NCBI GenBank assembly: GCA_026931325.1
Contig: JAIXLO010000058.1
Coordinates: 1 to 60,065 of the forward strand
Direction of reading: 5' to 3'
DNA length: 60,065 bases
Source of the DNA: Chitinophagales bacterium
Lineage (GTDB): Bacteria > Bacteroidota > Bacteroidia > Chitinophagales > Chitinophagaceae
Shown here piece by piece: positions 1-60,065 of the stretch. A program made the translations under genes and the position numbers. Below the pieces are notes generated by a model. That model made no database searches. It was given only the letters and a program-made list of their open reading frames with translations, and was not told the DNA's origin. The number at the start of each line of letters is the position of its first letter. Positions within the stretch are counted from its first letter, which is position 1.

Positions 1-184
1 TTATTAAATAGGGTAGAGCCATGAAAAATGATTGTTTAAAAAAGATTAATCTACAAAAGTAAAAGAAAGAAAATGGTATTTAAACTCAAATTGAATAGAA
101 TGTGGATGAAAAAATAAATAAATTTTTGAAACAATTGATTATTGAAAAAATAGAATTATATTGTGAGTTTTTCTTTACTTAAAC
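1..184. other. AT-rich left-edge segment without a recognised gene
   Basis: No coding region longer than a few codons is visible. On the minus strand an ATG at 22..20 opens a frame that runs off the left edge after seven codons, so a gene could start here, but there is too little sequence to judge. The rest is A/T-rich spacer downstream of the mnmD stop codon. No clear terminator hairpin was found. Confidence 0.4.
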
Positions 185-853
185 CTACAACATTTTAATT
201 GCTCTTATCATTTCTCTTTTACCTGGAGGTCCTTGAATTTTTTGTATAGAAAAACCAACTGCTTGCATATTTTTTCTTACATAACTTTTACTACAATAGG
301 TAACTAAAATTCCATTGAACGAAAGAATATTGAAAAGCTTTTGGAAAATTTCTTTTGTCCAAAGTTCTGGTTGTGATGTTGGTGCAAATGCATCATAAAA
401 AATTATATCAAATAATTCTGTAGTAATAAAATCGGTAAGCGAGTTGTTAATTTTATAAAGAGTAAATAGTGAATGAATTTTTTGCTTTTTATTCCAAGTT
501 GCAGAATGTATTTGTTCAAATTCTTCTTGCATATTTAAGAGCTTGCCATAATTTAAAAGCTGTATTTCATTTGTAGTAATAGGATTTAGTTCAATACTTT
601 TATAGTTGATAGTAATATTATTTTGTAAAGCAAATTGCCAACTAAGCAAAGCATTTAACCCAGTACCAAAGCCCATTTCAAAAATTGATATTGATTTTTT
701 CTGACGCAAGCTTTCGTAAAATGCTAAACCTGCATTGATAAAAACATGAATACTTTCTTGTATTGAGCCATATTTACTGTGATAAGTAACATTCAATTCT
801 GGAATTGAAATAGTATGACTACCATCGGATGTAACAATAATTTCTTTTTTCAT
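185..853 (-). CDS. mnmD: tRNA 5-(aminomethyl)-2-thiouridine methyltransferase, MnmD (MnmC N-domain type)
   Basis: This 222-residue protein matches the stand-alone form of the MnmC methyltransferase domain, which makes the final SAM-dependent methylation of the wobble uridine (mnm5s2U) in tRNAs such as Glu, Lys and Gln. The SAM-binding loop FEMGFGTGLNALL is at residues 58-70. The family motif DAFAP is at about 154-158, after a Rossmann-type core. The FAD-dependent oxidase half of enterobacterial MnmC is absent, which is the usual state outside gammaproteobacteria. It starts at an ATG only 27 bases from the divergent alkA-like gene, so the two promoter regions must overlap. Family assignment is from recognised motifs; the cytoplasmic role is inferred. 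Confidence 0.85.
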   Translation of the reverse strand: MKKEIIVTSDGSHTISIPELNVTYHSKYGSIQESIHVFINAGLAFYESLRQKKSISIFEMGFGTGLNALLSWQFALQNNITINYKSIELNPITTNEIQLLNYGKLLNMQEEFEQIHSATWNKKQKIHSLFTLYKINNSLTDFITTELFDIIFYDAFAPTSQPELWTKEIFQKLFNILSFNGILVTYCSKSYVRKNMQAVGFSIQKIQGPPGKREMIRAIKML

Positions 854-880
854 TATAATACAAAGTAATTAATTTGTGGC

Positions 881-1474
881 ATGTCATATTTATTGCATTT
901 AAAAAAAGATAAAAAGCTTGCTAAGTGTTTAGGAGAAGAAATACATGAAGTGAGGTTTCATAAAAACATTGCTCTTAGATTAATGGCATCTATTATGAGC
1001 CAACAATTAAGTACTAAGGTTGCAAGGGTTATTTATAAAAGATTTCTTGATTTGTATAATGGTAAAGAACCTAAACCTCAACAAGTGTTAAATACTTCTT
1101 TTGAAGCACTAAGAAATATTGGTTTAAGTAATGCTAAAGTTAATTATATACATAATGTAGCAAAGTTTTGTATTGAACATAAAATAACTGATAAAAAACT
1201 TCAACAATTATCTGATGAAGAAGTGATTGATTTATTAACTCAAATTAAGGGTGTAGGAAAATGGACTGTAGAAATGCTGTTGATGTTTAGTTTAGGAAGA
1301 GAAAATGTTTTTGCTGTGGATGATTTAGGTATTCAACATGCAATGATTGAATTGTACAATTTAGATGCAAAGAATAAAAAACTTTTAAAAGAAAATATGA
1401 TAAAGATTGCAGAAAAATGGAGTCCTTATAAAACCTATGCCTGTTTGTATTTATGGCAATGGAAAGATAGTTAG
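881..1474 (+). CDS. DNA-3-methyladenine glycosylase II, AlkA-like (HhH-GPD superfamily)
   Basis: This 197-residue base-excision-repair glycosylase should remove alkylated purines from DNA. The helix-hairpin-helix is at about residues 119-134 (LTQIKGVGKWTVEMLL). It is followed by VFAVDDLGI (143-151), which carries the catalytic Asp of the HhH-GPD family at 147 or 148. There are no four-cysteine Fe-S residues at the C-terminus, which argues against EndoIII or MutY. The protein lacks the N-terminal domain of E. coli AlkA and is close to the compact Mag1-type enzymes. The gene is divergent from mnmD with a 27-base spacer and ends 6 bases from the convergent tamB stop. Confidence 0.85.
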   Translation: MSYLLHLKKDKKLAKCLGEEIHEVRFHKNIALRLMASIMSQQLSTKVARVIYKRFLDLYNGKEPKPQQVLNTSFEALRNIGLSNAKVNYIHNVAKFCIEHKITDKKLQQLSDEEVIDLLTQIKGVGKWTVEMLLMFSLGRENVFAVDDLGIQHAMIELYNLDAKNKKLLKENMIKIAEKWSPYKTYACLYLWQWKDS

Positions 1475-1480
1475 CGTTTT

Positions 1481-4400
1481 TTATTCAGGCTTTTTTGCAA
1501 AATTTATATTATTATCTGTATCAGATTCAATCATTTCTTTGTTAGATGAAGTTCTTTTATCTTCTGTTTGTTTTTTACCAAATATAGTATCAAATTCTTG
1601 TCTATAACTAATACTTATACCTTGTCTGTTTCTTCTGCCAAAAGTTGCACCACTAATATCTAAACTATTTTTATTAAAAATAATTGCTCTTAATTTTCTA
1701 TCTCTACTTAAAACAAATTCAATATTAAAATCGGGTAGCCATTGAGTATTTCCACCAACAGCAGAACCAATATTAAAATCTACATCAGTACCAAAAGTTA
1801 CAATTACATTATCGTTAAAAAAGCTTTTACCAATTTTAAAATTGAAAACTTGTCTATCAATTTTATTATTTGAAGTAGTAACTCCTTGATTTAAAATGCT
1901 ACTACTACTATAAATAGAAGTTCCTAAATCTACTTTTAAACTTTTATCATTAAATAGTTTTGATAAAAAGCCAGAAATAATATTTGAAGCAGAAGACATA
2001 ATTCTTTGAGATAAACTATTTACATAGCCAGTAATATTGGTACCACTACCATTTCCATTTCCTAATAACCCTTGACCATAAGGTGCAAATGAACCAAATA
2101 CAATTAATGAAGTAGCTTGTTGCAACATTTCATTTTCATCTTTTTCCATACGAGTTAAAAATTGTGCAAAATCTGGATCTGTTTTTACAGGACTGTTTGT
2201 AGGAAAATCAATTTTAAATTTTATAGAAGGTTGAATCAATTTATCTCTTAATTGTGCAATTACATAAACACTTTCTCTTAGATTACTAACATTACTACTC
2301 ATAATACCTGAAGCTTTTCCTGTAAGATCTGATAGTCTTACATTATCAGCTTCGTACATTGCATCAATATTTATTTTAGCATCCATTGCATCGCCTGTCC
2401 ATTCAATATAATTACCTGCATCAGGCATTAATATAAATGGTTTTTTAATTAAAGACTGAAAATTAAAATCATATTTACCTCTTGCTATGTTGTATTTTCC
2501 TCTAATATCTAATTTTTCATTAGTACCTGCTTTTATTTTTAAACGCCCATTACCAGTAGCTTTAATCACATCGCCTGCTAATTCATCTAATATAACATCA
2601 ATATCTACTTTTTCATTTGCAGTTAAGTCTAAATCAACTGATAAATTAAATTTAGATTCTTTTTTCTGCTCTTTCATTTCTTCTCCAAATTGTTTAAATA
2701 CAATAAAATCAGCATCTGCACTTTCTCTACTAATACTATTTGGAATATAAATATGAGATGTATCATTAGCTATACCAATGATATTCATTTTAGCATTTGT
2801 TTCAGGACCTTTAAAACTTAAACTTGCTTTACCAATTGCTTTTCCATAAAACCTGCCATTATCTTTGGCTTTAGTATTTAATAATAAAAGTTTTTCTGTT
2901 GATACATCAAAATCAAAAGCCAGGTCTTTAAAACTTTTTTCATACAATTTTCCTTTTACTATACCTTTATTATTGTAATTATCTTTTATTTCAAATTGTC
3001 CAAAATCAATTCCATCTTCTTCAAAATTTATAATAGCAGAATCTATTTTATAATACACTTGTGTGTAGTCAACTAATAGGCCTGCATTTTTTATTTTTAC
3101 TTTACCAATTAAATTTATAGTATCATTTCCTTTAATTGTTAATACTCCATCTGCAAAGCCATCAATATTTGAAAAAATACCTGTCAAATATTTTTGAATA
3201 GGTTTAAGTCTTGCTTTTTTTAGAATAATTTCTGTGTATAATCTATCATTTGAATTGGTATCTTTTGTTTCGTAAGAACCTTTTGCAGTTAAAAGATAAT
3301 CAGCATTTGGTGAAAGCCAATTCCAAGTTATTTTTCCTGTTCTTCCATCATAATTTGCTATAACTTTTGCAATGCCAATTGAATCATCATCAACTTTGAA
3401 TTCACTTACTTCAAGATCTGCTTTTGCTTGAATAGTATTAAACAAATTATTTATTCTAATTTTTCCTGTAGTTAATCCTTCTAAATTTGGATTTTGTAAA
3501 ACGTATCCTACAAAGTCTCCTAATACTACATTTTTTAAATCTACTATAAGATTGGTGGCACTATTATCTTCTTCAAATTCTGTATTAATATTTATTTCTT
3601 GTAAACCTTGTTGAAGTTTAAAATCTTTTGTGCTTAAAAAATTCTTTCTTAAAACTACTACACCATTTTTTTCAATGTTCCATTTTTTATCGTTAATAAC
3701 AAAAGAGGAAGATTGAAATTCTATTCTTGCACCATCTTCTAAGGTAAATACATTGGCATATAAAGAGGCATCATTTAAAGTATTACTTGCTCTTGTTTGA
3801 ATGTTTACATTAGAATGGTCATTTGCAGAACGAATATTGAATGTTGTCATTGGTAAATTAGTGCTATCATTAATGTTGATGCTAAAAATTTCTCCACCAA
3901 CAATTAATGAATCCATTGTTCCATTACCTATAATATTAATTCCAGAGAAATGATATTTATCGTAAGTAAATGATGGAATTTGAACAACAGTATTTAATTT
4001 ATTTTCTTTTGTATTTAATGATCCAGAAATATCTACATCATTAAAACCAGAAATTTTTGTTTCTATTAATTTAAAGTAAGGTTCAACATATCCAGTGGTT
4101 ATATGAAAAGAAAAATCTTGATTTTGTGGTATGGCGTCGGGAATTGTAATATAAGCAGGATAATATTTATGCAAGAATGATTGAAAACTTGCAGGCAAAC
4201 CCATGATACTAAAATCTCCTGAAACATTTGCAGAAAAATCTGTACTTGTAAGATGTAAAGTTTTTTTATTGTTGTTGTAATAGGAAGAAAGTTTTAAAGA
4301 ATCGAACTTAATGGAGTTGCCATTATTTGTAACAATAGCATTTACCAATTTTGCATCTCCTTCAAAATTATCAATATTAGTACCTGTAAAGTTTACATCT

Positions 4401-6301
4401 AATGTGCCTACTACTTGCCAGTTATCTTTATTAATTAATTTTAACTCTTTATAATTAGATTTTAAAATGTCTGCAAAAAGGTTAAAACGTGGTATGTTGC
4501 CTGAAAGATCTATTTGCATAATACCAATAAAATCTAAATTAGGGTCTGCAATTTTCACTTGTCCATTAAAAGCCTGTTTTTCAAAAGTGCATAATGTTGT
4601 AATATTTGTATAAGCATAATTATTTAATTCTAATTTTTGAATTGTGCCATCAAACCCTGCTTTCATTTTATCTAAAGTAAAGCTACTGCCATCAATTTTT
4701 CCTTCAAAAGCTATATTTTCTATAGTAGTGGTATTAATAAATTTTCCTAAATTAAATTGTCGTGTATTTAAAATTCCTTTGTAAGTAGGCTCACTATTTT
4801 TAGGAAAGTTAAATGCAACATCAGTATATACTGAACCTAAGTTGGTAGTTATATTTCCCTTTGTTTTAAAATTATTATATAAACCATTGAAACTGCCTTT
4901 AAATGTTATTTTTCCTAAGGCTGGAATATTTGGGTTATTAAAAGTTTTTAATGCAGGAATATAATTTCGTAAGTCAATAGCAGTGGTATAAACTGCTCCA
5001 TTATTAAGCGTTATAATTGTTTTTTCAATATTTGGTAAACCTTTCAAAGAAACATTTCCACTTAAAATGCTATTATCTGCTTTTGCAAAAAGATTTGAAA
5101 TATTAAAATCTTCAACTGTTCCTTTAAATTTTCCAGATAGAGAAACATTTTTATTAAAAGTAGAAAGAGCTGGTGCAAATAATGCTATATCATTTGTATG
5201 AACAGAAGCATTATCAAAATCTGCAACCATTGTTACATGAGTAATATAATTTGCAAAGTCAAAATCAAAATGCTCAAATTTCATGGCATAATAATTAGTT
5301 AGTTTACTTTTATTAGTTTGTAAACTAAGGTTTTTAAATTCCATGATTTGAGGATTAACCTTGTAATCAGCTGTAAGTTTTTTTACTTCTATACCACTAC
5401 GCTCTTTACAGTTAATATTTATATTGGCAGTTAAAGTATCTTTTGATAAAAGTATATTTTTAAATTTTCCATTAATACTATTAAAAGCAATATGTTCTCC
5501 ATCAAAATGTTTAGTAGCTTCCTTTTGATTTGCATTATCAATAAATAAACCATTACGAAGCGAAAACTCTTTTACTTTAACAAATAACCCATCTGGGTTA
5601 AGACGAGAAATACTATCAATTTTTCTTGGTTTTTTTAACCATGCTGGCCGTAAAGGCTCATAGTTATCAATTATTACGTGTGGCTTTTCAATAGTTATAG
5701 AATTAATTACAAAAGAGCCTTTATTCAAATTAACGCTATCAGCATCTACAACAAAACTTCCAATATTTAATTTTATTTCTTCTCCAACCCATCTATCATT
5801 ATTAATAAAACGAATATTTTTAAAATCAATTTTTTGAAGATTTAAAGCCAAGCCTCCATCATTATTTTTTTTCTTTAATGAAGAATCAGAAGAAGTTTGT
5901 TTTTTAGGAGATGAAAAATGATCGGCAATAAACTGATAATTCCAAACTGAATCGTATCGTTGTAATTTTATTACAGCATCTTCTAAACCCAAATATTTTA
6001 TAACAGCTTTATCTTTTAAAACAAACCAATCAGTAATTCTAACTTTTAATTGACCAGCATATAGTAAAGTATCTTTTGATTTATCAGAAATAAAAATTCC
6101 TTCTAAGTCAGCTCTGTTAAATAATGAAAGATTTACATGCTTTATACTTACTTCAGTTCCTAATTCTTTTGAAAGTTTATTAGTTGCAATACCGATTAAC
6201 CAATTTTGTACAGGAGATGTTTGTAAAGCCAACCAAAGACATATAATAATTGCTATAATTATTAATACAGTTCTTCTTAATATTTTTAAAAACTTCTTCA
6301 G
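1481..6301 (-). CDS. tamB: TamB-like translocation and assembly module protein (DUF490 domain)
   Basis: This very large protein (about 1606 residues with the start used here) is a TamB/YtfN homologue, an inner-membrane-anchored periplasmic beta-rich protein implicated in outer-membrane protein assembly or lipid transport. Long repetitive beta-strand segments fill the body, and the C-terminal ~400 residues resemble the DUF490/TamB domain. The only ATG/GTG/TTG start near the N-terminus is a TTG at 6232, which would remove the anchor. The frame stays open upstream to a TAA at 6316-6314 and encodes a basic stretch (KKFLKILRR) plus an all-hydrophobic segment, as expected for the TamB signal anchor. 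That points to CTG (6301-6299) or ATT (6304-6302) as the true start. No tamA-type Omp85 gene is adjacent. Confidence 0.85.
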   Translation of the reverse strand: MKKFLKILRRTVLIIIAIIICLWLALQTSPVQNWLIGIATNKLSKELGTEVSIKHVNLSLFNRADLEGIFISDKSKDTLLYAGQLKVRITDWFVLKDKAVIKYLGLEDAVIKLQRYDSVWNYQFIADHFSSPKKQTSSDSSLKKKNNDGGLALNLQKIDFKNIRFINNDRWVGEEIKLNIGSFVVDADSVNLNKGSFVINSITIEKPHVIIDNYEPLRPAWLKKPRKIDSISRLNPDGLFVKVKEFSLRNGLFIDNANQKEATKHFDGEHIAFNSINGKFKNILLSKDTLTANININCKERSGIEVKKLTADYKVNPQIMEFKNLSLQTNKSKLTNYYAMKFEHFDFDFANYITHVTMVADFDNASVHTNDIALFAPALSTFNKNVSLSGKFKGTVEDFNISNLFAKADNSILSGNVSLKGLPNIEKTIITLNNGAVYTTAIDLRNYIPALKTFNNPNIPALGKITFKGSFNGLYNNFKTKGNITTNLGSVYTDVAFNFPKNSEPTYKGILNTRQFNLGKFINTTTIENIAFEGKIDGSSFTLDKMKAGFDGTIQKLELNNYAYTNITTLCTFEKQAFNGQVKIADPNLDFIGIMQIDLSGNIPRFNLFADILKSNYKELKLINKDNWQVVGTLDVNFTGTNIDNFEGDAKLVNAIVTNNGNSIKFDSLKLSSYYNNNKKTLHLTSTDFSANVSGDFSIMGLPASFQSFLHKYYPAYITIPDAIPQNQDFSFHITTGYVEPYFKLIETKISGFNDVDISGSLNTKENKLNTVVQIPSFTYDKYHFSGINIIGNGTMDSLIVGGEIFSININDSTNLPMTTFNIRSANDHSNVNIQTRASNTLNDASLYANVFTLEDGARIEFQSSSFVINDKKWNIEKNGVVVLRKNFLSTKDFKLQQGLQEININTEFEEDNSATNLIVDLKNVVLGDFVGYVLQNPNLEGLTTGKIRINNLFNTIQAKADLEVSEFKVDDDSIGIAKVIANYDGRTGKITWNWLSPNADYLLTAKGSYETKDTNSNDRLYTEIILKKARLKPIQKYLTGIFSNIDGFADGVLTIKGNDTINLIGKVKIKNAGLLVDYTQVYYKIDSAIINFEEDGIDFGQFEIKDNYNNKGIVKGKLYEKSFKDLAFDFDVSTEKLLLLNTKAKDNGRFYGKAIGKASLSFKGPETNAKMNIIGIANDTSHIYIPNSISRESADADFIVFKQFGEEMKEQKKESKFNLSVDLDLTANEKVDIDVILDELAGDVIKATGNGRLKIKAGTNEKLDIRGKYNIARGKYDFNFQSLIKKPFILMPDAGNYIEWTGDAMDAKINIDAMYEADNVRLSDLTGKASGIMSSNVSNLRESVYVIAQLRDKLIQPSIKFKIDFPTNSPVKTDPDFAQFLTRMEKDENEMLQQATSLIVFGSFAPYGQGLLGNGNGSGTNITGYVNSLSQRIMSSASNIISGFLSKLFNDKSLKVDLGTSIYSSSSILNQGVTTSNNKIDRQVFNFKIGKSFFNDNVIVTFGTDVDFNIGSAVGGNTQWLPDFNIEFVLSRDRKLRAIIFNKNSLDISGATFGRRNRQGISISYRQEFDTIFGKKQTEDKRTSSNKEMIESDTDNNINFAKKPE

Positions 6302-6569
6302 AATAAATATCTTTTAAATATGTGAAATTAAAGCATTAAAAACTATTGACAAATTAGATACCAAACTACTTTTAATTCATTCAATGATTTAACTTTTATA
6401 TTGCATTTTTGTTATAAATTTTTTATTCAATTTTTGGATTTTTTAATACAAAACATATAAGAATAGTATTTTACTAAATGATATTTTTTAGTAATAAAGT
6501 TTTTACAAAATTTTGGTAATAATATAACAATACTATATTTGCTACACAAAAAACTAAAAATTAATAAAA
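6302..6569. other. Divergent intergenic region between tamB and the DUF3276 gene
   Basis: This is 268 bases of AT-rich sequence serving both divergent genes. It holds a well-formed promoter for the rightward gene (6512-6541). Upstream of that lies an 8-bp inverted repeat, TTACTAAA (6471-6478) and TTTAGTAA (6487-6494), which could be an operator. No further gene is seen. Confidence 0.5.
6512..6541 (+). promoter_or_regulatory. Bacteroidota-type sigma-70 promoter for the DUF3276 gene
   Basis: The -33 element TTTG lies at 6512-6515 and the -7 element TATATTTG at 6534-6541, separated by 18 bases. This matches the known Bacteroidota consensus TTTG / TAnnTTTG. Transcription would start near 6548, about 20 bases before the GTG start codon. 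Confidence 0.7.
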
Positions 6570-6968
6570 GTGGCTTACGAAAACAACGAAAAAAAGAATG
6601 ACAGCGTTTATAGCAAACGCATTAAAGCAGGAAAAAGAAGAACTTACTTTTTTGATGTAAGAGCAACACGAGGTAACGATTATTTTCTTACTATAACAGA
6701 AAGTAGAAAACGTTTTGATGATAATGGGTATGACAGACATAAAGTATTTCTGTATAAAGAAGACTTTAATAAGTTTGTAAAAGCATTAAACGAAGCAGTA
6801 GATTTTGTGAAAACAGAACTTATGCCTGATTTTGATTTTGATGCTTTTAACCATGAATATCCTGAAACAGAAGGAGAAGTTACAATGGAAGAAGGAATAA
6901 CTGAAGCAAAAGCTAATGATGCAAATTCTGATAATAATCATTCATCTGAGCATGTAGATAAATGGTAA
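6570..6968 (+). CDS. DUF3276 / PUR-alpha-like nucleic-acid-binding protein
   Basis: This 132-residue protein belongs to the DUF3276 family, the bacterial PUR-domain proteins related to eukaryotic PUR-alpha and Borrelia BpuR, which bind single-stranded DNA or RNA. Residues 14-85 form the PUR fold, seen as SKRIKAGKRRTYFFDVRATR followed by DYFLTITESRKRF and the segment HKVFLYKEDFNKFVKAL. The tail after about residue 90 is acidic and disordered. The start is GTG at 6570, the first codon of the conserved MAYENN-type N-terminus. A perfect TTTG/TAnnTTTG promoter precedes it and an intrinsic terminator follows, so it is probably a single, well-expressed transcription unit. Nucleic-acid binding is inferred from family knowledge. 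Confidence 0.85.
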   Translation: MAYENNEKKNDSVYSKRIKAGKRRTYFFDVRATRGNDYFLTITESRKRFDDNGYDRHKVFLYKEDFNKFVKALNEAVDFVKTELMPDFDFDAFNHEYPETEGEVTMEEGITEAKANDANSDNNHSSEHVDKW

Positions 6969-6996
6969 TTTTTAAAAAAATTAAACTATAAAGGAT

Positions 6997-7027
6997 AAAA
7001 GGTTGTAGAATTTCTACAACCTTTTAT
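6997..7027 (+). terminator. Intrinsic terminator after the DUF3276 gene
   Basis: The arms AAAAGGTTGTAG (6997-7008) and CTACAACCTTTT (7014-7025) form a strong stem around the short loop AATTT, and T-rich sequence follows. It lies 28 bases past the stop codon. It also shows that a TTG at 7029 is unlikely to be the true start of truB. Confidence 0.85.
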
Positions 7028-7064
7028 TTTGGCATACAATGTTCTAAAATATTATCTTCGTTTT

Positions 7065-7763
7065 ATGCAGCCATTACAAAAATTTTTAGAAGGGCAAGTT
7101 TTACTTTTTAATAAACCTTTACGCTGGACAAGTTTTGATATTGTAAAAAAAGTACGCATACTAACTAAAGTTTCAAAAGTTGGTCATGCAGGTACTTTAG
7201 ATCCTTTGGCAACTGGGCTATTAATAATTTGTACAGGAAAATTTACAAAAAAAATAAATGAATATATGGGCTTGCCTAAAGAATATACAGGCACTTTTAC
7301 ATTAGGTGCTACAACTGCTTCTTATGATTTAGAGCAAAGACCAGAAAACTTTAAAGATTATTCTCACATAACAGAAGAAAATATTTACGAAACAACCAAA
7401 CAATTTATTGGCAATATTTTACAAACTCCACCTCAACATTCTGCTATAAAAAAAAATGGAAAAAGATTGTACGAATCTGCCAGAAGAGGAATAGAAGTAA
7501 AAGTAGAACCAAGACCAATATCTATTCATACATTTACTATTACAAAAATTGAATTACCTATTGTACACTTTAAAGTTTTGTGTAGCACAGGCACTTATAT
7601 TAGAAGTCTTGCAAATGATTTTGGTGCAGCATTAGGTGTTGGTGCTTATTTAAGTAGCTTGTGCAGAACTGCTATAGGAAATTTTACTTTAGATAATGCT
7701 TATAATATTGAAAATTTTGAAAAAGAAATTACTGCTTTAAGAAGAGCAGAAATATCTGTTTAG
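7065..7763 (+). CDS. truB: tRNA pseudouridine(55) synthase TruB
   Basis: This 232-residue enzyme makes pseudouridine 55 in the T-loop of tRNAs. The catalytic motif HAGTLDPLATG is at residues 41-51, with the nucleophilic Asp at 46. A later motif, STGTYIRSLANDFG, is also typical of TruB. The ATG at 7065 (MQPLQKFLEGQ) is chosen because the upstream in-frame TTG at 7029 sits right on the preceding terminator and would add 12 residues with no counterpart in the family. The next gene begins 3 bases after the stop, so the two are probably cotranscribed. Confidence 0.9.
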   Translation: MQPLQKFLEGQVLLFNKPLRWTSFDIVKKVRILTKVSKVGHAGTLDPLATGLLIICTGKFTKKINEYMGLPKEYTGTFTLGATTASYDLEQRPENFKDYSHITEENIYETTKQFIGNILQTPPQHSAIKKNGKRLYESARRGIEVKVEPRPISIHTFTITKIELPIVHFKVLCSTGTYIRSLANDFGAALGVGAYLSSLCRTAIGNFTLDNAYNIENFEKEITALRRAEISV

Positions 7764-7766
7764 TGA

Positions 7767-9314
7767 ATGAAAATTCTACATAAAATATTTACAACTTTTC
7801 CTAAAAAATCAAACTTGTTGCTGTTGTTTATAATAGCAGCACATATTGGTGTTAGTTATTTTTTTATAGGTAAACAAAATATTACTTCTGACGAACCAAG
7901 TTATATTGAATATAGCAAAAGGTGGTTGCACGGAAACCCAGCAAGAATTGAACCTTTAGATGATAGTAAAACACCTGTAATTAGTATTGTTTGGCTGCCA
8001 AGAATTGTTCATCAAATTATCAACCCTTCTTATCAAAGAGATGATTTTGGAAGAAAAGACCAACAAGAAGGAAGATATATGATGATAGTTTTTTCTATCA
8101 TTACAATAATTTACCTATATAAATTTTGCAGATTATTACAACTAAAAAATTGGTGGATTATTTTTTTGTTTTTTATTGCAGACCCTTTAATAATTGCTTA
8201 CTCTGTTCTTATTAATTCTGATTTGTTAAGTGGCTTAATTTTACTTGCTACTCTATATCATTTGCATAAATATTTATATCAAAATAGTAATAAAGATTTT
8301 TTTTATAGTTGTATTTTGCTTGGTACTGGTTTAGTAACTAAACATACTTTTTTATTTTTTGTTCCAGCTTTTTGGGTAGCTATTTTTTTTACTAAAAGAA
8401 AAGTTGAATGGAAAAAAATATTTCAATTTGCTGGAATAATATTGATAGTAATTAATGTGTGGTTTTATTTTCATCACTCATTTAAAAGCTTAGGTAGTTA
8501 TCATTTTCAAAGTATTGCTTTTAATAACTTACAACAGTTTTTTAGTTTTTTAAGTTGGCTGCCAATTCCAGTACCTGAAACTTATTTACAAAGTATGGAT
8601 TTGTTGCAATACCATGCACAATTAGGAGGCAGTTTAGATAACACTTATCCTGGTGTATATATTTTAGGAAATGTAAAATTGCATGGAGGTTTTTGGTATT
8701 ATTATTTGGTTAGTTTATGGTATAAATTTCCATTAAGTATTTTGTTTTTTTTAGCAATTGGCTTTGTATGGTTATTAATTAAATTGAATACTGCTTTTAA
8801 GAAATATTGGATAATAATTTTTTCTATCTTTTACTTTTTTATTGTATTAAGTTTCTTCAATAGTTTTCAAATTGGTATCAGGCATTTGTTAATTGTGTTG
8901 CCTTTAATTTATTTGCTATTAGCAGTATTAATAAATAAATTATGGATGTATAAAACAAAATGGTTAGTTGTTGCAATGTGGTTTTTTATGATTTTTTCAG
9001 TAGGAAAATTTTATCCTGATATTATTCCTTACACAAACGAGTTAATTGTAAATAAATCAAAAGTGTATGAAACATTGATGGATAGCAGTATTGATTATGG
9101 TCAAGGAGGATTAGGTGCTAAAAATTTTTTACAACAAAATACTGATTATCGTTTGCCAAATGCTACACCTCAAAAAGGAAATTATTTTGTAAGTATGAAT
9201 GATATTGTTTTACATAAAATGCAAAATGATACTTCTTGGAATTGGTTAATTAAACATTACACACCAACATCTACTCTTAGAAATGTTTATTTGCTTTATA
9301 ATGTAGATAAATAA
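7767..9314 (+). CDS. Multi-pass membrane glycosyltransferase, GT39/ArnT-like (PMT_2 type)
   Basis: This 515-residue integral membrane protein resembles GT-C fold glycosyltransferases that use polyprenyl-phosphate sugars. After the first membrane segment (about residues 17-35) comes the acidic motif TSDEPSY (40-46), the position of the catalytic Asp in GT39/PMT-like enzymes. About ten more hydrophobic helices follow, then a soluble C-terminal tail from about residue 415. The sugar donor and acceptor cannot be told from sequence. It follows truB by 3 bases and converges with the cupin gene, with 4 bases between the ORFs. Confidence 0.65.
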   Translation: MKILHKIFTTFPKKSNLLLLFIIAAHIGVSYFFIGKQNITSDEPSYIEYSKRWLHGNPARIEPLDDSKTPVISIVWLPRIVHQIINPSYQRDDFGRKDQQEGRYMMIVFSIITIIYLYKFCRLLQLKNWWIIFLFFIADPLIIAYSVLINSDLLSGLILLATLYHLHKYLYQNSNKDFFYSCILLGTGLVTKHTFLFFVPAFWVAIFFTKRKVEWKKIFQFAGIILIVINVWFYFHHSFKSLGSYHFQSIAFNNLQQFFSFLSWLPIPVPETYLQSMDLLQYHAQLGGSLDNTYPGVYILGNVKLHGGFWYYYLVSLWYKFPLSILFFLAIGFVWLLIKLNTAFKKYWIIIFSIFYFFIVLSFFNSFQIGIRHLLIVLPLIYLLLAVLINKLWMYKTKWLVVAMWFFMIFSVGKFYPDIIPYTNELIVNKSKVYETLMDSSIDYGQGGLGAKNFLQQNTDYRLPNATPQKGNYFVSMNDIVLHKMQNDTSWNWLIKHYTPTSTLRNVYLLYNVDK

Positions 9315-9318
9315 GCAA

Positions 9319-9822
9319 TTAGCTTCTACACAATCTTTGAATAATATTTTTATGCTCTGGATATAGCTTTATTAATTCATTAGCTTTTGCTAATTCAAAA
9401 TCAGCAAAATCAAATGCTGGAGCAACTGTACAACCTACAAAACTATAATTAGTTTCAGGGGCTGGTTCACTTGCAAACCAACAATTTGCTGGCACAATGT
9501 ATTGAAAGGTTTCACCTTTTTCTATATTATTTCCTAAGCGTATAATTTCTAATTTTCCTGCTTGAGTTATAACATAAACAAGTAAAGTCTCACCTGCATA
9601 AAAATGCCAACATTCATCACTTTTTATTTTATGAAAAGCTGAAAAATTTCCTTGCTCTAATAAAAAATAAATAGCTGTTGAAAAATTTCTATCTCCTGAA
9701 AACCTTTGTGGCAAAGCATTTTGCTTTATTATTTCTTCTGCCCTGTAAGTTTCTTTATAATAACCACCTTCTGGATGTGGTAGCAGTTTATATTTTTCAA
9801 TTATAGATTTAGCGGTAAGCAT
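9319..9822 (-). CDS. Cupin superfamily protein, DUF985 family
   Basis: This 167-residue protein belongs to the DUF985 cupins, small beta-barrel proteins of uncertain function. Diagnostic features are LLPHPEGGYYKETYR near the N-terminus, the cupin segment SDECWHFYAGE at about residues 68-78, and SFVGCTVAPAFDFADFELA near the C-terminus. Start is ATG. A sugar- or metabolite-related enzyme is possible, but no substrate is visible. It lies downstream of the response-regulator gene on the same strand with a ~50-base gap. Confidence 0.85.
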   Translation of the reverse strand: MLTAKSIIEKYKLLPHPEGGYYKETYRAEEIIKQNALPQRFSGDRNFSTAIYFLLEQGNFSAFHKIKSDECWHFYAGETLLVYVITQAGKLEIIRLGNNIEKGETFQYIVPANCWFASEPAPETNYSFVGCTVAPAFDFADFELAKANELIKLYPEHKNIIQRLCRS

Positions 9823-9874
9823 AATTATGAAGCAATAATCTGAATGAAAAAAAATAATAGACTCTAATAAAAAA

Positions 9875-10528
9875 TTAAGATTCTATTAATCCGTGTTTTA
9901 CTGCATATAAAATTAAACCAGCAGTTGATTTTGCACCTGTTTTTACTTTTAATCTATCTCTAATAGCTTCTACAGTTCTTGGGCTTATTTCTACAATGTC
10001 TGCAATTTCTTTTGTACTTTTTTCTTCGCACATAAGTTTTAAAACATGAAGTTCTTTATCACTTAAATCAGCATCATCGTCTTGTTTTGGTGCATTGGTT
10101 TGTGTACGTAAACCTGTAAGCATTGCTCTATTAGTAAATTCATTAAAGAAAAATTCATTTTCAAAGCAAGTTTTTATTGCTTGATAAATAGTTTCACTAT
10201 CAGAATCTTTTGTAAGATAGCTATTAGCTCCAATGCCCATTAATTTTGAAATTAAAGTAACTTCATTATGCATTGTAAGCATAATAATTTTTACATCAGG
10301 CATTATTTTTTTTACTTCTGGTAATGTTGCAATGCCATCCATTATTGGCATTTGAATATCTAATAGAATCACATCGGGTTGTAAAAATTTCAACATATTT
10401 AATAGTTGCATTCCATTTTCAGCTTCTCCTAAAAACTCAATATCTTGTCTATGACTTAATGCAACTTTTACTCCTTGCCTGAATAAAGCATGGTCGTCTG
10501 TTATAATTACTTTTATTTTTTCGTTCAT
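9875..10528 (-). CDS. NarL/FixJ-family response regulator with LuxR-type HTH
   Basis: This 217-residue DNA-binding response regulator has a receiver domain at about residues 5-120. The phosphoacceptor is Asp57 in ILLDIQMP, the acidic pair is Asp11/12, and the conserved Lys is at 107 in YLTKD. A LuxR-type helix-turn-helix follows at 155-212 (DKELHVLKLMCEEKSTKEIA ... SPRTVEAIRDRL). No histidine kinase is adjacent, so the partner is unknown. Its upstream region carries a paired direct repeat inside an inverted repeat (10563-10646), and a probable divergent RNA gene begins about 200 bases away. Autoregulation or control of that RNA is a reasonable inference, not shown. Confidence 0.9.
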   Translation of the reverse strand: MNEKIKVIITDDHALFRQGVKVALSHRQDIEFLGEAENGMQLLNMLKFLQPDVILLDIQMPIMDGIATLPEVKKIMPDVKIIMLTMHNEVTLISKLMGIGANSYLTKDSDSETIYQAIKTCFENEFFFNEFTNRAMLTGLRTQTNAPKQDDDADLSDKELHVLKLMCEEKSTKEIADIVEISPRTVEAIRDRLKVKTGAKSTAGLILYAVKHGLIES

Positions 10529-10562
10529 AATTAGTAAAATTATTAGTAGTGCTTTTCAGGTA

Positions 10563-10646
10563 TTGGGTAAAAATAGTAAAACTGAGTTAATTTACTACGA
10601 AAATATTAGAAAAACTACGAAGCAACTAATCTTATTTTTACCCCAA
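10563..10646. repeat. Inverted repeat enclosing a 20-bp-spaced direct repeat, possible operator
   Basis: TTGGGTAAAAATA (10563-10575) is mirrored by TATTTTTACCCCAA (10633-10646), an inverted repeat broken only by one extra C. Between the arms ACTACGAA occurs twice, at 10594-10601 and 10614-10621, exactly 20 bases apart, so both copies face the same side of the helix. It lies 35-118 bases upstream of the response-regulator start and upstream of the divergent RNA promoter. A regulator-binding site is inferred. Confidence 0.5.
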
Positions 10647-10691
10647 TGTTTTCATAAAACTGAATATCTCAAATTGGGAAGTTTTGCTCTT

Positions 10692-10720
10692 GTTGGGAAA
10701 TAAAGCTCAGCGTATGTTTG
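10692..10720 (+). promoter_or_regulatory. Candidate promoter of the + strand RNA
   Basis: The -33 element is GTTG at 10692-10695 (consensus TTTG) and the -7 element is TATGTTTG at 10713-10720, a full match to TAnnTTTG. The 17-base spacing is close to the 18 seen at the DUF3276 promoter in this window. Transcription would begin near 10727, with no coding region downstream on that strand. Confidence 0.55.
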
Positions 10721-10726
10721 CATTGC

Positions 10727-11033
10727 AATTTGATACAAGGTTTATATGAGTATTAAAAGAGTGTAGGTAAAAATTCCTAGAAACAACAACAACAAATCCG
10801 GAACCTAAGTAAACAATAAACCAAAGTATTAAAAAGCAAATGTGTTCAATAATCCTATAAAAGACTAAACCCGTTTTTAAGTGTCCAATTAATGAAAAAC
10901 CAAGGTGCTTACAGCCTAAAATGTAAGAAAGCCAATATCTAAAAAGGAAGAACCACAAAGTCCAAAATTCCTGGAAGTCATAAACGACCCAGGTTTTTTA
11001 AACTGGGTCTGATAAAAAAATCAGACCTTTTTT
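10727..11033 (+). ncRNA. Candidate free-standing non-coding RNA, about 305 nt
   Basis: The 508-base gap between the response-regulator and SRPBCC genes contains a promoter-like site (10692-10720) and a strong + strand terminator (ending at 11033), with no credible + strand protein between them. The interval is richer in G/C and more structured than other intergenic DNA here. A local hairpin at about 10901-10930 pairs CTTACA with TGTAAG, and AGGAA (10945-10949) can pair with TTCCT further on. The strand is A/C-rich in its middle (CAACAACAACAA). I do not see the hallmarks of RNase P RNA (GAGGAAAGTCC), tmRNA (3' CCA and tag frame) or SRP RNA. A divergent 6S-type RNA, as described in Bacteroidota, is possible. 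The longest + frame with an ATG is a 16-codon one at 10892-10942, not convincing. Confidence 0.45.
10986..11033 (+). terminator. Terminator with overlapping alternative hairpins
   Basis: The terminator stem is GGTCTGAT (11006-11013) with ATCAGACC (11020-11027), followed directly by a six-T run (11028-11033), so it works on the + strand. An upstream stem, GACCCAG (10986-10992) with CTGGGTC (11003-11009), shares bases 11006-11009 with it, so the two hairpins exclude each other. It lies just past the stop codon of the minus-strand SRPBCC gene and may also serve that gene, although the T-run there is poor. Confidence 0.75.
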
Positions 11034-11036
11034 ATT

Positions 11037-11531
11037 TTAATGATTTTGCTCAACTAAGTGTTTTAAGTTGGCTAAATTTTTTTCTAACTGAGCTCCAGTA
11101 ACTGCTTCATTCATCATTGAACCAAAACGTTGCCAAGGATACCATTTTAATTTTTCTGTAAACTGCCATTGTACAACAATTTGAGGAGAAGATTCATTAT
11201 GTATAATACGCATGATGCTTTGTTGCTCACTTCCTCTTTTTCCAACCCAAGTAGAGTGTATAGTATAATTTTTAGTATCTGTTATTGTTACTTTAGTACC
11301 TAAAAAATTTCCTTCAGTTGCAGATTCAATATTTATACCTTCTTTATCTAAACCAACAATCCATTTTTTCCATTCATACATATTACTCATTTTATTAAAT
11401 GCAGAATCTTGATTGCCTGCAATATCAATAGCTCTTGATACAACAATTGAAGATGGTAATAATAAACCTATTGCTGTAACTGCAATAAAAAGAAAAATAA
11501 CACTAATAATAGCTAATTTAAAGAAACGCAT
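11037..11531 (-). CDS. SRPBCC-family protein (polyketide cyclase/dehydrase-like fold), membrane anchored
   Basis: This 164-residue protein has an N-terminal membrane segment (residues 4-24) followed by a START/SRPBCC-like domain. Typical elements are SSIVVSRAIDIAG, SNMYEWKKWIVGLD, the strand pair VVQWQFTEKLKWYPW and the C-terminal helix ending in LEKNLANLKHLVEQNH. Such proteins bind hydrophobic ligands, but no ligand can be named. It is the second gene after the ABC-2 permease on the same strand (15-base gap), so the two are probably one operon. Transcription ends at or near the hairpins at 10986-11027. Confidence 0.75.
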   Translation of the reverse strand: MRFFKLAIISVIFLFIAVTAIGLLLPSSIVVSRAIDIAGNQDSAFNKMSNMYEWKKWIVGLDKEGINIESATEGNFLGTKVTITDTKNYTIHSTWVGKRGSEQQSIMRIIHNESSPQIVVQWQFTEKLKWYPWQRFGSMMNEAVTGAQLEKNLANLKHLVEQNH

Positions 11532-11546
11532 AGTTAATTTTTTGAT

Positions 11547-12641
11547 TTATTCCCACTTAAATATTTTATAAATGATTACATACACTACCACTGTCCAAAG
11601 TCCAATAATGGTTAGATGATTCCAAACTTCTGTTATTCCTAAACCTTCAAAAGAAATTTTTCTCATAGCTTCATTAAAATGTGTTAATGGAAAAATTTTG
11701 CATAAAGATTGCATCCAAGCAGGAAAAATACTGATAGGAAAAAATGTTCCTGATAAAAGCATTTGTGGTAATGCAAATAAATTTATTAACAAAGGAATAG
11801 TTGCATCTGTTTTTACAACACTTGAAAATATTAATCCAATACCCATTAATAATAACAACATTATTATAGATATTGAAATTATTTCTATAAATGTTATCAT
11901 TCCATGAGCTAAAGTAAAGTCCATCCAAAACCTTCCTACAACTATTAAAACAACAACGTTTAATAATTGAAAAGATAATCTGCTGAAACCTATACCAGTT
12001 AATATACTTAGCTTATTTACAGGTGATGCAAAAAATCTTTTCAGCACCAATTGTTCTCTTAAATTATAAAAGGTAAATGCTATACCAAACAAAGTAGAAA
12101 ATAAAACAGAAAAACCAATTTGTCCAGGTAAAATAAAATCTATTTGTCTATATGGTCTTATAGTGTATATATTTTGTTGAATATGTACATTACTTTTTAT
12201 TTCTGGATTTATTTTTAAAGATATATTTTCTAAGAAAGGCATTAATTGTGCAACAGCAGATGCAGTTGCATTGGTTGCAATAACTTGAATAATGTACTGC
12301 TCTTTATTGGCAGAATCTTTTTTAGTTGTAATATTTAAAATGGCATCTAATTCTCCTCTTTCTAAATCTAATTTTTGTAAAGAATCGCTATTGTATTTTA
12401 TAATTTTTAATTGCTGAATATTACTAACAACAGTATATGCAATGTTGGCTGTATCTGTTTTACTACTAAAAGAAACTCTTTGTTTGCTAAAGCCATTCAT
12501 TCCAAAAAAACCAAAAATCCAAACAAATACTAAAGGAAATACAAGGCTAAAAAATAATGAACCTGGGTTTTTAAAAATTGCTATTAGACTAGCTTTTGTA
12601 ATAGCCACTAATGCTTTAAATTGATTGTATTGTGATTGCAT
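11547..12641 (-). CDS. ABC-2 type transporter permease
   Basis: This 364-residue membrane protein has the ABC-2 permease layout: one N-terminal transmembrane helix (about 26-46), a large extracytoplasmic domain (about 50-165), then five helices in the C-terminal half. The segment LREQLVLKRFFASPVNKLSI is the cytoplasmic coupling region, and FALPQMLLSGTFFPISIFP is the usual ABC-2 signature between late helices. The ATPase partner is not in the neighbourhood, so its gene must lie elsewhere. The closest relatives are DrrB/YhhJ-like exporters. The substrate is unknown. Confidence 0.85.
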   Translation of the reverse strand: MQSQYNQFKALVAITKASLIAIFKNPGSLFFSLVFPLVFVWIFGFFGMNGFSKQRVSFSSKTDTANIAYTVVSNIQQLKIIKYNSDSLQKLDLERGELDAILNITTKKDSANKEQYIIQVIATNATASAVAQLMPFLENISLKINPEIKSNVHIQQNIYTIRPYRQIDFILPGQIGFSVLFSTLFGIAFTFYNLREQLVLKRFFASPVNKLSILTGIGFSRLSFQLLNVVVLIVVGRFWMDFTLAHGMITFIEIISISIIMLLLLMGIGLIFSSVVKTDATIPLLINLFALPQMLLSGTFFPISIFPAWMQSLCKIFPLTHFNEAMRKISFEGLGITEVWNHLTIIGLWTVVVYVIIYKIFKWE

Positions 12642-12699
12642 AATTTAATAACATGCAAAACTATTTTATTAATGTTAGAAAAAAATTTTTATTTTGTGA

Positions 12700-13203
12700 A
12701 TGATGAATAAAACTATAAAACTTCCTTATAATGCTTATTTATTAATAGGGGGCAACCTTGGTAATAGAGAAGAAAATTTAATTAATGCAAAAAACTTAAT
12801 AGAAAAATACTGTGGTAAAATAAAAGCTACATCTTCTATTTATGAAACTGCTGCTTGGGGTGTTACTAATCAACCAGATTTTTATAATCAGGCTTTAGTA
12901 CTTGAAACAAATATTCAGCCAATTGATTTAATGAAAATGTTGTTGAATATTGAAAATATTTTAGGAAGGGTTAGAATAAAAAAAATGGGTCCAAGAATTA
13001 TTGATATTGATATTTTATTAATTGAAAATTTTATTTGTAATGAAGAAATTTTACAATTACCCCATCCTGCATTAATCTTTAGAAAATTTGCTTTAACACC
13101 ACTTGCTGAAATTGCTCCAAACATTATTCATCCTGTTGAAAAAAAAACAATTTCTCAACTACTTCAAGCTTGTAATGATACTTTGAATGTGCAAAAGATT
13201 TAA
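12700..13203 (+). CDS. folK: 2-amino-4-hydroxy-6-hydroxymethyldihydropteridine diphosphokinase (HPPK)
   Basis: This 167-residue enzyme transfers pyrophosphate from ATP to 6-hydroxymethyl-dihydropterin in folate synthesis. It shows GGNLGNREENL at residues 18-28, ATSSIYETAAWGVTNQPDFYNQAL in the middle (47-70) and the HPPK signature GPRIIDIDILLI at 97-108, with the two metal-binding Asp residues. Two consecutive ATG codons at 12700 and 12703 make the exact start ambiguous by one residue. It is followed after 39 bases by the deoxynucleoside kinase, a pairing often seen in Bacteroidota. folE, also in the folate/pterin pathway, lies about 21 kb away. Confidence 0.95.
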   Translation: MMNKTIKLPYNAYLLIGGNLGNREENLINAKNLIEKYCGKIKATSSIYETAAWGVTNQPDFYNQALVLETNIQPIDLMKMLLNIENILGRVRIKKMGPRIIDIDILLIENFICNEEILQLPHPALIFRKFALTPLAEIAPNIIHPVEKKTISQLLQACNDTLNVQKI

Positions 13204-13242
13204 TAATGCTCATACTTCTGAAGGCTAATTTTGAAGCCTTGT

Positions 13243-13875
13243 ATGAAACATAATTTTATAACTGTAGAAGGCAATATTGGTGCAGGTAAAACCACATTAA
13301 CACACTTACTTGCAAAGCATTATAATGCAAGAATTATTTTAGAGGAATTTGCTGATAATCCTTTCTTATCTAAGTTTTATGATAACCCAAAACAATATGC
13401 TTTTCCTGTAGAATTATTTTTTATGGCTGAAAGATATAAGCAGTTAAAAGAAATGGTTCATACCAAGGATTTATTTCAAACAATAACTATTTCAGATTAT
13501 CTGTTTACAAAGTGTTTGCTATTTGCAAAAGTAAATTTACCAGAAGAAGAATTTAGATTATATCAAAAATTGTTTGATATTATTCATCAACAATTAATTT
13601 TCCCTGATATACTTATTTATTTACATGCACCAGTTTATAAGCTTCAAGAAAATATTAAAAAGAGAAACAGAGAATATGAGCAACAAATAGCTGATGAATA
13701 TTTATATAACTTACAGGAAACTTATACAAGCTATATAAAACAGCATAACATAAAAACCATTTTTATAGATGCAACTAATGCCGATTTTTTAGGTAATGAA
13801 AAACATTTGGAAGTTGTGTTAAATGCTCTTGAAAAAGATATAGAACAGGGGCAGCATTATTTTACACTTCCTTAA
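13243..13875 (+). CDS. Deoxynucleoside kinase (dGK/dAK-type)
   Basis: This 210-residue kinase phosphorylates deoxynucleosides in the salvage pathway. The P-loop GNIGAGKTT is at residues 10-18. ILEEFADNPFL follows (substrate-binding Glu region), then ELFFMAERYKQL (Arg of the base-recognition region) and a lid-like KKRNREYEQQI. The ATG at 13243 is preferred because MKHNFITVEGNIGAGKTT places the P-loop as in relatives. An in-frame TTG at 13231 would add four residues. Its 3' end overlaps the convergent LysE-type gene by 4 bases. Whether it prefers purine or pyrimidine substrates cannot be read from sequence alone. Confidence 0.88.
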   Translation: MKHNFITVEGNIGAGKTTLTHLLAKHYNARIILEEFADNPFLSKFYDNPKQYAFPVELFFMAERYKQLKEMVHTKDLFQTITISDYLFTKCLLFAKVNLPEEEFRLYQKLFDIIHQQLIFPDILIYLHAPVYKLQENIKKRNREYEQQIADEYLYNLQETYTSYIKQHNIKTIFIDATNADFLGNEKHLEVVLNALEKDIEQGQHYFTLP

Positions 13876-14507
13876 ATCCAAGGTTTATACAACATTCTGT
13901 AAAGTTGTATTAATGCAGTAACAAAAAAAACAATTCCCATAATTAGGTTTAAAGTTTTATTACTTGTTTTCATTTTATTTATAGCCCAATAACCTCCATG
14001 AATATAAACACCAATTCCTGCTAAAGTTCCTAACCCTGCACCAGTACAGAAAAAATTAAATTGATTAAAAGTTGTTTCTAAAACATTATTCTGAATAAGT
14101 TGAGTACTCCATAAAAACCAAAATGGAATTTGTACTGGATTTAATGCACTAATTGTAACACCTAACAAAAATCGATTGATATTATTATCAATTAATAAAC
14201 CTTTTTTTTCTTTTGCTTGTTTTTTTGCAGCAATAAAAGCAAAAATACCAAGAGCTAAAAAAACAATTACTGTAAGCCAACCTAAAATTTGAAAAATTGT
14301 TTTGTGCTGAGTTACCCAACTCATACCAGTTAATGCAAGTCGTAAATAAATTACTTCAACAATAGCAACACCAAAACCAAATTGCCAGGCTTTTTTAAAA
14401 CCTTCTTGTACACTTAATTGTGTTGCAGCCATATTCATATTGCTTAAAACAATTTGTCCTAAAAAACTGATGCCAAAAGCAATTAATAAAACAACAATTA
14501 GTGCCAT
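13872..14507 (-). CDS. LysE/RhtB-family exporter
   Basis: This 211-residue integral membrane protein has about six transmembrane helices in the pattern of LysE-type amino-acid exporters. The first helix ends in FLGQIVLSNMNMAATQLSVQ, matching the family's N-terminal loop region, and a charged loop AAKKQAKEKKG separates helices 3 and 4. I place the start at the ATG at 14507. An in-frame TTG at 14540 would overlap the upstream ATP-grasp gene by 17 bases and is less likely. It follows that gene on the same strand after 16 bases, so they are probably cotranscribed. The exported compound is unknown. Confidence 0.75.
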   Translation of the reverse strand: MALIVVLLIAFGISFLGQIVLSNMNMAATQLSVQEGFKKAWQFGFGVAIVEVIYLRLALTGMSWVTQHKTIFQILGWLTVIVFLALGIFAFIAAKKQAKEKKGLLIDNNINRFLLGVTISALNPVQIPFWFLWSTQLIQNNVLETTFNQFNFFCTGAGLGTLAGIGVYIHGGYWAINKMKTSNKTLNLIMGIVFFVTALIQLYRMLYKPWI

Positions 14508-14523
14508 GCAAAAAATTAAACAG

Positions 14524-15570
14524 TTAACAATCTTTTTCAACTTTTTCTAAGATAGCATAAGCCGCAAAAGCATCTTTTAAAAATTTTTTTCCTTGCTTAA
14601 ATGATGCGTAAGGAATACCTTTTTTATAATTTATTCTACCAATTTCAAACATATATTTCCAATGTGTTGCAATAGTTTTTAAGGCTGTAAAGTAACTCAT
14701 ATTGCAATCGTAAATATGGTTTGGTTCTGCACCTGTTCCATTAAATTCAAGTATTTGAATGTTTCTTCCTTTTCTTAAATCATCTAACGAAGTTGTTTTA
14801 ATATCAAACCTTCCATAATAAAAATATTTTGTGTAATTACTTATTTCATCAAATACATTGGTAAGTTGTACATCAATTTCGGTTTGTAAATTTTTAAAAG
14901 TTGCACCTCTGTTATGATTACCTGCAATACTTAAATAATAAACTTCATTTTCAGGAATTATTTTTTGAAGATTATCAGCATGCTTATTAGTCAATTCTTC
15001 AATTCTATCTTTTGCCTTTTGGTGTTGTTTTATTAGTTGTAATAAAGTGCTTTTACCATTTCCTTTTACTTGTAAATATTCTTTAGCTGTCATTCCTGTA
15101 ATTTTTCCTTTTGTTGTATCAGGATAACGAACATAAAAAATGCTCATTTCCATTGGTAGTTCAACCAGTGTTTGAATAAGATAAACAAAAGGCACAGTGT
15201 TATGATATTTTTTTAGCTCCTCTTCATTATCAATTTTTCTAAAACATAAACCTTTTGTGCCAATATCTGGTTTTACAGCTACAGGAAATTGTAGGTTTAC
15301 TTCTTGCATTAGTAAAAGTATATTTTCAAAATTTTCTTTTGGTTGTATGTAAATAGTTGTAGGGTAAGATTCTTTAGGAAGTTGGTCAAACATTTCTTTT
15401 TTAGTTTCGCCTTCTAATCCAGAAAATTGTAAGCTTGGATTTACGTTAGAAAAAAACCAAAACTTTCCTGACCTGATCCAATAATAAAGCCAAAGCAATG
15501 TAAGTGGTGCATAGATAATACGAAAATGCCATTGCTCCCAGTTAAAAATTTTTTGCCAAAACTTTTTCAA
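14524..15570 (-). CDS. ATP-grasp superfamily protein, D-Ala-D-Ala-ligase-like
   Basis: This 348-residue protein has an ATP-grasp-like core. Visible segments are FPVAVKPDIGTKG at about residues 94-106 (the ATP-binding Lys strand), a middle region with VELPMEMSIFYVRYP, and the late block GRNIQILEFNGTGAEPNHIYD, whose Glu and Asn fit Mg2+ ligands of ATP-grasp ligases. The N-terminus is aromatic and hydrophobic (about residues 14-36) and may sit at the membrane. It starts with TTG at 15570; a TAA three codons upstream leaves no better start. The pairing with a LysE-type exporter could mean that the ligase product or substrate is exported, which is a guess. A true Ddl is not ruled out. Confidence 0.6.
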   Translation of the reverse strand: MKKFWQKIFNWEQWHFRIIYAPLTLLWLYYWIRSGKFWFFSNVNPSLQFSGLEGETKKEMFDQLPKESYPTTIYIQPKENFENILLLMQEVNLQFPVAVKPDIGTKGLCFRKIDNEEELKKYHNTVPFVYLIQTLVELPMEMSIFYVRYPDTTKGKITGMTAKEYLQVKGNGKSTLLQLIKQHQKAKDRIEELTNKHADNLQKIIPENEVYYLSIAGNHNRGATFKNLQTEIDVQLTNVFDEISNYTKYFYYGRFDIKTTSLDDLRKGRNIQILEFNGTGAEPNHIYDCNMSYFTALKTIATHWKYMFEIGRINYKKGIPYASFKQGKKFLKDAFAAYAILEKVEKDC

Positions 15571-15608
15571 ATGTATTTTTTAATGGAGACAAAAATAATC
15601 AGTTGAAA

Positions 15609-16676
15609 TTATTTGTTATCAGTTTTTATTTTTTTATCATTAAATTCTTTGATAGCATTGATTAAAGCAGCATTTTCTTTTTCGGTACCAACAGTTATAC
15701 GCAAACAATTATTGCAAAGAGGTTCATTACTTACATTTTCTACAACAATATTTTTGTTTAATAAAAATTGATAAAGTTTATCAGCATTATCTACTTTAAT
15801 TAATAAAAAATTTGTATCGCTATCGTATATTTTTTTAATAAAAAGAAATTGTGCTAATGATTTAACTAACTCTTTTCTCATCGCTACTAATTCTTTAATC
15901 ATTTCATTAGTTTCACTAATATTTTCTAATGCTTTTAAAACCAATTCTTGCGTTGCTGTATTAATGTTATTAGGACTTTTTATGCAGTTTAAAATATTTA
16001 TAATTTCAGTATTTGCAAACAAAGCTCCTAAACGTAAACCTGCCAAACCCCAAGCTTTACTGAATGTTTGCAGAATAATTAAATTTGGATATTCTTTTAA
16101 ATCTTGTAGAAAAGATTTTTGTCTGGAGAAATTAATATATGCCTCATCAACAACAACTAAGCCTTCAAAATTATTTAGAATAATTTCAATGTCTTCTCTA
16201 TAAATTGAATTGCCAGTTGGGTTGTTTGGAGAACAAAGCCAAATAATTTTTGTATGCTCATCTACCAACTCTTGTAATAGGTCCATATCTAATTGAAAGT
16301 TCTCTATCAAATTTGCTTTCCTTACTTCTACATTATGAATATTAGCAGCAATTTCATATCTGTTATAAGTTGGTGGGCAAACTATTACATTATCTTTCAG
16401 CGGTTCACAAAAACAGGTATATAACAAATCAATACATTCATTTGTTCCATTACCTAAAAAAATATTTTCGGCAGCTACATTTTTTATTTTGCTTGTTGCT
16501 TCTTTTACAGCAGTTTGAAAATTATCAGGATAACGATTATACCATTTTATCAAAGGGCTACCAATACTATTTTCATTTTTATTAAGCAGAATTTTTTGCT
16601 GAAAATTTTCATTTTTTTCAGGATATATAAATTTTTTAATGTGCGTTGCAATTAATTTTTCTATATGAATATTCAT
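15609..16676 (-). CDS. hisC: Histidinol-phosphate aminotransferase-like enzyme (aminotransferase class I/II)
   Basis: This 355-residue PLP enzyme has all the marks of the HisC branch: LGNGTNECIDLLY (residues 74-86), NNPTG (151-155), VVDEAYINF (175-183, with Asp177 and Tyr180), and the PLP lysine in TFSKAWGLAGLRLG (Lys207). A C-terminal Arg lies in CLRITVG. HisC exchanges amino groups between glutamate and imidazole-acetol phosphate. No other his gene is nearby, so a different amino acid substrate (for example aromatic) remains possible. Start is ATG at 16676. The gene is divergent from ftsK, with a 227-base gap. Confidence 0.85.
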   Translation of the reverse strand: MNIHIEKLIATHIKKFIYPEKNENFQQKILLNKNENSIGSPLIKWYNRYPDNFQTAVKEATSKIKNVAAENIFLGNGTNECIDLLYTCFCEPLKDNVIVCPPTYNRYEIAANIHNVEVRKANLIENFQLDMDLLQELVDEHTKIIWLCSPNNPTGNSIYREDIEIILNNFEGLVVVDEAYINFSRQKSFLQDLKEYPNLIILQTFSKAWGLAGLRLGALFANTEIINILNCIKSPNNINTATQELVLKALENISETNEMIKELVAMRKELVKSLAQFLFIKKIYDSDTNFLLIKVDNADKLYQFLLNKNIVVENVSNEPLCNNCLRITVGTEKENAALINAIKEFNDKKIKTDNK

Positions 16677-16796
16677 GAAATGATGACTTAAATATTGAGG
16701 ATGCTAAATTAGCTTTTTATAGCACTCGTTTCCTTCAGTTTTAGGTTAGTAGTTTGATATAATGGTTATTTTTTAGATAAAATATTTGCTTTTAAG

Positions 16797-16845
16797 TTAT
16801 CCACCATTAGTATATATTGATGTAAAATGTAAAAAGTAATCCACA
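16797..16845. promoter_or_regulatory. Two DnaA-box-like sites upstream of ftsK
   Basis: TTATCCACC (16797-16805) and TAATCCACA (16837-16845) each differ by one base from the DnaA box TTATCCACA. They lie 60-107 bases before the ftsK start in the hisC-ftsK gap. DnaA binding is an inference from similarity only. Confidence 0.3.
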
Positions 16846-16903
16846 TGCTTTCTATATCTATAAAGGGTTTTGTAGTTTGGGCAAAATTTAATTTGCCTAT
16901 ATT

Positions 16904-19531
16904 ATGGCTAATCGTTTGAAGAAGAAAAAGGAGGAAGCTCCTAATCCAGAAAATTTAACAACAGATAAAGTAGCAGAGGTTACAGTATCTGAAGTTGTGA
17001 AAGATGAACGTACTACTAAAATTATTGGAGCAATTTTTTTAGTGCTTACTGTTTTTTTATTTGTTGCATTTACTTCTTATTTATTTACTTGGCAAGAAGA
17101 TCAGGATAAAGTTCAACGCTTTGGTGCAAAAATATTTTCTACATCAGATGTTCAAGTAAGTAATTTATTAGGAGTGTTAGGAGCTTATGTTGCACACAAT
17201 TTTATTTTCAATGGTTTTGGTATTGCTTCATTTTTATTTTGCACTTTCTTTTTTGTATTAGGTGTAAATTTATTATTTGCCAAAAAAATATTTTCAATTT
17301 ATAGAAACCTTCGTTACTTAATTACAGGCTTAATTGTGTTGAGTGTTGCACTATCTTTTGTTTCAAGAGTTTCTGAATTTAGTTGGGGTGGTGCAGTAGG
17401 AGAATTAATTAATAGTTGGCTGATAAAATGGATTGGAGGTATTGGCACTGGTGCAATTTTATTGCTTAGTGTATTTGCTTATTTTATTTGGCGTTTTAAT
17501 CCTTCTTTTAGTGCTGTAGAAAAATTCTTTAGAAAAGCTTTTACACCTTCTCCTAAAAAAAATATTACAACTACAATTGATGGAGTTGAAGAAGATTTAG
17601 TTTTAGAAAATGAAGATGCTGTTGAAACTGAAGATGAACAAGGTGATGCTAAATTGTTTGTAGATGAAGAATTGGTTGAACCTACAAGTGGTAATAAATT
17701 AAGAACAGAAGGTAAAGGTGTTACTGTTATAATGCCAGAAGTTGAAGAAAATAATTTACCCACTTTTGATTTAGTTGAAAAAGAAGAAGAAAATTCTGTT
17801 GAGTTAAATGAAACTTTAGCAACAGAATTACCTCTTTCTATCAACGAACAATATGCTAATGCAAATAATAATATTGAAGAAGATTTAAGTCTTGAAATAA
17901 AACCACAAGTAGAAGAAGATGAAATAACAAATGATGAAGAACCTTTAACAATAGAAGAAACGCAAGAAGAAGAAATTAGTTCAGAAGATAATACAGCACT
18001 TGAGGTAAGAAGCGATGAATTAGCAACTATTAATTATGACCCAACTTTAGATTTAAGAGATTATAAATATCCAACTTTAGATTTATTAGAAACTCATGGG
18101 AGCGAAAAAATTATTCACGACCCATCAGAATTAGAAGCTAATAAAAATCAAATTATTGCTACACTCAAAAATTATGATATAGCCATACAGCGTATTGCAG
18201 CAACTATTGGCCCCACAGTTACTTTATATGAAATTGTTCCAGCACCTGGTGTGCGTATTAGCAGAATAAAAAATTTAGAAGATGATATTGCTTTAAGTCT
18301 AGCAGCATTAGGCATTCGTATTATTGCTCCAATTCCAGGAAGAGGAACAGTTGGTATAGAAGTGCCAAATGCTCGTAAAACTATTGTTAGCATGAAAACA
18401 ATGCTTGGGAGCGATAAATTTCAAAACAATAATTATTCATTGCCTATTGCTATTGGTAAAAAAATAGATAATGAAAATTTTATTGTTGATTTGGCTGCAA
18501 TGCCTCACTTACTAATGGCAGGAGCAACAGGTCAAGGAAAATCAGTTGGAGTAAATGCTTTGCTGGTTTCTTTATTGTATAAAAAACATCCATCTCAATT
18601 AAAATTTGTTTTAGTAGATCCTAAAAAAGTAGAATTAAGTTTATACCGAATTATTGAAAAACATTTTCTTGCAAAACTACCTGGCGAAGAAGAAAGTATT
18701 ATAACAGATACTAAAAAAGTAGTACATACTTTAAATGCTTTGTGTATAGAAATGGATAATCGTTATGACTTATTAAAAGAAGCTGGATGCAGAAATATTA
18801 GAGAGTATAATGAGAAGTTTACACAAAGAAAATTAAACCCACAAAAAGGTCATCAATACTTACCATTTATTGTTTTAGTAATAGATGAGTTTGCAGATTT
18901 AATAATGACTGCTGGCAAAGAAATTGAAATGCCAATTGCACGTTTGGCTCAGTTAGCAAGAGCTATTGGTATTCACTTAATCATTGCTACACAACGCCCT
19001 TCTGTAAATATTATTACAGGAACTATTAAAGCAAATTTTCCAGCACGTATTGCATTTAAAGTTTCTTCTAAAATTGATAGTAGAACCATTTTAGATACTG
19101 GTGGAGCAGAACAATTAATTGGTAAAGGAGATATGCTTGTAAGCTATAATGGAGAAGTTACCAGATTACAATGTGCTTTTGTAGATACACCAGAAGTAGA
19201 AAGAGTTTGTGAATTTATAAATAGCCAACGTGGTTATCCTGATGCTTTCTTACTTCCTGAATATGTAGATGAAAAAGAAGAATCAGGAAAAGATTTTGAT
19301 GTAAATGATAAAGATGTTTTGTTTGAAGATGCGGCAAAATTAATTGTTCAAAATCAAGTAGGCTCTACATCACTAATTCAAAGAAGAATGAAATTGGGTT
19401 ATAACAGAGCAGGCAGATTAATGGATCAATTAGAAAAGGCTGGAATTGTAGGACCAAATCTTGGCAGTAAAGCAAGAGAGGTAAAATTTAAATCAGAAAT
19501 GGAATTACAAGAATTTTTAGATTCGTTGTAG
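16904..19531 (+). CDS. ftsK: DNA translocase FtsK/SpoIIIE
   Basis: This 875-residue septal DNA pump clears and aligns chromosome ends during division. Four N-terminal membrane helices (about 35-185) anchor it at the septum. A long acidic, low-complexity linker follows (about 200-385). The motor has Walker A GATGQGKS at about 537-544 and Walker B VLVIDEFADL near 657. The C-terminal winged-helix gamma domain (about 805-870, SLIQRRMKLGYNRAGRLMDQ) reads KOPS-like orientation sites. Starts at ATG 16904, placed just after a TTAATTTG -7-like element, so the leader would be very short. DnaA-box-like sites lie upstream. Confidence 0.95.
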   Translation: MANRLKKKKEEAPNPENLTTDKVAEVTVSEVVKDERTTKIIGAIFLVLTVFLFVAFTSYLFTWQEDQDKVQRFGAKIFSTSDVQVSNLLGVLGAYVAHNFIFNGFGIASFLFCTFFFVLGVNLLFAKKIFSIYRNLRYLITGLIVLSVALSFVSRVSEFSWGGAVGELINSWLIKWIGGIGTGAILLLSVFAYFIWRFNPSFSAVEKFFRKAFTPSPKKNITTTIDGVEEDLVLENEDAVETEDEQGDAKLFVDEELVEPTSGNKLRTEGKGVTVIMPEVEENNLPTFDLVEKEEENSVELNETLATELPLSINEQYANANNNIEEDLSLEIKPQVEEDEITNDEEPLTIEETQEEEISSEDNTALEVRSDELATINYDPTLDLRDYKYPTLDLLETHGSEKIIHDPSELEANKNQIIATLKNYDIAIQRIAATIGPTVTLYEIVPAPGVRISRIKNLEDDIALSLAALGIRIIAPIPGRGTVGIEVPNARKTIVSMKTMLGSDKFQNNNYSLPIAIGKKIDNENFIVDLAAMPHLLMAGATGQGKSVGVNALLVSLLYKKHPSQLKFVLVDPKKVELSLYRIIEKHFLAKLPGEEESIITDTKKVVHTLNALCIEMDNRYDLLKEAGCRNIREYNEKFTQRKLNPQKGHQYLPFIVLVIDEFADLIMTAGKEIEMPIARLAQLARAIGIHLIIATQRPSVNIITGTIKANFPARIAFKVSSKIDSRTILDTGGAEQLIGKGDMLVSYNGEVTRLQCAFVDTPEVERVCEFINSQRGYPDAFLLPEYVDEKEESGKDFDVNDKDVLFEDAAKLIVQNQVGSTSLIQRRMKLGYNRAGRLMDQLEKAGIVGPNLGSKAREVKFKSEMELQEFLDSL

Positions 19532-19641
19532 AATTTATTAATTACTTTTTCACATAATAATTATTCGCACTAATTCTTAGCTTGTTTTAATTATCTTGGC
19601 AGCCTTTAAGAAAAACTAATTTATTATTAAAACAAATTTTT

Positions 19642-20076
19642 ATGATTAAGCTTCAAGTAATTGGCAATCTTGGAAAAGATGCTATTGTAAACAATGTTAA
19701 TGGAAAAAATGTTATCAACTTTAACATGGCTCATACAGAGCGTTATAAAGATGCTCAAGGAAATCAGAAAGATAGAACCATTTGGGTAGAATGTGCTTAT
19801 TGGACAGATAGAACAGCTATTGCACCTTATTTAAAAAAAGGAACACAAGTTTTTGTTGATGGAAACCCAGATGTAAGAAGTTATACAACACAAGATGGGA
19901 GGCAGGGAGCTTCATTAACTTTAAGAATACAAAGTATACAATTATTAGGTAGTCGTAATTCAGAAGCAGGTTCTACAACTCAAACATATACATCAAATCA
20001 ATCAGAAACTTCTCAAGCAACAACTTCAACATCAATTAATGAAATTAATGAACCTGTTGATGATTTGCCTTTTTAA
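19642..20076 (+). CDS. ssb: Single-stranded DNA-binding protein
   Basis: This 144-residue SSB has one OB-fold domain (residues 1-105, with QVIGNLGKDAI near the N-terminus and WVECAYWTDRTAIAPYLKKG in the centre). A Gln/Ser/Thr-rich disordered linker leads to the acidic tip DDLPF, which recruits replication and repair partners. It would bind ssDNA as a tetramer. The start is ATG at 19642, 110 bases after ftsK. The length is slightly short for the family because the linker is short. Confidence 0.95.
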   Translation: MIKLQVIGNLGKDAIVNNVNGKNVINFNMAHTERYKDAQGNQKDRTIWVECAYWTDRTAIAPYLKKGTQVFVDGNPDVRSYTTQDGRQGASLTLRIQSIQLLGSRNSEAGSTTQTYTSNQSETSQATTSTSINEINEPVDDLPF

Positions 20077-20117
20077 TTTCATCATGAATTATTAAAGAAG
20101 TCAATAAAATTTCATTT

Positions 20118-22337
20118 ATGAAAAGGTTTTTGTTGGTTGCAGCAATATTGTTTTGTAAAAATATTTTCTCTCAACAAAGATTAGTAGAGTTTGTAAATCC
20201 TTTTATTGGTACAGATGCTCATGGACATACTTACCCTGGTGCAACTATTCCTTTTGGTATGGTACAATTAAGTCCTGATAATGGATCAAATGGTTGGGAT
20301 TGGAGTAGTGGTTATCATTATAGCGATAGTGTTATTCAAGGCTTTAGTCATACTCATTTAAGTGGTACAGGTGTTGGAGATTTGTGTGATATATCTGTAT
20401 TACCAATAGTTAATAGAATTGCTTCTGCTGATAAAATTGTTAGCAGATTTTCTCATAAACAAGAATCTGCAAAACCAGGTTATTATACAGTACACTTAAA
20501 AGACTTTGATGTTTGGGCAGAACTAACTACAACAATTCGTTGTGGTTTTCATCGTTATACTTTTCCTGCATCAAAACATTCTTCAATTCGTTTTGATTTA
20601 GGTTTTGCAATAAACTTTGATAAAACTAAAGAATGTTTTTTCAAAAAAATAAATGATACAACTTTTGTAGGATATAGATTTAGCACAGGTTGGGCAGCTA
20701 ATCAAAAAATATTTTTTGCAGTAAAAATAAATAAGCCAATAAAACACATTTCTTTATTTGCAGACAAAGAAAAAATAGATACAAATACTTATACAGCAAA
20801 AGATATTAAAGCAATATTAGAATTTGAAACTACACAGAGTGAAAAAATTTTAATGAAAGTAGGGTTAAGTAGTGCAGATGTTGAAGGAGCTTTAGAAAGT
20901 TTAAATGAAATTCAAGGATGGGATTTTGATGTTATAAGATTAAATGCTGAAAATATTTGGGAAAGAGAATTAAGAAAATTACAAATACGCACTAATGATA
21001 TTGCCTTAAAGCAATCATTTTATACAGCACTTTATCATACTTATTTAGCACCTAATAGATTTAGTGATAGATATGGAAATTATAAAGATTCTAAAGGTAA
21101 TATTGCAAGAGGAAGATCTATTTATACTGTTCAATCTTTATGGGATACTTTTAGGGCAGCTAATCCATTGCTTACTCTTACTCAAACAGAATTAGTTCCT
21201 GCTATTATCAATTCTTATCTTACTTTTTATGACGATTATGGTTTATTACCTGTTTGGGAGTTACAGTTTAATGAAACGAATTGTATGACTGGTTATCATG
21301 CAGTACCTATTATAGCTGATGCAATATTAAAAGGCATTACAGGTTTTGATTATGAAAAAGCATATCAGGCAATGAAAACAAGTGCTTATCAAAATGTGAG
21401 AGCAACAGATTTATACAGACAATATGGATATGTGCCTTATGATAAAGCAGGATATAGTGTAACGATAACAATGGAATATGCTTTTGATGATTGGTGTATA
21501 GCACAAGTAGCAAAACGTTTAGGAAAATCAGCAGATTATAGAGAGTTTATAAGAAGAAGTATTAATTGGCGAAATGTGTTTGATAAAAAAGCAGGCTTTG
21601 CTCGTCCAAGATATAGTAATGGACATTGGGTTACACCCTTTGACCCTTATCATACAGAGTATGATGAAAGCAAGACAGCATATACAGAAGGTAATGCTTG
21701 GCAACATAGTTGGTTTGCTCCACACGATGTGTATGCTTTAATAAATTATATGGGAGGTGCAAAAAAATTTACTGCTAAATTAGATTCATTATTTAATGCA
21801 GATTCTAAACTTACAGGGTCTGAAATTCCTCCAGATATTAGTGGCATGATTGGGCAATATGTGCATGGCAATGAACCAAGCCATCATATTGCTTATTTAT
21901 ACAATTATGTAGGCTTACCACATAAAACAGCAGATAGAGTTAGAGAAATTTGTACAACATTATACAGCAATAAACCTGATGGTTTGCCAGGTAATGAAGA
22001 TTGTGGACAGATGAGTGCTTGGTATGTGTTTAGTGTTTTAGGTTTTTATCCTGTAAATCCAGCAAATAGCGAATATGTTTTAAGTGTTCCATTAGTGCAA
22101 GAAAGTGCTTTACAATTGCCTAATGGACATTTATTTAGAGTAGTTGTAAAAAATGAAAGCGAAAAAAATAAATACATAAAACAAGTAACACTCAATGGTG
22201 AAGTTTATAATAAATCTTTCATCAAACATTCTGATATAATGAAAGGAGGAGTTTTAGAAATTACTTTAGATGCAGAGCCTGGAAAAACTTTTGGAAAACT
22301 AATGGAAGACTATCCAGGAAGAAAAGTAAAATATTAA
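20118..22337 (+). CDS. Glycoside hydrolase family 92 alpha-mannosidase, secreted
   Basis: This 739-residue protein is a GH92 enzyme, a calcium-dependent exo-acting mannosidase family that is abundant in Bacteroidota and usually cleaves alpha-1,2-linked mannose. An N-terminal signal peptide (about residues 1-18) is followed by the beta-sandwich opening VNPFIGTDAHGHTYPGATIP. The (alpha/alpha)6 domain carries SLWDTFRAANPLLTL, PPDISGMIGQYVHGNEPSHH and GNEDCGQMSAWYVFSVLGFYP, all family hallmarks. Export to the periplasm or outer surface is inferred from the signal peptide. It stands alone, with no SusC/SusD pair nearby, so it is not part of a recognisable polysaccharide utilisation locus here. Confidence 0.93.
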   Translation: MKRFLLVAAILFCKNIFSQQRLVEFVNPFIGTDAHGHTYPGATIPFGMVQLSPDNGSNGWDWSSGYHYSDSVIQGFSHTHLSGTGVGDLCDISVLPIVNRIASADKIVSRFSHKQESAKPGYYTVHLKDFDVWAELTTTIRCGFHRYTFPASKHSSIRFDLGFAINFDKTKECFFKKINDTTFVGYRFSTGWAANQKIFFAVKINKPIKHISLFADKEKIDTNTYTAKDIKAILEFETTQSEKILMKVGLSSADVEGALESLNEIQGWDFDVIRLNAENIWERELRKLQIRTNDIALKQSFYTALYHTYLAPNRFSDRYGNYKDSKGNIARGRSIYTVQSLWDTFRAANPLLTLTQTELVPAIINSYLTFYDDYGLLPVWELQFNETNCMTGYHAVPIIADAILKGITGFDYEKAYQAMKTSAYQNVRATDLYRQYGYVPYDKAGYSVTITMEYAFDDWCIAQVAKRLGKSADYREFIRRSINWRNVFDKKAGFARPRYSNGHWVTPFDPYHTEYDESKTAYTEGNAWQHSWFAPHDVYALINYMGGAKKFTAKLDSLFNADSKLTGSEIPPDISGMIGQYVHGNEPSHHIAYLYNYVGLPHKTADRVREICTTLYSNKPDGLPGNEDCGQMSAWYVFSVLGFYPVNPANSEYVLSVPLVQESALQLPNGHLFRVVVKNESEKNKYIKQVTLNGEVYNKSFIKHSDIMKGGVLEITLDAEPGKTFGKLMEDYPGRKVKY

Positions 22338-22382
22338 TAATTTGTTTTTTCAGAATTAATAATTCATAAAAGTTAAGAGTAG

Positions 22383-23003
22383 ATGATAAATGAAATTATA
22401 GGTTATTCAGCCTCTTTATTTTTGGGTATTTCATTATTAGTAAGCAATAAATTTAAGTTTAGGTGGTGGAATACTATAGGCTGTTTAACATTTGTTATTT
22501 ATGGTTTTTTAATTAATGCTTATCCTGTAAGTTTAGCAAATGGAGTTTTGTTGATTATTAATATTTATCAGTTAATAAGACTTTATCAATCAAAAGAAAA
22601 GTTTGAACTTTTATCAATACCAAAAGATAGTGCTTTAGTAGAAAAGTTTATTAATTTTTATAACAACGATATTAAAAAGTTTTTTCCTGAAGCAAATACC
22701 ACTATTCAATCAAACACTTTTGCTTTGGTTGTTTTAAGAAATATGGTTATTGCAAATTTGTTTATTGCCAATATAAAAACAAATGGAGAAGCTGAAATAG
22801 AAATTGATTACACTATACCAGAATATAGAGACTATAAAAGTGGACAGTTTATTTTTGAAAAAGAAAAACAATACTTAATAAAAAATGGTATAACTACATT
22901 AACTTATCATAAAAATATTCATCCAATACATCAAAGATTTTTAACTAAAATGGGATTTGTAAAAGAAATAAATAAGCAAAGCTTTATAAAATCTCTTATT
23001 TAA
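22383..23003 (+). CDS. YgjV-like inner-membrane protein with a soluble C-terminal domain
   Basis: This 206-residue protein begins with about three transmembrane helices (residues 5-24, 29-47 and 51-68) that resemble the YgjV/Imp family. A soluble half without membrane segments follows. The C-terminal ~125 residues, ending in NIHPIHQRFLTKMGFVKE, resemble the tail of a GNAT acetyltransferase (the late motif before the last strands), but the acetyl-CoA pyrophosphate loop is not obvious. No function is assigned. Starts with ATG at 22383, 45 bases after the GH92 gene, and ends at a convergent terminator. Confidence 0.55.
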   Translation: MINEIIGYSASLFLGISLLVSNKFKFRWWNTIGCLTFVIYGFLINAYPVSLANGVLLIINIYQLIRLYQSKEKFELLSIPKDSALVEKFINFYNNDIKKFFPEANTTIQSNTFALVVLRNMVIANLFIANIKTNGEAEIEIDYTIPEYRDYKSGQFIFEKEKQYLIKNGITTLTYHKNIHPIHQRFLTKMGFVKEINKQSFIKSLI

Positions 23004-23008
23004 AAAAT

Positions 23009-23040
23009 AAAGGCAACCAATGGGTTGCCTTTAAAATTTT
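23009..23040. terminator. Bidirectional intrinsic terminator
   Basis: AAAGGCAACC (23009-23018) pairs with GGTTGCCTTT (23023-23032) across a 4-base loop, with T-rich sequence on the + side and A-rich sequence on the other. It sits between the convergent ygjV-like and yajQ genes and suits both. Confidence 0.85.
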
Positions 23041-23531
23041 TAGCTTTTCATATTTTCATATTGTAGAGGTACACCAAAATTTCCATTTCTACAAAGTGAA
23101 ATTACTTCCTGTAAATCATCAATTTTTTTTCCTGTAACTCTTATAATATTATCCATTATTGCTGGTTGAACTTTTAAGCCACTGTCTTTAATAGCTTTTA
23201 CTATTTTCTTTGCATCTTCTTGTTTTAAGCCATTTTTTACAGAAACATTTTTCTTCATTACTTTTCCACTTGGGTAAGAATCTTTACTAAAATCAAAAGC
23301 ATTTCCATCAATTCCTTGCTTCATGCTTCTACTAATTAATACATCTATTATTTGCTGTAGTTTCATATCACTATCGGCTTCTAATAAAATGGTAAAATCC
23401 TTTTTATTCAAATCAATAACAACATGGCTATCTCTAAAATCAAAACGATTGGTAATTTCTTTTCTAACTACATTAATTGCATTATCCAATGTTTGAATAT
23501 CTACTTTACTGGCTATATCAAAAGAAGGCAT
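23040..23531 (-). CDS. yajQ: YajQ-family nucleotide-binding protein
   Basis: This 163-residue protein belongs to the YajQ (DUF520) family, with two ferredoxin-like RNA-recognition folds. The N-terminus MPSFDIASKVDIQTLDNAIN and the segments EITNRFDFRD and KDSGLKVQPAIMDNIIRVTGKKIDDLQ are hallmarks. Some members bind cyclic di-GMP or tRNA/viral RNA. Which ligand applies here is unknown. Start is ATG. It lies downstream of gcvH (17-base gap) on the same strand. Confidence 0.93.
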   Translation of the reverse strand: MPSFDIASKVDIQTLDNAINVVRKEITNRFDFRDSHVVIDLNKKDFTILLEADSDMKLQQIIDVLISRSMKQGIDGNAFDFSKDSYPSGKVMKKNVSVKNGLKQEDAKKIVKAIKDSGLKVQPAIMDNIIRVTGKKIDDLQEVISLCRNGNFGVPLQYENMKS

Positions 23532-23548
23532 AATAGTTTTTATTTTGT

Positions 23549-23926
23549 TTAACCAACCATTGCAGCATAAGCAGTACTATCTAATAAAGTATCTATATCT
23601 GCTGCATTATTTACTGTTATTTTTACAATCCAACCTTCTCCATAAGGGTCGTTGTTAATTAATTCAGGTTGCTTTTCTAGATTAGAATTAAATTCTGTAA
23701 TAGTTCCTGCAATTGGTAAAAATAAATCACTTACTGTTTTAACAGCTTCAACAGTTCCAAACACTTCATTTGCTTGAAGACTTTTACCTACACTATTAAT
23801 ATCAACATAAACAATATCGCCCAATTCGCTTTGAGCAAATTCTGTGATACCAATAGTTGCTGTATTGCCATCAATACTTATCCACTCATGGTCTTTTGAG
23901 TAACGAAGATTAGAAGGGAAATTCAT
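23549..23926 (-). CDS. gcvH: Glycine cleavage system H protein
   Basis: This 125-residue lipoyl carrier shuttles the aminomethyl group between the P and T proteins of the glycine cleavage system. The lipoylation site is Lys63 in [13 protein letters not shown]. The N-terminal [10 protein letters not shown] and the late [12 protein letters not shown] are typical. The length is usual. gcvP and gcvT are not in the window. It is followed by yajQ, an arrangement that probably reflects cotranscription. Confidence 0.96.
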
Positions 23927-23986
23927 GTTTATTATAGTTTTATTTATGCAAATATTAGTTTTTTATAATTACAAAGCAATTTGTTG

Positions 23987-24772
23987 TTAATTAAGCATTC
24001 TAATTTTCATTCTTATATCTTTTATTGGTCTATCTCCAGGTCTTGTTGTTGCAGATGCAATTTTATCTATTACATTTAAACCAGAAATTACCTCTCCGAA
24101 AACAGTATAGTTTTGATCTAAGAAAGGTGTGCCACCAATTCGTTGATAAATTTCTTTTTGAGTATCAGTATAAGAAAAATTAGGATTATTAGGCTTTATT
24201 CTTTGTTCATACATTTGTCTTAATTGTGCTGTATCTATTTTATTTCCTTGTACAATATAAAACTGACAGTTACTACTTGCTTTTTCAGCATTACCATCTC
24301 TTGCAGCAGCCAAAGCTCCTCTTTTATGTATTAAATTTTTATTAAATTCTGCTGGTATTCTTGGTTGCCCTATTACTTCTCCTCCTCCTAAAATTGCTAA
24401 ACTATCTGCATGTTTACTTGTTGGGTCACCTCCTTGAATCATAAAACCTTTTATTACTCTATGAAATAATAAACTATCATAAAAACCAGATTCTATCAAG
24501 CTAATAAAATTATCTCTGTGCAATGGAGTAGTATTATACAAACGAGCAACCATTGTTCCATAATCTGTAGTTATTTCTACAAGCCTTTCTTTTTGTACTA
24601 TGTTAGTTTTATTCTGAGGAATATCAGCTTTATTATTTTGATGTTTTGCAGTTTCTTCTGTAGTAGTTTCAGCTAAAGGCGGTCTTGCAATATTTCTTTT
24701 TTTAGGAGCTTGTGCATTAACTGATATTATACAAATTGAAAAAATACTTAGAAATAAAAAAAATTGTTTCAT
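23987..24772 (-). CDS. Secreted cyclophilin-type peptidyl-prolyl cis-trans isomerase
   Basis: This 261-residue protein has a signal peptide (residues 1-20), a Lys/Ala-rich linker, and a cyclophilin domain from about residue 65. Motifs are FHRVIKGFMIQGGDPT (containing the catalytic Arg and Gln region), GALAAARDGNAEKASSNCQF, and YTVFGEVISGLNVIDKIA. It probably helps proline isomerisation during folding in the periplasm. Bacteroidota often carry several such enzymes. It is followed at about 60 bases by gcvH on the same strand. Confidence 0.9.
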   Translation of the reverse strand: MKQFFLFLSIFSICIISVNAQAPKKRNIARPPLAETTTEETAKHQNNKADIPQNKTNIVQKERLVEITTDYGTMVARLYNTTPLHRDNFISLIESGFYDSLLFHRVIKGFMIQGGDPTSKHADSLAILGGGEVIGQPRIPAEFNKNLIHKRGALAAARDGNAEKASSNCQFYIVQGNKIDTAQLRQMYEQRIKPNNPNFSYTDTQKEIYQRIGGTPFLDQNYTVFGEVISGLNVIDKIASATTRPGDRPIKDIRMKIRMLN

Positions 24773-24800
24773 TGTTTTTGATAAATGATTAGCTACAAAA

Positions 24801-25145
24801 TTAAAATTCTAATTGGTTAAAGTAAAGTAAAATATGCTCTTTCAAAAAATCTTCATTTTCTGATGATGAAAAATCAGGTACTTGTTTTAATTGTTTAAAG
24901 TGGGGCCAATTATCTTCATCTAATTTTTCAAATTCAAAATAACCACTTGGTTGTAATAATATACATACTGCAACATGCATTAAATCTTGCTTTTGTTCTT
25001 TAGTTATTTGTTTTGATGGAAATCTTACTTCTTGTAATCCTATTAAAAAAAGTATAGTTTCAATATCAGGCTTCTTACCAAATTTATTTATTAGTTTTTC
25101 TTCTAAAATATGCCATTGTTGTTGCAAGTTGTCTTGAGAGAGCAT
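24801..25145 (-). CDS. Conserved hypothetical protein (Bacteroidota)
   Basis: This 114-residue soluble protein has no signal peptide or membrane helix. The pattern LEEKLINKFGKKPDIETILFLIGLQEVRF, then KEQKQDLMHVAVCILL and a Tyr/Phe-Glu-rich end (about residues 70-105), is one I associate with an uncharacterised Bacteroidota family. It is acidic near the C-terminus. It lies between the PAS protein (20 bases upstream) and the cyclophilin gene on the same strand, so an operon is likely. No function is proposed. Confidence 0.6.
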   Translation of the reverse strand: MLSQDNLQQQWHILEEKLINKFGKKPDIETILFLIGLQEVRFPSKQITKEQKQDLMHVAVCILLQPSGYFEFEKLDEDNWPHFKQLKQVPDFSSSENEDFLKEHILLYFNQLEF

Positions 25146-25165
25146 TACTAAATCTGTTGTAAAAA

Positions 25166-26131
25166 TTATATTGTTTTTGCTATGATATCTTTAATTGCAA
25201 TATCTAATTCTTGTGCTGATTCATCTAACATATTTATTAATTCATTTTTCTGAGAAGGATTCTTTTCATCTTTCAATAAATTAACTAATCCTAAAATATT
25301 TGATAATGGTTTTCTTACTTTATGGCTTTGATGCCAAGCAATTTCTTTTAATCGTTCTTCTTTTCTTTTAGCTTCTTCTATATTTATTGAGCTAAAAATA
25401 ACACCAATAATATTATCATTTATATCTTTAAATGGCTTCATGGTATGCCTGTACCATGTTGGTTTTATTTTGTCAAAGTGATTTTGAAATTCGTAAGAAA
25501 TTGTTTTCCCTTTTAAAACCTCTAAAAACCTTTTTTCAAAAAGTTCTAATCTATCTTTAGATACAATTTCTCTAAAATCAAAACCTTCATGCATTTTAAT
25601 TTTTACAAAATATTCTGTTTCTTGTTGAGCTATATTATTAAATGAAATAACCTTATAGTTTTTATCAATAAAGTAGAATGATTCTTCTACGTTGTTAAGT
25701 GCCATTTTTAATTTTTGTAAAGTTCTTTTGTGTTCTTCTTTTTCTTTTTTATATTCTGTCATGCAATAACCAATACCACCCACTTCTGTTACTTTTCCAT
25801 TTTCTGAATGAATAGGAAAAAAATCCCATTTTATATAGATATCAATATTTAATTCTGTACCCTTTTTTCTTATTTTAATTGCCTTATCATCTGATATATT
25901 TATCCAATTTTTCTCCTTACAATCTAAAAATAATTGTACACTTTCAGGATACATATCTTTTGTAATTTTTTCTCCTATAAAGTTGGTATAAACGTGGGAA
26001 AAGTGCTTTTTATATAACTGGTTTACATAGGTAAAATTATCCTTCTCATCAAAACTTATTAAATACAATGAGTTTGAACTTTCTATAAAAGAACACAAAG
26101 ATTTAAATAGTTTGTTCTCATTTATGGGCAT
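25166..26131 (-). CDS. PAS-domain protein with a histidine-kinase-like dimerisation helix but no ATPase domain
   Basis: This 321-residue protein has two PAS-like domains (about residues 10-125 and 135-250) joined by a charged helix. It then has one HisKA-like hairpin with the phosphoacceptor-type motif SHKVRKPLSNILGLVNLL at about residues 269-286. It ends shortly after (LDIAIKDIIAKTI), so there is no HATPase domain. No frameshift or remnant ATPase is seen downstream, where another intact gene begins after 20 bases. This argues that the short form is natural and not a pseudogene. It may act as a sensor that is phosphorylated by, or dimerises with, another kinase. Start is ATG at 26131. Confidence 0.7.
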   Translation of the reverse strand: MPINENKLFKSLCSFIESSNSLYLISFDEKDNFTYVNQLYKKHFSHVYTNFIGEKITKDMYPESVQLFLDCKEKNWINISDDKAIKIRKKGTELNIDIYIKWDFFPIHSENGKVTEVGGIGYCMTEYKKEKEEHKRTLQKLKMALNNVEESFYFIDKNYKVISFNNIAQQETEYFVKIKMHEGFDFREIVSKDRLELFEKRFLEVLKGKTISYEFQNHFDKIKPTWYRHTMKPFKDINDNIIGVIFSSINIEEAKRKEERLKEIAWHQSHKVRKPLSNILGLVNLLKDEKNPSQKNELINMLDESAQELDIAIKDIIAKTI

Positions 26132-26218
26132 CTCATAAGGTTTTAAGAATTATTGAACACTATGTAAATGTAATTAAATTATAAATATGATTGATAATAT
26201 TTTAATGGAAAGAATAAG

Positions 26219-26226
26219 TAATTTTG
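26219..26226 (+). promoter_or_regulatory. Candidate -7 element of the serS promoter
   Basis: TAATTTTG fits the Bacteroidota -7 consensus TAnnTTTG and lies 17 bases before the serS ATG. The nearest upstream TTG (26191) is further away than the usual spacing, so this call is tentative. Confidence 0.3.
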
Positions 26227-26242
26227 CTAAAATTTTTTTTAA

Positions 26243-27514
26243 ATGCTTCAGGTTAATACACTAAGAAAAGATATAGATAAAGTAAAAGAAAGACTAAGCG
26301 TAAAAAACTTTTCAGATACTTCAATTGTTGATACAATTATTGAGTTAGATGATGAAAGAAAAAAAGTACAACTTGAGTTTGACAACACTCAAGCTAAAAT
26401 AAATGCTGCAAGCAAAGAAATTGGTAAATTAATGGCTCAAGGAAATAAAGAATTAGCAGAAAAAACAAAATCAGAAGTTAGTAATTGGAAACAAGAAGTT
26501 GCAACACTTAACAGCCAATTAAATTCTATTGAAAAACAATTGCACGATACGCTTATTTTACTTCCTAACTTACCTCATAGCTCAGTGCCAAAAGGAAAAT
26601 CAGCAGAAGATAATGAAACTGTAAAAGAAGGTGGTGTAAAACCAAACTTGCCTGCAAATGCTTTACCTCATTGGGATTTAATTAAGCAATATAATTTAGT
26701 AGATTTTGAAACAGGTGCTAAAATTACAGGTAGTGGATTTCCTTTGTACAAAGGAAAAGGTGCTAAATTGCAAAGAGCTTTAATTCAATATTTTTTAGAT
26801 TATAATACTTCAGCTGGTTACACAGAATATATTCCTCCTTTTATGGTTAACGAAGCAAGTGCTTATGCAACTGGGCAATTACCAGATAAAGAGGGTCAAA
26901 TGTATCATGCAACAGAAGATAATTTTTATTTAATACCTACTGCAGAAGTTCCTGTAACTAATATTTATAGAGATGTTATTTTAAAAGAAAGTGAATTGCC
27001 TTTAAAAATGACAGCTTATTCTCCTTGCTTTAGGAGAGAGGCAGGAAGTTTTGGTAAAGATGTAAGAGGCTTAAATCGTGTACATCAATTTGAGAAAGTA
27101 GAAATTATACAAATTGTAGAACCAGAGAATAGTTATGCTGTTTTAGATGAAATGGTAAGTCATGTAGAGCAACTTTTAAACAACTTACAACTGCCTTACA
27201 GAGTTTTAAAATTGTGTGGAGGAGATATGAGTTTTGCCAGTGCATTAACGTATGATTTTGAAGTTTGGAGTGCAGCACAACAACGTTGGTTAGAAGTTAG
27301 TAGTGTTACCAACTTTGAAAATTTTCAAACCAATAGAATGAAATGCAGATTTAAAAATGCTGAAGGAAAAATACAATTAGCACATAGCTTAAATGGTAGC
27401 TCACTTGCATTACCAAGAATTTATGCTGCACTTTTAGAAAATAACCAAACACCAGAAGGAATAAGGCTTCCAGAAGTTTTACATAGTTATTTTGGTAGTA
27501 GTATGATTGATTAA
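26243..27514 (+). CDS. serS: Seryl-tRNA synthetase
   Basis: This 423-residue class II synthetase charges tRNA-Ser (and tRNA-Sec where present). The N-terminal coiled-coil arm (about residues 25-110) binds the long variable arm of tRNA-Ser. The catalytic core shows motif 2 in SPCFRREAGSFGKDVRGLNR and motif 3 in LNGSSLALPRIYAALLENNQ. The length is normal. Start is ATG at 26243, as the first residues MLQVNTLRKD match the family. It is followed at 23 bases by a YggS-type gene on the same strand. Confidence 0.97.
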   Translation: MLQVNTLRKDIDKVKERLSVKNFSDTSIVDTIIELDDERKKVQLEFDNTQAKINAASKEIGKLMAQGNKELAEKTKSEVSNWKQEVATLNSQLNSIEKQLHDTLILLPNLPHSSVPKGKSAEDNETVKEGGVKPNLPANALPHWDLIKQYNLVDFETGAKITGSGFPLYKGKGAKLQRALIQYFLDYNTSAGYTEYIPPFMVNEASAYATGQLPDKEGQMYHATEDNFYLIPTAEVPVTNIYRDVILKESELPLKMTAYSPCFRREAGSFGKDVRGLNRVHQFEKVEIIQIVEPENSYAVLDEMVSHVEQLLNNLQLPYRVLKLCGGDMSFASALTYDFEVWSAAQQRWLEVSSVTNFENFQTNRMKCRFKNAEGKIQLAHSLNGSSLALPRIYAALLENNQTPEGIRLPEVLHSYFGSSMID

Positions 27515-27537
27515 TTGTTAGAAGAAGAATTAAAAAA

Positions 27538-28188
27538 ATGCCTGTTAATACCGAAGCATATCAAAAAATAATTTCACAGCTAAATAATGAAGCTACTTTG
27601 GTAGCAGTAAGTAAAATAAAACCTGTTGAAGATATTTTAGCATTGTATCAATTAGGTCAAAAAGATTTTGGAGAAAATTATGTTCAGGAATTAGTAGATA
27701 AACAAGCAAAACTTCCTTCTGATATTCGTTGGCATTTTATTGGTCATTTACAAAGTAATAAAGTAAAATACATTGCACCTTTTGTTCACTTAATTCATGG
27801 AGTTGATAGTTTAAAGCTTTTAAAAGAAATAAATAAGCAAGCAATTAAATACAATAGAATAATTCATTGCTTATTGCAAGTACATATAGCACAAGAAACA
27901 ACAAAATTTGGTTTTAGTTTTGATGAATTACAAGAACTAAATATTCCTAAAGAGTTTATAAATATTAGTGTTGATGGATTAATGGGAATGGCATCTTTTA
28001 GTGATGATAGGGCTTTGATAAGAAATGAATTTAAGCAACTAAAAAATTTATTTGATAAGCTTAAAATAAATCATCCACAATTCCATACACTTTCAATAGG
28101 CATGAGTGATGATTATACTATTGCTTTAGAAGAAGGCAGCAATATGATAAGAATAGGTAGCCTATTATTTGGAAAAAGAATTTATTAA
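27538..28188 (+). CDS. YggS-family PLP homeostasis protein
   Basis: This 216-residue protein is a PLPBP/YggS homologue that binds pyridoxal phosphate and balances vitamin B6 and amino-acid pools. The PLP lysine is Lys26 in LVAVSKIKP. Other hallmarks are KDFGENYVQEL, WHFIGHLQSNKVKY and LSIGMSDDYTIALEEGSNMIRIGS near the end. It is a single TIM-barrel domain with no racemase C-terminal domain. It is likely cotranscribed with serS and ends 14 bases from the convergent M1 peptidase gene. Confidence 0.93.
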   Translation: MPVNTEAYQKIISQLNNEATLVAVSKIKPVEDILALYQLGQKDFGENYVQELVDKQAKLPSDIRWHFIGHLQSNKVKYIAPFVHLIHGVDSLKLLKEINKQAIKYNRIIHCLLQVHIAQETTKFGFSFDELQELNIPKEFINISVDGLMGMASFSDDRALIRNEFKQLKNLFDKLKINHPQFHTLSIGMSDDYTIALEEGSNMIRIGSLLFGKRIY

Positions 28189-28202
28189 TTTAGTTGTTTT
28201 AA

Positions 28203-30152
28203 TTAATTTGGAATAACTAATTTGTTATTAATTCTGCTAATATCAGCCATTCTTTCAGTTGGATCAATTACTACAGATTTTATTTCACCAATTTTTCTTG
28301 AGATAGTAAAAGTATATTCAGGATGAGTCCATTTCCATGCAGGATGTATAATTCTTGTTATATTGTTTTCAGCAGGTTTTTGACCAAACATTAAATCAAG
28401 AGGAATATAATGCATCTCAGAAGTTCCATCTTTATAAGTTATTAAAATATCAATAGGCATAGGCATTTTACCAATTCTTTTAATGGTAAGTATTGCATTA
28501 TTTGTAGTTGTATCAACATTAATATTGCCTACAGCATATTCTATATTTTTGGTGCTATTAATCCAATATTCTTTATACCATTGTAATTCTAAGCCACTTA
28601 CTTTTTCTGCAATTCTGATAAAATCATTTGGGTTTGGATGTTTAAATTTCCATACTTTATAATACTCTAATAAAATTTTATCTCTTACAGAATCACTTAC
28701 TATATAACCCAATTGACTTAAAAAAACTGCTCCTTTTGAGTAAACACTTAATGCATAACCAATATTAGTATTATAATGATCTGCATGTGTACTTAAAGGT
28801 TCTTCATAAGGGCTTTTTACTAAATTAAAATACCCATAATAATTAGATGATTGATTTAATGGTAATTCTAATTTATCTTCTTCAGCATTTCTCTTAATAG
28901 CATCTTTTTCTGCTTGTGTAATCCAAGGACTTTGCCATGCATAATTTTCATTGTACCAAGCCATTACTTCTTCTTCTGCATAGCTTGTAAAGCCTTCATC
29001 CATCCAAGGATAAAGACTTTCATTAGTTCCTAAAACTTGTTGATACCAACTATGCATCCATTCATGAAAAACTGTTCCTAATCCAGAACCTTTTAATAAT
29101 GTTGCCATTGCATATTCCATTCCCCCATCACCACCTTGTATAAATGAATATTGAGGATAAGGATATTTGCCAAAACGCTTTTCCATATAAGGCAAGGCTT
29201 TTTCAGCAGCCCATAAAACATTGTTCCAAGCATTATCATTTGCTGGTGTTGTAGATTTATAAAAAACATGAAGTGTTAAACCTTTTCTTACTTCTTTTGA
29301 AATGTGTGTATAATCTGTATCAGCAGCCCAAACAAAATCATGTACATTTTCAGCTTTAAAGTTCCAAGTTAATGTTGAGCCTGTTGGTTTTGGAGGTTTA
29401 TAACCAGCAGGTGTATAACCCATACCTATTGTGTTTGCATTTTGTAAAACACCTGTTGCTGCAACCATATAATTTTTATCAAGTGTAATTTTTACATCAA
29501 AATCTCCCCATACACCATAAAATTCTCTTGCTATATAAGGGTTTGCATTCCACCCTTGATAATCATACTCTACAACTTTAGGATACCATTGACTCATACT
29601 ATATCTTATTCCTTCTGCATTATCTCGTCCAGAACGCCTTATTTGTATAGGTACTTGAGCTTCAAAATTTACATCCATTAATAAAGCACTTTTTGGTAAC
29701 ATTGGTTTATCTAACACAACTTCTAAAATAGTTTCATGCTCTATTAATTTTTGTTTTTTACCATTGATAGAAATTGAGTTTACACGTTGATAACCTATTT
29801 CGTTTTCTTTTAAATTACTTATTCTATTAGTAACTCTACTATCCCAATCCAATACATTATTTCCAAATTTATCTTTTCTTACTACAACTTTTCCTAACTC
29901 TCTGCTTCTTACATCCATACTACTGTTTGGTTGAAAAGCATTCCAGTATAAATGAAAAAATATTTTAGAAAGAGTATCAGGTGAGTTGTTGATGTATTCT
30001 ATTTTTTCATTGCCATTAAGTTTGTTTGAAGAAACATTTAAAGTTACATCAATATTGTATTTTATTCTTTGTTGCCATCTATCTGGTTGTGCAAAAATTA
30101 TTTGATGTGTAGATGCAATAATGATACATGATAAACTTAATTTCTTAAACAT
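28203..30152 (-). CDS. Secreted M1-family zinc metallopeptidase (aminopeptidase N-like)
   Basis: This 649-residue exported protein has a signal peptide (about 1-21), an N-terminal beta domain and a gluzincin catalytic domain. The zinc site is HEWMH at residues 363-367, and the third ligand Glu lies in DEGFTSYAEE about 20 residues later. The exopeptidase motif reads GGDGGMEYAMATLL in place of the classic GAMEN. The domain order is that of Bacteroidota M1 peptidases, and the C-terminal region is short. It probably releases N-terminal residues from peptides outside the cytoplasm. Start is ATG. Confidence 0.9.
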   Translation of the reverse strand: MFKKLSLSCIIIASTHQIIFAQPDRWQQRIKYNIDVTLNVSSNKLNGNEKIEYINNSPDTLSKIFFHLYWNAFQPNSSMDVRSRELGKVVVRKDKFGNNVLDWDSRVTNRISNLKENEIGYQRVNSISINGKKQKLIEHETILEVVLDKPMLPKSALLMDVNFEAQVPIQIRRSGRDNAEGIRYSMSQWYPKVVEYDYQGWNANPYIAREFYGVWGDFDVKITLDKNYMVAATGVLQNANTIGMGYTPAGYKPPKPTGSTLTWNFKAENVHDFVWAADTDYTHISKEVRKGLTLHVFYKSTTPANDNAWNNVLWAAEKALPYMEKRFGKYPYPQYSFIQGGDGGMEYAMATLLKGSGLGTVFHEWMHSWYQQVLGTNESLYPWMDEGFTSYAEEEVMAWYNENYAWQSPWITQAEKDAIKRNAEEDKLELPLNQSSNYYGYFNLVKSPYEEPLSTHADHYNTNIGYALSVYSKGAVFLSQLGYIVSDSVRDKILLEYYKVWKFKHPNPNDFIRIAEKVSGLELQWYKEYWINSTKNIEYAVGNINVDTTTNNAILTIKRIGKMPMPIDILITYKDGTSEMHYIPLDLMFGQKPAENNITRIIHPAWKWTHPEYTFTISRKIGEIKSVVIDPTERMADISRINNKLVIPN

Positions 30153-30371
30153 AATATTGTTCTTTTAATAAAATGAAAATGGTAATAACTTCAAATAAAA
30201 ACAAATAAATGCAAATAAATCTTAAAAGGATGATAATTTATAAAATCAAAATAATAGTTCTGTTATAGAAATCAAATACGTATAACTTATAAATAAATTG
30301 GCTCTTCACTTTAAATTTTCTGCATTCTAAAAACTATCCAAACAAATAATAAAAAGCATAAATGAAATTTG

Positions 30372-30379
30372 TATATTTG
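30372..30379 (+). promoter_or_regulatory. Candidate -7 element of the TA operon
   Basis: TATATTTG fits TAnnTTTG and ends 14 bases before the antitoxin ATG, so the transcript would have almost no leader. A matching -33 box at the normal distance is not seen. Confidence 0.3.
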
Positions 30380-30393
30380 TAAAAACGTCTTTT

Positions 30394-30612
30394 ATGGCTA
30401 TTGTATTAACATTCGACCCCACCATTGAAAGAATAGTTGAACTACTAGAAACAATGAGTGAGAATCAAAAAAAATATATTCTTTCCGAAGCTATTGCAGT
30501 TGGTATATATGGAGAGTTTGGGCAAAATCTAAAGAAAATATCTTTACAAGAAATTGATAGAATAAAACATGAAGCACGTAAGCATAATGCGAAACAAAAA
30601 GTTCGTATTTGA
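30394..30612 (+). CDS. Small protein upstream of a PIN toxin, probable antitoxin
   Basis: This 72-residue protein has no recognised domain. It is rich in charged residues, and its C-terminal part (IKHEARKHNAKQKVRI) is strongly basic. It overlaps the downstream PIN-domain gene by 26 bases, the usual arrangement for a VapB-like antitoxin with a VapC-like toxin. The role is inferred from position only. Codon use is slightly less AT-biased than in the neighbours, which suits horizontal transfer. A -7-like TATATTTG precedes it. Confidence 0.6.
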   Translation: MAIVLTFDPTIERIVELLETMSENQKKYILSEAIAVGIYGEFGQNLKKISLQEIDRIKHEARKHNAKQKVRI

Positions 30613-31015
30613 TACAAATATTTGGGTTTCTGTATTGTTAAATAACGAAACCAATTTTATCAATACAATTGTTAGAGAATACGATATTGTTATTTTTTAT
30701 TGTGAAGAATTATTATTGGAAGTTTCCGAAGTTTTACAACGTCCATATTTTAAAAGCAGAAATGTTTCTATAAAAAATGCTATTAATTTTATTAAATCTG
30801 TTGGACTTTTTTATAAACTTTCATCCCCAATTAAAAAGTATATTCCCAAAGACGATAAAGACGATTATCTAATTGCTCTTGCCTTACAAACTAATTCAGG
30901 TTTTGTAACCAGTGGCGACCGACACATTTTAAGTCAAAAAGAATATTTAGAAAAAAAATTTACTAAACTTAAAATAATTACTAAAGCAGAATTTGAAAAA
31001 AAATTCTCTTTTTAA
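30587..31015 (+). CDS. PIN-domain toxin, VapC-like (COG1569 type)
   Basis: This 142-residue protein is a PIN-domain ribonuclease. The acidic metal-binding set is visible: Asp in FVFDTNIWVS (residues 6-15), Glu in EELLLEV, Asp in PKDDKDDYLIALAL, and Asp in VTSGDRHIL. Such toxins cleave RNA in the presence of Mg2+ when the antitoxin is lost. I place the start at the ATG at 30587 (MRNKKFVFDTN). An in-frame ATG at 30569 would add six residues. The gene overlaps the antitoxin gene by 26 bases, a typical translationally coupled TA layout. Confidence 0.85.
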   Translation: MRNKKFVFDTNIWVSVLLNNETNFINTIVREYDIVIFYCEELLLEVSEVLQRPYFKSRNVSIKNAINFIKSVGLFYKLSSPIKKYIPKDDKDDYLIALALQTNSGFVTSGDRHILSQKEYLEKKFTKLKIITKAEFEKKFSF

Positions 31016-31103
31016 TTTTTTCGGATTTCAGATTTCGTTTTTCAATTTTTTTAGAATTTAGATTTTAAAGGATAACTTATAAGACGTATAACAAAGAAGA
31101 TTT

Positions 31104-31973
31104 TTATTTTCTGATAATTTTAATTTCAACTCTTCTATTCAGCATTTTTTCATATTCATCTGTTTCTTTAGTAAGAGGAAATTTTCTTGCAAAACCTTTG
31201 TAACTCATACGTTCTGGACTTATACCATTTTGTTTTAAAAAATCATAAACAGCTTTTGCTCTTCTTACAGAAAGGTCTTTTGTTCTTGTATCTAAATCTA
31301 ATCCATCTTCATCTAAAGTTTGACAGCAAATATGTCCTTCAATTTGTATAATGAGTGTTGGAATATTTTGCATTGCTTGTAATAATTCATTAAGTGCAGA
31401 GTAAGATTGTCTTAAAAACACATGTCTTCCTCCTTCAAAATTGATATTTCTTAATATAATATTATCGCCTTGCTTAGTTGTTGTGTCTTTTATTTTTTCT
31501 GTTAGTGTTACTTCTTTTGTAACAGGTTTTTCTTTTTTTGTTTCTTTAATTTCTTCTTTTATTGGCTCATTTGTCTTTATAGTTATGGCAATAATTTCAA
31601 CTCTTCTATTTAAAGTTCTTGAAGCTGCATCTTGCTTATTTGATATTAAAGCAGTTTTACCTTTCCCCTCAATTATATAAATTTTATTAGTATCAACTCC
31701 TTGTTGTAGTAATTCATTTTTTACACTAATAGCTCTTTTTAAAGATAGATTGTTGTTGTAATTATTTGTACCAATTTGGTCTGTATGTCCATAAATAAAA
31801 ATAGAATCGTAAGTTGCTTTATTACTTGCAAACTCTTGAATTTGTTGAATTGCCTTAGCACTTAAATGATACTCATCAAAAGTAAAATGTACAATAATTT
31901 TTGTAGTATCATTAGCTAATAAATTAGCACTAAAAGAGAAAAAGAACAATAAAAAAATAATATATTTAAGCAT
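31104..31973 (-). CDS. Exported protein with two OmpA-C-like peptidoglycan-binding domains
   Basis: This 289-residue protein has a signal peptide (about 1-20) and two OmpA/MotB-type domains. The first (about 25-135) includes FIYGHTDQIGTNNYNNNLSLKRA and NRRVEIIAI. A Lys/Thr/Glu-rich linker of about 45 residues follows. The second (about 175-289) includes IEGHICCQTLDEDGLDLDTRT, LSVRRAKAVYDFL and NRRVEIKII. No beta-barrel, lipobox or TPR region is seen, so the protein should be soluble in the periplasm and may clamp peptidoglycan twice. Start is ATG at 31973. Confidence 0.8.
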   Translation of the reverse strand: MLKYIIFLLFFFSFSANLLANDTTKIIVHFTFDEYHLSAKAIQQIQEFASNKATYDSIFIYGHTDQIGTNNYNNNLSLKRAISVKNELLQQGVDTNKIYIIEGKGKTALISNKQDAASRTLNRRVEIIAITIKTNEPIKEEIKETKKEKPVTKEVTLTEKIKDTTTKQGDNIILRNINFEGGRHVFLRQSYSALNELLQAMQNIPTLIIQIEGHICCQTLDEDGLDLDTRTKDLSVRRAKAVYDFLKQNGISPERMSYKGFARKFPLTKETDEYEKMLNRRVEIKIIRK

Positions 31974-32090
31974 AAATAATATGTTTCAAAATCAAAGTAC
32001 AAATTAAATTCCAAACATTATCTAACAAATTGTAAAAACATTATACACAATCTGTTAAAGATTTAAGTAATAATATAAACAATGAACCTA

Positions 32091-32098
32091 TATATTTG
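32091..32098 (+). promoter_or_regulatory. Candidate -7 element for the cyanophycinase gene
   Basis: TATATTTG fits the -7 consensus TAnnTTTG and would place the transcript start about 25 bases before the ATG. No clear TTTG lies at the normal -33 distance. Confidence 0.3.
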
Positions 32099-32129
32099 TT
32101 TCTAATTTTTTGATAAAAAGTATAAAAGC

Positions 32130-33023
32130 ATGTCTTATCCAAAAGGAAAATTAATTGCAATTGGTGGTGCAGAAGATAAAGGCACTAACTTAGAAACTGG
32201 TGAAATATTTCGTAATAATTTAAACTTTTTTGAATTAGGTATTTTAAAAAGAATTGTAAAAGAAACTGGTGGTATTGAAAAAAGAGTTGAAGTAGTAACT
32301 ACTGCATCTTCAATTCCAAAAGAAGTTGGAGAAAATTATTTGAGTGCTTTTGGTAAAATTGGTTGCACTAATATTGGTGTTATGAATATTCGTAACAGAG
32401 AAGATGCAATGAAGCAAGAGTATTTAGAAAGATTGCAAAAATGTGATGCTATTATGTTTAGTGGAGGAAATCAAATGCGTTTAACATCAACATTTGGTGG
32501 AACAGAGTTTTTAGAAATTGTAAAAAGAAGATACAAAGAAGAAGAATTTATTATTGCAGGTACAAGTGCTGGTGCAATGGCTATGAGCAATACTATGATT
32601 TATGAAGGTAATGCAACAAAAGCTCATTTAAAAGGGGAAGTAAAAATTACAACTGGCTTAGCTTTTATGGACAATGTAATTTTTGATTCTCACTTTGAAA
32701 AAAGAGGAAGATTTGGAAGACTGGCTCAAGCAGTTGCAACAAACCCAAGCTGTATTGGTGTTGGATTAGGTGAAGATACAGGTATGCTAATAACTGAAGG
32801 AAATAAAATGGAAGCTATTGGAAGTGGCTTGGTTATTATAATTGATGGACACGAACTTCGTCATTGCAATATTGCTGATATTCCAGAAGGAAACCCAATA
32901 AGTGTAGAAAATTTAAAAGTACATTTTTGCGAAAAAGGTAATGGCTATTTAGTAAAAGAAAGAAAATTTATTATAGAAGTAGAGCAAGGAGCTTTGATAG
33001 ATAAACAAGTTGAAGTAGAATAA
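32130..33023 (+). CDS. cphB: Cyanophycinase (peptidase family S51)
   Basis: This 297-residue serine exopeptidase should split cyanophycin, the Asp-Arg storage polymer, into beta-Asp-Arg dipeptides. The nucleophile is Ser147 in IIAGTSAGAMAMS. AIGGAEDKG (residues 10-18) and FSGGNQMRLTSTFGGTE are conserved, and the nearby VIFDSHFEKRGRFGRL segment is typical. No cyanophycin synthetase (cphA) is adjacent, although the two are often neighbours in Bacteroidota. No signal peptide is visible, so it acts in the cytoplasm. Start is ATG at 32130. Confidence 0.9.
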   Translation: MSYPKGKLIAIGGAEDKGTNLETGEIFRNNLNFFELGILKRIVKETGGIEKRVEVVTTASSIPKEVGENYLSAFGKIGCTNIGVMNIRNREDAMKQEYLERLQKCDAIMFSGGNQMRLTSTFGGTEFLEIVKRRYKEEEFIIAGTSAGAMAMSNTMIYEGNATKAHLKGEVKITTGLAFMDNVIFDSHFEKRGRFGRLAQAVATNPSCIGVGLGEDTGMLITEGNKMEAIGSGLVIIIDGHELRHCNIADIPEGNPISVENLKVHFCEKGNGYLVKERKFIIEVEQGALIDKQVEVE

Positions 33024-33083
33024 ATTTTTTTCAGCTTTTTATTCTGTTATTTTCTGATTGATTTAGCAGATTAATTTTTGTAC

Positions 33084-33698
33084 ATGTTATTATATATACA
33101 TCCAGATAATCCCAATCCAAGAAATATTAAAACAGTTGTTGAATGTTTGTTAGATGGTGGAATTATTATTTATCCAACAGATACTATTTATGGTTTAGGG
33201 TGTAATATTTTTCAGCATAAAGCAATTGAAAGAATTGCACGTATTAAACAAGTTGATCCTCATAAAGCACAACTAAGTTTTGTTTGTTATGATTTAAGTG
33301 ATTTAAGTAAATACACAAAATCTATTTCAACGCCATTATACAGATTATTAAAAAGTTATTTACCTGGACCATTTACTTTTATTTTACCTGCAAGTAAAGA
33401 AGTTCCTAAAATTTTAAACAGTAAAAAAAATACTATTGGCTTACGTGTACCAGATAATAATATTGCAAGAACAATAGTTTCAGAATTAAAACATCCAATT
33501 TTATCTGCATCATTACCTGGCGAAATGGTAGAAGAATATACAGACCCTGAATTGATGTATCAAAACTTTAAAAACCAAGTAGATATTGTAATTGATGGAG
33601 GCATTGGAGGATTAACACCTTCTACAGTTGTAGATTGTACAACAGAACCTTATACTTTAATAAGACAAGGATTAGGAGAGTGGAATGCTGATTCTTAA
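33084..33698 (+). CDS. L-threonylcarbamoyladenylate synthase family protein (TsaC/YciO/Sua5)
   Basis: This 204-residue YrdC-fold protein belongs to the family that makes threonylcarbamoyl-AMP for the t6A base of ANN-decoding tRNAs. Characteristic segments are GGIIIYPTDTIYGLGCN, LPGPFTFILPA, IGLRVPDNNIARTIV and GGLTPSTVVDC. The ATG at 33084 (MLLYIHPDNPNPRN) is chosen over the TTG at 33078. The N-terminus resembles the YciO subgroup, which may be only a paralogue of TsaC, so the exact role is uncertain. It is the second gene after cyanophycinase, with a 60-base gap. Confidence 0.85.
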   Translation: MLLYIHPDNPNPRNIKTVVECLLDGGIIIYPTDTIYGLGCNIFQHKAIERIARIKQVDPHKAQLSFVCYDLSDLSKYTKSISTPLYRLLKSYLPGPFTFILPASKEVPKILNSKKNTIGLRVPDNNIARTIVSELKHPILSASLPGEMVEEYTDPELMYQNFKNQVDIVIDGGIGGLTPSTVVDCTTEPYTLIRQGLGEWNADS

Positions 33699-33800
33699 TT
33701 TATTTTAAACTACTTAATAAAAATTAAGATAAACACTTTTCTTACTTTTACACTTGAAAATAGTTTTTGTATTTTACATCAATTATTCCCTTTTTTTACT

Positions 33801-34247
33801 ATGAAACTAATACTTAATGTAGATATTTTAAATCAAGATTTTTTTGAAGACACAAAGTTGTTGGGTATTTCAACAACTGTAAAAAATTATAAATTATGCT
33901 GGCAATTAAATAAATTGTTAGGCTTTAATTTTAGATTGAATAATGAATTAGAAATAAGATTATTGAAAAGAAAAAATAAAAAAGAAAGAGAATATTTTTT
34001 CAGTATATACGAATCAAGAGAAACTGCAAATGCTTTAGTACATTACTTATACCACAACCAATACGATGGAGAATATTTATTGCCAGAATTTAAACACATA
34101 GATTTTTTATGGTTAATGAAAGGAGATATTATAGATGATGAAAAATTTGAGAGTATAAAAAATTCTATTAAAGCAATGCATGGTGTACAGTTAGTTGTAG
34201 AACTTACCAATGAGCAGATAAAGAATAAAGGAAATATGGTTTTTTAA
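33801..34247 (+). CDS. IPExxxVDY family protein
   Basis: This 148-residue protein belongs to a small Bacteroidota-restricted family named for its IPExxxVDY motif; here it reads LPEFKHIDFLWLMKGD at about residues 95-110. It has a Lys/Arg-rich middle and no membrane helix or signal peptide. The function is unknown. The gene stands 10 bases before the pterin dehydratase on the same strand, so the two are probably cotranscribed. Confidence 0.7.
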   Translation: MKLILNVDILNQDFFEDTKLLGISTTVKNYKLCWQLNKLLGFNFRLNNELEIRLLKRKNKKEREYFFSIYESRETANALVHYLYHNQYDGEYLLPEFKHIDFLWLMKGDIIDDEKFESIKNSIKAMHGVQLVVELTNEQIKNKGNMVF

Positions 34248-34257
34248 AAAAATTATT

Positions 34258-34494
34258 ATGTGGCAAGAACAAGAAAATAAATTGTATAAAAAATTTAAGT
34301 TTAAAAATTTTTCAGAAGCATTTGCTTTTATGACAAGAGTTGCTATTGAAGCAGAAAAAGCAAATCATCATCCAAATTGGAGTAATAAATGGAGTACTGT
34401 AGAAATTTGGCTACAAACACATGAAGCCAATAATTCTATAACAGAAAAAGATATTAATCTTGCTAAAAAAATAGATGAAATTGCTGGGAGATAA
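34258..34494 (+). CDS. 4a-hydroxytetrahydrobiopterin dehydratase (PCD/DCoH)
   Basis: This 78-residue protein is a pterin-4a-carbinolamine dehydratase, which recycles the oxidised pterin cofactor of aromatic amino-acid hydroxylases. The active site is EKANHHPNWSNKWSTVEIWL (about residues 37-56), with the conserved His pair and Trp. It is shorter than the usual ~95-105 residues because the N-terminal part is missing, but the catalytic core is whole. No hydroxylase is in the window. It converges with folE across a strong hairpin, so two pterin genes sit tail to tail. Confidence 0.85.
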   Translation: MWQEQENKLYKKFKFKNFSEAFAFMTRVAIEAEKANHHPNWSNKWSTVEIWLQTHEANNSITEKDINLAKKIDEIAGR

Positions 34495-34541
34495 AAGTAA
34501 GCAATGATAAAATTATTTTATTCAACCATTGCTTACTTTAT
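34494..34541. terminator. Bidirectional terminator between the pterin dehydratase and folE
   Basis: AAAGTAAGCAATG (34494-34506) pairs with CATTGCTTACTTT (34527-34539) in a perfect 13-bp stem with a 20-base AT-rich loop. T-rich tails on both sides suit the two convergent genes. Confidence 0.8.
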
Positions 34542-34542
34542 T

Positions 34543-35196
34543 TTACTTGCTATATATATGAGAAAGAAATTCTTGCTTAATACTTTCATTTTCAAATTGT
34601 CCAAAATAACTTGCTGTTACAGTTTTACTATTTGTATCATGTATTCCTCTTGAAGCAACACATAAATGATCGGCTTCTATTAAAACTGCAACATCTTGAT
34701 GTCCTAATATTTCTTTTAAGCCTTCTGCTATTTGTACTGTTAATCTTTCTTGCACTTGAGGTCGTTTTGCATAATACTGCACAAGCCTATTAATTTTTGA
34801 TAAACCAATTACTTCTTTGTGTGGTATATATGCTATATGTGCTTTACCTATAATTGGTACAAAATGATGCTCACAATTTGAGTATAATGTAATATCTTTT
34901 TCTACCAACATTTTTTTATAGCCATATTTATTTTCAAATAGACTGATATGTGGTTTATTTTTTGGATTTAATCCACTAAAAATTTCTTTTACAAACATTT
35001 TAGCTACTCTTCTTGGAGTTCCTTTTAAACTATCATCTTCAAGGTCAAGTCCAAGTGCTTCCATTATTTGAGCAAAATGGTATTCGATTTTTTCAATCTT
35101 TTCATTATCTGTTAAGTCAAAAGCATCGTCTCTTAATGGGGTATCAATTATATGACCATTAAGGTTTATGTTCATTATTTCTTGTATTAGGCTCAT
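34543..35196 (-). CDS. folE: GTP cyclohydrolase I
   Basis: This 217-residue enzyme converts GTP to dihydroneopterin triphosphate, the first step of folate and pterin synthesis. The zinc-binding and catalytic block NCEHHFVPIIGKAHIAYIP carries the Cys and His ligands, and the late HLCVASRGI supplies the second Cys. KINRLVQYYAKRPQVQERLT is the usual oligomer-interface region. Its ATG overlaps the TGA of the upstream ECF sigma gene (ATGA at 35196-35193), so the two are translationally coupled, and the operon starts at the ECF-type promoter at 35879-35907. Confidence 0.96.
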   Translation of the reverse strand: MSLIQEIMNINLNGHIIDTPLRDDAFDLTDNEKIEKIEYHFAQIMEALGLDLEDDSLKGTPRRVAKMFVKEIFSGLNPKNKPHISLFENKYGYKKMLVEKDITLYSNCEHHFVPIIGKAHIAYIPHKEVIGLSKINRLVQYYAKRPQVQERLTVQIAEGLKEILGHQDVAVLIEADHLCVASRGIHDTNSKTVTASYFGQFENESIKQEFLSHIYSK

Positions 35197-35846
35197 AGTT
35201 CATTTATTTTTTTCATTACTTTTTCTACTATTGCATCACAGTAGATTAAATTAAATTCGTACAATTCCTTATTAGAATATGATTGTGCAAGTTTGTCCCT
35301 TAACATTGTTTTAGCTCTGTTTAATCTTACTTTTACATTGGCTTCACTAATGTTTAATAAATCTGCTGTTTCTGCTACACTAAAGCCATTAATTTCTCTT
35401 AAAGAAAATGTTACTCTATAGTCATAAGGTATTTCACTGAGTGCATGCTCAATAGCATTTCCTAACTCTCTGTTATGAACCACTTTACCTGTATTACTTG
35501 TACTTGTAAACAATGGTTTTGATTGATCATTTACATCTTGCATAATTTCATTTTTAAAGCTTAATTTTTCTTGTTTTCTATAACAATTATTCATCATAAT
35601 TCTCACAATCCAAGTTTTAAAATCTGAACGACCTTCAAATTTTGAAAGATTTTTATAGGCATCTATATAAGTATCTTGCATTAAATCCTCTGTATCTTCA
35701 TGATTGTAGTTATAAGACCTTCCTATTTTATACAAATAAGGATTAAACCTTCTAATGATAATTTCATATAATGCCTTTTCTCCATTTTCAACTATACGCT
35801 TGATTATTTCTAATTCGGATAGTTGTTCAGATAATTTTAAATTCAT
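35193..35846 (-). CDS. ECF-type RNA polymerase sigma factor
   Basis: This 217-residue sigma-70-family protein has region 2 at about residues 20-85 (YNHEDTEDLMQDTYIDAYKNL and DFKTWIVRIMMNNC) and region 4 at about 125-180 (IPYDYRVTFSLREINGFSVAETADLLNISEANVKVRLNRAKTML). It has an extra C-terminal tail of about 30 residues and no anti-sigma gene next to it. Start is ATG at 35846; a TTG at 35852 would add two residues. An ECF-type promoter (GTAACC-N15-TACTCTAA) lies about 33 bases upstream, so the gene is probably autoregulated. It is followed by folE with ATGA overlap. Confidence 0.93.
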   Translation of the reverse strand: MNLKLSEQLSELEIIKRIVENGEKALYEIIIRRFNPYLYKIGRSYNYNHEDTEDLMQDTYIDAYKNLSKFEGRSDFKTWIVRIMMNNCYRKQEKLSFKNEIMQDVNDQSKPLFTSTSNTGKVVHNRELGNAIEHALSEIPYDYRVTFSLREINGFSVAETADLLNISEANVKVRLNRAKTMLRDKLAQSYSNKELYEFNLIYCDAIVEKVMKKINEL

Positions 35847-35878
35847 ACTCAACTTGATTTATTAACTGTTTTAATATG

Positions 35879-35907
35879 TTAGAGTATAGCAAGTTTAAAA
35901 AGGTTAC
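35879..35907 (-). promoter_or_regulatory. ECF-type promoter of the sigma-folE operon
   Basis: Reading leftwards, the -35 GTAACC (35907-35902, extended to GTAACCTTTT) is followed after 15 bases by TACTCTAA (35886-35879). The same two boxes with the same spacing lie before the lipoprotein gene. The GTAACC-type -35 is a known ECF hallmark. It lies 33 bases before the sigma ATG. Confidence 0.75.
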
Positions 35908-35931
35908 AGAATTTTCCAAATTATTTTTTTT

Positions 35932-35958
35932 AAAAAAAGGGAGAACATAAGTTCCCCC
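35932..35958 (-). terminator. Terminator after the lipoprotein gene
   Basis: On the minus strand GGGGGAAC (35958-35951) pairs with GTTCTCCC (35946-35939) with one G-U pair and a four-base loop, followed by a seven-T run (35938-35932). It separates the lipoprotein transcript from the sigma operon. Confidence 0.8.
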
Positions 35959-36071
35959 ATTTGAAAAGTGAAGAACAATTAAAACCCCAAATCACATAGT
36001 TTAATTCTTTAATCAGCGTTTAAAACTATCTACTTACTTTTCTTCACTCAATTAACAATCAATCATCTTTT

Positions 36072-36737
36072 TTAAAACTTATCAGGAAATTGTTTTGCAA
36101 TACCTTTTGCAAGGTCGTCAGCCATTTCCATCATGTGGTCAAAAGCATCTTGATATTTTACAATAGCACTTGTATAATTGTTGTTTAATAAATCAACAGA
36201 GTAAGCAACTGTTTGATCAATGTGCATTTTCATCATGTGTCTCATTTCCATTCTATCCCAATTAGGATTTGCATCAGCAAGAAAATCTGCAATATCTTGT
36301 GCATTAGCATACCAGTCATCAAGAGCTGTATTTAATGCTGTTGTATTACCACTTTGAGCTGCTGTAAGTACAGGAACTGCCTTATTTATATGGTCTTTTA
36401 ATAATGCTGTTAATTGATTTCCTCCTGCTGTACCATAGTATGGAATAACTGCATTGCCAATATCTTCTTGATTTTTTAATAAACGAGTCATTTGAGCAGA
36501 AACACCTGTTGAGTTGTGAAAAAATGCATCTACTGTTGCATAAGTCCATTGCATGTGCTCAGCCCAAAGTTTTCTCATTCCTGTATTTAATGATTTGTAA
36601 TTTTCTGTAGATAATGGGTCTGTTACTGTATCTTTCTTACAACTTTGTAATGAAAATATCATTACTAATAATGTAGATAATAAGCCTACTTTTCTAAGTA
36701 CTTTTGTCAATGTTACGTTTGTTGTTACTGTTTTCAT
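36072..36737 (-). CDS. Putative helical lipoprotein of unknown function, in the ECF regulon
   Basis: This 221-residue protein has a lipoprotein signal with lipobox LQSC, placing the lipidated Cys at residue 33. The mature part is all-helical with repeated His and Trp residues: LWAEHMQWTYATVDAFF, LLKNQEDIGNAVIPYYG, LTALLKDHINKAVPVL and MRHMMKMHIDQTVAYSVDLL. I associate this pattern with an uncharacterised bacterial family of predicted helical-bundle proteins. The spaced His and acidic residues could hold a metal, but this is a guess. It has its own ECF-type promoter identical in spacing to that of the sigma gene, and a terminator at 35932-35958. Confidence 0.75.
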   Translation of the reverse strand: MKTVTTNVTLTKVLRKVGLLSTLLVMIFSLQSCKKDTVTDPLSTENYKSLNTGMRKLWAEHMQWTYATVDAFFHNSTGVSAQMTRLLKNQEDIGNAVIPYYGTAGGNQLTALLKDHINKAVPVLTAAQSGNTTALNTALDDWYANAQDIADFLADANPNWDRMEMRHMMKMHIDQTVAYSVDLLNNNYTSAIVKYQDAFDHMMEMADDLAKGIAKQFPDKF

Positions 36738-36768
36738 GTTTTAATTTTTTTTAAATGTTAATACACGA

Positions 36769-36797
36769 TTAGAGTAAACCAATTTTTAAAAGGTTAC
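36769..36797 (-). promoter_or_regulatory. ECF-type promoter of the lipoprotein gene
   Basis: Reading leftwards, GTAACC (36797-36792, extended to GTAACCTTTT) is followed after 15 bases by TACTCTAA (36776-36769). The boxes and spacing match those before the sigma gene. The -35 box also lies inside the palindrome AAAAGGTTACAACCTTTT (36788-36805). The -10 box is 31 bases before the ATG. Confidence 0.75.
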
Positions 36798-36854
36798 AAC
36801 CTTTTTTTCAGAACATTTTTGTTGAAATATAAGTGGAAAGAAATTTTTTTAAAA

Positions 36855-37682
36855 TTAAAATGCTGATAGAAAAATTCTGATACCAACAATTCCTAATGAA
36901 ATTGCTAATGCTTTTATAATAAAAATGCTTTTTACTTTTCTAGAAAGTTTTGCTCCTAAAATAGCCCCAGGTATAACGCCTATAGAAAGTGCTATTACCA
37001 TTTTAAGTGTTTCAAAGCCTTCATAGCTGCCTTGAATATAATGAACAATAACACTTACAGATGACATAATTGCTAAAATAAAATGTGAAGTAGCTGTTGC
37101 AATATGAACAGGGAAAAGTAACCATTCTGCCATTGCTGGCACATGAATAATACCACCACCAATACCTAACAAAGGAGAAATAAAGCCAACAAAAATGCTA
37201 AGTATCATTCCATACTTCATGTTATAAGTATATTCATAAACCTCACCATATTTATCTACAATTTTTTGATGAGTATGACCAGATGATTTTGCTGTTATTT
37301 TATATTCTTTTTTCTTTCCTCCTTTAAAAAATAAAAAAATAGAAAGTAATAAAAGCATTATTCCAAAAATTATATTGAACTGATTTTTGGGAATTATTTT
37401 AGTAGTTAGAACACCTAATATTGAACCTGGAATTGTAGCAAGTGCAAAAATAAATCCTGCTTTAAAATCCACACGTTTAGAACGTATATAAGCTAAAGTA
37501 CCTGTTGATGCATTTATAGCAACTACTGCTATTGAAATGGCTGTAATGTGCTGTGGGCTTAGTTGTGGAAAAAATAAAATTAATATTGGTACAAGAATAA
37601 ATCCTCCACCAGCTCCAATAAGTGTTCCTAATGTTCCAATACATAAACCTAATAAAGCTAATAGAATAAAAGTTTCATTCAT
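36855..37682 (-). CDS. TauE/SafE-family membrane permease
   Basis: This 275-residue protein has about eight transmembrane helices in two repeated halves, the layout of TauE/SafE transporters that move sulfite, sulfoacetate or other organosulfur anions. Repeated loops are GAGGGFILVPILILFFPQLSPQ (N half) and GIGGGIIHVPAMAEWLLFPV (C half). The substrate is not determined. It begins 2 bases after the ftsE stop on the same strand, so the two are cotranscribed, which is an unusual pairing for a division-type ATPase. Confidence 0.85.
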   Translation of the reverse strand: MNETFILLALLGLCIGTLGTLIGAGGGFILVPILILFFPQLSPQHITAISIAVVAINASTGTLAYIRSKRVDFKAGFIFALATIPGSILGVLTTKIIPKNQFNIIFGIMLLLLSIFLFFKGGKKKEYKITAKSSGHTHQKIVDKYGEVYEYTYNMKYGMILSIFVGFISPLLGIGGGIIHVPAMAEWLLFPVHIATATSHFILAIMSSVSVIVHYIQGSYEGFETLKMVIALSIGVIPGAILGAKLSRKVKSIFIIKALAISLGIVGIRIFLSAF

Positions 37683-37684
37683 GC

Positions 37685-38383
37685 TTAATTATTTTGTGGC
37701 ATAGTATAGCTTAAGCTATCAATTACTCTACCTTTTTCTGTTGTAAGCATTCTGCTTGGATAACGATTAATTACAATAAAATCATGAGTTGCCATTAAAA
37801 TAGAAGTGCCATATTCTTTAGCTATATGAATTAATAGCTGCATAATTTCATCACTTGTTTCAGGGTCTAAATTTCCTGTAGGTTCATCTGCTAAAATTAC
37901 TTTTGGTGAGTTTAGTAAAGCTCTTGCTATATCTACACGTTGTTGTTCTCCACCACTCATTTCAAAAGGCATTTTAAATCCTTTACTTCTCAAACCAACT
38001 TTATCTAAAACATCATTTATTTTTTCATCCATTAATTTTTCATCTTTCCAACCTGTTGCTTTTAAAACAAACTTCAAATTTTCATAAACACTTCTATCTG
38101 TTAAAAGTTGAAAGTCTTGAAATACTACTCCTAAATTTCTTCTTAAATAAGGAACTTTTTTCCAATTCATTTCTCTTAAATCAAATCCCACAACATTGCC
38201 TGTACCTTCTCTTAAAGGCAATTCTCCATACAATGTTTTTAATAAACTACTTTTACCAGTGCCTGTTTTACCAACTAAATATACAAACTCTCCTTTCTCA
38301 ATACTAAAATTTACATCTTGTAAAATAAGGCTATTACCTTGATAAATATTTGCTCCTCTTAATTGAATTACTGTTTCAGACAT
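37685..38383 (-). CDS. ftsE: Cell-division ABC ATPase, FtsE-like
   Basis: This 232-residue ABC ATPase has Walker A GKTGTGKSS, the Q-loop VVFQDFQLL, signature MSGGEQQR, Walker B VILADEPTGNLD and the H-loop ATHD. The sequence YQGNSLILQDVNFSIEKGEFVYLVGKTG and the overall length fit FtsE, which with FtsX regulates septal peptidoglycan hydrolases. No ftsX is adjacent, as is common in Bacteroidota. LolD-like ATPases are close relatives, so the assignment is good but not certain. A -7-like TAGTTTTG lies just before the start (38410-38403). Confidence 0.85.
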   Translation of the reverse strand: MSETVIQLRGANIYQGNSLILQDVNFSIEKGEFVYLVGKTGTGKSSLLKTLYGELPLREGTGNVVGFDLREMNWKKVPYLRRNLGVVFQDFQLLTDRSVYENLKFVLKATGWKDEKLMDEKINDVLDKVGLRSKGFKMPFEMSGGEQQRVDIARALLNSPKVILADEPTGNLDPETSDEIMQLLIHIAKEYGTSILMATHDFIVINRYPSRMLTTEKGRVIDSLSYTMPQNN

Positions 38384-38534
38384 TTGATTTATTTTATTGT
38401 TACAAAACTATAAATACATTTATTCCTATATCATAAATACTATACACAAAGTGCAATAATATGTTAAGAAATTTGATGAATAAAATTATAAATATAATGT
38501 TACTGTTAAATAATGATGATAGATAATAGGCTCA

Positions 38535-39542
38535 TTAAATAACATTCACTTCTCTTTGCAAAGTAATCTCAAATTTATTTTTTACATCAGCAATTATTTC
38601 TTCACTTAACTCAAAAATTTCTTTGCCTGTTGCATTGCCATAATTTACTAAAACCAATGGTTGTTTAGAATGACAGCCAACATCGTTTTTTCTATAACCC
38701 TTCCAGCCACAGTGTTCTATCAGCCATGCAGCTGGTATTTTTTTACAATCATTCATATCGTTATAAGCAGGCATATTAGGATAAGTTTTTTTTATCGCTT
38801 CATATAAAGAAGAAGCAATGATAGGGTTTTTAAAAAAACTTCCAGCATTACCAATCTCTTTTGGGTTAGGCAATTTAGAAGAACGAATATGAATAACTGC
38901 ATCTGAAATTGCTTTAGCAGAAAGTGTTGTAACATTCATATTAATGAGTTCTTGTTCTATTGCTCCATAACTAATTTTATAGTTTGGTTTTTTATATAAT
39001 CGAAAGGTTACATTAAGAATTACAAATTGATTTTTATATTTTTCTTTAAACACACTTTCTCTATAGCCAAATGAGCATTCTGCTAATGAAAATTTTTTTA
39101 TTGTTTTATCTTTAATATAATAGGCTTCTAATTCATAAAAAATATCTTTTAGTTCTACTCCATAAGCACCAATATTTTGTATAGGGCTTGCACCAACACA
39201 CCCTGGTATTAAACTCAAATTTTCAATTCCATTATATCCTTTTTCTATACAATGCAAAACAAATTGATGCCATATTTCTCCAGCAGCAACCTTTATATAA
39301 ACAAAATCTTCATCTTCTTTTATACATTCAATTCCTTTTAACTCATTTTTTAAAACCAATCCTTCAAAATTTTTTGTAAAAAGAATATTACTTCCTCCCC
39401 CAAGTATTAATAATTGATTAGTTGAGTATTCAAGTAATTCTTGTAATTCTTCAAAAGTTGAAAATGTTGCAAATGCTTTAGCAATAACAGAAATACCAAA
39501 AGTGTTATAAGATTTTAATGAAAAGTTTTGCTGGAATTGCAT
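38535..39542 (-). CDS. murB: UDP-N-acetylenolpyruvoylglucosamine reductase
   Basis: This 335-residue FAD enzyme reduces enolpyruvyl-UDP-GlcNAc to UDP-MurNAc. The FAD-binding block LILGGGSNILFTKNFEGLVL and the active-site segments IPGCVGASPIQNIGAYGVELKD and CSFGYRESVFK (with the conserved Tyr/Arg) are clear, as is the NAGSFFKNP block with the proton-donating Ser. It is a type I MurB by length. It is divergent from mraZ across a 470-base region, placing the first committed muramic acid step beside the dcw cluster. Confidence 0.95.
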   Translation of the reverse strand: MQFQQNFSLKSYNTFGISVIAKAFATFSTFEELQELLEYSTNQLLILGGGSNILFTKNFEGLVLKNELKGIECIKEDEDFVYIKVAAGEIWHQFVLHCIEKGYNGIENLSLIPGCVGASPIQNIGAYGVELKDIFYELEAYYIKDKTIKKFSLAECSFGYRESVFKEKYKNQFVILNVTFRLYKKPNYKISYGAIEQELINMNVTTLSAKAISDAVIHIRSSKLPNPKEIGNAGSFFKNPIIASSLYEAIKKTYPNMPAYNDMNDCKKIPAAWLIEHCGWKGYRKNDVGCHSKQPLVLVNYGNATGKEIFELSEEIIADVKNKFEITLQREVNVI

Positions 39543-39746
39543 AATGCAAAGTAAATGGATTGTATTGTAAGAATTTGTTAGTTAAATTTAATTTGAGTAA
39601 ATAGATTTTACTAATTATTCCTAATTTTTTCAATTGATAAATTTCATTTTATTATATTTTAAATTGTTTTTGTATAAAAATTAATAAGCTTCTTTTGAAA
39701 AAAAAACGTTGTCAAATAAGATTGAAAAAATTGCTCATAAAATTAA

Positions 39747-39928
39747 TTATCCACGTTTTATAGCTGTTTTGACAGATATTTTCCCCACTTAAAGCTATTT
39801 TTATTAGTTGAAATAGATATTCCACAACTTATGCACATTTATTAACATTATATTCAGGTATGTATTTGCTTTATAACATAAGAAGCTAATGTTTACAATA
39901 GTTTTAGAGAATTTTTATTTGTGGATAA
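39747..39928. promoter_or_regulatory. Cluster of DnaA-box-like sites
   Basis: One exact DnaA box lies at 39920-39928 (TGTGGATAA, minus orientation). One-mismatch sites are TTATCCACG (39747-39755) and TTATGCACA (39829-39837), and TATTCCACA (39818-39826) is weaker. The density over 180 bases is notable, but binding is not shown and the window contains no dnaA or dnaN. Confidence 0.4.
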
Positions 39929-39945
39929 ATAGAACTTAATAATAT

Positions 39946-39990
39946 GTGTATGAAAGTGGTAAAATGTGTTATTTTGTGTTAATTAATGGT
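39946..39990 (+). promoter_or_regulatory. Probable MraZ operator (10-bp-spaced repeats)
   Basis: GTGTA (39946), GTGGT (39956), GTGTT (39966), GTGTT (39976) and ATGGT (39986) recur at exactly 10-base intervals. MraZ is known to bind tandem short repeats at 10-bp spacing upstream of mraZ (TGGGN-N5 in E. coli, AAAGTGK-N3 in mycoplasmas). The last repeat is 22 bases before the mraZ ATG, a position that suits autorepression. Confidence 0.7.
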
Positions 39991-40012
39991 AAAATAATAT
40001 TTTTTTAGAATC

Positions 40013-40483
40013 ATGTCAATAAATCTCCTTGGTGAATACGAAGCTACGATTGATTCAAAAGGTCGTTTTCTGATTCCAGGTGGCTTAAAAAAACAGCTTC
40101 CTGAAGGAGAAAGTCGTTTAATAATAAGCCGTGGTATAGAAAAATGTTTAACACTTTATCCATTATCAAGTTGGGAACCCATTGTTGCACGTATTCGTTC
40201 ATTAGATGATTTTGACCCAAAAGTACGAGAATTTAAACGCTTGTTTTTAGGTGGTGCAACTGAGGTTGAATTAGATGGAGCTGGCAGATTATTGTTGCCA
40301 CAACAATTAAAAGAATATGCAGGTTTAGGCAAGGACATTACACTTGCTGCCGACCTTGACAAAATAATTATCTGGGATTCTAGTAAGTACAAACAGTTCT
40401 TTGAGGATTTTTCACCTGATGCATTCAGCGAATTAGCTGCAACTGTAATGGCTGGAAGTAATAAACAAATTGATAAAAGTTGA
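40013..40483 (+). CDS. mraZ: Transcriptional regulator MraZ
   Basis: This 156-residue protein has two AbrB/SpoVT-like swapped-hairpin domains (residues 5-55 and 80-130), each with a DNA-contacting strand: IDSKGRFLIPGGLK and LDGAGRLLLPQQLKEYAG. MraZ forms an oligomeric ring that binds tandem repeats and represses the dcw cluster. It is the first gene of the dcw cluster, and the 10-bp-spaced repeats just upstream are its likely binding site. It precedes rsmH by 11 bases. Confidence 0.95.
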   Translation: MSINLLGEYEATIDSKGRFLIPGGLKKQLPEGESRLIISRGIEKCLTLYPLSSWEPIVARIRSLDDFDPKVREFKRLFLGGATEVELDGAGRLLLPQQLKEYAGLGKDITLAADLDKIIIWDSSKYKQFFEDFSPDAFSELAATVMAGSNKQIDKS

Positions 40484-40494
40484 TATAGTTAATT

Positions 40495-41433
40495 ATGAAA
40501 AATAAATTATCTAATCAATCAACAAATCAATCAAATTATCACATACCTGTCCTTTACAACGAAACTTTAAAAGCTTTAGCAATTAAACCAAATGGTGTGT
40601 ATGTAGATTGCACTTTTGGTGGTGGTGGTCATAGCAAAGGAATTTTACAACAATTAAATTCTGATGGAAAACTTTTTGCTTTTGACCAAGATGCAGATGC
40701 ACAAAAAAATATTCCAAACGATAACAGAATAATTTTTGTGCCTCACAACTTTCGTTATCTGCAAAAGTTTTTAAGATTATACAAGGTGCAGCAAGTAGAT
40801 GGTTTGTTGGCAGACCTTGGCGTTAGCTCTCATCAATTTGATGAAGGTAGTCGTGGCTTTTCTACAAGGTTTGATGGACCTTTAGATATGAGAATGAATA
40901 TACAAACTGCTACAACAGCAGCAAGTATTATACATTCTTATTCAGAACAACAGTTGCATAAAATGTTTGAACAATATGGAGAAGTAACCAATGCAAAAAC
41001 TTTAGCAAAACATATTGTACAAAATAGGCAAAAGCAAACACTGCAAACTATTGAACAATTTAAAATGCTGATTCATTCAGTTGTGAAAGGAAATCCTAAT
41101 AAGTATCTGGCTCAGGTGTTTCAGGCTTTGCGTATAGAAGTGAATGACGAAATAGGAGCATTGAAAGAAATGCTTTTGCAATTGAATGATGTAGTAAAAT
41201 CAGGTGGTCGTGTAGCCATCATCACCTTCCATTCTTTAGAAGATAGAGTAGTGAAGAATTTTTTTAAAAGTGGTTCATTGCAGAATGAGTTACCTGATAA
41301 TCCTTTTGCTCTTGGCAAAAAAGAAAAATTATGGAAGAATGTTACATCAAAACTAATAACTGCTTCTGAAAATGAAATAAAAGAAAATAAAAGAAGTAGA
41401 AGTGCAAAATTGAGAATAGTAGAAAGAATATAA
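40495..41433 (+). CDS. rsmH: 16S rRNA (cytosine(1402)-N4)-methyltransferase RsmH
   Basis: This 312-residue SAM-dependent enzyme methylates C1402 in the decoding centre. The SAM-binding motif is DCTFGGGGHSKGILQQL, and later segments LADLGVSSHQFDEGSRGFS, YLAQVFQALRIEVNDEI and AIITFHSLEDRVVKNFF are diagnostic. The C-terminus ends in SRSAKLRIVERI. The length is normal. It is in the conserved second place in the dcw cluster and precedes ftsL by 14 bases. Confidence 0.96.
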   Translation: MKNKLSNQSTNQSNYHIPVLYNETLKALAIKPNGVYVDCTFGGGGHSKGILQQLNSDGKLFAFDQDADAQKNIPNDNRIIFVPHNFRYLQKFLRLYKVQQVDGLLADLGVSSHQFDEGSRGFSTRFDGPLDMRMNIQTATTAASIIHSYSEQQLHKMFEQYGEVTNAKTLAKHIVQNRQKQTLQTIEQFKMLIHSVVKGNPNKYLAQVFQALRIEVNDEIGALKEMLLQLNDVVKSGGRVAIITFHSLEDRVVKNFFKSGSLQNELPDNPFALGKKEKLWKNVTSKLITASENEIKENKRSRSAKLRIVERI

Positions 41434-41447
41434 AAAATTATTTAAGA

Positions 41448-41822
41448 ATGACAGAACAAGAAAATATACGAGAAGTTAATCAACCAAAAGAGAGAAAAAC
41501 GAGAAGTAAAAATATAAGTTCTCTATTCAATTCTCAATGGCTTACAGGCAATATGAGTTTCTTTTTATTTCTGAGTTTATTAGCTGTAATATATATAGCT
41601 AATGGACATTGGGCTGATAGAACAGTAAGAAATATTGATAAAACAAAAAAAGAATTAAGGGATTTGCATTTTGAATATAAAACAGTAAAAGCAGATTTAA
41701 TGCATAGGAGTGAAGAAGCACAAGTATTAAAAACTGTAGAACCATTAGGATTAAAAATAAGTAAAGAAGCACCTCAAAGGTTAAAGGCTGTTTCTGATAA
41801 AGAAGAAAAAAATAAAAAATAA
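41448..41822 (+). CDS. ftsL: Cell-division protein FtsL-like
   Basis: This 124-residue bitopic membrane protein has a short charged cytoplasmic head, one transmembrane helix (about residues 36-54, FFLFLSLLAVIYIANGHW), and a periplasmic coiled coil (NIDKTKKELRDLHFEYKTVK...). It is too divergent for reliable motif matching, but size, topology and place between rsmH and ftsI are those of FtsL, which joins FtsQ and FtsB in the divisome. Confidence 0.85.
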   Translation: MTEQENIREVNQPKERKTRSKNISSLFNSQWLTGNMSFFLFLSLLAVIYIANGHWADRTVRNIDKTKKELRDLHFEYKTVKADLMHRSEEAQVLKTVEPLGLKISKEAPQRLKAVSDKEEKNKK

Positions 41823-41841
41823 TACCAAACCAACTTCTTAC

Positions 41842-43950
41842 ATGGAAGTAAAAAAAGACATATTATGGAGAGTGTATTTAGCCTTTATAGGTGTGGTTTT
41901 GTTGTCAATTGTTGTAATTGGGAGAGCATTTTATATACAACAAGTTCAAGGAAAATACTGGAGAAGCATGAGCGATAGTTTACATCAAAGAATTGAAGAA
42001 ATTGATGCAGAAAGAGGAACAATTTTTAGTGAAAATGGAGAAATGCTTAGTACAAGTATCCCTCAATTTGATGTGTATATTGATTTTGCTGCTGAAGGAC
42101 TTAGGGAAAAAAGTGGTAAAGTATTTCGTGAAAACATTGATTCATTAAGCTATTGCTTAAGTAAATTATTTGATGACAAAACAGAAACTGAATACAAATT
42201 AATTTTAAACAAAGGATTTAAAGAAAAGAAAAGATATTTTTTATTCAAGAAAAATGTTTCTTATAGAGATTATCAGCAATTGAAAAAATTTCCATTAGTA
42301 AAATTAGGCAGAAATAAAAGTGGTTTTATAATTGAAGATAAAAGCATTCGACTAAACCCTTATAAAATTCTTGCTTTTAGAACTATTGGTTTAGCAAGAG
42401 ATTCTTTTAAAGTTGGTTTAGAAATGACTTATGATAGTTTATTGAAAGGTAGGATTGGTAAAAGATTAGTTCGTTCAATTGCAGGTGGTGTTACAGTTCC
42501 TGTAGATGATTATCAAATAGAGCCTGAAAGTGGAAAAGATATTGTAACAACATTAGATGTTTTTATGCAAGAAGTAACAGAAAATGCTTTAATGAAAATG
42601 ATGGTTAAGAATGAAGCAGAAAATGGATGTGCAATTGTAATGGAAACTAAAACAGGAAAAATAAAAGCCATTGCAAATCTTGGAAGAAAAAATGATGGAA
42701 CTTATTTTGAAGATTTTAATTATGCCATTAATTCTTCTGAGCCTGGCTCAACATTTAAGATAGTTACTTTACTTTCTTTATTAGAAGATAAAAAAGCAAA
42801 CTTAAATTCTATTGTAAACTTACAAGGTGGTGTTTGGAATATTAATGGTAGCACTGTTTATGAGAGTGAAAAGCATGGAAGAAATGAAGTTACAGTAAAA
42901 CAAGCTTTTGAATTAAGTAGCAATGTTGGTATGGCAAAATTAGCTTGGAACGCTTATGCTTCTGCTCCTTCAAAATTTATTAATCATTTACAAGCATTAA
43001 ATATTGATAAACCAACAGGAATAGATATTATGGGAGAAAGAAGACCCATTATTCATAAACCTGGTAGTAAATATTGGAGTTCTACAACATTGCCCTGGAT
43101 GTCTTTTGGATATAACATTGCAATTACACCTCTACGAACACTTGCCATATATAATGCTATTGCAAATAATGGAATAATGGTAAAACCATATTTATTAAAT
43201 GCAGTACAAGATGAAGGAAAAATAATTAAAGAATTTAAACCAACAATAACAGTTCAAAAAATTTGTAGTAATGAAACTTTAGCTCAATTAAAAGAATGTT
43301 TAGAAGGTGTGTGTACAGAAGGAACAGCAAAGGCTTTGTTTAAAAATTCTCCTTACAAAGTTGCAGGTAAAACAGGAACAGCTTTAGTAGCAAATGGAAA
43401 CAAAGGTTATGCAGATAAAATTTATCAAAGCTCTTTTGCAGGTTATTTTCCTGCTGATAATCCTCAATATACAATTGTTGTTATCATAAAAAACAAACCA
43501 AATGCACTAATATATTATGGAGCTTCTGTGGCTGGTCCTGTGTTTAAAGAAATTGCTGATAGATTATATACTACTAATGTAAAAAATGTAGTGTCTGAAA
43601 CTGCTTCTACAAATTATATTGATAGCATAAGATATTCTTTCGTTGGCGATAAAAACGATATTCAAAAAATTACTAATTCACTACAAATAAAATATAACGA
43701 TAAAAGCTCTTTAGATGATGATTGGGTAAATGCTACACTAATAAATAAAAATATTGATGCAAGTAAAAAAAATATTGAAACTAAACGAATGCCTTCTTTA
43801 AGAGGCTTTGGATTAAAAGATGCATTATCTGTTTGTGAAAATATGGGATTGAAAGTAACAATAAAAGGAAAAGGAAAAGTTGCAAATCAATCAATTTCTG
43901 AAGGACAATTTTTTGCTAAAGGACAAATTATAAATATTGAATTAAACTAA
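41842..43950 (+). CDS. ftsI: Peptidoglycan transpeptidase FtsI (PBP3-type) with PASTA domain
   Basis: This 702-residue class B penicillin-binding protein cross-links septal peptidoglycan. It has one N-terminal transmembrane helix (about residues 8-30), a pedestal domain, and the transpeptidase domain with STFK (active Ser near residue 305), SSN (near 360) and KTGTA (near 512). A C-terminal PASTA-like domain (about 650-702, MPSLRGFGLKDALSVCENMG) is present. It follows ftsL by 19 bases and its stop codon directly abuts the murE start. Confidence 0.95.
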   Translation: MEVKKDILWRVYLAFIGVVLLSIVVIGRAFYIQQVQGKYWRSMSDSLHQRIEEIDAERGTIFSENGEMLSTSIPQFDVYIDFAAEGLREKSGKVFRENIDSLSYCLSKLFDDKTETEYKLILNKGFKEKKRYFLFKKNVSYRDYQQLKKFPLVKLGRNKSGFIIEDKSIRLNPYKILAFRTIGLARDSFKVGLEMTYDSLLKGRIGKRLVRSIAGGVTVPVDDYQIEPESGKDIVTTLDVFMQEVTENALMKMMVKNEAENGCAIVMETKTGKIKAIANLGRKNDGTYFEDFNYAINSSEPGSTFKIVTLLSLLEDKKANLNSIVNLQGGVWNINGSTVYESEKHGRNEVTVKQAFELSSNVGMAKLAWNAYASAPSKFINHLQALNIDKPTGIDIMGERRPIIHKPGSKYWSSTTLPWMSFGYNIAITPLRTLAIYNAIANNGIMVKPYLLNAVQDEGKIIKEFKPTITVQKICSNETLAQLKECLEGVCTEGTAKALFKNSPYKVAGKTGTALVANGNKGYADKIYQSSFAGYFPADNPQYTIVVIIKNKPNALIYYGASVAGPVFKEIADRLYTTNVKNVVSETASTNYIDSIRYSFVGDKNDIQKITNSLQIKYNDKSSLDDDWVNATLINKNIDASKKNIETKRMPSLRGFGLKDALSVCENMGLKVTIKGKGKVANQSISEGQFFAKGQIINIELN

Positions 43951-45417
43951 TTGAAAAAACTACAAGACATATTATACAAAGTTCATTTAAAGGAAGTGCA
44001 AGGTAGCACAGCCCTTGATGTAAAGGATTTACAAATAAATTCTGTTAATGTAACACAAGACTCTGTATTCATTGCTATCAAAGGAGAAAAAGTAGATGGA
44101 CATAAGTACATTAATGATGCTATTAAACAAGGAGCTATTGCAATTGTGTGTGAAGATTTACCAAAAAAATTAAAAGAAAATATTACTTATATAAAAGTTG
44201 ATAATACGCACGAAGCAGTTGCTTTTATGGCAAACAATTTTTATAAAGAACCGTCTAAAAAGATAAAATTAGTTGGTATTACAGGCACAAATGGAAAAAC
44301 AACTATTGCTACTGTTTTGTTTAAACTATTTACCAAATTAGGTTACAAGTGTGGTTTATTAAGTACAGTACAAAATCAAATTGATGATAAAATAATTCCT
44401 GCAACACATACAACACCAGATGCTATAAACTTGAATGCCTTATTAGCACAAATGGTTCAAGAAAAATGTACTCATGTTTTTATGGAAGTAAGCAGTCATG
44501 CTATACATCAACACAGAGTTACAGGATTACATTTTACAGGTGGAATTTTTAGTAACATAACTCACGACCATTTAGATTATCATAAAACATTTGAAGAATA
44601 CATTAAAGTAAAGAAAAAGTTTTTTGATGATTTACCATCTAGCTCTTTTGCTATCAGCAATGCAGATGATAAAAATGGAGCAGTAATGCTACAAAATACC
44701 AACGCTTCAAAATATTATTATAGTTTAAAAACAGCAGCAGCATTTAAAGGAAAAATTTTAGACAATGCTTTAACTGGGTTGCAAATGCTCATTAATGATA
44801 AAGAAGTACACTTTAGATTAATAGGAGAATTTAATGCTTACAACCTATTAGCTGTTTATGGTGCAGCAAAATGTTTAGGAGAAAATGCAGATAATATTCT
44901 TACAACATTAAGTATGCTTACAGGTGCAGAAGGAAGATTTGATTATGTTATAGGCAATCAACTTATCATTGGTATTGTAGATTATGCTCACACACCAGAT
45001 GCTTTAGAAAATGTTTTAAGCACTATTAAAAAATTAAAAAAAGGATATGAACAAGTAATTACAGTTGTTGGATGTGGTGGCGATAGAGATAAAACCAAAA
45101 GACCCATTATGGCAAAAATAGCTTGTAGTTTAAGCGATAAAGTAATTCTTACAAGCGATAACCCAAGAAATGAAAGTGCTGAACAAATAATAAAAGATAT
45201 GGAACAAGGATTAAATAGTGCAGCAAAAAGAAAATCCTTATCCATAGTAGATAGAAGAGATGCTATTGAAAAAGCTGTGAGTTTGGCAAATGAAGAAGAT
45301 ATTATTCTTGTTGCAGGTAAAGGACACGAAAAATATCAAGACATCAATGGCACAAAACATCCATTTGATGATAAAAAAATTTTACAAGAATTATTAAACC
45401 AAAAAACTATTGACTAA
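43951..45417 (+). CDS. murE: UDP-MurNAc-tripeptide synthetase, MurE
   Basis: This 488-residue ATP-dependent ligase adds the third amino acid to UDP-MurNAc-L-Ala-D-Glu. The ATP loop is GITGTNGKTTIATVLF. The substrate motif TSDNPRNE contains DNPR, the signature of meso-diaminopimelate-adding enzymes, so meso-DAP peptidoglycan is expected. The carbamylated-lysine region and the C-terminal VAGKGHEKYQ are present. It begins with TTG immediately after the ftsI stop, with no other close start, which implies tight coupling. Confidence 0.96.
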   Translation: MKKLQDILYKVHLKEVQGSTALDVKDLQINSVNVTQDSVFIAIKGEKVDGHKYINDAIKQGAIAIVCEDLPKKLKENITYIKVDNTHEAVAFMANNFYKEPSKKIKLVGITGTNGKTTIATVLFKLFTKLGYKCGLLSTVQNQIDDKIIPATHTTPDAINLNALLAQMVQEKCTHVFMEVSSHAIHQHRVTGLHFTGGIFSNITHDHLDYHKTFEEYIKVKKKFFDDLPSSSFAISNADDKNGAVMLQNTNASKYYYSLKTAAAFKGKILDNALTGLQMLINDKEVHFRLIGEFNAYNLLAVYGAAKCLGENADNILTTLSMLTGAEGRFDYVIGNQLIIGIVDYAHTPDALENVLSTIKKLKKGYEQVITVVGCGGDRDKTKRPIMAKIACSLSDKVILTSDNPRNESAEQIIKDMEQGLNSAAKRKSLSIVDRRDAIEKAVSLANEEDIILVAGKGHEKYQDINGTKHPFDDKKILQELLNQKTID

Positions 45418-45451
45418 TTAACTATCAACTAAAAAAACTAAACAATAAAAT

Positions 45452-46759
45452 ATGCTATACCACTTATTCACATGGCTAAAACAAGAGTTCAACGTACCAG
45501 GTGCTGGTTTATTCCAGTTCCTAACGTTTAGAATTGTTATGGCAGTATTGTTGTCTTTGGTAATAGCAACAGTGTATGGCAAAAGAATAATTATCTATTT
45601 ACAAAAAAAACAAATTGGAGAAAGTGTAAGAGAATTAGGCTTAGCAGGACAAGAACAAAAGAAAGGCACACCAACAATGGGAGGAATAATTATTTTATTA
45701 AGCATTTTAATTCCAACATTACTATTTGCCAATTTAGATAAAGTGTATATCAGGCTAATGGTTTTATGTACTGTTTGGTTAGGTGTAATAGGCTTTTTAG
45801 ATGATTACTTTAAAATTCGTGCAAAAAAATTAGCTCTCATTAAAGGCGGTGCTTATACAAAAAAAGATAGTGATGGTTTAGCTGGGCTAAGTAAAATAAT
45901 TGGTCAAGTTGGTTTAGGAATAATCATTGGTACAACATTATATTTCAGCAATGCAGTAGTTGTAGAAAGAGAAGTAATTGGTAAATCTTATCAAAAACAA
46001 GTAGAAGAAAAATTTGCCAAAGACTCATCTATTTCTATTAAAAAAATTAATGGAGAAGAGAAAAAATTTGTAAAAGTAAAAACACCAATAACAACAATTC
46101 CATTTGTAAAAAACCATGAATTTAATTATAGCAAATTATTAAGTTGGATAGGGCATGGTGCAGAACATTACACATGGATTGTGTACATACTTGTTGTAAC
46201 ATTTATCATAGTTGCAGTAAGTAATGGAGCCAATCTAACAGATGGTTTAGATGGATTAGCAGCAGGCACAAGTGCAATTATTGGCATTGGGTTAGGCTTA
46301 TTTATTTATGTAAGTGGCAACTACATGTTTGCAGATTACTTAAATATAATGTACATACCTAATCTTGGTGAGTTAAGCATTTTTGTTGCTGCATTTGTAG
46401 GTGCTTGTATAGGATTTTTATGGTACAATGCTTATCCAGCTCAAGTATTTATGGGCGACACAGGAAGCCTTGCTTTAGGAGGCATCATAGCATCATTAGC
46501 AATCATTGTACGAAAAGAATTATTAATTCCAATTTTTTGTGGCGTATTCTTAGTACAAAACTTAAGTGTTATGCTTCAAGTAGCTTATTTCAAATACACT
46601 AAAAAGAAGTATGGCGAAGGAAGAAGAATTTTATTAATGAGTCCACTACATCATCATTATCAAAAAAAAGGTTATCACGAAAATAAAATTGTTATCAGAT
46701 TTTGGATTGTTACTATACTACTCATTTTAGCAAGTATAGCAACGTTGAAAATAAGATAA
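45452..46759 (+). CDS. mraY: Phospho-N-acetylmuramoyl-pentapeptide transferase MraY
   Basis: This 435-residue integral membrane enzyme transfers phospho-MurNAc-pentapeptide to undecaprenyl phosphate to make lipid I. Conserved elements are [10 protein letters not shown], the Asp pair in [23 protein letters not shown] and [12 protein letters not shown], and the C-terminal [13 protein letters not shown] histidines. It is about 70 residues longer than the classic ~360-residue enzyme because of a charged insertion at about residues 175-225. Start is ATG. Confidence 0.96.
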
Positions 46760-46784
46760 AAAATTTGAAAGTATAAGTAAGAAG

Positions 46785-48125
46785 ATGAAGCACAGAATAG
46801 TCATATTAGGAGCAGGCGAAAGTGGTGTTGGTGCAGCATTATTGAGTAAAAAAGTTGGCTACGAAGTTTTTGTAAGTGATGCAGGAAAAATAAAAGAAAA
46901 ATATAAACAACAGCTCTTTGATAATAATATAGAATTTGAAGAAGGTAAACATACAACAGAAAAAATTTTAAATGCAAATGAAGTTGTAAAAAGTCCAGGC
47001 ATTCCTGAAAAAAATGAAATGGTAAAAGCCATCAGAAAAAAAGGAATTGAAATAATAGGAGAGTTTGAATTGGCTTATAGATTTAAAGGAAATAGTAAAA
47101 TTATTGCTGTTACAGGAAGTAATGGAAAAAGTACTACAACTGCATTAATATATCACATCTGCAAAAAAGCAGAATTGAATTGTGCATTGGTAGGAAATAT
47201 TGGTTATAGCATAGCAGCGCAAATTGCTGAAGATCCAAAAGATTTGTATGTAGCCGAAATCAGTTCATTTCAATTAGATGATATTAAAACTTTTAGACCA
47301 GATATAGCAGTACTAACAAATATTACAGAAGACCATTTAGACAGATATGAATACAAATTCGAAAATTATATCAATAGCAAATTTAAAATTATTCAAAACC
47401 AAACAAAAGATGATTATTTTATTTATAACGATGATGATGAAATAATCACAAACAAATTAAAAACATTATTTCCAAATACTAACCCACTACCATTTTCTAT
47501 GAGACATGAAATTAAAAAAGGAGGCTACATTAAAGGAGATCAAATGATGCTTCGCATACAAGAAGAAAGAGTAAGTATGAGTATTTATGATTTTGCCCTG
47601 AAAGGGAAACACAACAACTACAACACAATGGCAGCAGGAATTGCAGCAGCTACACTTGGCATTCGTAAAGATAAAATACGAGAAGCCGTAAAAGACTTTC
47701 AAAGTTTAGAACACCGTATGGAGTTTGTAGCAACTGTACGTGGAGTAGAATTTATTAATGATAGTAAAGCTACTAACACAAACAGTACTTGGTTTGCTTT
47801 AGAAAGTATGAGTAAGCCTACTGTTCTGATTTTAGGAGGAACAGATAAGGGTAACGACTATACACTTATTGAAGATTTAGTAAAAGAAAAAGTAAAAGCC
47901 ATTGTATGTATGGGAGCTGATAATTCAAAAATTGTTGAAGCTTTTAAAGATAAAGTACCTGTAATTGTAGAAACAGATAGTGCTAAAAAAGCTGTTAATG
48001 CTGCATTTAGATTAAGCACTAAAGGAGATGTTGTTTTACTAAGCCCTGCTTGTGCAAGTTTTGATTTATTTAAAAATTTTGAAGATAGAGGGCAACAATT
48101 TAAAGAAGCTGTAAAAGAACTTTAA
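46785..48125 (+). CDS. murD: UDP-N-acetylmuramoylalanine--D-glutamate ligase MurD
   Basis: This 446-residue ligase adds D-Glu to UDP-MurNAc-L-Ala. It shows an N-terminal Rossmann segment (VILGAGESGVGAALL), the ATP loop VTGSNGKSTTTALI, the central ITEDHLDRY and the FINDSKATNTNS stretch of the C-terminal domain, with VLILGGTDKGNDY near the end. Length and order of domains are those of the family. It follows mraY by 25 bases and precedes ftsW by 32. Confidence 0.96.
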   Translation: MKHRIVILGAGESGVGAALLSKKVGYEVFVSDAGKIKEKYKQQLFDNNIEFEEGKHTTEKILNANEVVKSPGIPEKNEMVKAIRKKGIEIIGEFELAYRFKGNSKIIAVTGSNGKSTTTALIYHICKKAELNCALVGNIGYSIAAQIAEDPKDLYVAEISSFQLDDIKTFRPDIAVLTNITEDHLDRYEYKFENYINSKFKIIQNQTKDDYFIYNDDDEIITNKLKTLFPNTNPLPFSMRHEIKKGGYIKGDQMMLRIQEERVSMSIYDFALKGKHNNYNTMAAGIAAATLGIRKDKIREAVKDFQSLEHRMEFVATVRGVEFINDSKATNTNSTWFALESMSKPTVLILGGTDKGNDYTLIEDLVKEKVKAIVCMGADNSKIVEAFKDKVPVIVETDSAKKAVNAAFRLSTKGDVVLLSPACASFDLFKNFEDRGQQFKEAVKEL

Positions 48126-48157
48126 TTAAAATTATTACAACAAAGGAGTAAAACATT

Positions 48158-49501
48158 TTGTTAGAAAATAATACATATCAACCACAAAAAACAAAAGCAA
48201 CTGCCTTAGATAAAATTGCTTGGGCAGATACACCTTTTGCTTCTTTTAATAAAGAAAATTTATTGAAAAGAACAAGAGGTGATAAATATATATGGGGCAT
48301 TGTATTATTGTTAGCACTTATTTCAATATTAGTAGTGTATAGTGCTACAGGTTCTTTAGCATATAAAATGAATAAAGGAAATAATGAAGTATATCTGTTT
48401 AAACAAATTTCTTTTACTGTACTTGGATTAGCTGTAATGTATTTTTTACATCGTATCAATTATACATTCTTTTTACGAATAGCATCACTCTTTTATATAA
48501 TATCAATACCATTATTATTATATACTTTATTTTTTGGTGCAAGTATTAATGAAGGTAGTAGATGGATTAAACTTCCAGTCTTAAATATGACTATTCAAAC
48601 AAGTGATATTGCAAAACTTGCACTCTTTATTTACATATCTAAATTATTAAGTAAGAAGCAAGATATTATTAAAGATTTTAAGCAAGGCTTTTTAAAAATA
48701 ATTACCCCAGTTGCTATTACCTGTTTTTTAATAATGCCAGCAAACCTAAGTACAGCTTTACTTACAGGAGCTACATCATTATTAATTATGTTTATTGGTC
48801 GTGCTAGTTTCAAACATATTGTACTTACAATATTAGTAGCTTTAATACCTATTTTATTTATTGTTTCTGTTGCTTGGCTAACACACGATGCTAATGATCA
48901 TACAGAAAAGAAGAAACCAATTGTAGCAGAAAAATTAAAATCTGTTGGACGTTTTGGAACTTGGGTAAAACGTGTACAAGATTATATGTACTCTTCAGAT
49001 ACAGAAGTTCCATATCAAGTACAACAAGCAAAAATTGCTATTGCTAAAGGAGGTATTTTGGTAGGTAAAGGTCCAGGAAATAGTGAACAAAAAAACTTTT
49101 TACCACAAGCTTATAACGATTTTATTTATGCTATCATTATTGAAGAATATGGTTTATTAGGTGGTGCATTCATCATTTTTATTTACTTATTATTCTTATT
49201 TAGAAGCATATCTATATTTAGAAGATGCCCTTATGCTTTTGGAGCATTCTTAGCATTAGCATTGAGTTTTACTTTAGTTATTCAAGCAATGGCAAATATG
49301 GCGGTAAATGTAAATCTACTGCCTGTTACAGGGGTTACACTTCCTTTAGTAAGTATGGGTGGTAGCTCATTTTTATTTACTTGTATAGCTATAGGAATAA
49401 TTTTAAGTGTAGCAAGAAATGTAGAACAATTAGAAGGAAAGGAACCAAAAATAGATGAAGAAAATAAGCAAGCAAGTAATATACAACCAGCAGTTGTGTA
49501 A
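48158..49501 (+). CDS. ftsW: Septal peptidoglycan glycosyltransferase FtsW
   Basis: This 447-residue SEDS protein polymerises lipid II together with FtsI. Ten transmembrane helices are visible, starting near residue 46. SEDS hallmarks are VVYSATGSLAYK, EGSRWIKLP, NDFIYAIIIEEYGLLGG with the catalytic Asp region, and LPVTGVTLPLVSMGGSSFLFTC. The start is TTG at 48158, giving a ~45-residue cytoplasmic head. A short charged C-terminal tail (EGKEPKIDEENKQ...) follows the last helix. Confidence 0.95.
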   Translation: MLENNTYQPQKTKATALDKIAWADTPFASFNKENLLKRTRGDKYIWGIVLLLALISILVVYSATGSLAYKMNKGNNEVYLFKQISFTVLGLAVMYFLHRINYTFFLRIASLFYIISIPLLLYTLFFGASINEGSRWIKLPVLNMTIQTSDIAKLALFIYISKLLSKKQDIIKDFKQGFLKIITPVAITCFLIMPANLSTALLTGATSLLIMFIGRASFKHIVLTILVALIPILFIVSVAWLTHDANDHTEKKKPIVAEKLKSVGRFGTWVKRVQDYMYSSDTEVPYQVQQAKIAIAKGGILVGKGPGNSEQKNFLPQAYNDFIYAIIIEEYGLLGGAFIIFIYLLFLFRSISIFRRCPYAFGAFLALALSFTLVIQAMANMAVNVNLLPVTGVTLPLVSMGGSSFLFTCIAIGIILSVARNVEQLEGKEPKIDEENKQASNIQPAVV

Positions 49502-49557
49502 ATGAAAAAATTACTTGTTTGTTTTAAAAATGATTGATTAAAATATTAGTTGGAAAA

Positions 49558-50655
49558 ATGAATGAGCAAAAATTTATAATAGCAGGAGGAGGAACAGGAG
49601 GTCATATTTTTCCAGCAATTGCAATAGCTAATGCTCTTAAACAATTATTGCCTAATGCAAAAATTTTGTTTATAGGAGCAAAGGGAAAAATGGAAATGGA
49701 AAAAATACCTCAGGCAGGTTTTGAAATAATAGGGATAGATATAGCGGGTTTTAACAGAAGTTCTTTGATAAAAAATATTGGCTTACCATTTAAGTTGATA
49801 AAAAGTTTTATACAAGTTCGTAGCATCATTAATCAATTCAAACCTAATGCAGTTATAGGTGTTGGAGGTTATTCTACTTTTCCTGTATTAAAATATGCAC
49901 AAACAAAGGGCATCAAAACTTTTATACACGAAAGCAACTCATTTGCTGGTAAGGCTAATTTGATGCTGGGTAAAAATGCAACCAAAGTTTTTGTAGCAAG
50001 TGATGGAATGGGAAAATTTTTTCCTTCTAATAAAATTGTTATTACAGGAAACCCAGTAAGAAAAGCAATTGCAAAACTTACAACTACAAAAACAGAAGCA
50101 ATACATTTTTTTCAGTTAGATGAAAATAAAAAAACAGTATTAGCAGTTGGTGGAAGCCTTGGTGCAAAAAGCATCAATGAAGCTATTGCTTTACACATTG
50201 ATGAGTTTGAAAAAAATAATTTGCAACTAATATGGCAAACAGGAAAAACAACAGCAGAAGAGTTTAAAGCAAAAGCGATTGGTAAAAAAAATATTTGGTG
50301 CAATGATTTTATTACACAAATGGAAATGGCTTATGCAGCAGCAGATATTGTAATTAGCAGAGCTGGAGCAATGGCTGTAACTGAATTGTGTGTTACTGGT
50401 AAGCCAACAGTTTTTGTACCATTTCCTTTTGCAGCAGAAGATCATCAAACGGTTAATGCAAAACATTTGGTAGAAAAAAACGCTGCATTATTAATTAAAG
50501 ATAATGAGGCAAAAGAAAAATTGGTTTCAACAATTATTGCATTATCCAAAAACGAAGAACAACAAAAACAATTAAAACAAAATATACTTTCATTAGCAAT
50601 CAACAATGCCGATGAAAGAATAGCAAAAGAAATTATACAAGCAATTAATGAGTGA
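49558..50655 (+). CDS. murG: UDP-GlcNAc:undecaprenyl-PP-MurNAc-pentapeptide GlcNAc transferase MurG
   Basis: This 365-residue membrane-associated GT-B enzyme makes lipid II. The N-terminal lipid-phosphate loop is IIAGGGTGGHIFPAIAIANAL, and the donor site contains LAVGGSLGAKSINEAI and VISRAGAMAVTELCVTGKPT. The ATG at 49558 (MNEQKFIIAGGG) is preferred over the TTG at 49534, which would add eight residues. Its last codons overlap the murC ATG by 8 bases (50648-50655), so translation is coupled. Confidence 0.96.
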   Translation: MNEQKFIIAGGGTGGHIFPAIAIANALKQLLPNAKILFIGAKGKMEMEKIPQAGFEIIGIDIAGFNRSSLIKNIGLPFKLIKSFIQVRSIINQFKPNAVIGVGGYSTFPVLKYAQTKGIKTFIHESNSFAGKANLMLGKNATKVFVASDGMGKFFPSNKIVITGNPVRKAIAKLTTTKTEAIHFFQLDENKKTVLAVGGSLGAKSINEAIALHIDEFEKNNLQLIWQTGKTTAEEFKAKAIGKKNIWCNDFITQMEMAYAAADIVISRAGAMAVTELCVTGKPTVFVPFPFAAEDHQTVNAKHLVEKNAALLIKDNEAKEKLVSTIIALSKNEEQQKQLKQNILSLAINNADERIAKEIIQAINE

Positions 50656-52024
50656 ATTAAATAACATACAAAACATTTATTTTATTGGCATTGGCGGCAT
50701 AGGCATGAGTGCTTTGGCTCGTTATTTTAAATCCAGAGGCTGCGAAGTTGCCGGATACGATAGAACAAAATCTTTACTAACAAAAGAGTTAGAAGATGAA
50801 GGAATAAAAATTCATTATACAGAAGATGTAAATGCTATACCAAAAAATGTACATGCTGTTGTTTACACACCTGCTGTGCCTAAAGAGCATAAAGAGTTAG
50901 AATATTATCGTAGCAATAATTATACAGTTGTAAAACGTAGTGATGTATTGCAATGGATTACTGAAAGTTCTTTTAATATATGTGTTAGTGGTACTCATGG
51001 AAAAACAACTATTACTACAATGACTGCACATATTTTAAGGCATAGTGGTTATGGATGTAATGCTTTCTTAGGAGGTATTGCAGCAAATTATCACTCTAAC
51101 TTTTGGTCACAAGATGATAATAGTAACAGTAAACAAAATAATGTTGTTGTAGAAGCTGATGAATATGATAGAAGTTTTTTAAAACTAACACCAGATGTAG
51201 CTGTAATAACTGCTATGGATCCTGATCATTTAGATATTTATGGAACTGCTGAAGAATTAGAAAATGCTTTTATTCAGTTTTCCAAAAAAATTAAACCAAA
51301 TGGATGTTTAATATCTAAATATGGTTTAAAAAGAGAAAATGAGTTAAATGCTACACATCATTACACTTATAGTTTTAATAATAGTAATGCAAATGTGTAT
51401 GCAAATAATATTAGAGTAGAGAATGAAAGTTATGTTTTTGATATTATTTCAAAAGATTGGGCAATAAAAGATATTACACTACACATGGGAGGCTTACACA
51501 ATATTGAAAACACTTTGGCAGCAACAACTGTAGCAAAATATTTAAACATAGAAGATGAAAAAATTAAAAATGCAATAGCAGAATTTAAAGGCGTTAAAAG
51601 AAGATTTGAATACATCATTAAAAATAACTCAAATGTGTTGATAGATGATTATGCACATCATCCAGAAGAGTTGAAAGCATTGATAACAGGAATAAAAAGC
51701 ATTTTTAAAAATAAAAAAGTATTGGTTGTTTTTCAGCCACACTTATATAGCAGAACAAAAGATTTAGCTGGAGAATTTGCAGAAAGTTTAGATATGGCAG
51801 ATGAAGTGATTTTATTGCCAATTTATCCTGCAAGAGAATTGCCAATAGAAGGTGTTAGTAGTGAAATGATTTTGAATAAAATGAAGTTGAAGAACAAACA
51901 ACTTTTATCAAAAGAAGGTTTTAAAAGTTGGGTAAAACAAAATAAGCCACAACTTTTAGTAATGGCTGGTGCTGGAGATATTGATGTTTTAGTTCAACCC
52001 ATAAAAGAAATTTTATTAAACTAA
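50648..52024 (+). CDS. murC: UDP-N-acetylmuramate--L-alanine ligase MurC
   Basis: This 458-residue ligase adds L-Ala to UDP-MurNAc. The N-terminal UDP-binding loop is IYFIGIGGIGMSALARYF, the ATP loop VSGTHGKTTITTMTA, the central VVVEADEYDRSFL with the magnesium-binding Glu/Asp, and the late DDYAHHPEELKAL and FQPHLYSRTKDLAGEFAE. It is a standard-length MurC. Overlap with murG and a 24-base gap to ftsQ keep it in the dcw operon. Confidence 0.96.
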   Translation: MSELNNIQNIYFIGIGGIGMSALARYFKSRGCEVAGYDRTKSLLTKELEDEGIKIHYTEDVNAIPKNVHAVVYTPAVPKEHKELEYYRSNNYTVVKRSDVLQWITESSFNICVSGTHGKTTITTMTAHILRHSGYGCNAFLGGIAANYHSNFWSQDDNSNSKQNNVVVEADEYDRSFLKLTPDVAVITAMDPDHLDIYGTAEELENAFIQFSKKIKPNGCLISKYGLKRENELNATHHYTYSFNNSNANVYANNIRVENESYVFDIISKDWAIKDITLHMGGLHNIENTLAATTVAKYLNIEDEKIKNAIAEFKGVKRRFEYIIKNNSNVLIDDYAHHPEELKALITGIKSIFKNKKVLVVFQPHLYSRTKDLAGEFAESLDMADEVILLPIYPARELPIEGVSSEMILNKMKLKNKQLLSKEGFKSWVKQNKPQLLVMAGAGDIDVLVQPIKEILLN

Positions 52025-52048
52025 AAATAGAAAATTATTTAATAAAAA

Positions 52049-52918
52049 ATGTTGAAGAAAAGGCTCATACAAGCATTATGGATAGCAGCTGGTGTTGCAA
52101 CTATTGTGCTATTAGAAGCAGCTATGCAACAAAAAAATAAAAGTAAATGTACAAACGTGAGAATTGAGATTTCTGATGTTGAACAACACGTTTTTTTAGA
52201 TGAAAAGGATGTGCTAAGTGTAATTAATAGTAATGGTAGTGTTGCAGGAAGAGAAATTTCAAGTATTGATTTAAGAAGATTAGAAAGTTTGTTGAAACAA
52301 AACCCTTGGGTAAAAAATGCAGAACTGTTTTTTAATAATCAAAAAGAGTTAATAGTAAATATACAAGAACGAGAACCTATTGCAAGAATTTTTACAGTAC
52401 AAGGAAGTTCTTTTTATATAGATACTGCTGCACACAATTTACCATTGAGTGAAAAGTTAACAGCCAGAGTGCCTGTGTTTACAAGCTTTCCAACAGATAG
52501 TGTAAAAACTTATGCTGATAGTTTATTAATGAAAGATGTAATTAAGTTAGGAAAATTTATACATGCAGACAGTTTTTGGTCAGCACAAATTGCTCAAATA
52601 AATATTTTACCAAATGCAACATTTGAATTAATACCTGTAATAGGAAATCATATTGTAACATTTGGCAATGCAGATGATATTGAAAAAAAATTTAGCCGAT
52701 TATTTACTTTTTATAAAAGTGCTTGGCTGCAAAATGGTTTTAATAAATACGAAAGATTAAATGTTGAATATAATAATCAGGTTGTAGCAACAAAAAGAGA
52801 AGCATCAACAACAATTGTTAGCAATGTAGTTGAAGAACCAAAAGCAATAATAAAAAAAGATACAATAGCTAAAACAAAAGATGAAAAAATACCAAAAGCA
52901 GTATTTAAAAAACAATAA
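52049..52918 (+). CDS. ftsQ: Cell-division protein FtsQ/DivIB-like
   Basis: This 289-residue bitopic protein has a short basic N-terminus, one transmembrane helix (about residues 8-26), a POTRA domain (about 35-105, with DEKDVLSVINSNG and LESLLKQNPWVKNAELFFNNQKEL) and a beta domain after it. The C-terminal ~40 residues are Lys/Thr/Glu-rich and disordered. Primary sequence is weakly conserved, as usual for FtsQ, but the position between murC and ftsA is decisive. Confidence 0.9.
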   Translation: MLKKRLIQALWIAAGVATIVLLEAAMQQKNKSKCTNVRIEISDVEQHVFLDEKDVLSVINSNGSVAGREISSIDLRRLESLLKQNPWVKNAELFFNNQKELIVNIQEREPIARIFTVQGSSFYIDTAAHNLPLSEKLTARVPVFTSFPTDSVKTYADSLLMKDVIKLGKFIHADSFWSAQIAQINILPNATFELIPVIGNHIVTFGNADDIEKKFSRLFTFYKSAWLQNGFNKYERLNVEYNNQVVATKREASTTIVSNVVEEPKAIIKKDTIAKTKDEKIPKAVFKKQ

Positions 52919-52965
52919 TTATTTAACCATAAAACAATTTTTAAACAACAACAAAACAGATATCT

Positions 52966-54360
52966 ATGAACCAAAAAGAAGCACCCATTATCGTAGGCCT
53001 CGATATTGGAACAACTAAAATAGCTGTAATAGCTGGTAGAAAAAATGAACATGGTAAATTAGAAATACTTGGCTTTGGTCGTGCCAATAGCAATGGTGTT
53101 GAACATGGCAGAGTATTAAATATTGACCAAACTATTAAAGCAATACAGCAGGCATTAAAAAGTTGCTTTGAAAGCAATCCTCAATTAGAAATTACTGAAG
53201 TTTATGTTGGAATTGCAGGACAACATATTAAAAGCCTTCAAACTCGAGGAGATATTGTACGACATGATCCTGAATCAGAAATTCAACAGTCTGAAGTTGA
53301 TATTCTGATAGAAAATCAGCGAAAAACTTTTATTCCAGCGGGTGATCAAATTATTGATGTTATTCCACAGGAATTTTATGTAGATAACATTCAAAATATT
53401 AAACAACCAGTTGTTGGATATAATGGAGTAAAAGTTGGAGCAAATTTTCACATTATTACTGGCGATAAAAATGCAATTAAAAATATTAATAGAGCAGTTG
53501 TAAAAAGTGGGCTTACAATAAAAGACTTGGTACTTCAACCATTAGCAAGTGCCAGTGCTGTTATGTCAGATATAGATTTAGAAGCTGGCGTTGCTATTTT
53601 AGATATTGGTGGTGGCACAAGTGATTTAGCTGTATTCAATGAAAATATTTTAAGGCATACAGCTGTGATTCCTATTGGAGGAGAAAATATAACAAATGAT
53701 ATACGTCAAGGGCTTGGTGTTTTAAAACAACAAGCAGAGGCAATGAAAGTACAGTTTGGTAGTGCTTTAGCAGATGAAGCAAAAGCAAATGCTTATATAA
53801 CTATACCAGGGTTAAAAGGAATGCCAGCAAAAGAAATTAGTGTAAAAAATCTTGCAAAAATTATTCAGGCAAGAATGGAAGACATTTTTGATTTTGTTAC
53901 TTATCATTTAAAACAAGTAGGATTAGATGGCAAACAATTAAATGGTGGTGTAATTCTTACAGGTGGAGGCTCTCAATTAAAACATTTAATTCAACTTACA
54001 GAATATGCAACAGGTTTAAATGCAAGAGTTGGATTACCAATAGAACATTTAGCTCCTAATCATATTGAAGAATTAAAAAAACCTATGTATGCAACTTGTA
54101 TAGGTTTGATATTAAAAGGATATAATGACTATGAACATAAATACAAAGAGTTTGCTGAAAATTATTTAAAAATAGAAGTTCCAGATTCATTAAAAACTGA
54201 AGGAGCACAAGAACAAGTACAAGAAAATTCTACAAATACAGAAGCAACTGTAGATGTTGAACAACGAAAAAACAAATTATCATTTTGGGATAAAATTGGA
54301 GAAAAATTAAAAAGAAATATCTACGAAATATTCAGTGATCAAAATGATAAAGCAATGTAA
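52966..54360 (+). CDS. ftsA: Cell-division protein FtsA
   Basis: This 464-residue actin-fold ATPase tethers FtsZ to the membrane. Nucleotide-binding segments are VGLDIGTTKIAVIAG near the N-terminus, AILDIGGGTSDLAVF in the middle and GVILTGGGSQLKHL later, and the SHS2-like 1C domain lies at about 85-165. The C-terminal end KIGEKLKRNIYEIFS is an amphipathic helix of the membrane-targeting type. It precedes ftsZ by 53 bases. Confidence 0.95.
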   Translation: MNQKEAPIIVGLDIGTTKIAVIAGRKNEHGKLEILGFGRANSNGVEHGRVLNIDQTIKAIQQALKSCFESNPQLEITEVYVGIAGQHIKSLQTRGDIVRHDPESEIQQSEVDILIENQRKTFIPAGDQIIDVIPQEFYVDNIQNIKQPVVGYNGVKVGANFHIITGDKNAIKNINRAVVKSGLTIKDLVLQPLASASAVMSDIDLEAGVAILDIGGGTSDLAVFNENILRHTAVIPIGGENITNDIRQGLGVLKQQAEAMKVQFGSALADEAKANAYITIPGLKGMPAKEISVKNLAKIIQARMEDIFDFVTYHLKQVGLDGKQLNGGVILTGGGSQLKHLIQLTEYATGLNARVGLPIEHLAPNHIEELKKPMYATCIGLILKGYNDYEHKYKEFAENYLKIEVPDSLKTEGAQEQVQENSTNTEATVDVEQRKNKLSFWDKIGEKLKRNIYEIFSDQNDKAM

Positions 54361-54413
54361 ATAAAAACTAACCATTTAAAAATAATCGTATAACCCATTA
54401 AACAAAATAAACT

Positions 54414-56276
54414 ATGATACACTTTGATTTGCCAAAACAAAAATCATCTATTATTAAAGTATTAGGTGTTGGTGGAGGAGGAAGTAATGCAGTTAATTTT
54501 ATGTATTCTCAGGATGTAGAAGGAGTAGATTTTATAATTTGTAATACTGATGCCAAAGCATTAGAACAAAGTAAAGTACACAATAAAATTCAGTTAGGGC
54601 CATATCTTACACAGGGCTTAGGTGCTGGTGCAAATCCTGAAATTGGAAAAGCAGCAACTGAAGAAAGCTTAGAAGAAATAAAACGTATTTTAGAAGTTAA
54701 TACAAAAATGGCTTTTATTACTGTAGGAATGGGAGGAGGTACAGGAACAGGTGGTGCTCCTATTATTGCAAAAATTTGTAAAGATTTAGGCATACTAACT
54801 GTTGGTATTGTTACTACACCTTTTAGTTTTGAAGGCCCACGCCGTATGCAACAAGCAGAAGAGGGTATTAAACAATTAAAACCACTTGTAGATACTTTAT
54901 TAGTAATTAGTAATGATAAATTAAGATTGCAATATGGCAATTTAAAAATGAGAGAAGCTTTTGCAAAAGCAGATAATATTTTATCTACTGCTGCAAAATG
55001 TATAACTGATATTATTAATAGTCGTGGACATATTATTGTTGATTTTGCAGATGTATGCACTGTAATGAGAAATGGAGGAGTAGCAATTTTAGGAAAAGCA
55101 GAAGTTGAAGGAGAAGACAGAGCACAACGTGCTATTGAAGAAGCTCTTTCATCACCATTATTAAATGATAGTGATATAAAAGGTGCTAAATGGATTTTAA
55201 TAAATATTAATAGTGCAGAAGGAGATGATGAATGTACAATGGATGAATTAGAAATTATCAATAATTATCTTCGTATGCAAGCAGGAGAAAATACTGATGT
55301 AATAGTGGGTACTGGTTATGATAATTCTTTAGGTGCAAAAATTGGGATAACATTAGTTGCTACAGGTTTTGATGCAAAAGACCCATTTGCTAAACCTGTA
55401 GAACAAAAGAAACCTGAGGTTAAACCAGAAAAAATTGTAATGACTTTAGGTGTTGAAGGAGAAGAACAAAAATTAGAAAAAACACAATTAGTTCAACAAA
55501 AACTACCATTAGAAGATAAAGATCCTTATGCTCCAAGAATGAAAGAAAAATATGAAGAAGAAGTAATACAACCCCTTAGTTCAGAGCCTATCGTTTACGA
55601 CTTTTCCACTAATACTTCACAAGACGTAGAAATACGAAGTGAAGATGAAAAAGAATCTTCTATTTTGCACTTTGAATTAAGTACAGAAATTACTGAGGAG
55701 GTAAATATACCTGCTGTAACTAATACAAATGAAACACAGCAACCATTAGCTGAAAATAATAATGAATCCTCTAATAATGGATTTCTAACAAAACCATCCA
55801 ATATTTATGCAGAACCTGAATATGAAAAGCCATCGCTAACGTCCGGACATCTTGTGGAACCAACTCCTATTACTGAGAACATTGAAGAGCAACCGGAGCT
55901 TGAAATGAAATTGGTAATAAGAGATGAATATCCAGAAGCGGCGAATGAAATAACAGTGAAGGCTCAACAAGAATCTAATGCTAATTTGTCTGCAGAGGAA
56001 CCAGCTATGCTGGACGATGTAGAAGAACAAAAACGCAAAGCAGCTGAAAGAATTCAGAAATTACGTAATCTGTCTTTCAATGTTAACACTGCCTCTGAAC
56101 TTGGAAATGAGTTTGACAATGTTCCAGCTTACATTCGCCGCAGCATGGATTTATTTGGTAATACTTTAACTTCTGTAGATGATTTCTATAGTAAATACCA
56201 TGTAAAAAAAGATGAAAATGATAATACACAAATTTCTACTATCAATACTTTCTTAGATGGTAAAAAACCAGATTAA
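54414..56276 (+). CDS. ftsZ: Cell-division GTPase FtsZ with an extended linker
   Basis: This 620-residue tubulin homologue builds the Z ring. The GTPase domain (about residues 15-315) has VGGGGSNAVNFM and the tubulin signature GMGGGTGTGGAPIIA, and the T7-type loop NSRGHIIVDFADV. About 240 residues of Glu/Lys/Thr/Asn-rich linker follow. The C-terminal peptide region carries NVPAYIRRSMDLFG (about 568-581), then a ~35-residue tail. The overall length is well above the ~380 residues of enterobacterial FtsZ; long linkers are known in Bacteroidota. It ends the dcw cluster. Confidence 0.96.
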   Translation: MIHFDLPKQKSSIIKVLGVGGGGSNAVNFMYSQDVEGVDFIICNTDAKALEQSKVHNKIQLGPYLTQGLGAGANPEIGKAATEESLEEIKRILEVNTKMAFITVGMGGGTGTGGAPIIAKICKDLGILTVGIVTTPFSFEGPRRMQQAEEGIKQLKPLVDTLLVISNDKLRLQYGNLKMREAFAKADNILSTAAKCITDIINSRGHIIVDFADVCTVMRNGGVAILGKAEVEGEDRAQRAIEEALSSPLLNDSDIKGAKWILININSAEGDDECTMDELEIINNYLRMQAGENTDVIVGTGYDNSLGAKIGITLVATGFDAKDPFAKPVEQKKPEVKPEKIVMTLGVEGEEQKLEKTQLVQQKLPLEDKDPYAPRMKEKYEEEVIQPLSSEPIVYDFSTNTSQDVEIRSEDEKESSILHFELSTEITEEVNIPAVTNTNETQQPLAENNNESSNNGFLTKPSNIYAEPEYEKPSLTSGHLVEPTPITENIEEQPELEMKLVIRDEYPEAANEITVKAQQESNANLSAEEPAMLDDVEEQKRKAAERIQKLRNLSFNVNTASELGNEFDNVPAYIRRSMDLFGNTLTSVDDFYSKYHVKKDENDNTQISTINTFLDGKKPD

Positions 56277-56322
56277 ATTTTGTTTTGATTTTTAAATTTT
56301 AAGATTGTTTTAGTTGTTGTTA

Positions 56323-56354
56323 ATCCCGATAAGAAATTATCGGGATAATTTTTT
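56323..56354 (+). terminator. Intrinsic terminator of the dcw cluster
   Basis: ATCCCGATA (56323-56331) pairs with TATCGGGAT (56338-56346) with a 6-base loop, followed by AA and a six-T run at 56349-56354. It is about 46 bases past the ftsZ stop. Confidence 0.88.
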
Positions 56355-56365
56355 ATGAAGGAAAA

Positions 56366-57019
56366 TTAATTTCTCTTTTTCTTAAAATCTCCTCGCTTCC
56401 AACTTTTAATAAATTCAGCCCAAGCCATAGGATTTAAAATATTTATTGGAGGTAATTGACCTGTATAATAATATTTATTTGCTTGCTGACGCATTTGATA
56501 ATTTACTGCTTCTCTTCCATCTGGTGGTAAGCTATTGATTAAAATTCTTCTTTTAGCTTCATCAGTATTTTGCCTTGCAATTTCATAAGCATCATCGGGT
56601 ATTGATGTATTTACAAAATCTCTTTCAAACTGCTCTCTTGTTGGTCTTGAACGAATAATGGTTGCTGGTAAATATGCTGTATCGTTAATCATTAATTGTA
56701 TTACACTATATTGATTATCTTTTAAAGTATGTGGTATTTCTATTGTCTTATCTTTAAAACCTATACAGGAAAAAGTTATTTTATCTCCTTTTAAAACTAC
56801 TATACTAAAAACACCATCATCATTACTAATTGTTCCTCTTCCTTTATCTGTAACAATAACACTTGCACCACCAATAGCTCTTAAACTATCTGCAGTCATT
56901 ATTACACCATATAGTTGTACAACACTATCTTTAGGATATGTAGTTTGTGCTTGTACATTATTTAATATGAAAAGGAAAAATAAAACAATAAAAGAGATAT
57001 TGAATAATTTATTTTTCAT
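56366..57019 (-). CDS. Exported protein with a carboxypeptidase-regulatory-like domain
   Basis: This 217-residue protein has a signal peptide (about 1-24) and one beta-sandwich domain of the CarboxypepD_reg type (about 30-115: VQLYGVIMTADSLRAIGGAS, DKGRGTISNDDGVFSIVV, KGDKITFSCIGFKD). That domain is common at the start of TonB-dependent receptors, but no plug or barrel follows. The rest is hydrophilic and ends in a Lys/Arg cluster (KSWKRGDFKKKRN). Function unknown; a small periplasmic accessory protein is possible. Start is ATG at 57019. Confidence 0.75.
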   Translation of the reverse strand: MKNKLFNISFIVLFFLFILNNVQAQTTYPKDSVVQLYGVIMTADSLRAIGGASVIVTDKGRGTISNDDGVFSIVVLKGDKITFSCIGFKDKTIEIPHTLKDNQYSVIQLMINDTAYLPATIIRSRPTREQFERDFVNTSIPDDAYEIARQNTDEAKRRILINSLPPDGREAVNYQMRQQANKYYYTGQLPPINILNPMAWAEFIKSWKRGDFKKKRN

Positions 57020-57183
57020 GGTATTAATATTTTAAGATTTTCATTTTGTAAAACAAATTTACTAATAAACAATTTTATAATTTCCTTTATTCAAAAATGA
57101 GTATTTAAACAAAAACAAAATAAACCATTGAAAGTTCTATCTTCGCCCTTCTATTGTTTTTTTAACAAAAACTTTTCGTAAAA

Positions 57184-58278
57184 ATGACTGAAGAAGAAAT
57201 TTTAAAAGCAATGGGTACTGTACAAGACCCAGATTTTGGAAAAGATCTTGTAACTCTTAATATGGTTAAGGATATTGAAATTGATGGCGATAAAGTTTCC
57301 TTAACAATTGTTTTAACTACACCTGCTTGCCCATTAAAAGATAAAATGCGTTCAGATACAGAACATGCCATTAAAACAATGGTAAATAAAGATGCACAAA
57401 TTCATGTAAACTTTACATCAAGAACAACAAGTAAACGTTTACAGGGAGATAAAATTTTAAGTGGTGTAAAAAATATAATTGCTGTTTTTAGTGGTAAAGG
57501 AGGTGTTGGAAAAAGTACGGTAAGTGCAAATATTGCTTTAGCAATTGCTGAAAGTGGAGCAAAAGTTGGTTTAATGGATGCTGATATTTATGGTCCAAGT
57601 GTGCCTATTATGTTTGGTGTTCGTGGTGTTAGGCCAATGATGAAAGAAGTTGATGGAAAAGGAAAAATTGTTCCTTTAGAAAAACATGGAATTAAATTAA
57701 TGAGCATTGGTTTATTAGTAGATGAAAAAAGTGCTGTTGTTTGGCGTGGACCAATGGTAAGTAGTGCAATAAGACAATTTGTTGGCGATGTAGATTGGGG
57801 CGAATTAGATTATTTAGTTATTGATATGCCACCAGGTACAGGAGATATTCATTTAACATTAGTTCAAACAGTTCCAGTAACAGGTGTTGTAATTGTAACA
57901 ACTCCTCAACCAGTTGCTTTAGCAGATGCTAAAAAAGGGGTTGCTATGTTTGGCCAAACACAAGTTAATGTTCCTATTCTTGGTATTGTAGAAAATATGG
58001 CTTACTTCACTCCTGCAGAATTACCTAATAATAAATATTACATTTTTGGAAAAGAAGGAGGCAAATATTTAGCAGAAGAATATAATATAAATTTTTTAGG
58101 TCAAATTCCATTAATACAAAGTATTAGAGAAAGTGGAGATGAAGGAATACCTGCAATGATTGGTGATGATGAAACTTCTAAAGATGCTTTTAGAGAAGTT
58201 ACTGCTAAAGTAGTTCGTAATATTTCTATGCGTAATGCAAATATGCCTGCAACAAAAATTGTAGAAATTGTAAGATAA
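57184..58278 (+). CDS. Mrp/NBP35 (ApbC-like) P-loop ATPase
   Basis: This 364-residue protein is a Mrp-family iron-sulfur carrier-type ATPase. An N-terminal MIP18/DUF59 domain (about 1-95, MTEEEILKAMGTVQDPDFGK) is followed by the deviant Walker A FSGKGGVGKSTVSANIALA (about 102-120) and the Walker B region YLVIDMPPGTGD. The CxxC pair that bridges a cluster in ApbC is not seen; the corresponding stretch reads AYFTPAELPNNKYYIFGKEGG. It is a stand-alone gene with its start at ATG 57184. Confidence 0.92.
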   Translation: MTEEEILKAMGTVQDPDFGKDLVTLNMVKDIEIDGDKVSLTIVLTTPACPLKDKMRSDTEHAIKTMVNKDAQIHVNFTSRTTSKRLQGDKILSGVKNIIAVFSGKGGVGKSTVSANIALAIAESGAKVGLMDADIYGPSVPIMFGVRGVRPMMKEVDGKGKIVPLEKHGIKLMSIGLLVDEKSAVVWRGPMVSSAIRQFVGDVDWGELDYLVIDMPPGTGDIHLTLVQTVPVTGVVIVTTPQPVALADAKKGVAMFGQTQVNVPILGIVENMAYFTPAELPNNKYYIFGKEGGKYLAEEYNINFLGQIPLIQSIRESGDEGIPAMIGDDETSKDAFREVTAKVVRNISMRNANMPATKIVEIVR

Positions 58279-58333
58279 AATTTTTGTAAGATGAATTAAT
58301 TTATTCATCTCAAACGAAAGAGAGTTTAAAAAA

Positions 58334-59680
58334 TTAATACTTAGCTTGTACTCCAGTATAGTTGTGAGGTGTTATTTTTTTTAACTCTTTTTTTATACTA
58401 CTACTTACGGAAAGATTATCAATAAAATGATGAATTACTGTTTGATTGATGGTGTTGTGGCCACGTGTTAATTCTTTCAATACTTCGTAAGGATTTGGAT
58501 AATTTTCTCTACGCAAAATAGTTTGTATTGCTTCTGCAACTACAGCCCAATTATTATCTAAATCTTGTTTAATTTTTTCTTCGTTTAAAACTAATTTGTT
58601 CAATCCTTTTTCTAAAGACTTTAATGCTAAAATAGTATGAGCTATTGGCATTCCAATATTTCTTAAAACAGTACTATCTGTTAAATCTCTTTGCAAACGA
58701 CTTATAGGTAATTTACCAGATAAGTGCTCTAACAAAGCATTTGCAATACCAAAATTTCCTTCTGCATTTTCAAAGTCAATAGGATTTACTTTGTGTGGCA
58801 TTGTACTTGAACCAACTTCGCCCTTTTTTGTTTTTTGCTTAAAATAATCCAAGCTTATATATGTCCAAACATCTCTACTAAAATCAATTAAAATATTGTT
58901 GATACGTTTTATACAATCAAATTGTGCAGCAATATTATCATAGTGTTCAATTTGTGTAGTAAACTGCATACGTTGCAATCCAAGAACTTTATCTACAAAT
59001 TCATTACCTAATTTTATCCAATTAATTTTAGGAAAAGCTATATGATGAGCATTAAAATTACCTGTTGCACCACCAAATTTTGCACTAAAAGGTATATGAG
59101 AAAATAATGCAACCTGCCCTTGAATTCTTTCAACAAAAACCATCAATTCTTTTCCTAAAATAGTAGGAGATGCAGGTTGTCCATGTGTACGAGCAAGCAT
59201 AGAAATTTTATTCCATTGTTTTGCAAGATTGGTTATTGAGTAACAAGTATTAGCAATTGCTGGTAAATATTCATACTCCATACAATCTTTCCAACTTAAT
59301 GGAATAGCAGTATTATTAATATCCTGACTTGTTAAACCAAAATGAACCCATTCTTTTAAATGTGATACTCCCTTTTTTTCTAATTGTGCTTTTAAAAAAT
59401 ATTCTACAGCTTTTACATCATGGTTTGTTATAGCTTCTGTTTGTTTAATCAACATTGCATCTGACAAAGAAAAATTTTCTTTAACAGATAATAAATGTTG
59501 TTTAATAGCAGTAGAAATTTTAAAAAAATTTTTATCTGCAAGAAATAAAAAATAGTTTATTTCCACAGCTACTCTGTATTTAATAAGTGCATACTCAGAA
59601 AAATAAATATCTAAAAAAGAAACTTGTTTTCTGTATCGTCCATCAATAGGAGAAATGGCAGTTAAATTATTTAATTTCAT
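58334..59680 (-). CDS. purB: Adenylosuccinate lyase
   Basis: This 448-residue fumarase/aspartase-superfamily enzyme releases fumarate in two steps of purine synthesis (SAICAR to AICAR and adenylosuccinate to AMP). The signature loop is GSSTMPHKVNPIDFENAEGN, with the catalytic Ser at its start. Other segments are AISPIDGRYRKQVSFLDIYF at the N-terminus, TSQDINNTAIPLSWKDC and ARTHGQPASPTILGKE. The length is that of the PurB branch. It converges with the Mrp gene; a tentative -7 box lies at 59746-59753. Confidence 0.95.
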   Translation of the reverse strand: MKLNNLTAISPIDGRYRKQVSFLDIYFSEYALIKYRVAVEINYFLFLADKNFFKISTAIKQHLLSVKENFSLSDAMLIKQTEAITNHDVKAVEYFLKAQLEKKGVSHLKEWVHFGLTSQDINNTAIPLSWKDCMEYEYLPAIANTCYSITNLAKQWNKISMLARTHGQPASPTILGKELMVFVERIQGQVALFSHIPFSAKFGGATGNFNAHHIAFPKINWIKLGNEFVDKVLGLQRMQFTTQIEHYDNIAAQFDCIKRINNILIDFSRDVWTYISLDYFKQKTKKGEVGSSTMPHKVNPIDFENAEGNFGIANALLEHLSGKLPISRLQRDLTDSTVLRNIGMPIAHTILALKSLEKGLNKLVLNEEKIKQDLDNNWAVVAEAIQTILRRENYPNPYEVLKELTRGHNTINQTVIHHFIDNLSVSSSIKKELKKITPHNYTGVQAKY

Positions 59681-59745
59681 TAGTAGGGTTATAATTTACT
59701 CTTGTAATTATCTGTTATGCAACAATAATCATTTTACAGCAAATA

Positions 59746-59753
59746 CAAATTTA
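59746..59753 (-). promoter_or_regulatory. Candidate -7 element for purB
   Basis: On the minus strand this reads TAAATTTG, a full match to TAnnTTTG, and TTTG (59773-59770) lies 16 bases before it. The spacing is slightly short, so the call is tentative. The leader would be about 58 bases. Confidence 0.35.
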
Positions 59754-59830
59754 AATAATCTATTTTAGGCAAACTATGTTTTTTAGTTTTAATAATATAG
59801 AAAAGAATGTTTATTAAATTGTTATGAAAT

Positions 59831-59869
59831 AAAAAAAAGGATAAACTCTTTGTAGAATTTATCCTTTTT
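59831..59869 (-). terminator. Terminator of tRNA-Glu
   Basis: On the minus strand AAAAGGATAAA pairs with TTTATCCTTTT (59858-59868 and 59835-59845) with a loop of about 12 bases and further T residues to 59831. It begins a few bases past the tRNA 3' end. Confidence 0.75.
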
Positions 59870-59873
59870 GCAG

Positions 59874-59945
59874 TAGCCCGTAGGGGAATCGAACCCCTCT
59901 TTCCTCCGTGAAAGGGAGATGTCCTAGCCGATAGACGAACGGGCC
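59874..59945 (-). tRNA. tRNA-Glu (anticodon TTC)
   Basis: The 72-nt gene on the minus strand folds as a normal cloverleaf. The 7-bp acceptor is GGCCCGT with ACGGGCT, the anticodon loop is CTTTCAC with anticodon TTC (+ strand 59910-59912) on the stem TCTCC/GGAGG, and the T arm is AGGGG-TTCGATT-CCCCT. The discriminator is A, and CCA is not encoded. A hairpin terminator follows. Confidence 0.95.
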
Positions 59946-60065
59946 TTCTTCCTTTTAAATTGGGGTGCAAATATAGAAGCACTAATATTTGTAACCAAAA
60001 TTTTTTTAATCAATCAAAAAATAATGCATCTTTACCAAGAATTATTTTTTATATCTAATAAAAAA

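Follow-up and report, generated by a model that had tools for sequence, protein, structure and literature searches.

To our knowledge, little has been established about the route from two-component systems to post-transcriptional control in Bacteroidota. GacA is a two-component regulator of the NarL/LuxR type, LuxO controls the Qrr small RNAs (sRNAs), which have sigma-54 promoters and use Hfq, and RbpB belongs to the RRM protein class. Two reports describe RsmX, RsmY and RsmZ as paralogous sRNAs, one of them 110 nt long, with a palindromic upstream element and a repeated unpaired motif (PMC2375449, PMC7911923), and the second of these also counts five Qrr sRNAs (PMC7911923). For Bacteroides, a further report presents GibS and FopS as multicopy sRNAs that are partners of RbpB, share an unpaired stretch and end in a terminator, FopS having been deposited in Rfam (PMC11697453).

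Here, we analysed a stretch of 60,065 nt from a Chitinophagales bacterium of the Chitinophagaceae (contig JAIXLO010000058.1; hereafter the window), which carries a predicted sRNA locus beside a response regulator (RR) gene. The family in which we place it resembles GacA-RsmX/Y/Z (CsrB/C) in its NarL/LuxR-type RR, a palindromic element upstream of family copies, paralogous sRNAs and a repeated motif that is predicted to be unpaired. It differs in that the motif is UCCA(A) instead of the GGA of Rsm/Csr, that CsrA was found in none of the 59 relatives searched (3 of 14 control genomes were positive), that many of the RNAs are encoded divergently from their regulator, and that Rfam gives no relation by sequence; common regulation and titration would be shared by analogy. 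The Qrr/LuxO system places paralogous sRNAs under a single RR, as is proposed here, with sigma-54 promoters there and a TAnnTTTG promoter here. As far as the available sections of the report go, GibS/FopS are alike in phylum, multiple copies, shared unpaired stretch and terminator, but those sRNAs base-pair, and the same sections describe no RR linkage (PMC11697453). A literature search, with most subscription papers out of reach, returned no description of such an RR-linked sRNA family. What is new is most likely the RNA family together with a Bacteroidota module of regulator and sRNA, and we are highly confident that the family is real and functionally linked to the RR.

A predicted RNA gene with its own promoter and terminator

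A sequence-only reading of the window had proposed an independent + strand RNA gene of no catalogued family at this place, possibly a divergent 6S RNA. The predicted transcript (10725–11033, + strand, ~305 nt), which is conserved, takes its start from a −7 box and its end from a terminator. The box, TATGTTTG (10713–10720), which we take by name to be of the Bacteroidota TAnnTTTG promoter type, lies where that reading had put it and is also kept in relatives. The GTTG named as its upstream partner does occur at 10692–10695, 17 bases 5ʹ of TATGTTTG, but it is mostly absent from relatives, which keep instead a −33-like element, TGCTCTTGT (10685–10693), found in both the genus and the wider family. 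Further upstream on the same strand are a conserved pre-promoter block, ACTGAATATCTcAAAttGGGAAGTTT (10659–10684), and the boxes TTTACTA ... TTAG.AAAA.TACGAAG (10590–10623), which are conserved in genus copies and are candidate regulator sites. The strong hairpin followed by six T residues was confirmed as an intrinsic terminator, GGGTCTGAT/ATCAGACCT (11005–11033, + strand), with arms at 11005–11013 and 11020–11028 and its T-run at T11028–11033, and it is 100% paired in the genus alignment. On both strands of 4 kb, four terminator-like sites were counted against 1.3 ± 1.3 in shuffles. The predicted RNA (10726–11034) has a fold z-score of −3.0, with none of 100 dinucleotide shuffles equally good, which together with the conservation in the genus puts the element above chance, and hairpins are kept among the genus copies.

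The interval had further been said to hold about 305 bases with no credible protein, and this agrees with the relatives: no protein is conserved across ~300 nt, and no + strand ORF of at least 30 aa was found within 10704–11036. An 83-aa ORF with a TTG start on the minus strand (10707–10958) would speak for a small protein gene, or for a spurious, non-functional spacer in place of an RNA. We rejected this ORF as a gene because open frames differ between copies and indels are mostly non-triplet (107 of 127 internal alignment gaps in genus copies are not multiples of three). With compensatory changes and the fold z-score also against them, both the protein and the spacer are hardly credible, and the window element is most likely RNA rather than protein.

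When the region was searched against Rfam, no family reached its gathering cut-off; at E ≤ 10 the region gave just rimP, at 15.6 bits (cut-off 47) and on the minus strand. For 14 loci with relatives included (up to E 5 or 10), tRNA alone exceeded its cut-off. At gathering score, the whole window held a single match, a tRNA gene elsewhere (59874–59945, − strand). No match to FopS appeared either, in an Rfam copy that may lack its model. A divergent 6S or another housekeeping RNA (RNase P, tmRNA, SRP) would suit the length and the free-standing gene, and the 6S-Flavo model matched in none of the 10 genus genomes, though it also matched in none of 14 control genomes. Against this stand the lack of any Rfam match to E 10 save the sub-cut-off rimP on the other strand, the several copies per genome, the absence from two genus members and the RR linkage, so that the 6S suggestion did not hold up and a housekeeping RNA is very improbable. 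Conservation, hairpins, promoter and terminator anatomy and the absent Rfam match all support the independent gene of no catalogued family; it is most likely a real, uncatalogued RNA gene, whose promoter, terminator and RR are ordinary as parts.

Conservation and secondary structure in the genus

With the window interval as query, matches were found in 11 of 59 relatives at E ≤ 0.01, the long ones all within the genus; those in G005, G041 and G051 were merely 22–26 nt long. With the second copy as query, the element proved to be conserved in 8 of 10 genus species, and the genus members G004 and G005 are without the RNA and without the RR. Two copies each are present in G000, G006, G007 and G008, that is, in at least four species, and matching halves in G002 are located at four contig ends. 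The second copy of the window's own genome (G000:C5:15166–15569) is 73% identical and convergent with a 1138-aa ORF. Aligned across the genus, the copies keep the promoter block and the terminator, and between these lies a body rich in A in which brief words are conserved. The genus 3ʹ-end pattern gave 10 loci across genome contigs, all in Bacteroidota, Chitinophagales or Chitinophagaceae MAGs.

In the genus RNAs, helix P1 pairs UUUGAUAC (10729–10736) with GUAUUAAA (10826–10833), with one compensatory U-A to C-G change (G009) and one break (G006C83). A hairpin GUUUUU/AAAAAC with UCCAAU in its loop (10873–10900) is paired in 95.5% of cells, with no two-sided change. At 10908–10927, single-sequence folds of 11 copies predict a variable hairpin, CUUACA/UGUAAG. 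Each of the 11 RNAs forms it although the sequence of its stem differs widely between them, and this predicted hairpin is the best sign here of selection for pairing. For the four helices together, 98.3% of cells in the genus alignment pair, against 34–54% after sliding the partners, and at one pair of the terminator stem both bases are changed in two sequences. Covariation across the genus alignment is thin: two pairs in the genus alignment have a two-sided change, a number reached by 13 of 500 shuffles, the covariation score is 0.081 against 0.082 for the structure slid by +3, and further pair types in the alignment showed no excess over shuffles.

At the 3ʹ end, the hairpin CCUG/CAGG (10970–10993, + strand) partly excludes a second one at 10986–11009 (by eye), and hence the terminator. 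Three partly exclusive hairpins can be drawn within 10970–11028, namely CCUGG/CCAGG, CAGGUU/AACnGGG (by eye) and the terminator, and linked GGTC/GACC to GGCC/GGCC changes are seen in G001 and G009. These partly exclusive hairpins of the window RNA could be a folding switch.

A response regulator beside the RNA and a wider RNA family

The gene divergent from the RNA (9875–10528, − strand) encodes an RR of the NarL/FixJ type with a receiver and a LuxR/GerE HTH (Pfam Response_reg 3.4e-26, GerE 9.6e-12). Its score lies below the NCBIfam UvrY/SirA/GacA equivalog cut-off (125.3 bits vs 280), and the best NCBIfam model, MctR, also stayed below its own (146.7 vs 300). An ortholog was found in exactly the 8 of 10 genus species that have the RNA, and in the window, G001, G003, G006, G007, G008 and G009 one RNA copy is divergent from this same RR. 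Matches to the RR at E ≤ 1e-60 were present in 25 of 60 Chitinophagaceae genomes, the window's included.

At 19 of 26 other RR loci (among which L076 and L087 yielded an identical upstream stretch), the promoter block and an RNA of ~115 nt lie upstream and divergent. The ends of this RNA, AAGUUGAUUG and CAAUCAACUU, are paired, and the internal words AUCCAAUGUCC and ACCGUCCAG form unbroken stretches that hardly vary among 19 aligned family RNAs. R1, a covariance model built on this RNA and used at E ≤ 0.001, matched 65 of 195 family genomes, with one to eight matches per genome (weaker matches included) and at least two in 54. The RR at E ≤ 1e-75 was present in 74 of the same genomes; both were found in 61, the RNA only in 4, the RR only in 13 and neither in 117. 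The Fisher p of 1.8e-32 takes no account of phylogeny. Five of the 13 RR-only genomes (G000, G006 and G007, and G099 and G178 of a sister genus) carry a long or intermediate RNA of their own. R1 matched in 21 of 248 genomes drawn from the order and in 2 of 247 drawn from the class, every match falling within the window's family, under filters that become stricter above 40 genomes and miss weak matches.

The last 3 of the 80 R1 matches, a 28-bit one and two that lie antisense to strong ones, were excluded from the motif, openness and neighbour counts and kept in the stem test. As the other 77 include one copy twice, neighbours were counted over 75 distinct copies, and motif and openness over 77. 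In an alignment of 78 distinct matches that is fitted to the tested structure and includes weak and antisense rows, the terminal stem pairs in 99.9% of cells, with four two-sided pairs where shuffles gave 0.1; displacing the stem by one to three columns left 1–53% of cells paired.

Among the 75 distinct copies, 33 lie within 600 bp of an RR ortholog (>55% identity) and divergent from it, and another 17 are divergent from a different LuxR-type RR that is 44–47% identical to the first; beside the other 25 no RR was detected, some of the flanking stretches being short. The RR link of the sRNA family is strong. The position beside RR genes, together with the partly exclusive 3ʹ hairpins, could also suit a long leader or regulatory transcript that acts in cis on a neighbour or on the RR gene, for example through attenuation by overlapping hairpins, and the next downstream gene is codirectional with the RNA in G001, G003 and G009. 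Such action in cis is improbable, since, among the 13 genus copies examined on that side, the window's included, 10 have a convergent downstream gene, and since the 25 family copies without a detected RR neighbour still keep the promoter block.

In several genomes, the locus comprises RR1/RNA1, RR2/RNA2 and a HisKA_3 kinase with a further RR. The stretches L179–L184 hold clusters of at least two LuxR-type RR genes, two of them with a divergent RNA copy of their own, plus HisKA_3 kinases. It seems that RR and RNA are duplicated together.

The window RNA as a probable long variant of the family

The window RNA has the promoter block of the family and its position divergent from the RR. On the genus RNAs, R1 gave nothing above chance, and a hairpin terminator takes the place of the AAGUUGAUUG/CAAUCAACUU stem; because R1 does not find them, the genus bodies are not family members by sequence. 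The best local match of the family profile in the genus bodies reached 4 bits or less. In 7 of the 11 bodies no more than 10 of 200 shuffles equalled it, in two others 19 and 32 did, and the G006C28 and G009 RNAs had no match to the profile.

The sister genus g90 (G099, G178) has RNAs of ~140 nt, intermediate in length. In nhmmer searches, its promoters match a genus-only profile at 1.8e-15 and 1e-7, and its 3ʹ hairpin/terminator module does so at 4.3e-9 and 1.6e-10. The g90 gene order joins the family-side neighbours, which we take by eye to be photolyase and aminotransferase IV, to the genus-side ones, presumably Nif3 and a zinc-ribbon protein. A further model, R2, was built with the g90 sequences included, so its g90 scores (2.1e-10 and 2.5e-8) are not independent; outside the genus and sister genus it matched in 7 genomes at E 6e-4 to 9e-3, which may be due to chance. 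The genus RNAs are thus tied to the family by the promoter block and divergent position, by the g90 bridge and by the repeated UCCA. Judged from these comparisons, the window RNA appears to be a long variant of the family, the bodies sharing little beyond the repeated, predicted-exposed UCCA, and the step from ~115 to ~300 nt under a kept promoter would be a case of sRNA body turnover.

In G099 (L160, 1432–1620), a second RNA-like stretch lies in tandem. It has a promoter of the same type, a terminator and the words CCGTTTTTTAAATCCAATTCC, and by eye it looks like the window RNA's middle module. This hints that the long RNA arose through fusion of neighbours.

Upstream elements of the RNA copies

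Promoter spacing and operator sites were counted over 74 family copies (33 linked to the RR and 41 others), one copy with a short upstream stretch being excluded. Measured from TGCTCTTG, TAnnTTT lies at a distance of 28 in 61 copies, of 26 in 9 and of 27 in 2, and it was not found in 2. A fixed TTAC-N10-GTAA element is common to copies near and far from the RR: anchored on TGCTCTTG, TTAC at −46 together with GTAA at −32 occurs in 19 of the 33 linked and 13 of the 41 other copies, and the pair occurs in no copy at 79 other offsets. With two mismatches allowed, the counts rise to 32/33 and 33/41, against at most 3 elsewhere. TACGA is concentrated around −68 and −90. None of the 13 copies from the window's genus has the −46/−32 element; TACGA lies instead at −68 in 11 of the 13 and at −69 in one, and in the window it begins 69 bases before TGCTCTTGT. 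Family copies share a fixed inverted repeat that may correspond to the upstream element of Rsm/Csr sRNAs; the window's genus lacks the repeat there and has other boxes. By analogy with NarL/LuxR proteins, which recognise inverted repeats, and from the position of the boxes, we infer that the RR would bind them.

Repeated UCCA(A) and the proposed function

The window RNA carries UCCAA at 10884–10888 (by motif count) and, within a conserved TCCAAnAtTCC region, at 10961–10965 (by alignment and motif count), both on the + strand; with two TCCA in all, the window copy is motif-poor. TCCAA occurs 150 times in 77 family RNAs against 35 expected, at least twice in 55 of them, and 40 times in 11 genus RNAs against 9.9 expected, at least twice in all 11. 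It ranks fifth among enriched 5-mers in the family, behind ACCGT, GTCCA and others, and seventh in the genus, behind TATCC, CGTTT and others; several of the other enriched 5-mers are parts of the same conserved words. In 61 of 77 family and 11 of 11 genus RNAs, TCCA is predicted to be more open than its letters are at other positions.

We propose that the phosphorylated RR would bind the upstream elements (TTTAC-N10-GTAAA in the family, and TACGA boxes that are present also in the window's genus) and activate all RNA copies together, and that the RNAs, exposing repeated UCCA(A) in unpaired stretches, would titrate an RNA-binding protein off mRNAs. Such a circuit would follow the scheme of GacA and RsmX/Y/Z, with another motif and a partner other than CsrA. 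We favour titration for two reasons: what persists when the body changes is a set of short repeats and no contiguous seed, and the anatomy is like that of GacA-RsmX/Y/Z. As CsrA was not found in the relatives, the titrated partner would be new. An RR-activated sRNA family that works like Gac/Rsm and titrates a protein other than CsrA is, in our judgement, evenly balanced between right and wrong. The fuller picture is more tentative and falls somewhat short of an even chance: a CsrA-free, Gac/Rsm-like switch in part of the Chitinophagaceae, with a NarL-type RR, one to eight sRNAs per genome acting as UCCA sponges and one lineage, the window's genus, whose RNA is more than twice as long. In such a conserved RR-sRNA module, the motif would serve as bait for the RNA-binding protein, and the promoter element is a candidate operator of a known regulator gene.

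Two candidates were rejected. A CsrA-type GGA reading does not fit, the repeated motif being UCCA(A) and CsrA not having been found in the 59 relatives. RRM proteins as the specific partner were set aside because all 10 genus genomes have them, also the two that lack the RNA.

Base pairing, the mode of GibS/FopS, is a serious rival to titration: the sRNA would be RR-activated and Qrr- or FopS/GibS-like, with AUCCAAUGUCC and ACCGUCCAG as seeds near mRNA start codons. The near-invariance of these contiguous stretches suits seeds, RRM proteins are present in 50 of 59 relatives, and FopS and GibS of Bacteroides are base-pairing sRNAs, FopS having 14 copies (PMC11697453). Targets were sought in 400 kb each of one RNA-positive and one RNA-negative genome. 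The strongest duplexes of the core with gene starts reached −32.4 in the RNA-positive genome against −27.6 ± 2.1 for shuffled cores, with no excess in the RNA-negative one, but four of the five strongest fall in heptamer repeat arrays. Neither the motif nor its complement was clearly enriched at 297 gene starts of the RNA-positive genome; when 12 words and their complements were counted there, the highest were CCAATG (11 vs 4.2 ± 2.4) and TTGGAA (11 vs 5.9 ± 2.2), excesses that could arise from the 24 tests made and from the repeat arrays. In the window's genus, moreover, the seed stretch is not preserved and just short words persist. Base pairing is on the doubtful side, and titration remains the reading that we prefer.

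The first 400 kb of contig C1 of G029 (L193–L212) contain many heptanucleotide tandem arrays, often as inverted pairs, with the units CATCCAA, CTCACGT, TTCACTA, ATTCACG and AGCTAAT. Period-7 arrays number 84 in these 400 kb against 8 in 400 kb of G030, and the CATCCAA unit resembles the sRNA motif.
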